This document shows, piece by piece, positions 1 through 49,186 of a stretch of DNA of 49,186 bases (positions within the stretch are counted from its first letter, which is position 1; every line of letters begins with the position of its first letter). The DNA is taken from assembly GCA_031178105.1 (NCBI GenBank), contig JAPSJX010000005.1:1-49186 (forward strand), written 5' to 3'. The notes under the pieces were generated by a model, which did not search any database, had not been told where the DNA came from, and was given only the letters and a program-made list of their open reading frames with translations. A program made the position numbers and the translations under genes. The DNA comes from Agrococcus sp. (GTDB lineage: Bacteria > Actinomycetota > Actinomycetes > Actinomycetales > Microbacteriaceae).

Positions 1-2098
1 TGCCGAAGAAGCCGCCTCCGCCGCCGAAGTCGCCGCCGCCGCCGGAGAAGCCGCCGCCGAAGAAGCCGCCGCCTCCGCCGCCGAAGGAGCCGCCGCCGCC
101 GGAGAAGAGGTCGCCGAGGCCGCCGCCTCCTCCGCCGTCGCCGCCGCCGCCGCCGAACGGGTCGCTGTAGCCGCCGGCGTGCCCGCCGAAGCCCGGACCG
201 TTCAGCATGTCGCCGAGGATGTAGCCGAGCAGGCCACCGGTGAGCATGTCCTGCCCGCGTCCGCCGCCGCCCCGGCCGCCCAAGCCGCCGCGGTAGTAGG
301 GGTTCTGCGCCCGGCCGCCCCAGCCGCCGACGTCGCCGGAGGCATCCTGCATCGCCTGCTCGGCGTGCTGCGACGCGGCCTGCGCGTACTGCGACGCCGT
401 GGCGGGATCGACCTCGCGCAGGCGCAGGGCCTGCGCGAGCTCCTGCTGCGCCGTCGCGAGCAGCTGGCGCGCGTGCGGGCCCACGCCCATCCGACGGGTG
501 TGGATGTAGTCCTCGGCTCGGTCGATGTTCGCGCGGGCCGAGTCGATCCAGCGGTCGAGCCCGGCCTGCTGGCGCTGCAGCTGGGCGCCCCCCTCCCGCA
601 GCTGCGTCGTCGCCTCGTCGAGTCGCTGGTTGGCGCGCTGCAGGTTGCTCAGCACCGTCAGGGTGTCGGTCGGGCGCCGCTGCGCGACCCGCACCTGCTC
701 CTCGACGTGCTGGATCAGCGGCGCGAGGTCGATCGTGCTCGTGCTGCGCAGCGTCTTCGCGGCCGCGATGTCGCCGATGGAGTCCTGCACGAGCTCGTCG
801 AGCTGCCGGCGCGAGGTGTCGAGGTCGCGCTCCGCGCGCTCGACCGCCGCGAGCAGCCCCGACGCCTGCGCGAGCGCCGCCTCAGCCGCGTGCACCGCGA
901 GCGCGGCGTTCGAGCCGTTGCCCCGCTGGCTCGCGTCGCGACCGGCCGCGAGCGACTGGTCGATGTTGGGCAGCTGGCGCTCTGCGCCGGCGATGTTCTC
1001 GCGCACCGGGTCGATGGACGCGCCGGCGTGGATGTCGTCGAGGCGGTCCAGGATGCGTCGCGCGTTCGCGATCCGCCCGTCGAGCTGCCGGCGCGACTGC
1101 GCGAGCGACTCGAGCACCTGCGGGGCGGTGCGCTCGAGGTCTCGCAGCTGCTCGAACGAGGTCGCGTGGCTCGCGAGCTCGGTGCCCGCGCCGTGCGCGA
1201 TCTGCAGGATGCGGCTCGACCACTCGTGCCGCTCCTGGTCGGTGTCCGGGAAGGCGTCGTCGAGCTGCTGCTGCAGCGCGAACGCCTCGGTGAGGCCGGC
1301 CTTCGCCTTGTCGAGGGCCTCGCGGTACGGTCGCACGGCCTCCTCGCCGAACTGCGCGTTCGCGAAGGCGAGCTCCTGCTCGCTCTGCTGCACGGTGTCG
1401 TCGAGCTGCACGAGCGCGATGTCGGCGCGCTGCTTGAGCTCCTCGAGGCTCAGCTGCTGCTGCTTGCGCTCGGCGAGCTCGCCCTGCTTCTTGCGCCGGG
1501 ATCGCATGCCGCGCGTGACGAGCCACGCGCCGCCGCCGACGACCGCGGCGCCGCCGACGAGCAGCACGACCGGCCACGGGTCGATGTTCACCTCGGTGCC
1601 GCCGTTGCCGAGGCCCCCGCTCGCAGCTGCCTCGCCCACCGCGGTGCTGAACGCGGTGACCCCGCCCTCGAGGTCGCCGTTGTTGAGCGCCGGCAGCAGC
1701 TGCTGCTGCAGCAGCTGCTGGACGTCGGCCTCGCTGACCGCGTAGCCCTGGGGGTACCCGTAGCCGTACTGCCCGTCGTCCATCGCGATCGCCACGAGCA
1801 GGTCGTCCTGCTGCAGGTTGGAGGCCTCGGCGGCCTGCACGGACCAGTCGCCCTTGTCCATGCCGTCGAAGGAGCCCACGACCACGACGTACACGTCCGC
1901 AGGCGACGACGCGTTGTCCTCCTCGAGTGCCGCGGTCACCGACGCGTCATCACCGGCGTAGTCACCCGTCTCGTCGACGAACGGGTCCCCGCCGACGTCG
2001 ACCGGGTCCTCGGTCGCGAGCGCCCCGGCCGAGAGCCCCAGCAGGCCCGCGGCCCCCATCGCGACGACCGCGAACGGACGGACGATCCTGGCCTGCAT
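1..2098 (-). CDS. TPM-domain secreted/membrane protein with coiled coil and Gly-rich tail (3' end outside window)
   Basis: Reading leftward from an ATG at 2098, the frame stays open for 699 codons to the window edge, so the C-terminus is missing. The N-terminus is a signal peptide (MQARIVRPFAVVAMG..., then a Leu/Ala-rich core ending near ALA-TEDP). Residues of about 35-160 resemble the TPM (YgcG-type) domain, with VDETGDYAG and a DDLLVAIAMDDGQYGY stretch. One membrane helix follows near residues 172-193, then about 370 residues of Gln/Glu/Arg/Ala-rich probable coiled coil, then from about residue 600 a tail dominated by Gly with FFGGGG and FSGGGG units. A GGGAG sequence lies 5 bases before the ATG. 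TPM proteins are envelope-associated, some with phosphatase or photosystem-repair roles; the role here is unknown. The GCC/CGG-rich simple repeat at 1-170 is the coding of this tail. Confidence 0.85.
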   Translation of the reverse strand, partial: MQARIVRPFAVVAMGAAGLLGLSAGALATEDPVDVGGDPFVDETGDYAGDDASVTAALEEDNASSPADVYVVVVGSFDGMDKGDWSVQAAEASNLQQDDLLVAIAMDDGQYGYGYPQGYAVSEADVQQLLQQQLLPALNNGDLEGGVTAFSTAVGEAAASGGLGNGGTEVNIDPWPVVLLVGGAAVVGGGAWLVTRGMRSRRKKQGELAERKQQQLSLEELKQRADIALVQLDDTVQQSEQELAFANAQFGEEAVRPYREALDKAKAGLTEAFALQQQLDDAFPDTDQERHEWSSRILQIAHGAGTELASHATSFEQLRDLERTAPQVLESLAQSRRQLDGRIANARRILDRLDDIHAGASIDPVRENIAGAERQLPNIDQSLAAGRDASQRGNGSNAALAVHAAEAALAQASGLLAAVERAERDLDTSRRQLDELVQDSIGDIAAAKTLRSTSTIDLAPLIQHVEEQVRVAQRRPTDTLTVLSNLQRANQRLDEATTQLREGGAQLQRQQAGLDRWIDSARANIDRAEDYIHTRRMGVGPHARQLLATAQQELAQALRLREVDPATASQYAQAASQHAEQAMQDASGDVGGWGGRAQNPYYRGGLGGRGGGGRGQDMLTGGLLGYILGDMLNGPGFGGHAGGYSDPFGGGGGDGGGGGGLGDLFSGGGGSFGGGGGGFFGGGFSGGGGDFGGGGGFFG

Positions 2099-2145
2099 CT
2101 GCGCTCCCTGCTGACGGCACGTCTCGGAAGTGCCGACTCGGCGCG

Positions 2146-2151
2146 AGTCTA
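2146..2151 (-). promoter_or_regulatory. candidate -10 box of the TPM-domain gene
   Basis: TAGACT on the minus strand, about 48 bases upstream of the ATG at 2098, matches the TANNNT form seen before many genes in this window. No good -35 box is visible at the usual distance. Confidence 0.35.
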
Positions 2152-2202
2152 ACCAGCGGATGTGAGCGGGAGCCTGGGGGATGACCCCCGTGCCCGCCGC
2201 TG

Positions 2203-2901
2203 TCAGCGAACGGCCCAGGGGTCGCCGACGACGGCGATCCGCCGCCCCTCGAGCTCGACGAGCAGCAGTGGCGCGGGCGCGCTCGGCGCGTCGATCCCGC
2301 AGTCGATCGCAGGCGCGTCGAGCACGGCGCCGTCCCGGAGCACCCGCGTGCCCACGACCGCGTCCTCGTCGCTCCTGCCGACCGGCGGTGCGCCCTCGAG
2401 CGCTGCGGGATCGGGGGCCGCGACGATCGCCAGCACATCCCGATCGGCCGCGACCTGCGCGACGGCGACCCCCAGGATCTGCAGCGCGGTGCCGGCGCCG
2501 ACTCCACTGAGCTCGAGGTCGGCGACGCCGTCTGCCGGATCGTCGAGGAACGACGCCCGGATGCCCGTCTCGTCGACGATGGCGGGATAGCCGCACGCGA
2601 GGGCCGGGCTGTCGGGCTCGGAAACCCCTGCGGCATCCTCGCCCGACTCCTGCGCGGGTGCGCCGGCGTGCTCGGCACCCTGATCGGACACCGCGGCGCC
2701 GCCCGTCGGAGCGATCGGCGACAGCGCGGGGACGACGAAGGGCGCGACGATGAGCACGGCAGCCCCGGTGGTCGCCGCCGTCATCGCCGCCACCTTCGGC
2801 CGCCGCGTGCGTCGCGCGCCCGCGAGCACCGCCTGCACGTCGAGCCCCGCGCGAGGGCCGGGGACGTCCCGCAGGCGCCGCCGCAGCTCGTCGTCGCTCA
2901 T
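2203..2901 (-). CDS. Single-pass membrane protein coupled to sigma factor gene (possible anti-sigma partner)
   Basis: A 232-residue protein beginning MSDDELRRRLRDVPG. The ATG overlaps the stop of the upstream sigma-factor gene in an ATGA arrangement, so the two are translationally coupled. About 35 cytosolic residues with a basic end (ARRTRRPK) precede one membrane helix near 38-60; the rest is an outside domain rich in Ala, Asp and Gly with two Cys residues (ACGYPAI and IDCGID). I do not recognise the family. Position directly after an ECF-type sigma gene suggests an anti-sigma or sigma-regulated envelope protein, but the His/Cys zinc motif of classical ZAS anti-sigma factors is absent from its short cytosolic part. 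Confidence 0.75.
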   Translation of the reverse strand: MSDDELRRRLRDVPGPRAGLDVQAVLAGARRTRRPKVAAMTAATTGAAVLIVAPFVVPALSPIAPTGGAAVSDQGAEHAGAPAQESGEDAAGVSEPDSPALACGYPAIVDETGIRASFLDDPADGVADLELSGVGAGTALQILGVAVAQVAADRDVLAIVAAPDPAALEGAPPVGRSDEDAVVGTRVLRDGAVLDAPAIDCGIDAPSAPAPLLLVELEGRRIAVVGDPWAVR

Positions 2902-3464
2902 TGCCGACCCCCTGTCGTCCCGTCCCGACGGACCGGGCCGGCGGCGCCGCCCGCCTCGCGGGCTGCGCGCTCCTGCTCGCGCTCGAGCATCCCGCGCAGC
3001 TTGCCGAGCGCATCCGACACGTACCGCTTCACTGCGCCGGCCGAGATGCCCAGCTCGGAGGCGATCTGCTCGACGGTGCGGTCCTCGTCGTAGCGCAGCA
3101 CGATGCACGCGCGCTCGCGCGGCGAGAGCCGCTGCAGCCGGTGGGCCATGTCGAGGCGCTCGCCGGTCAGGGTCGCGCCGGAGTCGACGCGCTCGCGCTC
3201 GACGACGAGCGGGACGATGCGGCGCCAGCGCTGGCCGCGGCGGGCGCGGTCGAGGAAGCGGTTCGCGATCGCCCTGCGCACGTAGGCCTCGGCCTGCTCC
3301 ACCTCGAAGCCGTTGCGCAGGCGGCCGAACGTGGCCGTCAGGGCGTCCTGCACCATGTCGCGCGCCTCCTCCTCGTCGCCGCTCAAGAGCATCGCGTACC
3401 GCACGAGCGCATCGCCGCGGTGGGCGACGAGCTCCGCGCAGACCTGCTCCCACCTGGCTGCCAC
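2898..3464 (-). CDS. ECF-type RNA polymerase sigma factor
   Basis: A 188-residue protein starting at a GTG (3464) with GGAGGAG seven bases upstream. Region 2 is at about residues 12-80 (RYAMLLSGDEEEARDMVQDAL, then AYVRRAIANRFLDRAR) and region 4 at about 105-155 (LSPRERACIVLRYDEDRTVEQIASELGISAGAVKRYV), the classical helix-turn-helix that reads the -35 element. No region 1.1 or 3, so it belongs to group IV (SigE/ECF). The tail of about 25 residues is Arg/Gly-rich. It is followed with a 4-base overlap by a single-pass membrane protein gene, a common layout for a sigma factor and its membrane regulator. The stimulus is not evident from sequence. Confidence 0.93.
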   Translation of the reverse strand: MAARWEQVCAELVAHRGDALVRYAMLLSGDEEEARDMVQDALTATFGRLRNGFEVEQAEAYVRRAIANRFLDRARRGQRWRRIVPLVVERERVDSGATLTGERLDMAHRLQRLSPRERACIVLRYDEDRTVEQIASELGISAGAVKRYVSDALGKLRGMLEREQERAAREAGGAAGPVRRDGTTGGRQ

Positions 3465-3516
3465 GCGAGTCTCCTCCTGCTTCCTAGGACGAACGAGCGG
3501 CGCTCGGGGTTGGGGC

Positions 3517-4158
3517 TCAGTCGGCCGCGCGCATGCGCGCGGCGAGTCGGGGGTGGGATGCGTCGAGCTGCTCGATGACGCTCGCCCGGGTCTCGGGCGA
3601 CTTGTTCTGGCTCATCTTCGCCTTCGCGTCGAACGATCGGACGCGCAGGCGCAGCCCGACCGTGCCCATCGCCAGTCCGCGGTTGGCCTCGTCGTCGATG
3701 TCGAGCCGCACGCCGCCGCCGGGCACGTACGCCCGCTCGAAGTGCTCGACCAGGCGATGCAGCACGCGCAGGTTCTCGTCGGCGTCGAGCACCTCGACGT
3801 CGCACGTGAGCGTCGCCATCTCGAAGTTCCACGTCGGCACCTGGCCGCGGTCGTCGCCGAGGTACCAGCTGGGGGAGATGTAGCCGTGCTCGCCCTGCAC
3901 CACCACGAGCATCTGCGCCGGTCCCTGCTCGGACGAGCGCTCGGCGAGCAGGCCATGGCCGCGCGCATCCGCCCGTCCGAGGTGCGTCACGAGCGCGAGC
4001 GCGTCGTCCCCATCATCGCCCGGCGCGTCGACGAGCACGGGGGACGGCGAGGCGACCATGCCGGATGCCGGGTGCGACACCAGCAGCATCCACGGCGCGC
4101 GGGCGGCGAGCTCGCGCACCTCGTCGAGCCCGATGCGGTACTGCGGATTCGGCTGCAT
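3517..4158 (-). CDS. PaiB-like FMN-binding negative transcriptional regulator
   Basis: A 213-residue protein starting MQPNPQYRIGLDEV. I prefer this ATG over two upstream in-frame ATGs (4179, 4176) because GGAGG sits eight bases before it. The sequence follows the PaiB family: an N-terminal split-barrel start (PNPQYRI...LAARAPWMLLVSH), ALALVTHLGRAD, then SPSWY followed by PTWNFEMATLTCDVEV, and a C-terminal MSQNKSPETRASVIEQL stretch. PaiB proteins form flavin-binding split barrels; in Bacillus PaiB affects sporulation and degradative enzymes, but most homologues are uncharacterised. It is a single gene with no clear operon partner. Its last codons contain a 20-bp perfect palindrome (3524-3543). 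Confidence 0.88.
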   Translation of the reverse strand: MQPNPQYRIGLDEVRELAARAPWMLLVSHPASGMVASPSPVLVDAPGDDGDDALALVTHLGRADARGHGLLAERSSEQGPAQMLVVVQGEHGYISPSWYLGDDRGQVPTWNFEMATLTCDVEVLDADENLRVLHRLVEHFERAYVPGGGVRLDIDDEANRGLAMGTVGLRLRVRSFDAKAKMSQNKSPETRASVIEQLDASHPRLAARMRAAD

Positions 4159-4180
4159 GCCCCAATCCTCCGCCATCATG

Positions 4181-4243
4181 CGCCGAACTTCCCCGAACTG
4201 CGGGGTGTCGTCGCGAGAACCCGCAGTTCAGGGAAGCTCGGCG
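4181..4243. repeat. Dispersed palindrome, copy 1
   Basis: Left arm 4181-4204 and right arm 4220-4243 pair at 22 of 24 positions (arms begin CGCCGAACTTCCCC and end GGGAAGCTCGGCG); the two mismatches would form G-U pairs in RNA on one strand. The loop is about 15 bases. The same arms occur at 5041-5103 and, more diverged, at 40134-40196. Read in the direction of the adjacent upstream gene (DUF6270, minus strand), the first arm supplies that gene's last codons and its TGA stop. Confidence 0.85.
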
Positions 4244-4980
4244 TGAGGCGGCGGCGTGGACGTCACGCCGGCCAGCTTCTCCAGGAACTCCCGGTAGTAG
4301 CCCTCGACGTAGTGGAACGGCGAGACGCCCCACCGGTGCGCGGGGTCGGCGACCTGCAGCGCTTCGGACACCGTGATGAAGCGCTCCGGCGGGATGTCCT
4401 CGGCCATCCGCGCGTACGCGCGCGCGAACGACTGGCTCGAGCGCGCGATCACCTCGGGCTCCGTGGTGACTTGATCGGATCCCTGCACGCGCTGGACCCA
4501 CTCGGCCCGATGGACGATGAGCCTGTCCCGGATCTGGAGCCTGTCGAGCAGCTCCATGAAGGTCTGCCAGCCGGCCGTCCAGCGCTCGAAGTGCTCCTGG
4601 CTCGGGAACTTCGTCTGCCGGTACCGATCGGCGGGGAGGCCGAGCCGGGTGAACTCCTGGGACACCGTCGCGACACCGCCGTCCTCGAAGTCGGCGAGGG
4701 TCAGCCGCTCGTCGATGGGATCGTAGATCAGCCAGTCGAAGTGCTTCTTCGCCAGCCAGCGACGGCCTCGCTTCTCGACGTCTCCGGCCACCATGCGCCG
4801 CTGGAACGCGGAGGCGATGTTCGTGTACGGGGGCAGCTCGGCTCGGGTCGGGCGCCCGCAGAAGCTGGCGAGCGCACTGCGCGCCATGTACGTGCTCAGG
4901 ACCCACGACGGATCCGCGAACTCGAAGGCGTCTCGGGTGACGCAGCTTCCGAGGATCGCGATCCGAGCAGGTTGGGCCAT
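4228..4980 (-). CDS. DUF6270 domain-containing protein
   Basis: A 250-residue protein, MAQPARIAILGSCVTRDAFEF..., recognisable from the ILGSCVTRD start typical of DUF6270 proteins, whose fold appears SGNH/GDSL-like and which are often found near surface polysaccharide genes. Other conserved-looking stretches are RTELPPYTN-like (RAELPPYTNIAS), DWLIYDPIDERL and, near the C-terminus, WGVSPFHYVEGYYREFLE with a possible catalytic His. No signal peptide or membrane helix. The last codons (HAELP-stop) are encoded by a repeat arm, so the original C-terminus may have been replaced by the palindrome. A TACCAT box six bases before the ATG suggests a leaderless transcript. The function is not known; the family call is from memory of the motif. 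Confidence 0.8.
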   Translation of the reverse strand: MAQPARIAILGSCVTRDAFEFADPSWVLSTYMARSALASFCGRPTRAELPPYTNIASAFQRRMVAGDVEKRGRRWLAKKHFDWLIYDPIDERLTLADFEDGGVATVSQEFTRLGLPADRYRQTKFPSQEHFERWTAGWQTFMELLDRLQIRDRLIVHRAEWVQRVQGSDQVTTEPEVIARSSQSFARAYARMAEDIPPERFITVSEALQVADPAHRWGVSPFHYVEGYYREFLEKLAGVTSTPPPHAELP

Positions 4981-4986
4981 CCCCTC

Positions 4987-4992
4987 ATGGTA
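4987..4992 (-). promoter_or_regulatory. candidate -10 box, leaderless start of DUF6270 gene
   Basis: TACCAT on the minus strand ends six bases before the ATG at 4980, a distance that would place the transcription start on the A of the ATG. Confidence 0.45.
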
Positions 4993-5040
4993 GCCCGGGG
5001 CGCCGGCGGCGACCGGCGCGCCATGTCCTCCGCCGACATT

Positions 5041-5103
5041 CGCCGAGCTTCCCCGAACTGCGGGATTCTGGGCCCAGAACCCGCAGTTCAGGGAAGCTCG
5101 GCG
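5041..5103. repeat. Dispersed palindrome, copy 2
   Basis: Nearly perfect long hairpin: outer arms 5041-5064 and 5080-5103 pair at 23 of 24 positions, and the interior (ATTCTGGGCCCAGAA) continues the pairing with a single-base bulge, so almost the whole 63 bases fold. It starts 15 bases after the pckG stop and could act as its terminator. It matches copy 1 closely, including the CCCGCAGTTCAGGGAAGCTC right arm. Confidence 0.88.
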
Positions 5104-5117
5104 CACCGCGCTCGTGG

Positions 5118-6983
5118 TCAGGCGGCGACGGCCTGCTGCATGTGCTCGAGGCGCCACCGCACGTGGTTCAGCTGGCGCACGAGGCCGCTGGGCAGCGCGC
5201 GGCCGAACTGGCCGAAGAACGCCTCCACGTCGACGAGCTCCGTGAGCCACGCCTTCGCGTCGATCTCGAACAGCTCGTCCATGACCGCCGGGTCGATGTC
5301 GAGGCCCTCGAGGTTCAGCGCGCCGTCCGGCGGCATGACGCCGATCGCGGTGTCCACGCCCGGCGCGGTGCCGGCGACGCGGCCCGCGATCCACTCGAGC
5401 ACGCGAGCGTTCTCGCCGAAGCCGGGCCACAGGAACCCGCCCTCGTCGTCGCGGCGGAACCAGTTGACCGAGAAGATCTTCGGCGCGCCCCGGCCGAGCC
5501 GGTGGCCCATGTCGATCCAGTGCGTGAAGTAGCCGCCCATGTTGTAGCCGCAGAAGGGCAGCATCGCGAACGGGTCGCGGCGGATCTCGCCGACCGGGCC
5601 CTCCGCGGCGGCCGTCTGCTGGCTCGAGACGGTCGCGCCGACGTAGACGCCGTGCTCCCAGTCGCGGGCCTGCATGACGAGCGGCACCTGCGATGGACGC
5701 CGGCCGCCGAAGATGATCGCGTCGAGCGGCACGCCGGTCGGCGCATCCCAGTCGGGCGCGATCGACGGCGCCTGCTCGGCGCGCACGGTGAACCGGGCGT
5801 TGGGGTGCGCGGCCGGGCCGTTGGCCGGGTCGTAGGGGCGGCCCTGCCAGTCGATGAGGCCCTCGGGCGCCTCCTTCGTCATCCCCTCCCACCAGACATC
5901 GCCGTCGGCGGTGAGCGCCACGTTCGTGAAGATCGTGTCGTGGTCCATCATCGCCATGGCGGTGGCGTTCGTCTTGTCGCTCGTGCCCGGCGCGACCCCG
6001 AAGAAGCCGTTCTCGGGGTTGATCGCCCACAGCCGGCCGTCGGGTCCTGGCCGCATCCAGACGATGTCGTCGCCGAGCGTCTCGACGGTCCAGCCGGGGA
6101 TCGTCGGCTGGAGCATCGCGAGGTTCGTCTTGCCGCACGCCGAGGGGAAGGCGCCCGCGAGGTGCAACTGGCGGCCGTCCTCGTGCTTCATGCGCAGCAG
6201 CAGCATGTGCTCGGCGAGCCAGCCCTCGTCGCGCGCCTGCACCGACGCGATGCGGAGCGCGAAGCACTTCTTCGCCAGCAGCGCGTTGCCGCCGTAGGCG
6301 GAGCCGAACGACCAGATCTCGCGCGTCTCGGGGAAGTGCGAGATGTAGCGCGTGGCGTTGCAGGGCCAGGCGACGTCCTGCTCGCCCTCCGCGAGCGGCG
6401 CGCCGACCGAGTGCACGGCGGGCACCCAGTCGTCGGTGCCGTGCATCGCCTCGAGCGCGGCGGTGCCGACGCGCGTCATGAAGTGCATGGATGCGACGAC
6501 GTAGGGCGAGTCGGTCAGCTCGACGCCGAGCTTCGAGATCGGGCCGCCGACCGGGCCCATCGAGAAGGGGATGACGTACATCGTGCGGCCGCGCATGGCG
6601 CCGTCGAAGAGACCGCCGAGCACCTGGCGCATCGCCTGCGGGTCGCGCCAGTTGTTCGTGGGCCCGGCATCCTCGGCGTCCTCGGAGCAGATGAAGGTGC
6701 GGTCCTCCATCCGTGCCACGTCGCCGGGGTGCGAGCGGGCGAGGTAGCTGCCGGGCCGAGCCGGGACGGGCACGATCGTGCCGGCCTCGAGCATCACGTC
6801 GGTGACGCGCTGCAGCTCCTCCGCGGACCCGTCGCACCACACGATGTCGCGCGGCTCGAGCAGGTTGGCGACGCTGGCGACCCAGGCGACGACGGAGGGG
6901 TCGGCGCCCTCGGGCGCGTGCACGGCCTGCGTCCGCGTGGGCTTGGCGGCGGAGCGGGACGGGGCGGCGGGAAGGATCGTCAT
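5118..6983 (-). CDS. pckG: Phosphoenolpyruvate carboxykinase (GTP)
   Basis: A 621-residue cytosolic enzyme converting oxaloacetate and GTP to PEP, GDP and CO2, the first committed step of gluconeogenesis. Length and sequence fit the GTP-dependent family: [18 protein letters not shown] near the N-terminus, the substrate loop [17 protein letters not shown], the P-loop [44 protein letters not shown] and, near the end, [29 protein letters not shown]. The ATG at 6983 is followed by a basic Ala-rich start ([15 protein letters not shown]). A CACAAT box six bases before the ATG may be a leaderless promoter. The gene is divergent from a RamB-like regulator at 7218, which in corynebacteria controls acetate and gluconeogenic genes. 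Confidence 0.98.
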
Positions 6984-6989
6984 GCTCCG

Positions 6990-6995
6990 ATTGTG
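6990..6995 (-). promoter_or_regulatory. candidate -10 box of pckG
   Basis: CACAAT on the minus strand, six bases before the pckG ATG. It departs from TANNNT only at the first base; weak on its own but at the same distance as better boxes in this window. Confidence 0.3.
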
Positions 6996-7205
6996 GGCGG
7001 GGACGCGCGCCGTGAGGTGACGCAGCGAGAGAAGATTCCGGGTTTCCTTCGTCTCCGTGAAGCGGATGCGGGGAGGCGACAAGCGGTGACCTCTCGACGC
7101 GGCGTGGGGCCGGCTCTCTGCGGCGGCACTTGCCCCTCGGATCGACGCTGCCAGCGGGTCGCGCGCCGACCGAGGCGCATGCAAGAAGGATTCGCAGAAG
7201 TTTCG

Positions 7206-7211
7206 TACACT
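7206..7211 (+). promoter_or_regulatory. candidate -10 box, leaderless start of RamB-like regulator
   Basis: TACACT ends six bases before the ATG at 7218. Just upstream (7191-7205) lies TTCGCAGAAGTTTCG, whose reverse complement resembles the AACTTTGCAAA part of corynebacterial RamB sites with an extra base, a possible autoregulatory site. Confidence 0.4.
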
Positions 7212-7217
7212 GGAGCC

Positions 7218-8651
7218 ATGGTCGACACCGCCATCCTGGGCCACCGCATCCGGCACTACCGCACCGCGGCGGAGCTGACGCTCGACGCGCTGGGCGAGCG
7301 CATCGGGCTCGCGGGCAGCCAGCTCTCGCTCATCGAGAACGGCCACCGCGAGCCGAAGCTGAGCCACCTCCAGGCGATCGCCGAGGCGCTCGGCGTCGGC
7401 ACGGCCCAGCTGCTCGACCCGGAGCCGCCGAGCGAGCGCTCGCGCATGGAGCTCGACCTGCAGCGCCTGCAGGAGGGCGCGAGCTACCGGCGCCTCGGTC
7501 TGCCGACCGTGCGCCCGACGCGCTCGATGGGCGACGACCTGCTCGCGGCGCTCGTCGGCCTGCACCGGGAGCTCGACCGCCGAGCGCGCGAGGCGATCGC
7601 CACCCCGGAGCAGGCGCGGCGCGACGCGACCGCGCTGCGTCACCGGATGCGGGAGCAGGCGAACGAGCTGCCCGAGATCGAGGACATGGCAGAGGAGCAG
7701 CTGCGCGCCGTCGGCTACGAGGGCGGCAGCCTCACGCACCGCACGGTCAGCGAGATGGCGGCGCGGCTCGGCTTCGAGCTCGTCTACGTCACCGACCTGC
7801 CGCACTCGACGCGCTCGGTCACCGACCTCGAGAACGGCCGCATCTACCTGCCGCCGGCGTCGATCCCCGGCGGGCACGGCCTCCGCTCGATGGCGCTGCA
7901 GGCGCTCGCGCACCGGCTCCTCGGTCATCGCGAGCCGCGGGACTACAGCGAGTTCCTGCAGCAGCGGCTCGAGATCAACTACTTCGCCGCCGCCACGCTC
8001 ATGCCCCGGTCCCACGCCGTCGACTACCTGCGGAAGGCCAAGAAGGAGCGGAACCTCGCGGTCGAGGACTTCCGCGACGCGTTCGGCGTGACGCACGAGA
8101 CCGCGGCCATGCGGTTCTCGAACCTCGCGACGACCCACCTCGACCTGCGCGTCCACTTCCTGCGGGTGCAGGAGGACGGCGCACTCTCGCGCGTGTACGA
8201 GAACGACGGCATCCCGATCCCGGTGGACGCGTCCGGCCACGCGGAGGGCCAGCTCGTCTGCCGCAAGTTCGCGGCCCGCACGGCGTTCGAGCGCACGTCG
8301 CGCACGACCGAGTTCTACCAGTACACCGACACCCCGAACGGGACGTACTGGTGCTCGACGCAGACCGGCGCCGGCGCCGACGGCGAGTTCTCGATCTCGT
8401 TCGGCGTGCGGTTCGACGACGCGAAGCACTTCCGCGGCGCGCAGACGGCGTTCCGCGAGGTGTCCACGTGTCCCGACGAGCGCTGCTGCGCGCGTCCCGA
8501 CGACGGGCTCGTCGAGCGCTGGCGCCGCAAGTCGTGGGCGTCGGCCCGGATGCACCAGCACACGCTCGCGCCGCTGCCGTCCGGCACCTACCCGGGCGTC
8601 GACGACGCCGAGCTCTACGGCTTCCTCGAGCGGCACGCGCCCGCGCTGTGA
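7218..8651 (+). CDS. RamB/ScfR-like XRE-family transcriptional regulator
   Basis: A 477-residue regulator. Residues of about 8-62 form an XRE helix-turn-helix ([52 protein letters not shown]). A middle ImmA/IrrE-type region (about 170-290) has the metalloprotease-like position degenerate (LAHRLLGH in place of an HExxH site), as in other short-chain fatty acid regulators. The C-terminal ScfR domain carries a Cys cluster ([14 protein letters not shown]) and the conserved-looking [17 protein letters not shown]. RamB and its relatives act as acetyl- or propionyl-CoA related switches for glyoxylate, methylcitrate and gluconeogenic genes. The divergent neighbour pckG is the natural target candidate; the ligand cannot be read from sequence. 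Confidence 0.9.
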
Positions 8652-8671
8652 CCGCCGGCAGGCGCTGACCC

Positions 8672-8700
8672 TTGGCAGACACGCGAGCCGCCCGTAGCCT
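8672..8700 (+). promoter_or_regulatory. sigma-70-type promoter of the phosphatase-like gene
   Basis: TTGGCA (8672-8677), 17 bases, TAGCCT (8695-8700): the best complete promoter match in the window. A GAAGGAG ribosome binding site at 8719-8725 precedes the ATG at 8731, so this gene has a normal short leader. Confidence 0.6.
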
Positions 8701-8730
8701 GGCAGGGCCACGTCGACCGAAGGAGCCGAC

Positions 8731-9363
8731 ATGCGTGATGCCGAGCAGGGCCTCAGCTCGCCGGATGCGACGCTGCGCCGCGGCGCGCAGCACCTCGCGG
8801 CGCTGCATCCGAGCATCGATCCGCAGCTCGTCGAGCGCATCGTCTTCGAGTCGCACGCGACGCTCGCGCGAGGGGCGCGCATCCGCACCCACCTGCCGCC
8901 GCTCGCGCTGAAGTTCGCGGCGGACCGGCTGCAGGCGCTCGACCTGCCGGCGACCCGCGCCGAGGGCGCGCCGCTGCGCGTGCTCGTCGAGTCGACCCGC
9001 AACGACGGCATCTCGCAGATGGCCGCCGCCTACCTCAACGAGCTCGGGGAGGGTGCGGTCGCGGCGCTGTCTGCGGCGCTCAACCCGGCCGACGAGGTGC
9101 TCCGCAGCGTCGCGGACGTCATGGCCGAGGACGGCGTACCGCTCACCGACAGCTACCCGAAGCCGGTGACCGACGACCTCGCGCGAGCCGCCGACGTGAT
9201 CATCACGATGCTCATCGAGCACCCGTTCGACCTCGTCGAAGGGCAGCGCATCGAGGCGTGGGACTTCGACGACCCGGCCGGGCTCGGCACCGACGAGGTG
9301 CGGCGCATCCGCGACCGGGTGCGGCGCCAGGTCACCGCGTTCCTCTCGGCGCTGCCGGGCTGA
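8731..9363 (+). CDS. Low-molecular-weight phosphatase/arsenate reductase homologue with lost active site
   Basis: A 210-residue protein in two parts. Residues of about 12-72 are the three-helix N-terminal domain found in actinobacterial phosphatase/arsenate reductase-like proteins ([26 protein letters not shown]). Residues 83-210 align by eye with the LMW-PTP/ArsC fold: [62 protein letters not shown] and a C-terminal [14 protein letters not shown] helix. The catalytic loop, normally C-x-x-N-x-G-R-S, reads S88-T-R-N91-D-G93-I94-S95, so the nucleophilic Cys and the phosphate-binding Arg are both replaced, and there is no Cys anywhere in the protein. It is therefore probably a non-catalytic homologue. 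A complete promoter and ribosome binding site argue that it is expressed. Confidence 0.88.
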
Positions 9364-9387
9364 GCGCCCATCGGCGGTCATGGGCCG

Positions 9388-9828
9388 ATGGTTGACCTCG
9401 ACGAGCTGCGCCGGCTGCGGCGAGCGCGCGACCGGATGGACCGCGAGTTCGCCCGGCCGCTCGACGTCGCGGCGCTCGCGCGCACCGCGCTCATGTCGAG
9501 CGCGCACTTCAGCCGTCGCTTCCGCGACACCTACGGCGAGACGCCGTACGCGTACCTCATGACCCGGCGCATCGAGCGCGCCGCGGCGCTGCTGCGCGGC
9601 GGCGACGTGAGCGTGACGGATGCGTGCATGCGCGTCGGGTGCACGAGCCTCGGGTCGTTCTCGGCGAGCTTCACGAAGCTGATGGGGGAGACGCCGAGCG
9701 CCTATCGCGCGCGCGACCACGAGGCGCTCGCGCGTCTGCCGGGGTGCCTCGCGATGGTGCTGACGCGGCCGCGCAGAGGCGATCCGTCGAGCAGGTTCCG
9801 ACGAGCGCGCAGGGCGCTGCCCGCCTAG
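9388..9828 (+). CDS. AraC-family transcriptional regulator (DNA-binding domain only)
   Basis: A 146-residue protein consisting essentially of the AraC C-terminal double helix-turn-helix: DVAALARTALMSSAHFSRRFRDTYGETPYAYLMTRRIERAA for the first, VTDACMRVGCTSLGSFSASFTKLMGETPSAYR for the second. No N-terminal sensing domain is present, so any signal must come from elsewhere. Followed 10 bases later by a VOC-family gene; AraC-VOC pairs of this size are common in actinobacteria, where the regulator is presumed to control its neighbour. The start at 9388 gives MVDLDELRRL; there is no strong ribosome binding site. Confidence 0.9.
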   Translation: MVDLDELRRLRRARDRMDREFARPLDVAALARTALMSSAHFSRRFRDTYGETPYAYLMTRRIERAAALLRGGDVSVTDACMRVGCTSLGSFSASFTKLMGETPSAYRARDHEALARLPGCLAMVLTRPRRGDPSSRFRRARRALPA

Positions 9829-9831
9829 TCT
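9826..9831 (+). promoter_or_regulatory. candidate -10 box, leaderless start of VOC gene
   Basis: TAGTCT overlaps the AraC gene stop and ends seven bases before the VOC-gene ATG at 9839, suggesting separate leaderless expression of the VOC gene. Confidence 0.4.
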
Positions 9832-9838
9832 CGACCGC

Positions 9839-10243
9839 ATGAGCGTCTCCATCAGCGCAGTGCACGTCATCGTCGACGACCCCGATGCCGCGGTCGCGTT
9901 CTACCGCGACGTCCTCGGGATGTCGGTGACGAGCGAGGTCGAGAACGAGGGCTTCCGCTGGGTGACGCTGTCAGCCGCGTCGCAGCCCGACATCCAGATC
10001 GTGCTGTCGCACCCCCGCGCCGGCCGTTCGGAGCAGGACGGCGAGGCGATCGCCGCGCTGCTCGCGAAGGGTGAGCTCGGCAGCGTCAACCTGCGGGCGG
10101 GGAACCTCGACGCGGTGCTCGAGCGCGCGACGACCGTCGTCGGCGTCGAGATCGTGCAGGAGCCGACCGACCAGTTCTGGGGCGTGCGCGACCTCGCGCT
10201 GCGCGATCCCGCGGGCAACCTCGTGCGCATCGAGCAGGCCTGA
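9839..10243 (+). CDS. VOC (glyoxalase/bleomycin-resistance) family protein
   Basis: A 134-residue single VOC module: SISAVHVIVDDPDAAVAFYRDVLGM at the N-terminus and the closing RDLALRDPAGNLVRIEQ strand typical of glyoxalase-like folds. Candidate metal ligands are His9 of the first strand and the Glu near the C-terminus (VRIEQA). Such proteins are dimeric metalloenzymes or binding proteins (dioxygenase, glyoxalase, antibiotic binding); the substrate cannot be assigned. It follows an AraC regulator closely and may be its target. Confidence 0.9.
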   Translation: MSVSISAVHVIVDDPDAAVAFYRDVLGMSVTSEVENEGFRWVTLSAASQPDIQIVLSHPRAGRSEQDGEAIAALLAKGELGSVNLRAGNLDAVLERATTVVGVEIVQEPTDQFWGVRDLALRDPAGNLVRIEQA

Positions 10244-10252
10244 TCGGTCGAG

Positions 10253-10294
10253 GGGATGGATCGGGGCCGGGCGCACGCACCGGCCCCGCATCCC
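10253..10294. terminator. bidirectional hairpin terminator between convergent genes
   Basis: GGGATG-GAT-CGGGGCCGG pairs with CCGGCCCCG-CATCCC across a 9-base loop, giving a 15-bp GC-rich stem with a 3-base bulge. It lies between the VOC gene stop (10243) and the stop of the convergent esterase gene (10299). There is no U tract, as is common at such GC content. Confidence 0.7.
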
Positions 10295-10298
10295 GGGC

Positions 10299-11153
10299 TC
10301 AGGCCGAGATCTCCGCGGCGAGCACCTCGGCGTACTCGCGCATGCCCGGAGGGTTCAGGTGCAAGCCGCGGTCCCTGGTCTGTCCGCCGGAGATCACGCC
10401 ACTGACCCACCGGTCGCCGGTGTCGCACAAGCCGTGGCCCTCGAAGTGCGCGGTGACGTCGACGTACTCGACGGCGGGGTCGTGGGTCGCCCCGGCGTAT
10501 AGCTGGACGCCGGCCTCGATCGCCCGGTTGAGGAGCAGGATCGCGCCGTTGATGAACTGCGTCTGGGCAGCCGAGAACACGATGCCCCCGCCCGCGTCGC
10601 AGGAGCCGCTGACGAGGTCCCCGAACAGCAGCGGATAGCCGGCGATGAAGATCTCGGCGTTCGGCGCGTTCGCGCGCACCACCGCCAGCATCCGGGCGAT
10701 GTCGACGGGCAGCGCCGCGATCGCGGCGAGCGCGGCGGCCTGCGCCTGCTCGCACTGCGCCGGTTCGCCGCCGGCGCCGCACGCGCGGATCACGCCCAGC
10801 CAGTCGAGGTCGTTGACCCCCACCGTGATCGTCACGAGCTCCGTCTCGGGGCCGAGGGCATCGACCTGGGTGGCGATGACGTCGTCCGTGCTCGCGCTCG
10901 CGCACGCGACGGAGACGACCTCGGTGCCGAGGATGCGGGCGAGTCGCTCGGGGTACGCCTTCCGCGAGCGCAGGCACCTGTCGTCCGCGTACGGCAGGTT
11001 GCCCGTCCCGGCAGCCTCGGAGTCGCCGAGCGCGACGTAGGGGGCGCCGTCGGAGACGTCGCCGCCCGGGGGCGCGGCGGATGCTGGCGCAGCCACGAGG
11101 GCGGATGCGCCCATGACGAGGGTGGCGAGGATGGCGGACGAGCGACGTGGCAT
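10299..11153 (-). CDS. Secreted SGNH/GDSL-family esterase or lipase
   Basis: A 284-residue protein with a signal peptide (MPRRSSAILATLVMG..., cleavage near ASA-AP at 25-28). Block I is VALGDSEAAGTG with Ser45 as nucleophile, block III is TVGVNDLDW with the oxyanion Asn, and block V is RDRGLHLNPPGMREYA with the catalytic His. Several Cys residues (CLRS, VACA, CGAG, CEQ, SCDAG, LCDTG) suggest disulfides, typical of secreted actinobacterial SGNH hydrolases such as the Streptomyces lipase/PLA1 group. The substrate is an ester, probably lipid or acetylated glycan; it cannot be narrowed further. Confidence 0.92.
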   Translation of the reverse strand: MPRRSSAILATLVMGASALVAAPASAAPPGGDVSDGAPYVALGDSEAAGTGNLPYADDRCLRSRKAYPERLARILGTEVVSVACASASTDDVIATQVDALGPETELVTITVGVNDLDWLGVIRACGAGGEPAQCEQAQAAALAAIAALPVDIARMLAVVRANAPNAEIFIAGYPLLFGDLVSGSCDAGGGIVFSAAQTQFINGAILLLNRAIEAGVQLYAGATHDPAVEYVDVTAHFEGHGLCDTGDRWVSGVISGGQTRDRGLHLNPPGMREYAEVLAAEISA

Positions 11154-11280
11154 GATGACCCCTAGCGTCGGGATCCGGGCGCCGTGACCGCGGGGATCGG
11201 CACCGATGCTAGAGCTCGTCCGCGCCACGCGCCAGGGTCGATCGAGCGGCTCCGCGCATCGCATCCCGCCCGATGAGCGA

Positions 11281-11308
11281 AGCGCCGGCCCCCGCAGGGG
11301 CCGGCGCT
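11281..11308. terminator. perfect hairpin after the copper genes
   Basis: AGCGCCGGCCCC-CGCA-GGGGCCGGCGCT, a perfect 12-bp stem with a 4-base loop, 27 bases past the copZ stop (minus strand). Probable intrinsic terminator for the csoR-copZ transcript. Confidence 0.8.
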
Positions 11309-11334
11309 CGTGATGCTCGGGGTCGTCGCCGGGC

Positions 11335-11673
11335 TCAGGCCTCGACGAGCGTGTAGCCGGCCTCGCTGACGGCGGCGCGCACGTCCTCGACGCGCAGCGG
11401 CGCGTCGGCGGAGACGGTGACCGTCGAGCGGCCGCCGGCGACGAGCTGCACGTTGACGCCCTCGACGCCCGCGAGGCCGGAGAGCTCCTCGGTGACCGAC
11501 GAGACGCAGTGGCCGCACGTCATGCCGTCCACCTCGAAGGTCTGCGCGGTGGCGGACGGAGCGGACGCGGACGAGACGCCGCAGGCGCCGCCGCCGCAGC
11601 ATCCGCCAGCCTGTGCCTGCGCGTCGGCCTCGGCCTCGGCGGGCGTGGACAGGATCTCGATGTTCTGGAGCAT
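11335..11673 (-). CDS. copZ: CopZ-like heavy-metal-associated (HMA) protein with Cys-rich N-terminus
   Basis: A 112-residue protein. Residues 45-110 are one HMA domain with the metal-binding motif GMTCGHC (Cys53, Cys56), HCVSSVTEELSGLAGVEGVNV and the closing EAGYTLVEA, as in copper chaperones that hand Cu(I) to P-type ATPases. Unusually, the domain is preceded by a 44-residue extension holding a second Cys cluster, GGCCGGGACG (Cys25, 26, 31), which could bind extra metal. It lies 38 bases downstream of csoR on the same strand, consistent with a csoR-copZ operon controlled from 12026-12044. No copA ATPase is present in the window, so the delivery partner must be encoded elsewhere. Confidence 0.92.
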   Translation of the reverse strand: MLQNIEILSTPAEAEADAQAQAGGCCGGGACGVSSASAPSATAQTFEVDGMTCGHCVSSVTEELSGLAGVEGVNVQLVAGGRSTVTVSADAPLRVEDVRAAVSEAGYTLVEA

Positions 11674-11711
11674 GGGAATGCCTTCCTGGTGCGAACGGCT
11701 TGCGTGGTGGA

Positions 11712-12014
11712 TCAGGAGCGGACGAGCCGCGAGATCGCGGCGGTCGCCTCGGAGAGCTTCGCCTGGGCGACCGGGCCGCCCGCCTCCGCGGCTTCGGCCA
11801 CGCAGTGCGCGAGGTGGTCCTCGAGCAGCTGCAGCGCGACGGTCTCGAGCGCCTTCGTGGCGGCCGACACCTGGGTGAGGATGTCGATGCAGTATGCGTC
11901 CTCATCGACCATCCGGGCGACGCCGCGCACCTGGCCCTCGGCGCGCCGCAGGCGCTTGAGGAGCGCGTCCTTGTCGGCGGTGTAGCCGTGCGTGGGTGCG
12001 ATGGCGATGCTCAT
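11712..12014 (-). CDS. csoR: CsoR-type copper-sensing repressor
   Basis: A 100-residue all-helical repressor of the CsoR/RcnR family (LLKRLRRAEGQVRGVARMVDEDAYCIDILTQVSAATKALETVALQLLEDHLAHC). Cys42, His67 and Cys71 reproduce the spacing of the Cu(I) ligands of M. tuberculosis CsoR (Cys36, His61, Cys65), which favours copper over sulfide or formaldehyde sensing. GGAGG lies four bases upstream of the ATG. A 19-bp operator lies 12 bases before the start, so the gene is probably autoregulated with copZ downstream. Confidence 0.95.
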   Translation of the reverse strand: MSIAIAPTHGYTADKDALLKRLRRAEGQVRGVARMVDEDAYCIDILTQVSAATKALETVALQLLEDHLAHCVAEAAEAGGPVAQAKLSEATAAISRLVRS

Positions 12015-12025
12015 GATGCCTCCAT

Positions 12026-12044
12026 GATACCCCTCAGGGGTATC
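12026..12044. promoter_or_regulatory. CsoR-type copper operator
   Basis: GATACCCCTCAGGGGTATC is a perfect inverted repeat around one central base, 12 bases upstream of csoR. The ATACCCCnnnGGGGTAT form is the known core of CsoR boxes. It lies between the TetR stop (12057) and csoR, only 42 bases, so the csoR promoter must overlap it or lie in the TetR gene. Confidence 0.9.
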
Positions 12045-12056
12045 GCGGGCAATGGG

Positions 12057-12650
12057 TCAGGCGGCGACCGCGGCGACGTGCTCGGGGGTGGCCCAGCTGC
12101 GCCACATCGCGGCGAGCAGCGCGTCGAAGACCGCGTCGGACTCGCCGGACGGGTAGAGGCCGAGCAGCTCGAGCGTGATGAAGCCGTGCACGCCGGCGAA
12201 GATCGTGCGCGTCGAGATCTCGGGGTCGCCGTGGAGGACGCCCTGCTCGACGGCGGCCGTGACCGCTCGCAGCAGCGGCTCGGCCGTGCTGCCGCGGGCC
12301 TCCTCGACGGCGGGAGTCGAGTCTCCGCGCCCGAACACCACCTGGAACATCGAGGCGTTGTCGGTCGCCCACTGCCGCCAGGCGTGCGCGAGACCCAGGA
12401 TGCGCTGCACGGGATCGTCCACGTCCGCCTCGTCCTGCGCATCCACGAGCGAGCGGGCCGCTCGCAGGGTGATCGCCTCGAGGAGCTCGCCGCGCGAGCC
12501 GAAGAGCGAGTAGACCGCGGACGTCGACGTGCCGATCGACGCGACGAGCGGGCGCAGCGAGAAGTCGGGCCCCTCGGTCGCCATCAGCTCCGTCGCGGCC
12601 TCGAGGAGGCGCTGACGGAGGTGCTCATCATGCAGGCGTGGTCTTCCCAT
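12057..12650 (-). CDS. TetR-family regulator
   Basis: A 197-residue regulator with the usual N-terminal helix-turn-helix (LLEAATELMATEGPDFSLRPLVASIGTSTSAVYSLFGSRGELLEAI) and a C-terminal ligand and dimer domain with ARGSTAEPLLRAVTAAVEQGVL and ISTRTIFAGVHGFITLELLGLYP, resembling the TetR_C_33/WHG group. A TAGGAT box seven bases before the ATG suggests a leaderless transcript. It lies upstream of csoR on the same strand but has its own start signals, so a link to copper is doubtful. Ligand and target are unknown. Confidence 0.93.
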   Translation of the reverse strand: MGRPRLHDEHLRQRLLEAATELMATEGPDFSLRPLVASIGTSTSAVYSLFGSRGELLEAITLRAARSLVDAQDEADVDDPVQRILGLAHAWRQWATDNASMFQVVFGRGDSTPAVEEARGSTAEPLLRAVTAAVEQGVLHGDPEISTRTIFAGVHGFITLELLGLYPSGESDAVFDALLAAMWRSWATPEHVAAVAA

Positions 12651-12657
12651 GCCGTCA

Positions 12658-12663
12658 ATCCTA
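12658..12663 (-). promoter_or_regulatory. candidate -10 box, leaderless start of TetR gene
   Basis: TAGGAT on the minus strand, ending seven bases before the ATG at 12650. Confidence 0.45.
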
Positions 12664-12805
12664 CGCGGTCGCGGACGCTGTTTCGGCCGCGAGCGACGAG
12701 GGGCCGCGTGTCGGGACCGGAAGCCGAGCGGAGCGGCGGCCGCTGAGCGACGCGTGGGTCACCGACGCGGACGACGAAGCCCTGTGCAGCCGGCGTCGTG
12801 CACCG

Positions 12806-12878
12806 TGCCCCCAGCAGGATTCGAACCTGCGGCCTTCTGCTCCGGAGGCAGACGCTCTATCCCCTGAGCTATGGGGGC
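12806..12878 (-). tRNA. tRNA-Arg(CCG)
   Basis: 73 bases folding as a full cloverleaf: acceptor GCCCCCA/TGGGGGC, D arm GCTC...GAGC, anticodon stem TCTGC/GCAGA with loop CTCCGGA (anticodon CCG), and T arm GCAGG-TTCGAAT-CCTGC. The discriminator is A and CCA is not encoded. No integrase or duplicated 3' end is nearby, so it is not acting as an integration site within this window. Confidence 0.97.
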
Positions 12879-12921
12879 CGGGCTGCCGAGGCAGCAGCGC
12901 CCAATCTAGCACCGGCGCGCG

Positions 12922-13560
12922 CTACCCGCCGACCGCCGCCCACGCGAGGCCGAGCGCGGCACCCAGGATCATCCAGGGCCCGAAGGGCAGCTCGGCCTGC
13001 ATCGATGTCCGGCGGGCGGCGAGCATCGCGATCGCGGCGAGCGCGAAGACGACGAATCCGCCCAGCACGCCCAGGAGCACGGCGTTCCAGCCGAACCAGC
13101 CGAGCGTCAGCCCGAGCACCAGGGAGAGCTTCACGTCGCCGAGACCGAGGCTGGTGGGCGAGATGAACGCGAGCACGAAGTAGCCGGCGCCCACGGCGAC
13201 CATCGCGAGCACCGCGGTGCCGAGTCGGCCCCAGTCGCCCGTGACGGCGGCGCTGAGCAGCAGCAGCGCCAGGACCGCCGCGGTCGTGGGCCAGACGATC
13301 GCGTCGGGCAGGCGCAGCACGGCCTGGTCCACGGCGACGAGCAGTGCGCATCCGACCGCGAACGCGCAGAGCGCGAGGGCGACAGTCCAGTGCTCGGCCA
13401 GCGCCGCGCCCGCGGCACCGCCGATGCCGCCGAGCGCGGCGCCCACCCACCACCGCAGCCAGCGCGAGTCGCTCGCAGCGATGCGGCGGGCGCGGGGGAT
13501 GAGCAGTGCCGCCGCGGCTGCGCAGGCGGCGGCGGCGAGGGCGATCACGAGCGGCGGCAT
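12922..13560 (-). CDS. Prepilin peptidase, A24 family (TadV/CpaA-like)
   Basis: A 212-residue polytopic membrane protein with about six or seven helices. The two catalytic aspartates of A24 peptidases can be placed: the first in VAVDQAVLRLPDAIVWP and the second in GLGDVKLSLVLG, the canonical GxGDxK motif. The cytosolic N-methylation domain of PilD is absent, as in TadV. It probably processes the Flp pilin and TadE-type pseudopilins of the Tad operon that begins 1 kb away on the other strand. It lies just upstream of the tRNA gene and is separated from flp by a TetR gene. Confidence 0.92.
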   Translation of the reverse strand: MPPLVIALAAAACAAAAALLIPRARRIAASDSRWLRWWVGAALGGIGGAAGAALAEHWTVALALCAFAVGCALLVAVDQAVLRLPDAIVWPTTAAVLALLLLSAAVTGDWGRLGTAVLAMVAVGAGYFVLAFISPTSLGLGDVKLSLVLGLTLGWFGWNAVLLGVLGGFVVFALAAIAMLAARRTSMQAELPFGPWMILGAALGLAWAAVGG

Positions 13561-13598
13561 CGCGCCGATGCTATGGCAGCCGCAGGGGCCGCCCGGGC

Positions 13599-14225
13599 TC
13601 AGGCGTCGTGGTGCAGGCCCGACTCCAGCTCGTCGAACGACTGCTCGACGAGCGCAGCGAGGGCATCCGGCCCGGCGTCGGAGTTCATCCACATGCGGAC
13701 CGCGGTCTTGACCGCCGCGGATGCGGCGCCCGCGATCAGGCGCGAGAACGCGTCGGTCTCGGGGTCGACGCCGGTCCGCTTCGCCACCGCGTGGCGGATC
13801 GCGTCCTCGAGCTCGTCGTACTGCGCCATGCGATGCGGCAGGAGCGCCGGCGCGCGGTCGATCAGCTGCTCCTTCGCGCGCAGGCGCTGCGCGTGCTCGT
13901 CCGACCACGAGCGCACAGAGCCGGCGAGCACGGTGCGCAGCGACTGCAGCGCCGGCTCGTCGTGCGGGCGATCCTCGAAGCCGGCCAGCATCTCCATGGG
14001 CTCGTTCTCGTCGGCGGCGACGATCGCGGCCTCCTTCGAGTGGAAGTAGTTCGACACCGTGCGCGGCGAGACGAACGCGCGCTCCGCGATGTCGCTGACG
14101 GTCACGTCGTCGAGCCCATGCTCCTGGGCCAGCTCGAACGCCGCGCTCGCGATGGTCTCGCGCGTCAGGATCTTCTTGCGCTCGCGGAGGCCGAGCTCCT
14201 CGGGCGCCGGCGCGGCGTCAGACAT
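13599..14225 (-). CDS. TetR-family regulator next to the Tad operon
   Basis: A 208-residue regulator beginning MSDAAPAPEELGLRERKKI; I take the ATG at 14225 because the 25 residues of an upstream alternative (14300) are low-complexity. The helix-turn-helix is LTRETIASAAFELAQEHGLDDVTVSDIAERAFVSPRTVSNYFHSKEAAIV, typical of the AcrR/MftR-like group. The C-terminal domain is helical with LIAGAASAAVKTAVRMWM. It is divergent from flp, with a 351-bp gap between them, and sits between prepilin peptidase and pilin genes, so it is a candidate regulator of the pilus. Confidence 0.93.
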   Translation of the reverse strand: MSDAAPAPEELGLRERKKILTRETIASAAFELAQEHGLDDVTVSDIAERAFVSPRTVSNYFHSKEAAIVAADENEPMEMLAGFEDRPHDEPALQSLRTVLAGSVRSWSDEHAQRLRAKEQLIDRAPALLPHRMAQYDELEDAIRHAVAKRTGVDPETDAFSRLIAGAASAAVKTAVRMWMNSDAGPDALAALVEQSFDELESGLHHDA

Positions 14226-14576
14226 GCTGCGGCCCGCTCGTGGGCTCGAAGGCGGCGAGGCCGCAGGGGTGAGCGGCCTTGCGCGCAAAGTGACGTTCAA
14301 TCATCATCGATCCCGATCTCGCGGCTCGAACCGCGTCGGTGGCTGGCTGACGTGAGGAGGCCAGTTTGTGCAGTAACACTGTTTTCGTCAACCGAGGCGG
14401 GCCGAACCGGCGAGATGCTGAGGGAGCAAGGACGCATCTGCGTGAATCTTGAGACTTCGCATTGTTGCGTGTTGAGCAACAAGCGTGTCACGATCCTGAA
14501 TGTCGGCCCAGCAGGGTCGGCACCAAGCTCGGAACCGGAACCCCAGCCCCGGCCCCTGTCACGTAAGGACCTCACC
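14226..14576. promoter_or_regulatory. intergenic region between TetR gene and flp, with inverted repeat
   Basis: 351 bases without a supported gene, with noticeably lower GC at about 14360-14500. It must hold the divergent promoters. The clearest element is TTGTTGC-N7-GCAACAA (14462-14482), a perfect 7-base inverted repeat of operator type; CAGTAACACTG (14371-14381) is a smaller one. I could not assign a convincing -35/-10 pair. An AAGGA ribosome binding site (14565-14569) precedes flp. Confidence 0.45.
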
Positions 14577-14795
14577 ATGCTCGCTTTCGTCATCGCTGCC
14601 CAGACGTTCGTCGCCGACCGCTTCGACAAGAAGAACGACCGCGGCGCCACCGCTGTCGAGTACGGCATCCTCGTCGCCCTCATGGCCGCTGCGGTCATCG
14701 CCGCCGTCGCGCTCCTCGGCCCGATCCTCAACGACCTCTTCACGGGCGTCGCCGGCTCCGTCGCCACCACCGGCGGTGCCGCGACGGAGGGCTGA
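14577..14795 (+). CDS. flp: Flp/Fap-type type IVb pilin
   Basis: A 72-residue precursor: leader MLAFVIAAQTFVADRFDKKNDRG, then mature ATAVEYGILVALMAAAVIAAVALLG. Prepilin cleavage is expected after Gly23, leaving Glu5 of the mature protein (Glu28), the residue needed for pilin assembly, and a hydrophobic helix of about 22 residues. The mature pilin is 49 residues, ending Gly/Ala/Thr-rich. AAGGA lies eight bases upstream of the ATG. It is the first gene of the Tad operon and is separated from the next by a strong hairpin (14816-14853). Confidence 0.95.
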   Translation: MLAFVIAAQTFVADRFDKKNDRGATAVEYGILVALMAAAVIAAVALLGPILNDLFTGVAGSVATTGGAATEG

Positions 14796-14815
14796 TCCCG
14801 CGAACGCAGACGCTG

Positions 14816-14853
14816 TGTGCGGCACCCGGGCATCGAGCGCCGGGTGCCGCACA
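14816..14853 (+). terminator. strong hairpin between flp and tadE (partial terminator or mRNA-stabilising stem)
   Basis: TGTGCGGCACCCGG and CCGGGTGCCGCACA form a perfect 14-bp stem with a 10-base loop, 21 bases past the flp stop. No U tract. No new promoter is obvious before tadE, so it is more likely partial termination or 3'-end protection of the flp message than a full stop. Confidence 0.75.
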
Positions 14854-14893
14854 TCGCGTAGTGGGCTCATCCACTCGAAGGATCGGAAGCAAC

Positions 14894-15289
14894 ATGGAGC
14901 GACGCGACGACCGCGGAGCGGTGGTCGTCGAGTTCGCGCTCGTGCTGCCGCTGCTGCTCATGATCACCATCGGCATCATCGCCTTCGGCTACCTGTTCCA
15001 CGTCCAGTCGGTGCTCGACAACGCCGCGAGGGACGGGGTGCGCGTCGCCACCCTGACCGACGACGACGACGCCGCGGCCTCCGCACGGGCTGCGGCGCGA
15101 GCGTCTGCCGCAACGACGGTCCAGCTCGAGGACGACGAGATCACGGTGGACCTCAGCGCCTGCGCCACCCCCGCGTCGCCGTCGAACGACCGGCTCGCAC
15201 ACGTGAGCATCGAGCTCGAGGACTTCTCGCTGCTCGGCCTCGGCACCATCACACTGACAGGCGCAGGGAGCATGCGATGCAACGGTTGA
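14894..15289 (+). CDS. tadE: TadE-type pseudopilin
   Basis: A 131-residue protein, MERRDDRGAVVVEFALVLPLLLMITIGIIAFGYLF. It has a class-III-like prepilin signal with probable cleavage after Gly8 and Glu at mature position 5 (Glu13), followed by one hydrophobic helix and an outside domain containing two Cys residues (DLSACATP and MRCNG). I choose the ATG at 14894, not an upstream GTG at 14861, because GGAAG lies just before it and the leader then has the expected short form. It is the second Tad operon gene; its 3' end overlaps the next gene by 13 bases. Confidence 0.92.
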   Translation: MERRDDRGAVVVEFALVLPLLLMITIGIIAFGYLFHVQSVLDNAARDGVRVATLTDDDDAAASARAAARASAATTVQLEDDEITVDLSACATPASPSNDRLAHVSIELEDFSLLGLGTITLTGAGSMRCNG

Positions 15290-16275
15290 ACCGTGCGCAG
15301 GGCGACCGCGGCGCCGTCGCGGTCTGGGTGGGCATATTCATGGTGCCGCTGCTCATCGTCGCAGCCCTCGCGATCGACGCGTCGGCGATGTTCACCGACC
15401 GACAGCGTCTCCAGCACGGTGCGGACGCCGGCGCGCTCGCCATCGCGCAGCAGTGCTCGGTCGCCCCCTGCGCCGACACCCTGGCCGACGACGTCGCGCA
15501 GCAGCTCGCGACCGCGAACGCCCCGGCAGGCGGTGCCCCGACCGCGGCCGCCGAGCTCGACGACGGCTGGGTCACGGTCGACAACAGCTCCGAGCGCGAC
15601 TTCTGGTTCGCGCCCGTCGCCGGCGAGGACGACGTGACGATCGCCGTGCGCTCGGCCGCCTCCTGGGGCTACCCGACCGGCGGCCCCGTGGTCATGCCGT
15701 TCGCCTTCTCGTGGTGCGAGCTCTCGGTGCAGGCCGGCATGCCGGCCATCCGCGACGACTCCGGTCGCATCATCGGCCTCGATGTCCCGGAGGAGGGCGT
15801 GACGCGCACCGTGCTCGCGGCCAAGACGTCCGATTCCGGCTGCACCGGACCGAGCGGGAACGTCGTGCCCGGAGGCTTCGGATGGCTCGAGCCGACCGAC
15901 GGCTGCGGCGAGACGTCCACCGACATCGATTCGTGGGCACCGTCCGACACCGGCAACGCCCCGCCCCACGAGTGCTCGGCCTCCGACTTCAGCCGGTGGG
16001 TGGGCCAGACCGTCATGCTCCCCGTGTTCGACGTGGCCTCCGGGGTGGGCAGCAACGCCGAGTACCACATCTTCGGCTACGTGGCCTTCCGGCTCGAGGG
16101 CTACTACTTCGCCGGGCAGTACGTGACGGCCGATCGCCCGTGCAGAGGCAACGAGCGCTGCCTGCGCGGGACCTTCCTGCGCTTCGCGGACTCCGAGTCT
16201 GACTTCGAGTACAGCGCGACCGGACCCCAGCTCGGCGCGTCCGTGGTCGAGCTCCGGCTCCCTGAGGAGGGGTGA
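15277..16275 (+). CDS. TadG-related pilus assembly protein
   Basis: A 332-residue protein. The N-terminus (GDRGAVAVWVGIFMVPLLIVAALAIDASAMFTDRQRLQHGADAGALAIAQQC) is the Tad_N/TadG domain, one helix with the typical DxxxMFxxRQxLQxxADAxALA pattern. The position equivalent to pilin Glu5 is Trp (AVAVW), so it may not be handled as a normal pseudopilin. The remaining 270 residues are an extracytoplasmic domain with several Cys residues (SWCEL, SGCTG, DGCGE, HECSA, RPCRG, ERCLRG), likely disulfide-bonded. There is no von Willebrand MIDAS motif as seen in larger TadG proteins. It overlaps tadE in another frame, indicating coupling. Confidence 0.85.
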   Translation: MQRLNRAQGDRGAVAVWVGIFMVPLLIVAALAIDASAMFTDRQRLQHGADAGALAIAQQCSVAPCADTLADDVAQQLATANAPAGGAPTAAAELDDGWVTVDNSSERDFWFAPVAGEDDVTIAVRSAASWGYPTGGPVVMPFAFSWCELSVQAGMPAIRDDSGRIIGLDVPEEGVTRTVLAAKTSDSGCTGPSGNVVPGGFGWLEPTDGCGETSTDIDSWAPSDTGNAPPHECSASDFSRWVGQTVMLPVFDVASGVGSNAEYHIFGYVAFRLEGYYFAGQYVTADRPCRGNERCLRGTFLRFADSESDFEYSATGPQLGASVVELRLPEEG

Positions 16276-16278
16276 CCC

Positions 16279-17019
16279 ATGATCCGTCGCATCATCGTGG
16301 CGCTGGTCGCGCTGCTCATCGCCGTGACCGGGGGCGTGCTCACCTTCCTGTACGCAGCGGGCGCTGACGCCAGGGCGGTCGCCGGCATGTCGCCGGAGCG
16401 CGTGCTCGTGGTGGCAGCGCCGATCGAGGCCGGCACGCCGTCCGAGGCGCTCGCCGACCTGATCACGGTCGCGGAGATCCCGGCTGCCGCAGTCGTGCCC
16501 GGCGGCGTCGCCGATCTCGCCGACGTCGCCGGCATGCTGACGACGGCCGACCTGCAGCCGGGCGAGCAGCTGCTCACGGCGCGGTTCGAGGCCCCCGGCG
16601 AGCTCGCCCAGGTCGTCGAGGTGCCGCCGGGCATGCATCAGCTGTCGCTGCAGCTGGAGACCCGGCGCGTCATCGGCGGTGAGCTGCAGCCCGGCGACAC
16701 CGTCGGCGTGTTCCTCTCCGGCACGGTCGTCACCGGCACCTCGACCGAGAGCAGCGAGAGCGACCAGACCCACCTCATCCTGCACAAGGTGCTCGTGACC
16801 GCCGTCACCGGTGCATCGGGCGTCAGCATCGACGAGAACGGCGACGAGGTGCAGGAGGAGGCGGAGGACACCATCATGGTGACCTTCGCGCTGTCGGCCG
16901 CCGACGCCGAGCAGCTCGTCTTCGGCGCCGAGTTCGGCCAGATCTGGCTCTCGCTCGAGGGCGCCGACGTCTCCGAGGACGGCACCCGTCTCGTGACCCC
17001 CGTGGAGGCGTTCCAATGA
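16279..17019 (+). CDS. cpaB: CpaB/RcpC-like Flp pilus assembly protein
   Basis: A 246-residue protein with an N-terminal membrane anchor (MIRRIIVALVALLIAVTGGVLTFLYAAGADARA), a SAF-type region (VLVVAAPIEAGTPSEALADLITVAEIPAAAVVPGGV and LTTADLQPGEQLLTARF) and the RcpC domain with VEVPPGMHQLSLQLETRRVIGGELQPGDTVGVFLSG. In Gram-negative bacteria CpaB/RcpC sits at the secretin; in actinobacteria, which have no secretin, it may bind peptidoglycan. It starts 3 bases after the TadG-like stop and overlaps the next gene by 4 bases. Confidence 0.93.
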   Translation: MIRRIIVALVALLIAVTGGVLTFLYAAGADARAVAGMSPERVLVVAAPIEAGTPSEALADLITVAEIPAAAVVPGGVADLADVAGMLTTADLQPGEQLLTARFEAPGELAQVVEVPPGMHQLSLQLETRRVIGGELQPGDTVGVFLSGTVVTGTSTESSESDQTHLILHKVLVTAVTGASGVSIDENGDEVQEEAEDTIMVTFALSAADAEQLVFGAEFGQIWLSLEGADVSEDGTRLVTPVEAFQ

Positions 17020-18203
17020 CCAACGTGCTGCTGAGCACCGACTCGACCGATCTGCAGACCCGCGTGCACGAAGCGGCAGGCGGATCCTGCATCGCCGTGC
17101 CGTCGCACCCACTGCCGTCGGCCCCGGCGCAGCTGCTCGCCCAGGTGCAGCACGCGTCGCTCCCCGATGTGCTCGTGCTCGACGCCACCCGTGCGCCGCA
17201 CGACGCGCTCGCGCTCGCCGCCCGGTTCGACCGCGAGCTGCCCGGTACCGGGCTCGTGCTGATCGGTGACCCGGCCGCGCTCTCCATCGCCGCGATGCGC
17301 GTCGGCGTGCGCGACGTGCTGCCCGCCGATGTCGACGTCGAGAGCCTTCGCACCGCGCTCCTGCGCGTCGGTCACGCCGTGCGATCCCGTCGCGCACAGC
17401 CGGACGAGGCAGCGGTCGTAGCGACCCCGCTGAGCGCACCCGGTCGCGTCCTCACCGTGCTCTCACCGAAGGGTGGCGCGGGCAAGACGACGATGGCCAC
17501 GAACCTCGCGGTGGGGCTCGCCGAGTCCGCGCCGGGAGCGGTCGTGCTCGTCGATCTCGACGTGCAGTTCGGCGATGTCGCCACCGCGCTCAACCTCGAG
17601 GCCGAGTACGCGCTCGACGACGTGCTCCAGGAACACGTGCTGCGCGACCCCATCGCGCTCAAGACGCGCTTGACCCAGCACCCTTCCGGCCTGCTCGTCG
17701 TCTGCGCGCCCGAGAGCCCCGCCGCAGCCGACGCGGTCACCCCCGAACAGGTCAGCGCGCTGCTCTCGAGCCTGACCGCGCAGTTCCGCTACGTCGTCGT
17801 CGACACGGCCGCGGGGCTGGAGCCGCGCACCCTCGCAGCCCTCGACCACACGACCGATCCGGTGCTGCTGACGACGTTCGACGTCGCAGGCGCGCGCGGG
17901 CTGGGCAAGGAGATCGCCACGCTGCGCGAGCTCGGCATGCTCACGAATGCCCGCCAGGTGCTGCTCAACTTCGCCGACCCCAAGGCTGGCTTGAGCGTCT
18001 CGGACGTCGAAGCGACGATCCGAGCGAAGGTCGACCTGACCATCCCCATCTCGCGCTCGGTCACGGCCTCGCTGAACACCGGCGTGCCGATCCTGTTCCA
18101 GCGGCCGAAGGACCCCGTGGCGAAGCAGATGCGGAAGCTGGTCACCTTCTACGCCGAGACCGGCGCGCGGCGCGCGTACGGTCGACACAGGGCTGCCGCA
18201 TGA
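17016..18203 (+). CDS. tadZ: CpaE/TadZ-like ATPase (pilus localisation)
   Basis: A 395-residue ParA/MinD-type protein. Residues of about 1-125 form a receiver-like pseudo-domain (LPDVLVLDATRAPHDALALAARF, VGVRDVLPADVDVESLRTALL). The ATPase part has the deviant Walker A SPKGGAGKTTMATNLAVGLAE, the switch strand VVLVDLDVQFGDVATALNLE, YVVVDTAAGLEPRTLAALDHTTDPVLLTTFD and a C-terminal ISRSVTASLNTGVPILFQRPKDPVAKQMRKLV. TadZ proteins position the Tad secretion ATPase in the cell. It is coupled by ATGA overlaps on both sides. Confidence 0.93.
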   Translation: MTNVLLSTDSTDLQTRVHEAAGGSCIAVPSHPLPSAPAQLLAQVQHASLPDVLVLDATRAPHDALALAARFDRELPGTGLVLIGDPAALSIAAMRVGVRDVLPADVDVESLRTALLRVGHAVRSRRAQPDEAAVVATPLSAPGRVLTVLSPKGGAGKTTMATNLAVGLAESAPGAVVLVDLDVQFGDVATALNLEAEYALDDVLQEHVLRDPIALKTRLTQHPSGLLVVCAPESPAAADAVTPEQVSALLSSLTAQFRYVVVDTAAGLEPRTLAALDHTTDPVLLTTFDVAGARGLGKEIATLRELGMLTNARQVLLNFADPKAGLSVSDVEATIRAKVDLTIPISRSVTASLNTGVPILFQRPKDPVAKQMRKLVTFYAETGARRAYGRHRAAA

Positions 18204-19648
18204 GCAGCCTCGCGGATCGGCTGGCGGCAGCACGCGGCGGCGTGGACCACCCGGCGCAGCCGGACCGACCGCGGCCGGTGCCGGTCGCCGCGCCGTCCGA
18301 CCTCGACGCGGCGGTCGCCGAGGCCGCAGCGCCAGCGCCGCAGGCGGCAGCCGAGGAGCGGCCGCAGCAGGTCGACGCCCTCGTCGGCCTGAAGCAGCGC
18401 GCAGCAGAGGCGCTCTTCGTGCGCATCGGCACGCGGCTGAACGACGCCAACCTCTCGGAGCAGCAGCTGCATGCGCTCGTGCGCGAAGAGCTGAACGCGG
18501 TCGTCGAGGCCGAGCAGGCGCCGCTCACCGGTGAGGAGCGGCAGCGCCTCATCAACGAGGTGCGGGACGACGTGCTCGGGCTCGGCCCGCTGCAGCGGCT
18601 CATCGACGACCCGACCGTCACCGAGATCATGGTCAACGGGCCCGACAACGTCTACGTCGAGCAGTCGGGCAAGCTCGGTCGCGCTCCGGTGCGCTTCACG
18701 TCCGAGGACCAGCTGCGCCGCATCATCGAGCGGATCGTCACGCGGATCGGGCGGCGCATCGACGAGTCCTCGCCGATGGTCGACGCGCGGCTCGAGGACG
18801 GCTCGCGTGTGAACGCCGTCATCCCGCCGCTGGCGTTCTCGGGCTCCACGCTGACGATCCGCAAGTTCTCGAAGGATCCGTTCAAGGTCGCCGACCTCAT
18901 CCGCTTCGGCACGATGACGCCCCAGATGGCGCAGCTGCTGCGGGCGTGCGTCGAGGGCAAGCTCAACATCATCGTCTCCGGAGGCACGGGCACCGGCAAG
19001 ACGACGCTGCTCAACGTGCTCTCCTCGTTCATCCCCGCAGGCGACCGCATCATCACCATCGAGGACGCGGTCGAGCTCCAGCTGCAGCAGGACCACATCG
19101 TGCGGCTGGAGTCGCGGCCGTCGAACATCGAGGGCAAGGGCGAGATCACGATCCGCGACCTCGTGCGCAACTCGCTGCGCATGCGACCCGATCGCATCGT
19201 GGTCGGCGAGGTGCGCGGCGGCGAGACGCTCGACATGCTGCAGGCGATGAACACCGGCCACGACGGGTCGCTCTCGACGGTGCACTCGAACTCGCCGCGC
19301 GATGCGATCGCTCGACTCGAGACGCTGGTGCTCATGGCCGGCATGGAGCTGCCGCTGCGCGCGATCCGCGAGCAGATCGCCTCGGCGGTCGACCTCATCG
19401 TCCAGCTCGAGCGGCTCCGGGACGGCAGCCGCCGGATCACGGCGGTGACGGAGGTCGTCGGCATGGAGGGCCAGGTCGTCACCCTGCAGGACGTGTACCT
19501 CTTCGACTACGCAGCTGGACAGGACGCCAACGGCCGCTTCCTGGGCGTGCCCGTGGCGACCGGCGTGCGACCGAAGTTCCTCGAGCGCATCCATGACCTC
19601 GGCATCCAGCTGCCGGCCGGCATGTTCGATCCGGTGCCGTCGCGATGA
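18200..19648 (+). CDS. tadA: TadA/CpaF secretion ATPase
   Basis: A 482-residue type II/IV secretion system ATPase that powers Flp pilus extension and possibly retraction. The N-terminal 60 residues are Pro/Ala-rich linker; then the CpaF N-domain (DDVLGLGPLQRLIDDPTVTEIMVNGPDNVYVE), FSGSTLTIRKFSKDPF, Walker A VSGGTGTGKTTLLNVL, the Asp box IITIEDAVELQLQQDHIVRLESR, Walker B MRPDRIVVGEVRGGETLDMLQAMNTGHDGSLSTVHSNSPRDA with its His box, and the C-terminal arm. It lies at the cytosolic face, with TadB/TadC as membrane platform. A 4-base overlap joins it to the genes on both sides. Confidence 0.97.
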   Translation: MSSLADRLAAARGGVDHPAQPDRPRPVPVAAPSDLDAAVAEAAAPAPQAAAEERPQQVDALVGLKQRAAEALFVRIGTRLNDANLSEQQLHALVREELNAVVEAEQAPLTGEERQRLINEVRDDVLGLGPLQRLIDDPTVTEIMVNGPDNVYVEQSGKLGRAPVRFTSEDQLRRIIERIVTRIGRRIDESSPMVDARLEDGSRVNAVIPPLAFSGSTLTIRKFSKDPFKVADLIRFGTMTPQMAQLLRACVEGKLNIIVSGGTGTGKTTLLNVLSSFIPAGDRIITIEDAVELQLQQDHIVRLESRPSNIEGKGEITIRDLVRNSLRMRPDRIVVGEVRGGETLDMLQAMNTGHDGSLSTVHSNSPRDAIARLETLVLMAGMELPLRAIREQIASAVDLIVQLERLRDGSRRITAVTEVVGMEGQVVTLQDVYLFDYAAGQDANGRFLGVPVATGVRPKFLERIHDLGIQLPAGMFDPVPSR

Positions 19649-20574
19649 TGCTCGCCGGCATCGCTTCGGGCGCGGTGGCGCTCGGGCTCGGCGCGAGCGT
19701 GCTGCTGCTGGTGTCGCCGCGCGGTGAGCGGCTTCCTCGTGAGCGACGCCGCCCGGCCGTGGAGGAGGGGGAGGGCGCCCTGGCCGGTGCCGCCGAAGCT
19801 GCGACGGGCCTCGTCGGACGACTGATCCACCGCCGAGCCGGTGACCTCGTGACGAGCCTCGATCTCGCCGGCATCCGGATGCGCCCTCAGGACTTCGTGT
19901 TCCTCGTCGGTGTCGGGTCGGTGGTGCTCGTCGCGGTGACGCTGGTGCTCGGCGGCGGTCTTCTCGCCGCGCCGTTGGCGGCGCTCGCGCCGCTCGGGGC
20001 CGTGCTGCTGGTGCGTCTGCGCGTCGGCCGCCGCCGTCGGGCGTTCGGCGAGCAGCTCGACGGCACGATGCAGCTCATGGCGTCGAGCCTGCGCGCGGGG
20101 TACAGCATGATGCAGGTGCTGTCCTCGGTCGCGAAGCAGTCCGAAGAGCCCACCGCCTCCGAGCTCGGACGCATCGTGAACGAGGCGCGCGTCGGTCGGC
20201 CGGTCGTCGAGGCGCTCGAGGAAGCCGCGACCCGGATGGCGAGCGAGGACTTCCGCTGGGCCACGCAGGCGATCGCCATCAACCGTGAGGTCGGAGGCAG
20301 CCTCGCCGAGGTGCTCGACCGCGTCGCCGGTACGATCCGCGAGCGGGGCGAGATCCGGCGACACGTCGCCGCGCTGAGCGCCGAGGGCCGGATGTCCGCG
20401 GTGATCCTCATGGTGCTGCCGTTCGCGGTGTGCGGGTTCCTCGTGCTCATCAACCCGACGTACCTGCTGCCGCTCGTGGAGACGGGGATCGGCATCGGGC
20501 TGCTCGTGTTCTCGGGGCTGCTCTTCATCGTCGGAGGCGTCTGGCTGAGCAAGGTCGTGCAGGTGAAGTTCTGA
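19645..20574 (+). CDS. tadB: TadB-like type II secretion system F domain protein
   Basis: A 309-residue inner membrane platform protein. Helices are predicted at about 3-25, 88-130 and 245-305 around a central cytosolic T2SSF domain (FGEQLDGTMQLMASSLRAGYSMMQVLSSVAKQSEEPTASELGRIVNEARVGRPVVEALEEAATRM...INREVGGSLAEVLDRVAGTIRER). It pairs with TadC as the membrane core that the TadA ATPase acts on. Its ATG overlaps the tadA stop by 4 bases, and its TGA overlaps the ATG of tadC. Confidence 0.95.
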   Translation: MMLAGIASGAVALGLGASVLLLVSPRGERLPRERRRPAVEEGEGALAGAAEAATGLVGRLIHRRAGDLVTSLDLAGIRMRPQDFVFLVGVGSVVLVAVTLVLGGGLLAAPLAALAPLGAVLLVRLRVGRRRRAFGEQLDGTMQLMASSLRAGYSMMQVLSSVAKQSEEPTASELGRIVNEARVGRPVVEALEEAATRMASEDFRWATQAIAINREVGGSLAEVLDRVAGTIRERGEIRRHVAALSAEGRMSAVILMVLPFAVCGFLVLINPTYLLPLVETGIGIGLLVFSGLLFIVGGVWLSKVVQVKF

Positions 20575-21464
20575 TGTCGCCGATCATCCTGGCGCTCGCC
20601 GTCGCCGCCGGTCTCGCGGCGATCGCGCTGCTGCTGGTCGCGACCGCGCAGCCCGCGCGCGCACGCACGCTCGCCAACCTCACGCGCGGCCAGCGGCTCG
20701 CGGCCCCGGTGGAGGCGGCGCGCTCCGACGTCGGCACGCTCGAGCGGATCGCCCGGACGGTGACACCCTCGGCGATCGTGTCGCTCCTCGAGCGCCAGTA
20801 CGCCCGAGCCGGCCGTCCGTCCGGGTGGCCCGTCGGACGGCTGCTCGTGCTCAAGCTCGCGTGGGTACCCGCCTCCGTCGTGCTCCTCCTGCTCGTCATC
20901 AGCGCCCGGCCGGCGCCGATCCTCATCGCGCTCGTCGCCGTCCTGGGCCTCGGGATCTACTTCCTCCCGGACCTGCTGCTGCTCGGGCGCGGACAGGAGC
21001 GGGATGCGAAGATCCAGCTCGAGCTCGCGGACACGCTCGACCAGATGACCATCGCCGTGGAGGCGGGTCTCGGGTTCGACGCGGCGCTGCTGCGGGTGGC
21101 GTCGAACGGCAACGGCGTGCTCGCGAGCGAGCTGACGCGCACCCTGCAGGACATGCGGATGGGGCTCTCGCGCAGCCAGGCCTTCCGTGAGCTGGGCGAG
21201 CGCAACAATGTCGACGATCTGCGGACCTTCATCCGCGCCGTGCTGCAGGCGGACGCGTTCGGCATCTCGGTCGGTGACGTGCTGCGCACGCAGGCCGCAG
21301 AGATGCGGCTCAAGCGGCGGCAGCGGGCGGAGGAGAAGGCGCAGCAGGTGCCGGTGAAGGTCATCTTCCCGCTGATGCTCTGCATCCTCCCCGTGCTCTT
21401 CATCGTCATCCTCGCGCCGGCGGTCATGGGGCTGGTCAGCTCGTTCTCGGGATCCGATCTGTAG
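20574..21464 (+). CDS. tadC: TadC-like type II secretion system F domain protein
   Basis: A 296-residue paralogue of TadB beginning MSPIILALAVAAGLAAIALLL. Membrane helices at about 3-23, 95-130 and 265-290 flank the T2SSF core (IQLELADTLDQMTIAVEAGLGFDAALLRVASNGNGVLASELTRTLQDMRMGLSRSQAFRELGER). The ATG at 20574 lies in TGATG, overlapping the tadB stop by one base, so the two are translated in tandem. It is the last gene of the Tad operon. No minor pilin or TadD homologue follows; the next gene is unrelated. Confidence 0.95.
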   Translation: MSPIILALAVAAGLAAIALLLVATAQPARARTLANLTRGQRLAAPVEAARSDVGTLERIARTVTPSAIVSLLERQYARAGRPSGWPVGRLLVLKLAWVPASVVLLLLVISARPAPILIALVAVLGLGIYFLPDLLLLGRGQERDAKIQLELADTLDQMTIAVEAGLGFDAALLRVASNGNGVLASELTRTLQDMRMGLSRSQAFRELGERNNVDDLRTFIRAVLQADAFGISVGDVLRTQAAEMRLKRRQRAEEKAQQVPVKVIFPLMLCILPVLFIVILAPAVMGLVSSFSGSDL

Positions 21465-21500
21465 CGACCAGCGCGGTCGCGCGTGGGAGGATCGAGTCCT

Positions 21501-22292
21501 ATGCGCACCGCCCATGCAGCCTTCACGATGAACCTCGTGGGCGAGACCGACGTCAACCTGCTCGTGCTGCCCGCCGACGACTACGCATCCGACGATCGCA
21601 TCTCGGTCACCGTCGACGATGCGCCGGTCGAGTGGCGCATCCTGCCCGCGGCCCACGGCACGCGGGAGCTCGTCTTCACCGCACCCGCCGGCACGCTCGC
21701 GGTCGACGTGGAGACGAGCGTCGACGGGACGCAACGACCGGTGGACGAGGGGGATGCGGCGCGCTACCTCGACGACTCCCGCTACATCGAGGCGAGCGCG
21801 CTCCGCGGCTTCGTCGAGGAGCGCTTCGGCCGCGCGACCGGCTTCGACGCGATCGCGGCGATGCGGCAGTGGATCGCGCGCGGCTTCACCTACTCGCCCG
21901 CGCTGTCAGCGATGGACGACTCCGCCGTGTCGACGCTCGAGAAGCGCGGCGGCATGTGCCGCGACTACGCGCACGTCATGATCGCGCTCGCGCGCGCCGC
22001 CGGCATCCCGGCGCGCTACGTGGGCGTCTACGCGCCCGGGCTGCGCCCGCCCGACTTCCACGCCGTCGCCGAGGTGCACATCGACGGGCGGTGGTGGGTC
22101 GTCGACGCGACGGGCCTCGCCCCGCGCGGCAGCCTGATCCGCATCGCGACGGGCGCCGACGCGCTCGAGACCGCGTGGGCGACCACGAGCGGCAACCCCG
22201 TGCTGCTGCAGTCGCTGACGGTGGAGGCGGCGGATGACGCCCTGCCGCCGGAAGCGGTCGACGACCCCGCGGAGCGCATCCGCATCACCTGA
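21501..22292 (+). CDS. Transglutaminase-like (papain-fold) family protein
   Basis: A 263-residue cytosolic protein starting at ATG 21501, preceded by GGGAGG about ten bases upstream; a GTG at 21483 is in frame but lies within that ribosome binding site. The catalytic triad of the transglutaminase core is present: Cys in KRGGMCRDYAHVMIALARAAGIPARYV, His in PDFHAVAEVHIDGRWW and Asp in WVVDATGLAPRG. The N-terminal 100 residues look like the bacterial transglutaminase-like N-domain (beta-rich, with VNLLVLPADDY). Such proteins are likely proteases or amidases acting on unknown proteins or peptides. Confidence 0.93.
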   Translation: MRTAHAAFTMNLVGETDVNLLVLPADDYASDDRISVTVDDAPVEWRILPAAHGTRELVFTAPAGTLAVDVETSVDGTQRPVDEGDAARYLDDSRYIEASALRGFVEERFGRATGFDAIAAMRQWIARGFTYSPALSAMDDSAVSTLEKRGGMCRDYAHVMIALARAAGIPARYVGVYAPGLRPPDFHAVAEVHIDGRWWVVDATGLAPRGSLIRIATGADALETAWATTSGNPVLLQSLTVEAADDALPPEAVDDPAERIRIT

Positions 22293-22300
22293 CCCGAGGC

Positions 22301-22388
22301 GGGTGGTCACGACACGCCGCTGCCGTGTGCGCGGGTGGTCAGGACACGCCGCGGGCGACGGGGTCGACGCGGCGTGTCATGACCACCC
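22301..22388. repeat. triple 20-bp repeat forming a palindrome between convergent genes
   Basis: Three copies of GGGTGGTCAnGACACGCCGC: direct copies at 22301-22320 and 22333-22353 and an inverted copy at 22368-22388. The second and third form a 21-bp stem with one mismatch and a 14-base loop. It lies 8 bases after the transglutaminase stop and 32 bases before the stop of the convergent lipoprotein gene, so it could be a bidirectional terminator. It is unrelated in sequence to the CGCCGAGCTTCCC palindromes. Confidence 0.85.
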
Positions 22389-22419
22389 CACGCGGACGGA
22401 GGGCGGGGCGTCGAGGAGG

Positions 22420-23034
22420 TCAGTCGAGGTTGTCGGCGACCTGGTCGATGACCTGCTGCGCGTCCTGCGCCTGGTCGAAGTACTCCGAGGCGACGGCGAC
22501 GATCGCGCCGCCCTGCGGCGACGTGGCGACACCCATGGCACCCACGGTCTCGAACGCCGGCGCCGAGAAGCCGGCCGCGTCGGAGAGCACGCCGATCAGC
22601 AGCCGATCGGTGCCGGTGACGTGCCGGTACGCGCACACCGTGCCGCCCGCATCCGCCACGTCATCGACGGCGCCGGGTAGCGAGCCCTCGTCGCTCGACG
22701 GCGCGAAGTTCGGGTTGAACTCGTAGAGCTGGTCGGCCGTGTAGACATCGCTGCAGTCGAGGTCGCCGGCGACCGGGGGAGTCGTCGGCAGCGCGCTGCC
22801 CGTCGGCGCGGGCGTGGGCGTCGGCTCGGGCGGCAGGGACTCCGTCTCGCTCGGCGCCTCGCTCTCGCTCGGCGTCGCGCTCGTCGTCGGCTGCTCGGAT
22901 GCGCTCGAGGAGGGCTCCGCGGAGTCGATCGGGGCGAGCGCTCCGGGCTGGCAGCCGGTGAGCGCGAGGGCCGTCGCCGCCGCCACGACGGCGACCGGGA
23001 GCAGACGACGGATGCGCAGGCTGGGGCTCGACAT
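22420..23034 (-). CDS. Putative lipoprotein
   Basis: A 204-residue protein with a lipoprotein signal: basic start, Ala/Val core and lipobox LALTGC with Cys28 as lipidation site. A Ser/Thr/Glu/Pro-rich linker (about 35-85) leads to a globular domain of about 115 residues with two Cys ([15 protein letters not shown] and [12 protein letters not shown]), a pattern resembling DUF3558-like actinobacterial lipoproteins, though I am not sure of the family. It is anchored outside the membrane. A TAGGCT box six bases before the ATG suggests a leaderless transcript, divergent from argS. Confidence 0.88.
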
Positions 23035-23040
23035 GGAGCC

Positions 23041-23046
23041 AGCCTA
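23041..23046 (-). promoter_or_regulatory. candidate -10 box, leaderless start of lipoprotein gene
   Basis: TAGGCT on the minus strand, six bases before the ATG at 23034. Confidence 0.45.
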
Positions 23047-23083
23047 CGGTGGCCCACGGACGTCGCCGTCACGCCGCGCGGAC

Positions 23084-23089
23084 TACGAT
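23084..23089 (+). promoter_or_regulatory. candidate -10 box, leaderless start of argS
   Basis: TACGAT ends seven bases before the argS ATG at 23097; no ribosome binding site is present between them. Confidence 0.5.
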
Positions 23090-23096
23090 CGACCCC

Positions 23097-24755
23097 ATGC
23101 AGCCTTCCGATCTCTCGCTCGCCGTGCTCGCCGCCGTCCGCTCCGCGGTCGCCCGACGCGCGGCGGACGTGGAGGTCGCGGCGGGCGACATCGTGCTCGA
23201 GCGCCCCCGCAACCGCGACCACGGCGACTGGGCGACGAACGCCGCGATGCGCTTCGCGAAGCGCGTGGGCGTGGCCCCTCGCGAGCTCGCCGACGACGTC
23301 GCCGCGACGCTCGCCGAGGTCGACGGCATCGAGCGGGCCGACGTCGCGGGTCCCGGCTTCATCAACCTCACGATCGCCGCCGGTGCCGCGGGCGAGCTGG
23401 CGCGCACGATCGTGGAGGCGGGCGACGCGTACGGCTCCGGGAGCGCGCTCGAGGGTGTGCGCATCAACCTCGAGTTCGTCTCCGCGAACCCGACAGGCCC
23501 CATCCACATGGGCGGCACCCGCTGGGCCGCGGTGGGCGACAGCCTCGGCCGCGTGCTCGAGCGCCAGGGCGCCGACGTCACGCGCGAGTACTACTTCAAC
23601 GACCACGGCGCGCAGATCGACCGCTTCGCGAAGAGCCTCGTCGCCGCGTTCAAGGGCGAGCCCACGCCGGAGGACGGGTACGGCGGCGCCTACATCGCCG
23701 AGATCGCGCGCCGCGTCGACGACGGCTACGACGGCGACCTCCTCGACCTCGACGACCAGACGCTGCAGGAGACGTTCCGCGAGCACGGCGTGAAGCTGAT
23801 GTTCGACGAGATCCGCAAGGACCTGCACGACTTCGGCGTCGACTTCGACGTCTACTTCCACGAGCACCAGGTGCAGTCGGACGGCTCCGTCGAGCGCGCC
23901 ATCGAGGTGCTGCGCGAGCGCGGCCACGTCTTCGAGGAGGACGGCGCGATCTGGCTGCGCACGACGACCTTCGGCGACGACCGCGACCGCGTCGTGATCC
24001 GCTCGAACGGCCAGCCCGCCTACTTCTCCGGCGACCTCGGCTACTACCAGAACAAGCGCGAGCGCGGCTTCGACCAGAGCATCATCATGCTCGGCGCCGA
24101 CCACCACGGCTACGTCGGCCGCATGATGGCCATGTGCGCCGCCTTCGGCGACACCCCGCACGTGCACCTCGAGCTCATGATCGGGCAGATGGTCAACCTC
24201 ATCCGCGGCGGGCAGCCGGTCCGGATGTCGAAGCGCGCGGGCACCATCGTCACGATGGAGGACCTCGTCGAGGCCGTCGGCGTCGACGCCGCCCGGTACT
24301 CGCTCGTGCGCTCGAGCGCCGACACGCCGCTCGACATCGACCTCGAGCTGCTCACCCAGCGCACGAACGACAACCCCGTCTACTACGTGCAGTACGCGCA
24401 CGCCCGGATGTCGGCGGTCGCGCGGAACGCGGAGGCCGCGGGCGTCGACCGGAGCGAGTTCGACCCGTCGCTGCTCGCGCACGAGACGGAGTCGGCGCTG
24501 CTCGGCGCGCTGGCCGACTTCCCGCGCGTGCTCTCGCAGGCGGCGGAGCTGCGCGAGCCGCACCGCGTCGCCCGGTTCGCGGAGGAGCTCGCCGGGCTCT
24601 ACCACCGCTGGTACGACGCGTGCCGCGTCGCACCGCAGGGCGACGAGCCGGTCGGCGCGCTCAACCGCACCCGCCTGTGGCTCAACGACGCGACGGGTCA
24701 GGTGCTGCGCACGGCGCTCACGACCGTCGGCGTCTCGGCGCCGGAGCGCATGTAG
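23097..24755 (+). CDS. argS: Arginyl-tRNA synthetase
   Basis: A 552-residue class Ia synthetase charging tRNA-Arg. The N-terminal Add1 domain includes [25 protein letters not shown]; the HIGH-type motif is [21 protein letters not shown]; the KMSKS-type loop is [19 protein letters not shown]; and the C-terminal DALR anticodon-binding domain ends [16 protein letters not shown]. The start at 23097 gives [14 protein letters not shown]; an upstream in-frame GTG at 23049 adds only Arg-rich residues and overlaps the probable promoter. In many actinobacteria argS precedes lysA directly; here two unrelated minus-strand genes lie between them. Confidence 0.97.
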
Positions 24756-24758
24756 CGC

Positions 24759-26483
24759 TCAACCGCCCGCGATCGGTCCCAGGTGCTTGTGCACCGATGA
24801 GATCACCACCGATCCCTCGCCGACCGCCGACGCGACGCGCTTCACCGAGCCGCGGCGCGCGTCTCCGACGGCGAAGCAGCCCGGCACCGAGGTCTCGAGC
24901 AGCGCGGGCTCCGTGCCCGGCTCGCCGCGCCAGGCGCGCCGGCCCCCCTCGGCGAGCACCTCCGGCCCGGTGATGACCGAGCCCCACCGGTCGCGCAGCA
25001 CCTCGGGCGGCAGCCACTCGGTGTGCGGCCGAGCGCCGATCGTGATGAACACCGCATCCGCGGGCACCTCGAAGCGCTCGCCCGTCGCCGAGCGCTCGAG
25101 CACCACGCGCTCGAGCCGATCCGCCGACGCCGCGCTCGCGTCGACGACGCGCGCGCCGGCGATGAGCCGCACGCCGGCGGCGTCGAGCTGATCGATGAGG
25201 TAGCGCGACATGCTCGCTGCGAGCCCCTCGCCGCGCACGACGATCGAGACCGAGCCGGCGTAGCGCGCGAGGTGCAGCGCCGCCTGGCCCGCCGAGTTGC
25301 CCCCGCCGACCACCAGCACGTCCCGGCCTGCTTGGGCGCGCGCCTCCACCGACGACGCGCCGTAGAAGACGGATGCGCCCACGAACGGCTCGAGCCCCGG
25401 CGCGCCCAGCCGGCGGTACGTGACGCCGGTCGCCAGCACGACGGCCCGCGCCCGCACGACCTCGTCGGGCGCCACCTGCAGCTCGAACAGCTCGCCGACG
25501 CGCATCCCGGTCACCCGTCGGGTGTGGCCGAATCGCGCGCCGAACACCCACGCCTGCTGATACGCGCGCTGCGCCAGCTCCGCCCCTGAGACGCCGCGCG
25601 AGAAGCCGAGGTAGTTGCGGATCAGCGAGCTCGACCCCGCCTGCCCGCCGATCGACTCCACCTCGAGCACGAGCGTCTCGAGCCCCTCAGACGCGGCGTA
25701 GACCGCGGCGGCGAGCCCCGCCGGACCAGCGCCGACGACGGCGAGGTCGACCACGCCGGACGGCAGCTCGGTGCTGAGCCCGTGCGCGCGGGCGAGCTCC
25801 GCGTCGTCGGGATCGACGAGGATCTGCCCGGCCGGGGTGCGCACGAGGGGCACGCCGGGCGCGTCCAGGCCGGCCTCCGCCAGCAGCGCGACCGCGTCCG
25901 GGGAGTCGGGCGCGAGGTGGTCGGCCGTCACGCCGCTGCGGTGGAGCAGCCGGCGCAGCTCGTGCGTGCGCGGCTTCGCGCTGTCGCCGATCACCGTGAA
26001 CGCTCGGTGCCGCTTGCCGACCGACGCCTCCCACTCGCGCAGGAAGTCGGTGACCGCGCGATGGAACGACTCGTCGGGGGAGTGCGTGGGCCGCACGACG
26101 TAGTAGTCGATCTGCAGGTGCGCCATGAGCTGCAGCACCCGGTCGGCGGTGCGCCGGTCGGCCCACGAGCCCCACTCGATCACGTAGCCGCGGCGCACGT
26201 CCGGGAAGCCCCGCCGGGCGGCCGCGAAGACGTTCTCGTGGTCGCCGACCGGGGATGCGTCGTCGGCGAGCACGAGCGCGAGGTCGCCGCCCGCGGCACG
26301 GAGCTCGTCGAGCGCCGCGACGCCGTCCGCCGACCCCGCCGCGCTCAGGATCAGGTAGTCTTCGGCGTAGCGCCGCTCGAGCGGCTCGAGCAGCGTGCGC
26401 CGCACCTGGTCATCCTCGGCGACGACCAGGATCGCCGCCTGCGGCACGGACGCGCTCGGTCGGCTGGACGGGCGAGCCTCCAT
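24759..26483 (-). CDS. Receiver-domain/thioredoxin-reductase-like FAD oxidoreductase fusion
   Basis: A 574-residue protein in three parts. Residues of about 12-135 look like a response-regulator receiver (AAILVVAEDDQVRRTLLEPLERRY, LALVLADDASP). Residues 165-240 form a glutaredoxin-like module without Cys (AFTVIGDSAKPRTHELRRLLHRSGV). Residues 245-574 are a thioredoxin-reductase-type flavoprotein: FAD motif VVGAGPAGLAAAVYAASEG, GGQAGSSSLIRNYLGF, second nucleotide site VVGGGNSAGQAALHLARY and the closing VPGCFAVGDARRGSVKRVASAVGEG. The redox CxxC of real thioredoxin reductases is replaced (ASVFYGASSVEA). I start at 26483 because GAGGAG lies five bases upstream; a longer frame from 26561 is possible. 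The electron acceptor is unknown. Confidence 0.9.
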   Translation of the reverse strand: MEARPSSRPSASVPQAAILVVAEDDQVRRTLLEPLERRYAEDYLILSAAGSADGVAALDELRAAGGDLALVLADDASPVGDHENVFAAARRGFPDVRRGYVIEWGSWADRRTADRVLQLMAHLQIDYYVVRPTHSPDESFHRAVTDFLREWEASVGKRHRAFTVIGDSAKPRTHELRRLLHRSGVTADHLAPDSPDAVALLAEAGLDAPGVPLVRTPAGQILVDPDDAELARAHGLSTELPSGVVDLAVVGAGPAGLAAAVYAASEGLETLVLEVESIGGQAGSSSLIRNYLGFSRGVSGAELAQRAYQQAWVFGARFGHTRRVTGMRVGELFELQVAPDEVVRARAVVLATGVTYRRLGAPGLEPFVGASVFYGASSVEARAQAGRDVLVVGGGNSAGQAALHLARYAGSVSIVVRGEGLAASMSRYLIDQLDAAGVRLIAGARVVDASAASADRLERVVLERSATGERFEVPADAVFITIGARPHTEWLPPEVLRDRWGSVITGPEVLAEGGRRAWRGEPGTEPALLETSVPGCFAVGDARRGSVKRVASAVGEGSVVISSVHKHLGPIAGG

Positions 26484-26568
26484 GGCGCTCCTCGGGATCC
26501 GCTCTGGCGCGGCGCCGGGCCGCTTGGCGGCGAGTGTAGACCGGCGCTCGCGGCCGCTCAAGCGGCGG

Positions 26569-27216
26569 CTACCCCCGGCGCCGCGGCGCTGCTGCGCGGT
26601 ACGCCGACACGCTCGGCTCTCCGGGCATCCAGTAGCGCCACGGGTGGGCGGATGCGTCGCCCCCGGGCCCGCTGACGCCCACGCGCGGGCCGGTGACGTG
26701 CGCGGGGACCGCGGTCGCGGGCTCGAACGACCAGGAGCCGCGGTCGGCGGGAGCGGCGGTGGCGTCGGCGAGCGGCGCTCCGTCGTCGGCGAGCGTCGCG
26801 CCGAGCGCCTGCGCCACGTTGCCCGGACCGCGCGCGAGCTCGCCCGCCGGCGCCGACGCCCGTCGCGCCGAGCGCCGCTCGAGCGCGAGCGCCCGGCCCT
26901 CGACCACCTCGCCGGCGCGCACGAGCACGCCCCAGCCCGAGCCCTCGGGTCCGGCGACGATGTTCACGGCGTGGTGCATGCCGTACGTGAAGTAGCAGTA
27001 GACGTGCCCGCCGGGGCCGAACATCGTCGCGTTCCGCCGGGTCTTCCCGCGGAAGGTGTGGGCGCCGGGGTCGTCGGCGCCGCGGTAGGCCTCCACCTCC
27101 GTCACGCGCAGCGCGACCGCGCCCGACGCATCCGCGCGCCGCAGCACCCCGCCGAGCAGCAGCGGCGCGAGCTCGAGCGGGTCGCGCTCGAACCACGACG
27201 GGGGAGGAGTGGGCAC
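26569..27216 (-). CDS. mpg: DNA-3-methyladenine glycosylase (AAG/MPG family)
   Basis: A 215-residue base-excision repair enzyme that removes alkylated purines such as 3-methyladenine and hypoxanthine. Family landmarks: ELAPLLLGGVLRR, VTEVEAYRGADDPGAHTFRGKTRRNATMFGPGGHVYCYFTYGMHHAVNIV and ARGPGNVAQALG. The catalytic Glu is in VTEVEAY, and the Tyr that flips the base is in CYFTYGMH. It begins at a GTG (27216), with a TAGCGT box six bases upstream, so it is probably leaderless. It is divergent from lysA. Confidence 0.96.
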   Translation of the reverse strand: MPTPPPSWFERDPLELAPLLLGGVLRRADASGAVALRVTEVEAYRGADDPGAHTFRGKTRRNATMFGPGGHVYCYFTYGMHHAVNIVAGPEGSGWGVLVRAGEVVEGRALALERRSARRASAPAGELARGPGNVAQALGATLADDGAPLADATAAPADRGSWSFEPATAVPAHVTGPRVGVSGPGGDASAHPWRYWMPGEPSVSAYRAAAPRRRG

Positions 27217-27222
27217 CTCGCC

Positions 27223-27228
27223 ACGCTA
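27223..27228 (-). promoter_or_regulatory. candidate -10 box, leaderless start of mpg
   Basis: TAGCGT on the minus strand, six bases before the GTG at 27216. Confidence 0.45.
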
Positions 27229-27337
27229 GGGCACCGCGCTGGAGCCGGGTCGCGGGCGGAGGGGGGAGCACCGTCCTGCCCGGATCTCCTCGGCTCGTGC
27301 GGCGCGCCCGGCGGCAGGGCCGCCATGCGCAGCCTCA

Positions 27338-27343
27338 TAGGAT
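27338..27343 (+). promoter_or_regulatory. candidate -10 box of the lysA-hom-thrC-thrB operon
   Basis: TAGGAT, about 87 bases upstream of the lysA GTG. It would give a leader of about 80 bases with no obvious riboswitch or attenuator. Confidence 0.35.
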
Positions 27344-27429
27344 GGAGGCAGCGCCACAAGCGCAGACGCCGCCAGCGCTCCGGCCCCCACCGAGCGCGAG
27401 CCCCACGAACCACACACGGACGGAGTCCC

Positions 27430-28827
27430 GTGCCGCATCCGCTCGCCCCCCAGCTGCTCGACCAGGGCGATCCGAACGCGCTCGCCGACGGCGTCTGGCC
27501 TGACGGCGCGGCTCGCGTCGACGGAGCGATGCGCGTCGGCGGCGCCGACCTCGCGGAGGTCGCCGAGGCGCACGGCACCCCCTTCCTGCTCGTCGACGAG
27601 GCGGTCGCGCGCGGCCGCGCGCGGCGCATCCGCACCGCGTTCGAGGCCGCGTTCGCCACCGATGCCGACGAGCAGCGCGTCGACGTCTACTACGCCGGGA
27701 AGGCGCTGCTGACGGCCGACGTCGCGCGCTGGATGCGCGCCGAGGGGCTGCGCATCGACGTGTGCTCGGGCGGCGAGCTCGCGATCGCGCTGCGCGCGGG
27801 CGTCGAGGCCGAGGCGATCGGCTTCCACGGCAACAACAAGAGCCTCGCCGAGATCGAGGCGGGCGTCGCCGCGGGCGTCGGCACCTTCGTGCTCGACTCG
27901 CCGATCGAGGTGGAGCGCGTCGCGGCAGCCGCCGAGCGCGCGGGGCGGGTGCAGCGCGTCCGTCTGCGCATCTCGGTCGGCGTGCACGCCTCGACGCACG
28001 AGTTCCTCGCGACCAGTCACGAGGACCAGAAGTTCGGCGTGACCGTCGGTGAGGCGCCGGCGCTCGTGTCGCGCATCCGCGAGCTGCCGAGCCTGGAGCT
28101 CGTCGGCCTCCACACGCACATCGGCTCGCAGATCTTCGACGGGAGCGGCTTCGCCGAGTCCGCTCGCCGCATGCTCGCGCTGCACGCCGAGCTGGGCGCC
28201 GACGCGCCGCTGCCCGAGCTCAACCTCGGCGGGGGGTTCGGCATCGCGTACACCGCGGCCGACCGTCCCGAGCCGATCGAGCGGATCGCGCACTCGCTCG
28301 CCGACGCGGTGCGCGCGGCCGCCGACGAGCTGGGCGTGCCCGTGCCCCGCATCGCGATCGAGCCGGGCCGCTGGATCATCGGCCCCGCCGGCATCACCGC
28401 CTACACGGTCGGGACGGTCAAGCCCGTGCACCTCGACGGCGGCGTCCGCACCTACGTGTCGGTCGACGGCGGGATGGGCGACAACCCGAGGCCCGCCCTC
28501 TACGGCGCGCACTACTCGGCCCGCATCGCCGACCGGGCCTCCGACGCCGCCCCAGCCCTCGCCCGGGTCGCCGGCCACCACTGCGAGTCCGGCGACATCG
28601 TCGTCGACGCGGAGTGGCTGCCCGCCGACGTCGCGCCCGGCGACCTGCTGGCGGTCGCAGCGACCGGTGCCTACTGCCACTCGCTCGCCTCGAACTACAA
28701 CGCGACGCCCCGGCCCCCGGTGCTCGCCGTCCGTGACGGCGCCGTGCGGGTCCTCGTGCGCCGCGAGTCGATCGACGACCTGCTCGGCCGCGACGCCGGC
28801 CTCGCAGCAATCCCAGGAGACGCATGA
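27430..28827 (+). CDS. lysA: Diaminopimelate decarboxylase
   Basis: A 465-residue PLP enzyme making L-lysine from meso-diaminopimelate. It is a fold-type III (alanine racemase barrel) protein: PLP lysine in VDVYYAGKALLTADVARW, EAIGFHGNNKSLAEIEAG, the HIGSQ motif in LVGLHTHIGSQIF, the phosphate-binding ELNLGGGFGIAY, EPGRWIIGPAG, and the C-terminal GHHCESGDIV and GAYCHSLASNYN. It starts at a GTG with CGGAG five bases upstream. It is the first gene of the lysA-hom-thrC-thrB operon, which concentrates aspartate-family synthesis, and overlaps hom by 4 bases. Confidence 0.97.
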   Translation: MPHPLAPQLLDQGDPNALADGVWPDGAARVDGAMRVGGADLAEVAEAHGTPFLLVDEAVARGRARRIRTAFEAAFATDADEQRVDVYYAGKALLTADVARWMRAEGLRIDVCSGGELAIALRAGVEAEAIGFHGNNKSLAEIEAGVAAGVGTFVLDSPIEVERVAAAAERAGRVQRVRLRISVGVHASTHEFLATSHEDQKFGVTVGEAPALVSRIRELPSLELVGLHTHIGSQIFDGSGFAESARRMLALHAELGADAPLPELNLGGGFGIAYTAADRPEPIERIAHSLADAVRAAADELGVPVPRIAIEPGRWIIGPAGITAYTVGTVKPVHLDGGVRTYVSVDGGMGDNPRPALYGAHYSARIADRASDAAPALARVAGHHCESGDIVVDAEWLPADVAPGDLLAVAATGAYCHSLASNYNATPRPPVLAVRDGAVRVLVRRESIDDLLGRDAGLAAIPGDA

Positions 28828-30116
28828 ACTCGTACCGCAGCCTTCGCATCGCGCTGCTCGGCGCCGGCAGCGTCGGCTCGCAGGTCGCCCGCCTGCTGCT
28901 CGAGCACGGCGACGAGCTGGCCGCCCGCGTCGGCGCGCCGCTCGAGCTCGTCGGCATCGGCGTGCGCGACCCGGACGCCCGCCGCGACGTCGAACTCCCG
29001 CGCGAGCTCATGACGAGCGACCTGGGCACCCTCGTCGCGAGCGCCGACATCGTGGTCGAGCTGCTCGGCGGGATCGAGCCCGCGCGCACGCTGCTGCTCG
29101 ACGCGCTCGCCGCAGGAGCCGACGTCGTCACCGCGAACAAGGCCCTCGTCGCCGCGCACGGCCCGGAGCTCTTCGACGCGGCGGAGATCCTCGGCGCCCA
29201 GGTCGCCTACGAGGCCGCCGTCGGCGGCGCGATCCCGATCATCCGCCCGCTCGAGCAGTCGCTCGCGGGCGACCGCGTCACCCGCGTGATGGGCATCGTC
29301 AACGGCACGACGAACTTCATCCTCGACCGCATGCACACCGAGGGCTCGACGCTCGCCGACGCGCTGGCGACCGCGACCGAGCTCGGCTACGCCGAGGCCG
29401 ACCCCACCGCCGACATCGAGGGCTTCGACGCCGCCTCGAAGGCGACGATCCTCGCCTCCCTCGCGTTCCACACCGCCGTGCCGGGCGAGCTCGTGCACCG
29501 CGAGGGCATCACCGGCATCACGGATGCGATGGTCATGCAGGCGGAGCGCACCGGCCGGGTGCTGAAGCTCGTCGCCATCTGCGAGCGGATGCCCGGCGAC
29601 GACGGCGACCGGGTCTCGGCCCGCGTGCACCCCGTCTCGCTGCCCGCGACGCACCCGCTCGCGGCCGTGCGCGAGGCGAAGAACGCGATCTTCGTGACGG
29701 CGGAGGCCGCCGGCGATCTGATGTTCTACGGCGCCGGTGCGGGCGGGCCCGAGACGGCCTCGGCCGTGCTCGGCGACCTCGTCTCGATCGCCCGCCGGCA
29801 CGTGCTCGGCGGGCCGGGCGTCGCGTCGTCGACGCACGCCGACCTGCCGATCGCGCCCTTCGGCGACGTGCTCGCGCGGCACGAGCTCGCGCTCACCGTC
29901 GCCGACCGGCCCGGCGTGCTCGCCGCGGTCGCCGGGCTCTTCGCCGAGCACGGCGTCTCGGTCGAGTCCGTGCGGCAGGACGCGGGCGAGGCGCGGGCCT
30001 CGCTCGTGCTCGGCACCCATACCGCGAGCGAGGCGCGCATCGCGTCCGTGCTCGATGCGCTCGAGGCGCACACCGACGTGGAGCGGATCGACAGCGTGAT
30101 CCGACTCATCGACTAG
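28824..30116 (+). CDS. hom: Homoserine dehydrogenase
   Basis: A 430-residue NAD(P)H enzyme reducing aspartate semialdehyde to homoserine, the branch point to threonine and methionine. Rossmann start IALLGAGSVGSQVARLL; VVTANKALVAAHG; the catalytic core AYEAAVGGAIPIIRPLEQSLAGD, GIVNGTTNFILDRM and EADPTADIEGFDAASKATILASLAF. A C-terminal ACT domain (about 350-430: HELALTVADRPGVLAAVAGLFAEHGVSVESVRQ) is the usual site of threonine feedback inhibition. The ATGA overlap with lysA indicates coupling; thrC follows 9 bases later. Confidence 0.97.
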   Translation: MNSYRSLRIALLGAGSVGSQVARLLLEHGDELAARVGAPLELVGIGVRDPDARRDVELPRELMTSDLGTLVASADIVVELLGGIEPARTLLLDALAAGADVVTANKALVAAHGPELFDAAEILGAQVAYEAAVGGAIPIIRPLEQSLAGDRVTRVMGIVNGTTNFILDRMHTEGSTLADALATATELGYAEADPTADIEGFDAASKATILASLAFHTAVPGELVHREGITGITDAMVMQAERTGRVLKLVAICERMPGDDGDRVSARVHPVSLPATHPLAAVREAKNAIFVTAEAAGDLMFYGAGAGGPETASAVLGDLVSIARRHVLGGPGVASSTHADLPIAPFGDVLARHELALTVADRPGVLAAVAGLFAEHGVSVESVRQDAGEARASLVLGTHTASEARIASVLDALEAHTDVERIDSVIRLID

Positions 30117-30125
30117 GAGGCAGAG

Positions 30126-31196
30126 ATGGCGAACCAGTGGCAGGGCGTGCTGCGCGAGTGGGCCGACACGCTCGACGTGACGGATGCGTCGACGATCGTG
30201 ACGCTCGGCGAGGGCGGCACCCCGCTCATCGAGTCGAGGGCGCTGTCGACGATGACCGACGCGCGCGTGCTCGTGAAGTTCGAGGGGCTCAACCCGACCG
30301 GCTCCTTCAAGGACCGAGGCATGACGGTCGCCGTCTCGCGCGCCGTCGAGCGGGGTGCGAAGGCGGTCGCGTGCGCGTCGACCGGCAACACCTCGGCGGC
30401 GGCCGCCGCCTACGCGGCCGCGGCCGGCATCCAGGCGATCGTGCTCGTGCCCGAGGGCCGCATCTCGATGGGCAAGCTCGCCCAGTCGGTCGTGCACGGC
30501 GCCCGCATCGTGCAGATCCGCGGCAACTTCGACGACTGCCTCGAGATCTCGAAGGAGCTCGCCGACCGGTACCCGGTGCACCTCGTCAACTCGGTGAACG
30601 ACGACCGCATCGAGGGCCAGAAGACGGCGGCGCTCGAGATCATCGACGTGCTCGGCGACGCCCCCGACATCCACATCATGCCCGTGGGCAACGCGGGCAA
30701 CATCACGAGCTACTGGCGCGGCTTCTCGCAGGCGGCGGCGGCCGGCACGGCCACCCGCCGCCCGCGCATGCTCGGGTTCCAGGCCGCCGGTGCCGCGCCC
30801 ATCGTGCGCGGCGAGGTCGTGCGCGAGCCCGACACGGTCGCGACCGCGATCCGCATCGGCAACCCCGCCTCGTGGCAGCAGGCGCTCGCCGCGCGCGACG
30901 ACTCCGGCGGCTACATCGGCGCGATCGAGGACGCCGACATCCTGCGCGCCCAGCGGCTGCTCGCGTCGTCGACCGGCGTCTTCGTCGAGCCCGCCTCGGC
31001 GATCTCTGTCGCGGGCCTGCTCGAGCGCCATGCGGCCGGGGAGATCCCGGCAGGGTCGACCGTGACCCTCACGGTCACCGGTCACGGTCTGAAGGACGCG
31101 GCGTGGGGCCTCCGGCTCGACGACGGGTCCGACGCGACGCCGGAGTCGGCCGACGCCGACACCGTGCAGGTCGCGCAGATGCTGGGCCTCGCGTGA
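30126..31196 (+). CDS. thrC: Threonine synthase
   Basis: A 356-residue PLP enzyme converting O-phosphohomoserine to threonine. PLP lysine in FEGLNPTGSFKDRGMTVAVSRAVERG, the Ser/Asn loop ACASTGNTSAAAAAYAA, the phosphate-binding MPVGNAGNITSYWRGF and the C-terminal VTLTVTGHGLKD. Length fits the short class without the plant/enteric N-terminal extension. GGAGG lies upstream of the ATG at 30126. Its TGA overlaps the GTG start of thrB (GTGA). Confidence 0.97.
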   Translation: MANQWQGVLREWADTLDVTDASTIVTLGEGGTPLIESRALSTMTDARVLVKFEGLNPTGSFKDRGMTVAVSRAVERGAKAVACASTGNTSAAAAAYAAAAGIQAIVLVPEGRISMGKLAQSVVHGARIVQIRGNFDDCLEISKELADRYPVHLVNSVNDDRIEGQKTAALEIIDVLGDAPDIHIMPVGNAGNITSYWRGFSQAAAAGTATRRPRMLGFQAAGAAPIVRGEVVREPDTVATAIRIGNPASWQQALAARDDSGGYIGAIEDADILRAQRLLASSTGVFVEPASAISVAGLLERHAAGEIPAGSTVTLTVTGHGLKDAAWGLRLDDGSDATPESADADTVQVAQMLGLA

Positions 31197-32155
31197 CGGC
31201 CGCCGACCCGAGCGGTGCCGCGCCGGTCGTGCCGACCGGCCGCCGCGTGCGGGTGCGCGTGCCCGCGACGAGCGCGAACCTCGGCCCCGGCTTCGACACG
31301 CTGGGGCTCGCGCTCAACGTGCACGACGAGCTCGAGGTCGAGGCGACCGAGTCGGGCGTGCGGGTCGACGTCACGGGCGTCGGGGCAGGAGAGGTGCCGA
31401 CGGACGCGACGAACCTCGTCGCCCGCGCGCTCCTGCACGTCTTCGACCGCGTGGGCGTCGTGCCGCCGGGCATCGCCATCTCGGCGACGAACAGCATCCC
31501 GCACGGCCGCGGCATGGGCTCATCCGGCGCAGCGATCGTCGAGGGCGTGCTCGCGGCGAAGGGGCTGCTCGAGGGCGTCGTCGACGTCAGCGACGAGGAC
31601 GTGCTGCGATACGCCACCGAGCTCGAGGGCCACCCCGACAACGTCGCGCCCGCGATCTTCGGCGGCCTCACCATCGCCTGGGTCGACGAGACGGGCCCGC
31701 GCCACAAGCAGCTCGCGGTGCACCGCGGCGTCTCGCTGCTGGTCGCCGTGCCGGAGGCGACGATGTCGACGACGCTCGCGCGCAGCCTGCAGCCGACCGA
31801 GGTGCCGCACGCCGACGCCGTCTTCAACCTGTCGCGGTCGGCGCTGCTCGTCGCGGCACTCACGCAGAGCCCCGAGCTGCTGCTCGACGCGACGCAGGAC
31901 CGGCTGCACCAGACCTACCGCGCCAGCGCGATGCCCGAGACGAGCGCGCTCGTCGCGGCGCTGCGCGCCGCGGGCCACGCGGCCGTCGTGTCGGGCGCAG
32001 GCCCCTCGGTGCTCGTGCTCGCGAGCGACCCGGCCGCACGGCTGGACGCCGCCCGGATCGTGGAGGGTCGGCCGGAGGCGTGGCACGCGCGCCTGCTGGC
32101 CGTCGACATCCGCGGTGGTACAGTGGAGCCCGTCCCCAGCAGCGCTGCGGCCTAG
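31193..32155 (+). CDS. thrB: Homoserine kinase
   Basis: A 320-residue GHMP kinase that phosphorylates homoserine with ATP, feeding thrC. Motif 1 is VRVPATSANLGPGFDTLGLAL, motif 2 the phosphate loop SIPHGRGMGSSGAAIVEGV, and motif 3 AAVVSGAGPSVLVLAS. It starts at a GTG overlapping the thrC stop. A TACAGT sequence at 32119-32124, within the last codons, could be a -10 box for rho downstream, but no matching -35 is visible. Confidence 0.97.
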   Translation: MTAADPSGAAPVVPTGRRVRVRVPATSANLGPGFDTLGLALNVHDELEVEATESGVRVDVTGVGAGEVPTDATNLVARALLHVFDRVGVVPPGIAISATNSIPHGRGMGSSGAAIVEGVLAAKGLLEGVVDVSDEDVLRYATELEGHPDNVAPAIFGGLTIAWVDETGPRHKQLAVHRGVSLLVAVPEATMSTTLARSLQPTEVPHADAVFNLSRSALLVAALTQSPELLLDATQDRLHQTYRASAMPETSALVAALRAAGHAAVVSGAGPSVLVLASDPAARLDAARIVEGRPEAWHARLLAVDIRGGTVEPVPSSAAA

Positions 32156-32296
32156 CCGCGCGAGGGGACATTCTGACTCCTCTCTCCGCATTCTGATGCG
32201 CCCGACGTCCGCACCGCGGCCGTGAGCGCAGCGGGAGACGTGGTCCCACGCCCGCGAGCATCGCGCGCGGGCCGACATCGAAGGAGCACTCGCGCC
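32156..32296. promoter_or_regulatory. thrB-rho intergenic leader
   Basis: 141 bases. It contains two CATTCTGA direct repeats 20 bases apart (32169-32176 and 32189-32196) and an AAGGAG ribosome binding site (32281-32286) before the rho ATG. Many rho genes are autoregulated through their leaders; nothing here proves it. Confidence 0.35.
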
Positions 32297-34408
32297 ATGA
32301 CGAGCGAGATCATCGACAGCATCCCGACGTCCGACGACGCCGCTGTCGACCAGACCACCGGCGCCAGCGCCGACGCCTCGACGCCCGCCGACGCGCAGGC
32401 ACCCGCCCAGACGGCGCCGAAGCGCCGCTCGCGCCGCGCGACGTCGTCGTCGGTGGCGGAGCGGGCCGAGGCGCCCGCGCAGGCCGAGCCGGCGCAGGCC
32501 GAGCCGGCGCAGGCCGAGCCGGCCGCCGAGGCGCCGCTCGAGGAGGCCGCCCCCAAGCGCCGCGCCCCGCGCCGCTCTCGTGCCGCGGCTGCGGCCGAGG
32601 CGACCGACGCCGAGGCGCCCGCAGCAGCCGACGCGGTCCAGGCCGACGTCCCGCAGGCCGACGAGGCGCAGCCCGGCGAGGCCGCGACCGACGAGCCGGC
32701 TGCCGACGAGAACGCTGCCGACGAGGCTCCGGCCAAGCGGGCACCGCGTGCCCGCTCGAGCCGCTCGCGCGCCGCCAAGTCGGGTGCGCCCTCCGACGAC
32801 CAGTCCGCGCCGCAGACCGATGCGCCGGTCGCCGAGGCCGCCGGTGCCGAGGCGACGGATGCACGTGACGCCGACCGCGCCTCGGACGAGCGCGCTGCCC
32901 GCGCCCGCGCCGCCGTCGTGGAGGTCACCGCCGACGAGCGCACGACCGACCAGGACGGCGACGAGCGCGGCCAGGACCAGGGCCAGGCCGACGGCCAGGG
33001 CGAGGGCCAGCGCGAGGGCGGCTCCCGCCGCCGCCGCAGCCGCGGCAAGGGCAACCAGCAGAGCGGTCAGGACGACGCGCAGCAGCAGGACGACGACGAG
33101 AACCGTCGCGGCCGCGGACGCGGCCGCGGGCAGCAGGGCCAGAACGGCCCGCAGACGCAGCAGCAGCCCCAGGCCGACCAGGACGGCCGCCGCGGTCGTG
33201 GACGCGACCGCAACCGCGGACGCAGCCAGGACGACGAGTTCGAGGTGCACGAGGACGACGTGCTGCTGCCCGTCGCGGGCATCCTCGACCTGCTCGACAA
33301 CTACGCCTTCGTGCGCACCTCCGGCTACCTGCCCGGCTCCAACGACGTGTACGTCTCGCTCGCGCAGGTCAAGAAGCACGGCCTCCGCAAGGGCGACGCC
33401 GTCGTCGGCGCCATCAAGCAGCCGCGCGAGGGCGAGCAGCAGCAGTCGAACCGCCAGAAGTTCAACGCGCTCGTGCGCGTCGACTCGGTGAACGGCCAGT
33501 CGGTCGAGGACGCGCTCACGCGCACGGAGTTCTCGAAGCTGACGCCGCTCTACCCCCAGGAGCGCCTGCGGCTCGAGACCACCTCGAACAAGCTCTCGAC
33601 GCGCGTCATCGACCTCGTCGCGCCGATCGGCAAGGGCCAGCGCGGCCTCATCGTCTCGCCGCCCAAGGCGGGCAAGACGCTCGTGATGCAGGCCATCGCC
33701 AACGCGATCGCGGAGAACAACCCCGAGGTCCACCTGATGATCGTGCTCGTCGACGAGCGCCCCGAGGAGGTCACCGACTTCCAGCGCACCGTCAAGGGCG
33801 AGGTCATCGCGTCGACCTTCGACCGGCCCGCCGAGGACCACACGATCGTCGCAGAGCTGGCGATCGAGCGGGCGAAGCGCCTCGTCGAGCTCGGCCACGA
33901 CGTGGTCGTGCTGCTCGACGGCATCACGCGCCTCGGCCGTGCCTACAACCTGGCCGCGCCGGCATCCGGCCGCATCCTCTCGGGCGGCGTGGACTCGAGC
34001 GCGCTCTACCCGCCGAAGAAGTTCTTCGGCGCCGCGCGCAACATCGAGCACGGCGGCTCGCTGACCATCCTCGCGACCGCGCTCGTCGAGACCGGCTCCA
34101 AGATGGACGAGGTCATCTTCGAGGAGTTCAAGGGCACCGGCAACATGGAGCTGCGGCTGTCGCGCAACATGGCCGACAAGCGCATCTTCCCGGCCGTCGA
34201 CGTCAACGCCTCCGGCACGCGTCGCGAGGAGATGCTCATGGGCGTCGAGGAGACGAAGGTCATGTGGAAGCTCCGCAGGGCGCTCGCCGGCCTCGACACG
34301 CAGCAGGCGCTCGAGCTCGTGCTCAAGCAGCTCAAGGAGACGCAGTCGAACGTCGAGTTCCTCATGAAGGTCTCGAAGTCGGTGCCCGGCCAGCACGACA
34401 AGGACTGA
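32297..34408 (+). CDS. rho: Transcription termination factor Rho with long disordered insertion
   Basis: A 703-residue hexameric RNA helicase. The first 315 residues are low complexity: Ala/Pro/Glu-rich with a three-fold AEPAQ repeat, then Arg/Asp/Gln/Gly-rich ([40 protein letters not shown]). The RNA-binding cold-shock-like domain follows ([32 protein letters not shown]), then the ATPase: Walker [36 protein letters not shown], Walker [17 protein letters not shown], the Q-loop/R-loop region [30 protein letters not shown] and [33 protein letters not shown]. Actinobacterial Rho proteins (Micrococcus, Streptomyces) have similar basic/acidic insertions that broaden RNA binding. The start at 32297 has AAGGAG upstream. 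Confidence 0.97.
32477..32521 (+). repeat. 15-bp tandem repeat within rho
   Basis: Three near-perfect units of CAGGCCGAGCCGGCG, encoding the repeated QAEPA in the disordered N-terminus. Such repeats can change length by slippage without frame loss. Confidence 0.8.
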
Positions 34409-34409
34409 C

Positions 34410-35492
34410 ATGTTCGAGTCGGTCTCGGGCCTGCTTGCCGAGCACGCCGACCTCGAGCTGCAGCTCGCCGACCCGGCGCTGCACGCCGACGCCGGTCGTG
34501 CGCGCCGGGTGAACCGGCGCTACGCCGAGCTCAGCCAGATCAAGGCCGCGCACGAGCGCTGGCGCGCGGCAGCGGAGGACCTGGCCGCCGCGCGCGAGCT
34601 CGCCCGCGAGGACGAGGCGTTCGCCGAGGAGGTGCCCGCGCTCGAGGCAGCGGCGCACGAGACCGAGGAGCGGCTCCGTCGGCTGCTCATCCCGCGCGAC
34701 CCGGATGACGGCCGCGACGTGATCATGGAGGTCAAGGGCGGCGAGGGCGGCGAGGAGTCCGCGCTGTTCGCGGCCGACCTCGTGCGCATGTACTCGCACT
34801 ACGCGTCGTCGCGCGGCTGGAAGATCGAGATGCTCGAGTCGACGCCGAGCGACATGGGCGGGTTCAAGGACGTGCAGATCGCGTTCAAGGGCTCGTCGAG
34901 CGACCCGTCCGAGGGGGTCTGGGCCTCGCTCAAGTACGAGGGCGGCGTGCACCGCGTGCAGCGCGTGCCCGCCACCGAGACGCAGGGCCGCATCCACACC
35001 TCCACCACCGGCGTGCTCGTCTTCCCCGAGGTCGACGAGCCCGAGGAGGTCGCGATCGACCAGAACGACCTGAAGATCGACGTCTACCGCTCGTCGGGCC
35101 CCGGCGGGCAGAGCGTGAACACGACCGACTCGGCGGTGCGGATCACGCACATCCCGACCGGCATCACCGTGTCGATGCAGAACGAGAAGAGCCAGCTGCA
35201 GAACCGCGAGGCCGGCATGCGCGTGCTGCGCGCCCGCCTGCTCGCGAAGCAGCAGGAGGAGCGGGATGCAGCCGCGTCGGACGCCCGGCGCAGCCAGATC
35301 CGCGGCATGGACCGTTCGGAGCGCATCCGCACCTACAACTTCCCCGAGAACCGCATCGCCGACCACCGCACGGGCTACAAGGCCTACAACCTCGACGGCG
35401 TGCTGAACGGCGGGCTGCAGCCGGTGATCGACTCGTGCATCCAGGCCGACGAGGAGGCGCAGCTCGCGGCCCTCGCCGGCGACGAGGGCTGA
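34410..35492 (+). CDS. prfA: Peptide chain release factor 1
   Basis: A 360-residue release factor reading UAA and UAG. The N-terminal helical domain is followed by the PCRF domain ([26 protein letters not shown]) and domain 3 with the GGQ motif in [26 protein letters not shown], where Gln is methylated by PrmC. The RF1 discriminator region sits near [28 protein letters not shown]. The ATG is one base after the rho stop, so rho and prfA are coupled. Its usual partner prmC is 3.8 kb downstream instead of adjacent. Confidence 0.97.
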
Positions 35493-35758
35493 CGCCGAGC
35501 GCGGGCGGACCCCGGCCGACCATCTCGCTCTCGGTCCGCTGGGTCCGCGACACCTGGCGCGAGCGCTGCGCCGCGCTCGGGGCCGAGCACGAGCTGGTCG
35601 TCGTGCGCGCGTCGCCCGCGTCGCTCGCATCCCGCGTCGCCGGGCGCGAGCCCGGTCCAGAGTCCGTCGTCATCGAGCCGGAGGCCCTCGCGGCGTTCGT
35701 CGACGGCTTCGACTGGCCGGGCGACGACGAGCCCCACCGCGAGGTCCGCACCGACTGA
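35493..35758 (+). pseudogene. fragment resembling the C-terminus of a P-loop kinase
   Basis: Directly after the prfA stop, an open frame ending at 35758 encodes ISLSVRWVRDTWRERCAALG, then HELVVVRASPASLASRVAGREPG and VVIEPEALAAFVDGFDWPGDDEPH. This looks like the lid and C-terminal part of small AAA_33-type kinases, but the P-loop half is missing and no start codon exists between the prfA stop and the conserved part; the only ATG in frame (35435) lies inside prfA. I read it as a decayed or truncated gene. It may also be a false reading of GC-rich sequence. Confidence 0.4.
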
Positions 35759-35798
35759 GCGAGACCCGAGCTGCCTGGACGACGTCCCCGGGCGGGGT

Positions 35799-35804
35799 TA
35801 GCCT
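35799..35804 (+). promoter_or_regulatory. candidate -10 box of CMD-family gene
   Basis: TAGCCT, about 34 bases upstream of the ATG at 35838, with GAGGAGG (35826-35832) as ribosome binding site. Confidence 0.4.
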
Positions 35805-35837
35805 GGCGCGCGTCCGACGACATCCGAGGAGGGCCTC

Positions 35838-36428
35838 ATGGGCACCGGTGGCTTCCTGGCCGAGCCCGAGCGGAGCGACGCGGTCGACGCGAAGTACGCC
35901 GGCGACATCGCGAGCGACGGCTACGTCATGAACCTGACCCGCACGTGGGCGCAGGCGCCGCCGGTGGACGACGCGTGGACGGCGTTCGCCGCCGCCTCGG
36001 CCGAGACAGCGGGGCTCACGTTCCGGCAGAAGGGCATCGTCGTGACCGCGCTCGCCGCGGCGCTCGGCGACGCCTACTGCTCGCTGGCGTGGGGCGCCCG
36101 GCTCGCGACGGCGAGCGATGCAGCGACGGCGCGCGCCGTGCTCGACGGCACCGACGACGGCCTCGACGACGACGAGCGGACGCTCGCGGCGTGGGCGCGG
36201 CAGCTCGTGCGCGACCCCAATGGCACGACGGCCGATGACGTCGACGCGCTCCGGCGCGCCGGCTTCGACGATCGCGCGATCCTCGGCCTCACCGCCTACA
36301 TCGCCGCCCGCATCGCGTTCTCGACCGTGAACGACGCGCTCGGCGCCGTCCCGGATGCCCAGCTGCGCGCCGCCGCCCCGGCGCCCGTGCGCGACGCGGT
36401 CACCTACGGACGTGCCGCGAGCGCCTGA
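35838..36428 (+). CDS. Carboxymuconolactone decarboxylase (CMD)/AhpD-like family protein
   Basis: A 196-residue helical protein of the AhpD-like superfamily: MNLTRTWAQAPPVDDAWTAF, LTFRQKGIVVTALAAALGDAYCSLAWGARLA, then LAAWARQLVRDPNGTTADDVDALRRAGFDDRAILGLTAYIAARIAFSTVNDALG, which closely follows the CMD fold. In AhpD-type peroxidases the central motif is CxxC; here it is YCSLAW, so the second Cys is Ala and a disulfide-based peroxidase cycle is unlikely. The single Cys could still be reactive. It begins the accessory block between prfA and prmC and has its own promoter and ribosome binding site. Confidence 0.87.
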   Translation: MGTGGFLAEPERSDAVDAKYAGDIASDGYVMNLTRTWAQAPPVDDAWTAFAAASAETAGLTFRQKGIVVTALAAALGDAYCSLAWGARLATASDAATARAVLDGTDDGLDDDERTLAAWARQLVRDPNGTTADDVDALRRAGFDDRAILGLTAYIAARIAFSTVNDALGAVPDAQLRAAAPAPVRDAVTYGRAASA

Positions 36429-36451
36429 TCCGCCCGTGCCAGGATGGCGTC

Positions 36452-36829
36452 ATGGACGCGCTGCTGCTCTGGCTCGGCTCCGGGCTGCTGGCGGCCGGCG
36501 CCATCGCGATCGCCGTCGTCGTCCACGCGATCGGTCTCGGGCGCATCGCGCCGTCGCCGGCGGTGGGCCTCCCGGGTCGGCGGCTGCGGACGGATGCCCG
36601 CGCCTACCGGGCATCGCACCGCGCCGCCACGCCGCTCACGTGGCTCACCGCATCCGTCGCCGCCGTCGCGGCCCTCGGTGCGCTCGCGGCGGGCGGTGCG
36701 GCGGGCGTCGAGGAGTGGGCGATCCTCGCCGTGCTCGCCGCCGTCGTGCTCGTCGTCGGCCTCGCGCTCGCCACCTGGCGGGCGCACTCGGCGCTCGGCG
36801 ACGTCGGCGACGACCCGCCGCCGGCCTGA
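36452..36829 (+). CDS. SdpI-like small membrane protein
   Basis: A 125-residue protein with three hydrophobic helices (about 5-28, 62-82 and 88-108). The segment between the first two, VGLPGRRLRTDARAYRASHRA, matches the conserved GLRTPxTxxDExAWxxxHR loop of SdpI/YhfL-type proteins. B. subtilis SdpI gives immunity to the SdpC toxin, but small actinobacterial relatives have no known role. CAGGAT six bases before the ATG could be a leaderless -10 box. It ends 43 bases upstream of the promoter of the guanidine module. Confidence 0.75.
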   Translation: MDALLLWLGSGLLAAGAIAIAVVVHAIGLGRIAPSPAVGLPGRRLRTDARAYRASHRAATPLTWLTASVAAVAALGALAAGGAAGVEEWAILAVLAAVVLVVGLALATWRAHSALGDVGDDPPPA

Positions 36830-36871
36830 GCGACTCAGGCCTGCTGACGGCCTCGATCGGCGGGCGCAGGG

Positions 36872-36877
36872 TAGCCT
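36872..36877 (+). promoter_or_regulatory. candidate -10 box of the guanidine export operon
   Basis: TAGCCT placed so that transcription would start near 36884, about 14 bases before the riboswitch aptamer. Confidence 0.45.
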
Positions 36878-36897
36878 GAGCGCAGGCCCGCAGAGGG

Positions 36898-36939
36898 CCG
36901 CGGACGAGGGAGCCGTACCCGCACAGCGACAAGACGGCC
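36898..36939 (+). ncRNA. Guanidine-III riboswitch (ykkC-III class)
   Basis: The sequence CGCGGACGAGGG...GCCGTACCCGCACAG...ACAAGACGGC reproduces the conserved core of guanidine-III aptamers, as I recall it from Thermobifida fusca: GGACGAGG, GCCGUACCCG and GACAAGACGGC in the same order and spacing. The two helices of the pseudoknot can be drawn: GCGG (36900-36903) with CCGC (36919-36922), and GCCGT (36912-36916) with ACGGC (36934-36938). The 3' helix abuts the ribosome binding site (CGGAAGG, 36939-36945) of the first SMR gene, so ligand binding would control translation. The downstream genes are SMR exporters, the normal targets of this class. Confidence 0.9.
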
Positions 36940-36952
36940 GGAAGGGCTCGTC

Positions 36953-37267
36953 ATGGCGTGGGTGATCCTGGTGGCCTCCGGACTGCTGGAGGCGGTGTGG
37001 GCGGCCGCGATGCAGTCGTCGCAGGGCTTCCGCCGCTGGCGCCCGACCGTGCTGTTCGTGGTCGCGATGCTCGCGTCGATGGGCGGGCTCGCGCTCGCCA
37101 TGCGCGAGATCCCGACCGGCACCGCCTACGCGGTCTGGGTCGGCGTCGGCGCGGTCGCGACCGTTGCCCTGCAGGCGGCGCGCGGCAAGGAGCGGCTCAC
37201 GCTCGTGCGCTCGCTGCTGCTCGTCCTGCTCGTCGGCTGCCTCGTCGGCCTGAAGCTGGTGAGCTGA
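36953..37267 (+). CDS. SMR-family guanidinium exporter, subunit 1 (Gdx/SugE-like)
   Basis: A 104-residue protein with four membrane helices. The essential Glu of SMR transporters is in helix 1 (GLLEAVWAAAMQ, Glu13), and GTAYAVWVGVGAVAT in helix 3 carries the signature of the Gdx (SugE/YkkC) branch. These proteins exchange guanidinium for protons; the guanidine-III riboswitch just upstream makes that substrate the best call over quaternary ammonium drugs. The next gene is a second SMR subunit, so the pair likely forms a heterodimer, as YkkC/YkkD do. Confidence 0.92.
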   Translation: MAWVILVASGLLEAVWAAAMQSSQGFRRWRPTVLFVVAMLASMGGLALAMREIPTGTAYAVWVGVGAVATVALQAARGKERLTLVRSLLLVLLVGCLVGLKLVS

Positions 37268-37268
37268 G

Positions 37269-37631
37269 GTGGGTGCGCGCACCGCCTGGCTCGTGCTGCT
37301 CGCGAGCGCCGTGCTCGAGGCCGTCTGGGCGACGGCGCTCGGGGCGTCCGACGGCCTCGCCGAGCCGCTGCCCACCGCCGTGTTCACCGTCACGGCCGTG
37401 CTCAGCTTCATCGGACTGGAGCGAGCCGTGCGATCGATCCCGCTCGCGACCGGCTACGCGGTCTGGACGGGGATGGGCGGGGCGCTCACCGTGGTCTGGG
37501 CGCTCGTCGCGGGTTCGCAGCCGTGGAACCCGCTCGTGCTGCTCTTCCTCGCCGGGATCCTGGTCGCGGTCGCGGGACTCGCGCTGACCGAGCGAGCGGA
37601 GCCGGAGCCCGGCGCATCCGACCCGGCCTGA
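37269..37631 (+). CDS. SMR-family guanidinium exporter, subunit 2
   Basis: A 120-residue four-helix SMR protein starting at a GTG one base past the stop of subunit 1. Helix 1 has the same Glu context (AVLEAVWATALG), and helix 3 reads ATGYAVWTGMGGALTVVW. The C-terminus is extended by about 15 polar residues (ERAEPEPGASDPA) compared with subunit 1. The paired arrangement with opposite topology is typical of heterodimeric SMR transporters. Control is by the riboswitch at 36898-36939. Confidence 0.92.
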   Translation: MGARTAWLVLLASAVLEAVWATALGASDGLAEPLPTAVFTVTAVLSFIGLERAVRSIPLATGYAVWTGMGGALTVVWALVAGSQPWNPLVLLFLAGILVAVAGLALTERAEPEPGASDPA

Positions 37632-37662
37632 CCGGCGTCTCGGGCGCGTGACCGGCGCCTCC

Positions 37663-38217
37663 TCAGATCGAGTACTCGATGTGCGGCAGCTCGGCCGGCG
37701 CGGTCTGTGCGACGGGCCGCGCCGGCACGCCCACGAGCGTCGCGCCCGACGGCGCATCGTGCAGCACGACCGCGTTGGCGCCGACCTTCACGTCGTCGCC
37801 GAGCGCGACCGGCCCGAGGATCTTCGCGCCCGCGCCGACGAGCACGCGGTGGCCGAGCGTGGGGTGGCGCTTGACCGCGGCATTCGCCGTGCCGCCGAGC
37901 GTGACGCCGTGGTAGAGCATGACGTCGTCGCCCACCTCCGCGGTCTCGCCGATCACGACGCCCATCCCGTGGTCGATGAAGAATCGACGGCCGAGGCGGG
38001 CGCCGGGATGGATCTCGACGCCGGTCATGAATCGCGTCCACTGGCTGCCGGCGCGCGCGAGCGAGCGCGCGCCGGCGTGCCAGAGGCGGTGGTGGATGCG
38101 GTGGGCCCAGACCGCGTGCAGGGTCGAGTACGTGAGCGCGACCGTGATCGCGCCGCGGGCGGCCGGATCGTGCCGCTTCGCGTTCTCGATGTCCTCGCGG
38201 ACGTTGAGCAGGCCCAT
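37663..38217 (-). CDS. cysE: Serine O-acetyltransferase
   Basis: A 184-residue short-form CysE making O-acetyl-L-serine from serine and acetyl-CoA. The N-terminal helical part ([38 protein letters not shown]) leads into a left-handed beta-helix of hexapeptide repeats with the active-site stretch [45 protein letters not shown]. It lacks the long N-terminal region of enteric CysE, as is usual in Gram-positive bacteria. It starts 9 bases after the cysK stop, so cysK-cysE form an operon and their products may form the cysteine synthase complex; the C-terminal Ile (EYSI) fits the tail that inserts into CysK. Confidence 0.97.
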
Positions 38218-38226
38218 CCGCGCCGC

Positions 38227-39156
38227 TCAGGCCAGGTCGGCGTAGATCGGCATCGAGAGGTAGCGCTCGCCCGTGTCGCAGACGACCGCGACGATCGTCT
38301 TGCCGGCCGACTCCGGGCGGCGCGCGATCTCGAGCGCGGCCCAGACGATCGCACCGGAGGAGATGCCGGCGAAGATGCCGTCCTTCGCGGCGAGGTCGCG
38401 TGCGACGCGCACGGCGTCGTCGAGCTGCACGTCGACGACCTCGTCGTAGACGTCGGTGTCGAGGATGGCCGGCACGAAGTTCGCGCCGAGCCCCTGGATC
38501 TTGTGCGGGCCCGCCTTGCCCTCGGAGAGCAGCGGCGAGTCGGCGGGCTCGACGACCACGAGGCGCAGGTCGGGCTTCAGCTCCTTGAGGCGGCCGCCGG
38601 CGCCCGTGATGGTGCCGCCGGTGCCGACGCCGGCGACGAAGACGTCGACCTCGCCGTCCGTGTCGGCCCAGATCTCCTCAGCCGTCGTCTCGCGGTGCAC
38701 GCGGATGTTCGCCTCGTTCTCGAACTGGCGCGCGAGGATCGCGCCGGGCGTCTCGTCGACGATCTGCCGCGCGCGCTCGACGGCGCCGCGCATCCCGTCC
38801 GGACCGGGCGTGAGCACGAGCTCGGCGCCGTAGGCCTTGAGGATGGCGCGCCGCTCGACCGACATCGTCTCGGGCATCGACAGGATGACCTTGTAGCCGC
38901 GGGCGGCGCCGACCATCGCGAGCGCGATGCCGGTGTTGCCGCTCGTGCCCTCGACGATCGTGCCGCCGGGCGGCAGCGAGCCGTCGGCCTCCGCGGCGTC
39001 GATGATCGCGCGGCCGATGCGGTCCTTGACGGAAGCCCCGGGGTTGAAGGACTCCACCTTCACGAGCACGGTCGCGTGCGTGTCGTTCGTGCGCTGGAGG
39101 CGCACGAGGGGAGTGCCGCCGATGGTGGCGGTGATGTCGTCGAAGATGCGCGCCAT
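38227..39156 (-). CDS. cysK: Cysteine synthase A (O-acetylserine sulfhydrylase)
   Basis: A 309-residue PLP enzyme making cysteine from O-acetylserine and sulfide. PLP lysine in VESFNPGASVKDRIGRAI, the substrate loop VEGTSGNTGIALAMVGAARGY, the phosphate-binding GVGTGGTITGAG and KIQGLGANFVPAIL, and SSGAIVWAAL near the end are all standard. The ATG at 39156 has AAAGGA upstream; a second in-frame start five codons earlier is less well placed. A TACACT box at 39192-39197 is the probable promoter. The gene is divergent from prmC. Confidence 0.97.
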   Translation of the reverse strand: MARIFDDITATIGGTPLVRLQRTNDTHATVLVKVESFNPGASVKDRIGRAIIDAAEADGSLPPGGTIVEGTSGNTGIALAMVGAARGYKVILSMPETMSVERRAILKAYGAELVLTPGPDGMRGAVERARQIVDETPGAILARQFENEANIRVHRETTAEEIWADTDGEVDVFVAGVGTGGTITGAGGRLKELKPDLRLVVVEPADSPLLSEGKAGPHKIQGLGANFVPAILDTDVYDEVVDVQLDDAVRVARDLAAKDGIFAGISSGAIVWAALEIARRPESAGKTIVAVVCDTGERYLSMPIYADLA

Positions 39157-39191
39157 GCGTTGTCCTTTCACCCGATGGAAGCGTCGCTTTC

Positions 39192-39197
39192 AGTGTA
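39192..39197 (-). promoter_or_regulatory. candidate -10 box of cysK-cysE
   Basis: TACACT on the minus strand, 35 bases upstream of the cysK ATG. Confidence 0.4.
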
Positions 39198-39249
39198 GGG
39201 CGCCCGGCTGGGCGTCCGGGGGCGCCGGCGCACGGGGCCGGGCGACCGC

Positions 39250-39255
39250 TATAGC
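39250..39255 (+). promoter_or_regulatory. candidate -10 box, leaderless start of prmC
   Basis: TATAGC ends eight bases before the GTG at 39264 (two bases before an alternative GTG at 39258), favouring 39264 as a leaderless start. Confidence 0.4.
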
Positions 39256-39263
39256 GTGTGCTC

Positions 39264-40124
39264 GTGAACGAACGATCGGTCGGCGACCATGTCCGCGACG
39301 CACGTGCGCGCCTGGTGCGCGCGGGGATCGACGGTCCCGACGCGGAGCTGCTCGCGGCATGGGCGGCGGGCAGCGAGATCGGCGAGATCCGCGTCGACAT
39401 GGCCATGGGGCGCGCGTTCGCGGCGGATGCGCTCGCGCGCTTCCGGGCGGCGGTCGCGCGCCGAGAGGCTCGCGAGCCGCTGCAGCACATCACCGGCGTC
39501 GCGCCGTTCCGACACGTCGAGCTGCGCGTCGGGCCCGGCGTCTTCACGCCGCGGCCCGAGACCGAGCTGCTCGTCGAGGTCGCCCTGGACCACCTGCGCG
39601 GCACGGTCGCGCCGACGGTGCTCGACGTCGGCACCGGTTCGGGTGCCGTCGCGATCGCGCTCGCCCGCGAGGCCCGGGCACGCGTCGTCGCCGTCGAGCA
39701 GAGCCCCGCCGCGTTCCCATGGGCGCGCCGCAACATCGACGCACTCGCCCCCGCGGTCGTGCTGCTCCACGCCGACGCGCGCGACGCCGCCGCGCTCGCT
39801 TCCGTGGGCGTGCACCCGGGATCGCTGTCGGCGCTCGTGTCGAACCCGCCGTACGTGCCGCAGGCCTCCGTGCCCGCCGACCCGGAGGTGCGCGCCTTCG
39901 ACCCCGAGCACGCGCTCTACTCGGGCGCGGACGGGCTCGACTTCGTGCGCGACCTCGCGCCGCTCGCGGCGGACCTCGTGGCGCCCGGCGGGCTCGTCGC
40001 GTTCGAGCACGCCGAGCACCAGTCGGCGGCGATCCGCGACATGCTCGAGGACGCGGGCTTCCACGACGCCCGCACCCACCGCGACCTCACGGGCCGCGAC
40101 CGCGTGACGAGGGCCATCCGCTAG
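39264..40124 (+). CDS. prmC: Release factor glutamine methyltransferase
   Basis: A 286-residue SAM-dependent enzyme that methylates the Gln of the GGQ motif in release factors. An N-terminal helical substrate-binding domain (about 1-75) is followed by REPLQHITGVAPFRHVELRVGPGVFTPRPETELLVE, the SAM motif VLDVGTGSGAVAIALAREA and the catalytic LVSNPPYVP. GTG starts are possible at 39258 and 39264; I choose 39264 from its distance to the TATAGC box. In most actinobacteria prmC follows prfA directly; here about 3.7 kb separates them, and prmC has its own promoter. Palindrome copy 3 begins 10 bases after its stop. Confidence 0.95.
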   Translation: MNERSVGDHVRDARARLVRAGIDGPDAELLAAWAAGSEIGEIRVDMAMGRAFAADALARFRAAVARREAREPLQHITGVAPFRHVELRVGPGVFTPRPETELLVEVALDHLRGTVAPTVLDVGTGSGAVAIALAREARARVVAVEQSPAAFPWARRNIDALAPAVVLLHADARDAAALASVGVHPGSLSALVSNPPYVPQASVPADPEVRAFDPEHALYSGADGLDFVRDLAPLAADLVAPGGLVAFEHAEHQSAAIRDMLEDAGFHDARTHRDLTGRDRVTRAIR

Positions 40125-40133
40125 CCCCCGCAC

Positions 40134-40196
40134 CGCCGAGCTTCCCCGAACGGCGGGTTCCGGCGGCCGAGACCCGCACGTCGGGGAAGCTCGGCG
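40134..40196. repeat. Dispersed palindrome, copy 3 (diverged)
   Basis: Outer arms CGCCGAGCTTCCCCGA (40134-40149) and TCGGGGAAGCTCGGCG (40181-40196) pair perfectly over 16 bases, with GCGGG/CCCGC pairing inside. It has the outer sequence of copies 1 and 2 but a different centre. It lies 3' of prmC in the same orientation relative to the upstream gene as the other two. Confidence 0.85.
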
Positions 40197-40247
40197 ATGA
40201 GGCGCGGACGACGGCGGGCGGGGAGGAGCGGCGCGCGGCGGCGCCGG

Positions 40248-40253
40248 TACGAT
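40248..40253 (+). promoter_or_regulatory. candidate -10 box, leaderless start of the sua5 gene
   Basis: TACGAT ends six bases before the GTG at 40260; no ribosome binding site lies between. Confidence 0.5.
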
Positions 40254-40259
40254 GGGGCA

Positions 40260-40949
40260 GTGCCCGCCATCTACGACTGCGCCGACCCGATGTCGCTGCT
40301 CGACGGTGTCCGTGCCGCTCGCACCGCCATCGCCGCGGGCCGCTGCATCGTGATGCCGACCGACACGGTGTACGGCATCGCCGCGGACGCGTTCTCGCAC
40401 GCGGCGGTCGCTGGCCTGCTGGCGGCGAAGGGCCGCGATCGCGGATTCCCGCCGCCCGTGCTCGTCGCCGATCGCGCGATGGCGAGCGCGCTCGCGGAGT
40501 CGGTGCCGGCCGAGCTGGAGCCGCTCCTCGACGCCCACTGGCCAGGTCCGCTCACCGTCATCCTGCGCGCGCAGCCGTCGCTCACGTGGGACCTCGGCGA
40601 CACCGGGGGCACCGTCGCGATCCGCGTGCCCGACCACCCGATCGCGATCGGCCTGCTGCGCGAGACCGGCCCGCTCGCCGTCTCGAGCGCGAACCTGCAC
40701 GGGCGGCCCGCGCCGACCGAGGCGGGCCCCGCCGCCGAGATGCTCGGCGAGAGCGTCGCCGTCGTGCTCGACGCGGGCCCGGTCGGCGGCCGCGCAGGGT
40801 CCGTCGGCGGCGATGCAGGCGCCGGCGCGCAGAACGGCTCCACGATCCTCGACGCCTCGACGCCCGGCACGTTCCGAATCGTCCGCCAGGGCGTGCTGCC
40901 GCGGGCCGCCATCGCCGAGGCGCTCGGCACGCTGCTCGCCGACGGGTGA
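40260..40949 (+). CDS. tsaC: L-threonylcarbamoyladenylate synthase (Sua5/YrdC/TsaC family)
   Basis: A 229-residue enzyme making threonylcarbamoyl-AMP from threonine, bicarbonate and ATP for the t6A modification of ANN-reading tRNAs. YrdC-domain landmarks: GRCIVMPTDTVYGIAADAFSHAAVAGLLAAKGRDRGFPPPVLV, HWPGPLTVIL, TVAIRVPDHPIAIGLL and PLAVSSANLHGRPAP. Only the YrdC domain is present; the C-terminal Sua5 domain is missing, as in TsaC. It starts at a GTG. It is followed 4 bases later by the wecA-like gene, the conserved actinobacterial order before the ATP synthase operon. Confidence 0.95.
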   Translation: MPAIYDCADPMSLLDGVRAARTAIAAGRCIVMPTDTVYGIAADAFSHAAVAGLLAAKGRDRGFPPPVLVADRAMASALAESVPAELEPLLDAHWPGPLTVILRAQPSLTWDLGDTGGTVAIRVPDHPIAIGLLRETGPLAVSSANLHGRPAPTEAGPAAEMLGESVAVVLDAGPVGGRAGSVGGDAGAGAQNGSTILDASTPGTFRIVRQGVLPRAAIAEALGTLLADG

Positions 40950-40953
40950 CCCC

Positions 40954-42168
40954 GTGATCTTCCTGGCGGTGGCGGCGGTGGCGGCGGTCATCACGTTCGT
41001 CGCCAGCCGCATCGTGCTGCGGCTCGCGCTGCGCTTCGGCATCCATCCGCCGGTGCGCGACCGCGACGTGCACTCGCGGCCGACGCCGCGGCTCGGCGGT
41101 GTCGCGATGTGCGTGGGCCTGCTGGGCGCGGTCGGGGTCGCGACGCTCATCCCGGCGCTCTCCGGCGTCTTCGCCGAGCCCGTGCGGATCTGGACGCTGC
41201 TCGCGGGCGCGGTCGCCATCTGCGCGATCGGCGTGCTGGACGACCTCTACGACCTCGACTGGATGCTGAAGCTCGGGGCGCAGATCCTGGTCGCCGCGGG
41301 CGTGGCGATCTTCGGCGTGCAGATCGTCAGCCTGCCCATCGGCGGCCTCACGGTGCCCTCGTCGACGATGGCGATCAGCCTCACGGTGCTGCTCATCGTG
41401 CTCGTGATGAACGCCGTCAACTTCATCGACGGCCTCGACGGCCTGGTCGCCGGCACGACCATCATCGGCTCGACCGCGTTCTTCGGCTACATCTTCATCA
41501 TCAGCGAGAACCAGGGCCAGCAGAACGCCTACTTCTCGCTCGCGAGCCTGATCACCGCGATCATCGTCGGCGTGTGCGTCGGCTTCCTGCCCGTCAACTG
41601 GCACCCCGCCCGCATGTTCATGGGCGACGGGGGAGCGCTCATGCTCGGGCTCCTGACCGCCGCGAGCGCGATCGCCGTCACCGGCCAGATCGACCTCGCC
41701 ACGATGGGCGGCCGCAGCCAGATCCTGCCCGCCTTCATCCCGATCCTGCTGCCCCTCGCCATCCTGCTGCTGCCGCTCACCGACTTCGTGCTCGCCGTCG
41801 TCCGACGGCTCGTGAACGGCTCCAGCCCGTTCGCGGCCGACCGCAAGCACCTGCATCACCGGCTGCTCGACATGGGGCACTCGCACTTCGGCGCGGTGCT
41901 CATCTTCTACGCCTGGACCGCCGTCGTGTCGATCGGCTGCCTGATCTTCCTGTTCCAGCCGTGGTGGGTCGTGATCGCTATCATGGTCGCGGGATTCCTC
42001 GTGTGCGCGGTGCTCACGGCCGCACCGGTCACCCGGCGCGTGTGGCGGACGATGCTGCGCGTGCTGCGCGAGCGCCGGGTTGCACGCAGAGGACTCGAGC
42101 CGGCCGACGACGGGCGGGGCAGCCCGATCGACACGCCGACCATCGACACACGAGGAGACCGCCGGTGA
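40954..42168 (+). CDS. wecA: WecA/MraY-family undecaprenyl-phosphate sugar-1-phosphate transferase
   Basis: A 404-residue polytopic enzyme with about eleven helices. Family motifs: RDRDVHSRPTPRLGGVAM, the Asp pair AICAIGVLDDLYDLDWMLKLGAQ, the catalytic MNAVNFIDGLDGLVAG, NWHPARMFMGDGGALMLG and the cytosolic His loop FAADRKHLHHRLLDMGHSH. It transfers a sugar 1-phosphate (GlcNAc-1-P in WecA) to a polyprenyl phosphate, starting cell-wall glycan or teichoic-acid-like polymer synthesis. The GTG at 40954 follows the sua5-type gene after 4 bases. The position before atpI-atpB is typical of actinobacteria. Confidence 0.93.
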   Translation: MIFLAVAAVAAVITFVASRIVLRLALRFGIHPPVRDRDVHSRPTPRLGGVAMCVGLLGAVGVATLIPALSGVFAEPVRIWTLLAGAVAICAIGVLDDLYDLDWMLKLGAQILVAAGVAIFGVQIVSLPIGGLTVPSSTMAISLTVLLIVLVMNAVNFIDGLDGLVAGTTIIGSTAFFGYIFIISENQGQQNAYFSLASLITAIIVGVCVGFLPVNWHPARMFMGDGGALMLGLLTAASAIAVTGQIDLATMGGRSQILPAFIPILLPLAILLLPLTDFVLAVVRRLVNGSSPFAADRKHLHHRLLDMGHSHFGAVLIFYAWTAVVSIGCLIFLFQPWWVVIAIMVAGFLVCAVLTAAPVTRRVWRTMLRVLRERRVARRGLEPADDGRGSPIDTPTIDTRGDRR

Positions 42169-42626
42169 CCACGACCGCGATCATGCAGCGCATCCTGCTC
42201 TGGGGAGGCATCCTGGCAGCAGCGGTGGCCGTCGTCGGCGGGGTGGTCGGATGGCTCCTGGCCGCCGGTGCGGGCGTCGCGTCGGCGCTCGTCGGCACCG
42301 CGCTCGCGATCATCTTCTGCATGCTGACGGCCATCAGCATCCTGCTCGCCTTCAAGGCGTCGCGCGGCGTGATGATCTCCGGCGCCTTCTTCGGCATCGT
42401 GCTCGGCGGATGGCTGCTCAAGTTCGTGCTCTTCATCGTGCTCGTCTTCGTGCTGGGCGACCAGGAGTGGCTGCACCGCGGCGTCGCCTTCGGGTCGCTC
42501 GTCGTGGCCGTGATCGGCTCGCTCGTGATCGACTGCGTCGTCATCGCGACGAGCCGCCAGCCGACCGTCGACAGCGACGCGGACGACGAGACGCAGGGGC
42601 GTCCGGCATCCGGCGCGCGAGCGTGA
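42165..42626 (+). CDS. atpI: AtpI-like small membrane protein
   Basis: A 153-residue protein with four hydrophobic helices (about 10-32, 40-60, 72-95 and 105-125) and a polar C-terminus. It starts at a GTG overlapping the wecA-like stop (GTGA) with GAGGAGA upstream. The sequence itself is weakly conserved (KASRGVMISGAFFGIVLGGWLLKFVLF); the call rests on topology and on position directly before the ATP synthase operon, where AtpI helps assemble the c-ring. A promoter for the atp operon follows its stop. Confidence 0.8.
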   Translation: MTTTAIMQRILLWGGILAAAVAVVGGVVGWLLAAGAGVASALVGTALAIIFCMLTAISILLAFKASRGVMISGAFFGIVLGGWLLKFVLFIVLVFVLGDQEWLHRGVAFGSLVVAVIGSLVIDCVVIATSRQPTVDSDADDETQGRPASGARA

Positions 42627-42640
42627 TCGAGGCGCCCGCG

Positions 42641-42669
42641 GTGACCATCGGGGGTCACCTCTCTGATAG
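42641..42669 (+). promoter_or_regulatory. promoter with inverted repeat before the atp operon
   Basis: GTGACC (42641-42646), 17 bases, GATAGT (42664-42669) make a moderate -35/-10 pair. A perfect inverted repeat GGTGACC-N6-GGTCACC (42640-42659) covers the -35 box and spacer, so a regulator binding there would block polymerase. The leader to atpB would be about 100 bases. Confidence 0.5.
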
Positions 42670-42757
42670 TGTCGAGACCGTTCCCCCCGCCGCGTCGCTC
42701 CTCGTCGAGCGCGTCCGCGCGAGGCGGCACACCGACGTCGAGCCGGCGCCAGGCGCC

Positions 42758-42781
42758 ATGAGGTTGAGGAAGACACGCTGA
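42758..42781 (+). other. 7-codon mini-ORF before atpB
   Basis: ATG AGG TTG AGG AAG ACA CGC TGA encodes MRLRKTR and ends in TGA overlapping a CTG codon in the atpB frame (CTGA). It could couple translation to atpB, but short ORFs arise by chance. Confidence 0.15.
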
Positions 42782-42786
42782 ACGCC

Positions 42787-43617
42787 TTGCTGCCGCTGCT
42801 GGCCACCGCTGGGAACGAGCCCGAGCCGTTCCACCCGCCGACCCTCGCGGACTTCTTCCCGCCGATCTTCCTGCTCCAGGAGCCCACGATGGGCTGGATC
42901 GACGGCGAGGAGCCGATCTTCGGCATCAACCGCATCATCCTGGTGCGCCTCATCGCGGCGGTCGCGCTGATCCTGCTGTTCGTGCTCGGCACGCGCAAGC
43001 TGCGCCTCGTGCCGACGCGCGGCCAGAGCCTCGTCGAGATGGGCCTCGGCTTCGTCCGCGACGGCATCGCCTACGACCTGCTCGGCGAGAAGGACGGGAA
43101 GCGCTTCCTGCCGCTCATCACCACCATCTTCTTCATGGTGCTGGCGATGAACTTCACGTCCGTGATCCCCGGTCTCAACATCGCGGGCACCTCCGTCATC
43201 GGCGTGCCGCTCGTGCTCGCGATCGTGGCGTACGTCGCGTTCATCTACGCCGGCCTCAAGAAGCACCCGGGCGCGTTCCTGAAGAACTCGCTCCTGCCGC
43301 CGGGCGTCCCGTGGCCGCTGTACATCATCGTGCTGCCGCTCGAGTTCATCTCCACCTTCGTGCTGCGCCCGATCACGCTGACGCTCCGACTCATGATGAA
43401 CATGCTCGTCGGTCACCTGATGCTCGTGCTCTTCTTCGCCGCGACCCAGTTCTTCCTGTTCAGCGCCGGGGGCTTCTACACCCTCTTCGGCGTGGGCACG
43501 CTCGCGTTCGGCTTCGCCTTCACGGTGTTCGAGCTGCTGGTGTGCGTCCTGCAGGCCTACGTCTTCGCCATCCTGACCACGATCTACATCCAGCTCGCGC
43601 TGGCTGAAGAGCACTGA
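42787..43617 (+). CDS. atpB: ATP synthase F0 subunit a
   Basis: A 276-residue membrane subunit forming the proton half-channels against the c-ring. The N-terminal FHPPTLADFFPPIFLLQEP is typical of actinobacterial subunit a. The essential Arg is in the helix RPITLTLRLMMNMLVGHLML, and the C-terminal helix is FELLVCVLQAYVFAILTTIYIQLAL. There is no ATG or GTG near the right place: the frame offers TTG at 42787 or CTG at 42778, the latter seven bases from GAGGA. I give the TTG; CTG would add LNA at the front. It is the first structural gene of atpBEFHAGD. Confidence 0.95.
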   Translation: MLPLLATAGNEPEPFHPPTLADFFPPIFLLQEPTMGWIDGEEPIFGINRIILVRLIAAVALILLFVLGTRKLRLVPTRGQSLVEMGLGFVRDGIAYDLLGEKDGKRFLPLITTIFFMVLAMNFTSVIPGLNIAGTSVIGVPLVLAIVAYVAFIYAGLKKHPGAFLKNSLLPPGVPWPLYIIVLPLEFISTFVLRPITLTLRLMMNMLVGHLMLVLFFAATQFFLFSAGGFYTLFGVGTLAFGFAFTVFELLVCVLQAYVFAILTTIYIQLALAEEH

Positions 43618-43642
43618 CCCTCCGTCTTCTTCGGACCTTTAG

Positions 43643-43891
<249 letters not shown>

Positions 43892-43898
43892 GGCACCG

Positions 43899-44447
43899 AT
43901 GCTCATCACTCCTCTCTTCCTCGCGGAAGAAGCGGGGGAGCAGCCCAACCCCCTGCTTCCCGCTCCGTACGACCTCCTCTGGTCGGCGGTCATCTTCGTC
44001 GTCCTCCTGCTGGTCTTCTGGAAGGTCGTCCTCCCGCGCATGCAGGCGCTGCTCGACGAGCGCGCCGCTGCCATCGAGGGCGGCATCAAGAAGGCCGAGG
44101 AGGCTCAGGCAGAGGCCGCAGCCGCGCTCGAGTCGTACAACACGCAGCTCGCTGAGGCGCGTGCCGAGGCCGGTCGCATCAAGGACCAGGCTCGCGCCGA
44201 CGCCGCCAAGATCGAGGCGGACCTCAAGGCCCGCGCGAACGACGAGGCCGAGCGCATCACCGCCCAGGCGCACCAGCGCATCGAGGCGGAGCGCCAGGCG
44301 GCCTTCACGTCGCTGAAGACCGAGGTCGGCACGCTCGCCCTCGATCTCTCGGAGCGCGTGGTCGGCGAGTCGATGGACGACGCGCGGTCCGCCGCGATCG
44401 TCGACCGCTTCCTGGCAGAGCTCGAGCACGACGGGGCGAACCGCTAG
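43899..44447 (+). CDS. atpF: ATP synthase F0 subunit b
   Basis: A 182-residue stator subunit. One membrane helix (about 26-46: YDLLWSAVIFVVLLLVFWKVVLP) is followed by a long charged coiled coil (MQALLDERAAAIEGGIKKAEEAQAEAAAALESYNTQLAEARAEAGRIKDQARADAAKIEADL) and a C-terminal part that binds delta (LALDLSERVVGESMDDARSAAIVDRFLAEL). It is a normal single b subunit, not the b-delta fusion of mycobacteria. It starts 7 bases after atpE, and its TAG shares one base with the GTG of atpH. Confidence 0.97.
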   Translation: MLITPLFLAEEAGEQPNPLLPAPYDLLWSAVIFVVLLLVFWKVVLPRMQALLDERAAAIEGGIKKAEEAQAEAAAALESYNTQLAEARAEAGRIKDQARADAAKIEADLKARANDEAERITAQAHQRIEAERQAAFTSLKTEVGTLALDLSERVVGESMDDARSAAIVDRFLAELEHDGANR

Positions 44448-45232
44448 TGGGCAGCGCGACCAGCCAGGCACGGGATGCGATCGACGAGGCGCTCGTGCGC
44501 CAGCCGCAGGCTGGGCTCGACGACGCGCGGGACCTGTTCCAGGCATCCCGCGCCATCGAGCGCAGCCCGCAGGTGCTCGCAGCGCTCACCGATGCCACCT
44601 CGGCTCCGGATGCGCGGGCGGCCCTGGCCGCGCGCGTGCTCGGGCAGCTCGGTGCTCCGGCGGTCTCGATCGTCGCGCACCTGGCGCGCCAGCGCTGGTC
44701 CGACGCCGCTGACATGCTCACCGCGATCGATGACGCCGGCATCCGCATCGCCGTGCGAGCGGCGGACGGTGCCGACGTCGCGGGCGAGATCGCCTCGTTC
44801 TCGCGCATCGTCTCCTCCGATCCGCAGCTCGAGCTCGCGCTCGGCGGCGTGCTCGGCCGCGCCGACGACAAGGCCGCGCTCCTGCAGCGGCTCATCGGCG
44901 GCCGGGCGAGCGAGGCGACGACCGTGATCCTCGACCACCTCGTGCGCGTGCCGCGCGGCCGCCGCATCGGGCAGCTGCTCCGCGGCGCGGCGACCGAGGT
45001 CGCTGCCGCGGCCGGTCGCTCCATCGCGACGGTCACGTCGGCGCGAGAGCTCCCGACCGCCCAGCTCGACCGGCTCCGCGCCGGGCTCGAGCGCCAGTAC
45101 GGCCGCACGCTGCAGCTGCAGCAGGTCGTCGACCCGGCCGTCCTCGGCGGCCTCCGGGTCGCGATCGGCGACGACGTCATCGACGGCACCGTCCGTTCCA
45201 AGTTCACCGACCTGCGCCTGAAGCTCGGCTAG
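44447..45232 (+). CDS. atpH: ATP synthase F1 subunit delta
   Basis: A 261-residue stator protein, longer than the 180-residue enteric delta, with the helical N-terminal half extended as in other actinobacteria. The conserved C-terminal OSCP/delta signature is recognisable in VTSARELPTAQLDRLRAGLERQYGRTLQLQQVVDPAVLGGLRVAIGDDVIDGTVRSKFTDLRLKL. It starts at a GTG overlapping the atpF stop by one base. It links the b subunits to the top of the alpha3-beta3 hexamer. Confidence 0.96.
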   Translation: MGSATSQARDAIDEALVRQPQAGLDDARDLFQASRAIERSPQVLAALTDATSAPDARAALAARVLGQLGAPAVSIVAHLARQRWSDAADMLTAIDDAGIRIAVRAADGADVAGEIASFSRIVSSDPQLELALGGVLGRADDKAALLQRLIGGRASEATTVILDHLVRVPRGRRIGQLLRGAATEVAAAAGRSIATVTSARELPTAQLDRLRAGLERQYGRTLQLQQVVDPAVLGGLRVAIGDDVIDGTVRSKFTDLRLKLG

Positions 45233-45259
45233 GTCGAAGGCATTCGAAGAGGAAGACAC

Positions 45260-46891
<1,632 letters not shown>

Positions 46892-46914
46892 CGCGAGCTC
46901 GCTGAGGAGGCGAC

Positions 46915-47799
46915 ATGGGAGCCCAGCTCCGGGTCTACACGCAGAAGATCAAGTCTGCACAGACGACCAAGAAGATCACGAAGGCGATGGAGCTCATCGC
47001 TGCATCGCGCATCCAGAAGGCGCTCGCCCGCGTGCACGCGTCGACGCCGTACGCGCGTGCGCTGACGCGCGCCGTCAGCGCGGTGGCCACGTACTCGAAC
47101 GAGGCGCACCCGCTGACGGTCGAGCGGCAGGAGCTCAAGCGCGCGGCGATCGTCGTGCTGACGAGCGACCGCGGCCTCGCCGGCGCGTTCAACTCGCAGA
47201 TCCTGCGCGAGGCGGGCGAGCTGCGGGCGAAGCTCGAGTCTGAGGGCAAGGAGGTCGACCACTACCTGGTCGGCAACAAGGCCGTCGGGTACTTCCGCTT
47301 CCGCAGGCGCACCGCCGTGCGCGAGTGGACGGGGCAGTCCGAGACGCCGACCCCGGAGCTCGCGCAGGAGATCGCCGACGCGGTGATCGAGGCCTACGTC
47401 TCGGAGCGGGTCGACGAGATCCACGTGGTCTACAACCGCTTCGTCAGCATGATGACCCAGGACCCGACCTCCGTGCGGCTGCTGCCGCTCGAGATCGTCG
47501 AGGCCTCTGGCGCTGAGGCGGCCGAGCAGTTCCCGCTGTACGAGTTCGAGCCGGAGCCCGCGGGCGTGCTCGACGCACTGCTGCCGGTCTACGTCGAGAG
47601 CCGCATCTTCAACGCACTCCTGCAGTCGGCCGCTGCGAAGCAGGCGGCCACGCAGAAGGCGATGAAGTCGGCCTCCGACAACGCCGACAAGCTCATCACC
47701 GACTACACCCGCCTGCGCAACAACGCGCGCCAGGCCGAGATCACGACGCAGATCTCCGAGATCGTGGGCGGCGCGGACGCCCTCGCCTCGGCGAAGTAG
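46915..47799 (+). CDS. atpG: ATP synthase F1 subunit gamma
   Basis: A 294-residue central-shaft subunit. The N-terminal helix is [33 protein letters not shown]; the Rossmann-like middle includes [21 protein letters not shown]; the C-terminal helix ends with the conserved [62 protein letters not shown]. Length is normal for actinobacteria. GAGGAGG precedes the ATG at a normal distance. Confidence 0.98.

Positions 47800-49186
<1,387 letters not shown>

Follow-up and report, generated by a model that had tools for sequence, protein, structure and literature searches.

A guanidine-III riboswitch heading a paired Gdx-type transporter operon in Agrococcus sp.

The leader of a two-gene transporter operon in Agrococcus sp. 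contains a genuine guanidine-III riboswitch, an RNA switch that responds to guanidine, a toxic compound, and that very probably activates the two-part pump whose genes lie directly 3' of it. With high confidence, the locus is read as a translational ON switch for an operon predicted to encode a heterodimeric guanidinium/proton antiporter of the Gdx type. It lies in a stretch of 49,186 nucleotides (hereafter the window) and comprises, from 5' to 3', a -10-like element (TAGCCT), a 5' hairpin, the pseudoknot aptamer, a GGAAGGG run, the ATG at 36953, gene A, a single intervening base and gene B. The riboswitch class is already known, and the element is an ordinary, conserved example of it that adds a member in the role usual for the class, in front of a good operon of the heterodimer type. 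Its value is that of a clean conserved case in which the sensor, the topology of the heterodimer and the genome context can be read together; moreover, the comparison with relatives corrects the idea of the element as a rare insertion and points to a possible further family of guanidine-III target genes, CBU_0592.

Identity and fold of the aptamer

The original prediction had placed the conserved core blocks of guanidine-III and both pseudoknot helices in this leader, and all of them are located in the sequence, with both helices able to form. The features of the aptamer, all on the forward (+) strand, are as follows.

36880..36942 (+): aptamer of the guanidine-III riboswitch (RF01763), found by cmscan at 40.1 bits (gathering score 36)
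36885-36889/36895-36899 (+): 5' hairpin of the aptamer, inside the RF01763 match
36902-36909, 36912-36921 and 36929-36938 (+): conserved blocks GGACGAGG, GCCGTACCCG and ACAAGACGGC, respectively, from the sequence
36900-36903 with 36919-36922 (+): pseudoknot helix P1, from the sequence, its pairs kept in 104/104 leaders
36912-36916 with 36934-36938 (+): helix P2, from the Rfam consensus structure
C36905 (C6), G36906 (G7) and G36915 (G17) (+): predicted ligand contacts, after those given in the available text of PMC5696562, with numbering transferred by the author

A covariance-model search, which had been proposed as a check of the assignment, returned an RF01763 match across the entire model, scoring 40.1 bits where the gathering score is 36 (E 5.2e-5 in the window, cmscan with 4227 Rfam families; E 4.7e-7 when the draft genome was searched with this family alone). 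The draft genome (1.94 Mb, 65% complete) holds this one RF01763 match and no other, and within the window the only Rfam matches above gathering score are the aptamer and one tRNA. The bit score is modest, and the corresponding match in a relative of the same genus (G014) falls slightly under the cut-off, at 35.2 bits.

The fold supplies further evidence. P1 and P2 together make up an H-type pseudoknot, and the contact nucleotides C6, G7 and G17 reported in the accessible part of PMC5696562 are all present by the author's own transfer of the numbering. P1 is absent as pairs from the Rfam consensus line, yet it is formed in 104/104 true leaders (416/416 pairs), with an outer pair that is G-C in 44, C-G in 59 and T-A in 1 of them, and with a compensated inner pair in one leader (L093). 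This compensation lends the fold support that goes beyond the model by which the leaders were found, and the class identity guanidine-III (ykkC-III), as originally proposed, is borne out by the RF01763 score and by the presence of P1 in every one of the 104. Folded without its pseudoknot, the aptamer alone is not more stable than its shuffles (z 0.85).

The paired transporter genes

36953..37267 (+): SMR/Gdx subunit A, 104 aa; PF00893 78.9 bits (cut-off 23.7); phmmer match to Gdx-Clo 6wk5, E 4.3e-20; charge bias -4
37269..37631 (+): SMR/Gdx subunit B, 120 aa, GTG start; PF00893 55.8 bits (cut-off 23.7); charge bias +5

The two genes had been predicted to encode paired SMR transporters with Gdx-type motifs, and the analysis agrees: both subunits exceed the cut-off of the Pfam family Multi_Drug_Res (PF00893), and both carry Glu13, Trp16, Ser42, Tyr59 and Trp62 when aligned to Gdx-Clo, while the position of Lys101 is occupied by Lys in A and by Ala in B. 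According to the consulted part of PMC7695847, Trp16 is conserved in Gdx and replaced by Gly or Ala in Qac. Among NCBIfam families, SugE gives each protein its highest score (86.3 bits for A, 47.4 for B), which lies below the equivalog cut-off of 126 bits; since the SugE model is taken as narrower than the Gdx subtype, A and B are classed as Gdx-type by their residues and not as SugE equivalogs.

The pairing is indicated by gene order and charge. Gene B starts one base past the stop of gene A, and the charge biases of the two products, calculated with the Arg/Lys formula found in the available text of PMC9574504 and with loop borders set by the author, are of opposite sign (-4 for A, +5 for B), the combination that marks a paired, heterodimeric SMR. 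Across 46 paired operons the mean bias is -4.4 for the first subunit (-6 to -1) and +5.0 for the second (2 to 10); in the 52 singletons, for which no second SMR gene was found, it is 0.02 (-1 to 1). Judged by what is set out in that part of PMC9574504, such a pattern would be the one expected of a fixed antiparallel heterodimer for the pairs and of dual-topology homodimers for the singletons. That A and B should instead each form a homodimer of their own, with no heterodimer, is very improbable: each subunit does retain the five binding-site residues, which speaks for such homodimers, but the biases are opposite in 46/46 pairs and confined to -1 to 1 in 52/52 singletons, and the two genes are adjacent, with one base between them.

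The same genome holds a third SMR gene (locus L112, contig C99, 8436-8708), which lies near a contig end and has no guanidine-III match on the stretch examined.

Occurrence among relatives

The class had been called comparatively rare, a description that does not suit the searched genomes of the order, among which it is common. Among 199 genomes searched with RF01763 at E 0.001, the genome of the window included, a match occurs in 105 (101 over the cut-off; in one of the 105 the sole match is spurious). Each of the 107 sites with a match was inspected: 98 precede an SMR gene, 6 precede a gene of the CBU_0592 family and were excluded from the SMR counts, and 3 are spurious. The spurious sites, which were dropped from the true leaders, are L054 (the second match of G022), L055 (the second match of G014) and L068 (the only match of G120); they score 31.2, 29.7 and 32.7 bits, respectively, long open frames span them, and the stretches examined contain no SMR gene. 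The class may be scarce in general, with 237 unique guanidine-III representatives overall, mainly from Actinobacteria, given in the accessible part of PMC12186494, but it is not scarce among the genomes searched.

Within the genus, the covariance model matches in 23/24 genomes, and an SMR pair follows the aptamer in 24/24. The remaining genome, G012, has no covariance-model match; there a comparable leader, its third strand and loop shortened, was recognized by eye, and it is kept outside the 98 and the 104 leaders.

These counts bear on the reading of the RF01763 match as a chance hit in G+C-rich DNA ahead of a pair of ordinary SMR multidrug genes. That false matches arise at 29.7-32.7 bits is demonstrated by the 3 spurious sites among the 107; the match of the window, however, exceeds the gathering score with its 40.1 bits, the aptamer precedes the SMR pair throughout the genus (23 genomes by model, one by eye), P1 is compensated across leaders, and the transporter genes encode Trp16, so that a chance origin is left with a negligible probability and the element is taken as a true guanidine-III aptamer.

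Genomic place

In the window, prfA lies upstream of the operon, and cysE and cysK, on the opposite strand, followed by prmC, lie downstream. The operon had been described as an insertion between prfA and prmC. This description finds no support, since the place next to cysE-cysK-prmC is common to 18/24 genomes of the genus: the three genes are found at most 6 kb downstream in 17/23 other genomes, and in the window as well. The shared place argues against a recent insertion, and from it we infer that the operon was probably present at this locus early in the history of the genus. In G009, G021 and G023, rho and prfA lie upstream and no cysE was found on the stretch examined; in G003, G012 and G015 neither flank was seen, two of these three operons being on short contigs.

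Upstream of the operon, two frames of the window recur in some members of the genus: a 196-aa frame (35838-36428) with a below-cut-off match to peroxidase-related enzymes, and a 125-aa frame (36452-36829) with no NCBIfam or Pfam match.

Probable promoter and proposed switching mechanism

36872..36877 (+): probable -10 promoter element TAGCCT, from the recurrence of TANNNT at this position among leaders
36940..36946 (+): Shine-Dalgarno-like GGAAGGG, from the sequence; some of it in the alternative hairpin's loop
36933-36939 with 36945-36947 and 36949-36952 (+): alternative hairpin, proposed OFF state, from folding; abuts the start codon

A TANNNT motif is found between 14 bases upstream of the aptamer match and 4 bases inside it in 23/23 leaders of the genus (G012 excluded) and in 65/98 SMR leaders overall, against 2/98 in a control stretch 22-40 bases upstream. 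No -35 element was identified for the putative -10 element TAGCCT. Because the -10-like element is so close to the aptamer, the transcript would begin at about the aptamer's 5' end. At the other side, gene A starts 10 bases beyond the end of the RF01763 match.

The following course is proposed. Transcription would start near the aptamer's 5' end. As long as guanidinium is absent, GACGGCC, the 3' strand of P2, would pair with GGCUCGUC just upstream of the AUG and hinder the binding of the ribosome; guanidinium would stabilise P1 and P2 with its triplex, the ribosome-binding site would be freed and translation would be switched on. Gene B would be translated together with gene A by translational coupling, and the two subunits would insert in opposite orientations and export guanidinium. 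A similar outline is found in the available text of PMC5696562, in which guanidinium stabilises the triplex and P2, probably exposing the ribosome-binding site.

The OFF hairpin, in which GACGGCC (36933-36939) pairs with GGC and CGUC within 36945-36952, has a predicted energy of -11.4 kcal/mol (z -3.2; 1/200 shuffles as good), for a stretch that was picked after the fold had been seen, while the entire leader (36880-36975) folds no better than its shuffles (z -0.97; 36/200 as good). When the leader is folded to minimum energy, this hairpin forms in place of P2, but the calculation allows no pseudoknots and cannot judge the aptamer fairly. GTC stands directly before the start codon in 61/98 leaders by script (63 after two hand-corrected starts), against 15/222 control starts, a crude control made of frames of at least 150 codons behind a Shine-Dalgarno-like run at the loci examined, and not of annotated genes. 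The hairpin leaves the Shine-Dalgarno sequence partly in its loop, which counts against its reading as the OFF state, and the duplex is weak in some leaders (e.g., L012, L026, L101).

Covariation support for the OFF hairpin is weak. In 69/98 leaders (29 were too short and were dropped, the window's own among them), ungapped covariation gave 5.42 pairs against 5.54 in permuted sets, with 1756/2000 permutations as good; in the same 69, duplex energies with bulges allowed averaged -7.3 kcal/mol against -6.7 when permuted (0/200 as good), a difference that relatedness can explain. For this reason, the assignment as an ON switch is held firmly and the exact OFF structure loosely. The first idea for the OFF state had been a pairing of GACGAG in the aptamer with CUCGUC before the start codon; folding gives it no weight, and it is beyond the reach of covariation because its aptamer side hardly varies.

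Guanidine-III also controls mRNA stability, as stated in the part of PMC12186494 at hand, and the switch could thus act mainly in that way, with the folded pseudoknot shielding the transcript from RNase E and with no hiding of the ribosome-binding site. The -10-like element that nearly abuts the aptamer, placing the transcript start about there, and the weak covariation of the hiding hairpin would suit such a mode of action, whereas translational control is indicated by the stable hairpin at the start codon and by the GTC conserved just before that codon. As the main mode, mRNA stability is thus rather unlikely, though to be reckoned with; the two kinds of control can act together, and translational control remains the preferred reading.

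Two putative leader forms and a candidate second target family

Among the 98 SMR leaders, the outer pair of P1 (36900/36922 in the window, which is included) follows the type of operon: it is G-C in 44/46 paired operons and C-G in 51/52 singletons. When the 98 first SMR proteins are placed on a tree, only two changes of the paired label are needed, against a mean of 32.8 in shuffles, but 32/95 inner branches are drawn open and near-copies make clustering of the label likely. Leader form and operon type thus seem to have been inherited together, and a functional link between them is seen as unnecessary.

Moreover, a guanidine-III match over the gathering score immediately precedes a gene for a small membrane protein of the CBU_0592 family in 12 genomes (G077, G079, G119, G031, G113, G184, G496, G211, G375, G623, G704 and G618). 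The corresponding loci, all of them outside the window and in genomes other than its own, are L064, L069, L085, L088, L100, L102, L114, L117, L119, L139, L148 and L152. In a thirteenth genome, G714, a leader of this kind was recognized by pattern only. All of the 12 proteins are above the NF047864 cut-off. The riboswitch precedes the CBU_0592-family gene at 4/10 loci in the order and at 3 of the 20 loci scanned (of 30) in the class, so that most of the scanned loci of the family are without it. No paper on CBU_0592 was found among the open-licence papers searched.

In 5/12 of these leaders (G077, G079, G184, G375 and G618) the third strand GACAAGAC reads GACGAC, and the same reading is found ahead of SMR genes in G012 and G118; leaders with the shortened strand (loci L056, L110, L064, L069, L102, L119 and L152) keep C6, G7 and G17 by the author's transfer of the numbering. 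The CBU_0592-family proteins of G184 and G375 have an additional C-terminal ACT domain (PF13840, 67.9 and 66.6 bits, above the cut-off of 27; loci L119 and L118).

If it is controlled by these leaders, the CBU_0592 family would add another kind of guanidine-handling protein to the targets of guanidine-III. The wider proposal, that the leaders of the order represent two inherited aptamer forms, one for heterodimer operons and one for singleton exporters, and that the same class controls the CBU_0592 family as a second guanidine-handling kind, stands at about an even chance.

Comparison with known systems

Paired SMR operons resemble the operon of the window in their adjacent genes and in their biases (-4 and +5 here, centred around +4 and -4 in the consulted text of PMC9574504), and no difference of substance was found against what that text describes; it puts paired operons at about 20% of the Gdx in the surveyed set.

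Gdx-Clo (6wk5) is matched by subunit A over residues 1-103 (E 4.3e-20), and A and B alike retain the five binding-site residues that were checked. Exporters of the Gdx-Clo type differ in being encoded by one dual-topology gene, whereas two oppositely biased genes are present here, and the position of Lys101 in Gdx-Clo is Ala in subunit B.

The guanidine-III riboswitch of Thermobifida fusca (5NWQ), as far as it is described in the available part of PMC5696562, shares with the element of the window the RF01763 architecture, which is matched at full length, with P1, P2 and, by transferred numbering, the contacts C6, G7 and G17, as well as an SMR gene downstream and a ribosome-binding site close by. 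The spacing differs: 16 nt separate riboswitch and ribosome-binding site there, whereas the Shine-Dalgarno-like run of the window starts 2 bases after P2. From the singleton guanidine-III leaders, the element of the window differs in its outer P1 pair, which is G-C, in contrast to the C-G of 51/52 singleton leaders.
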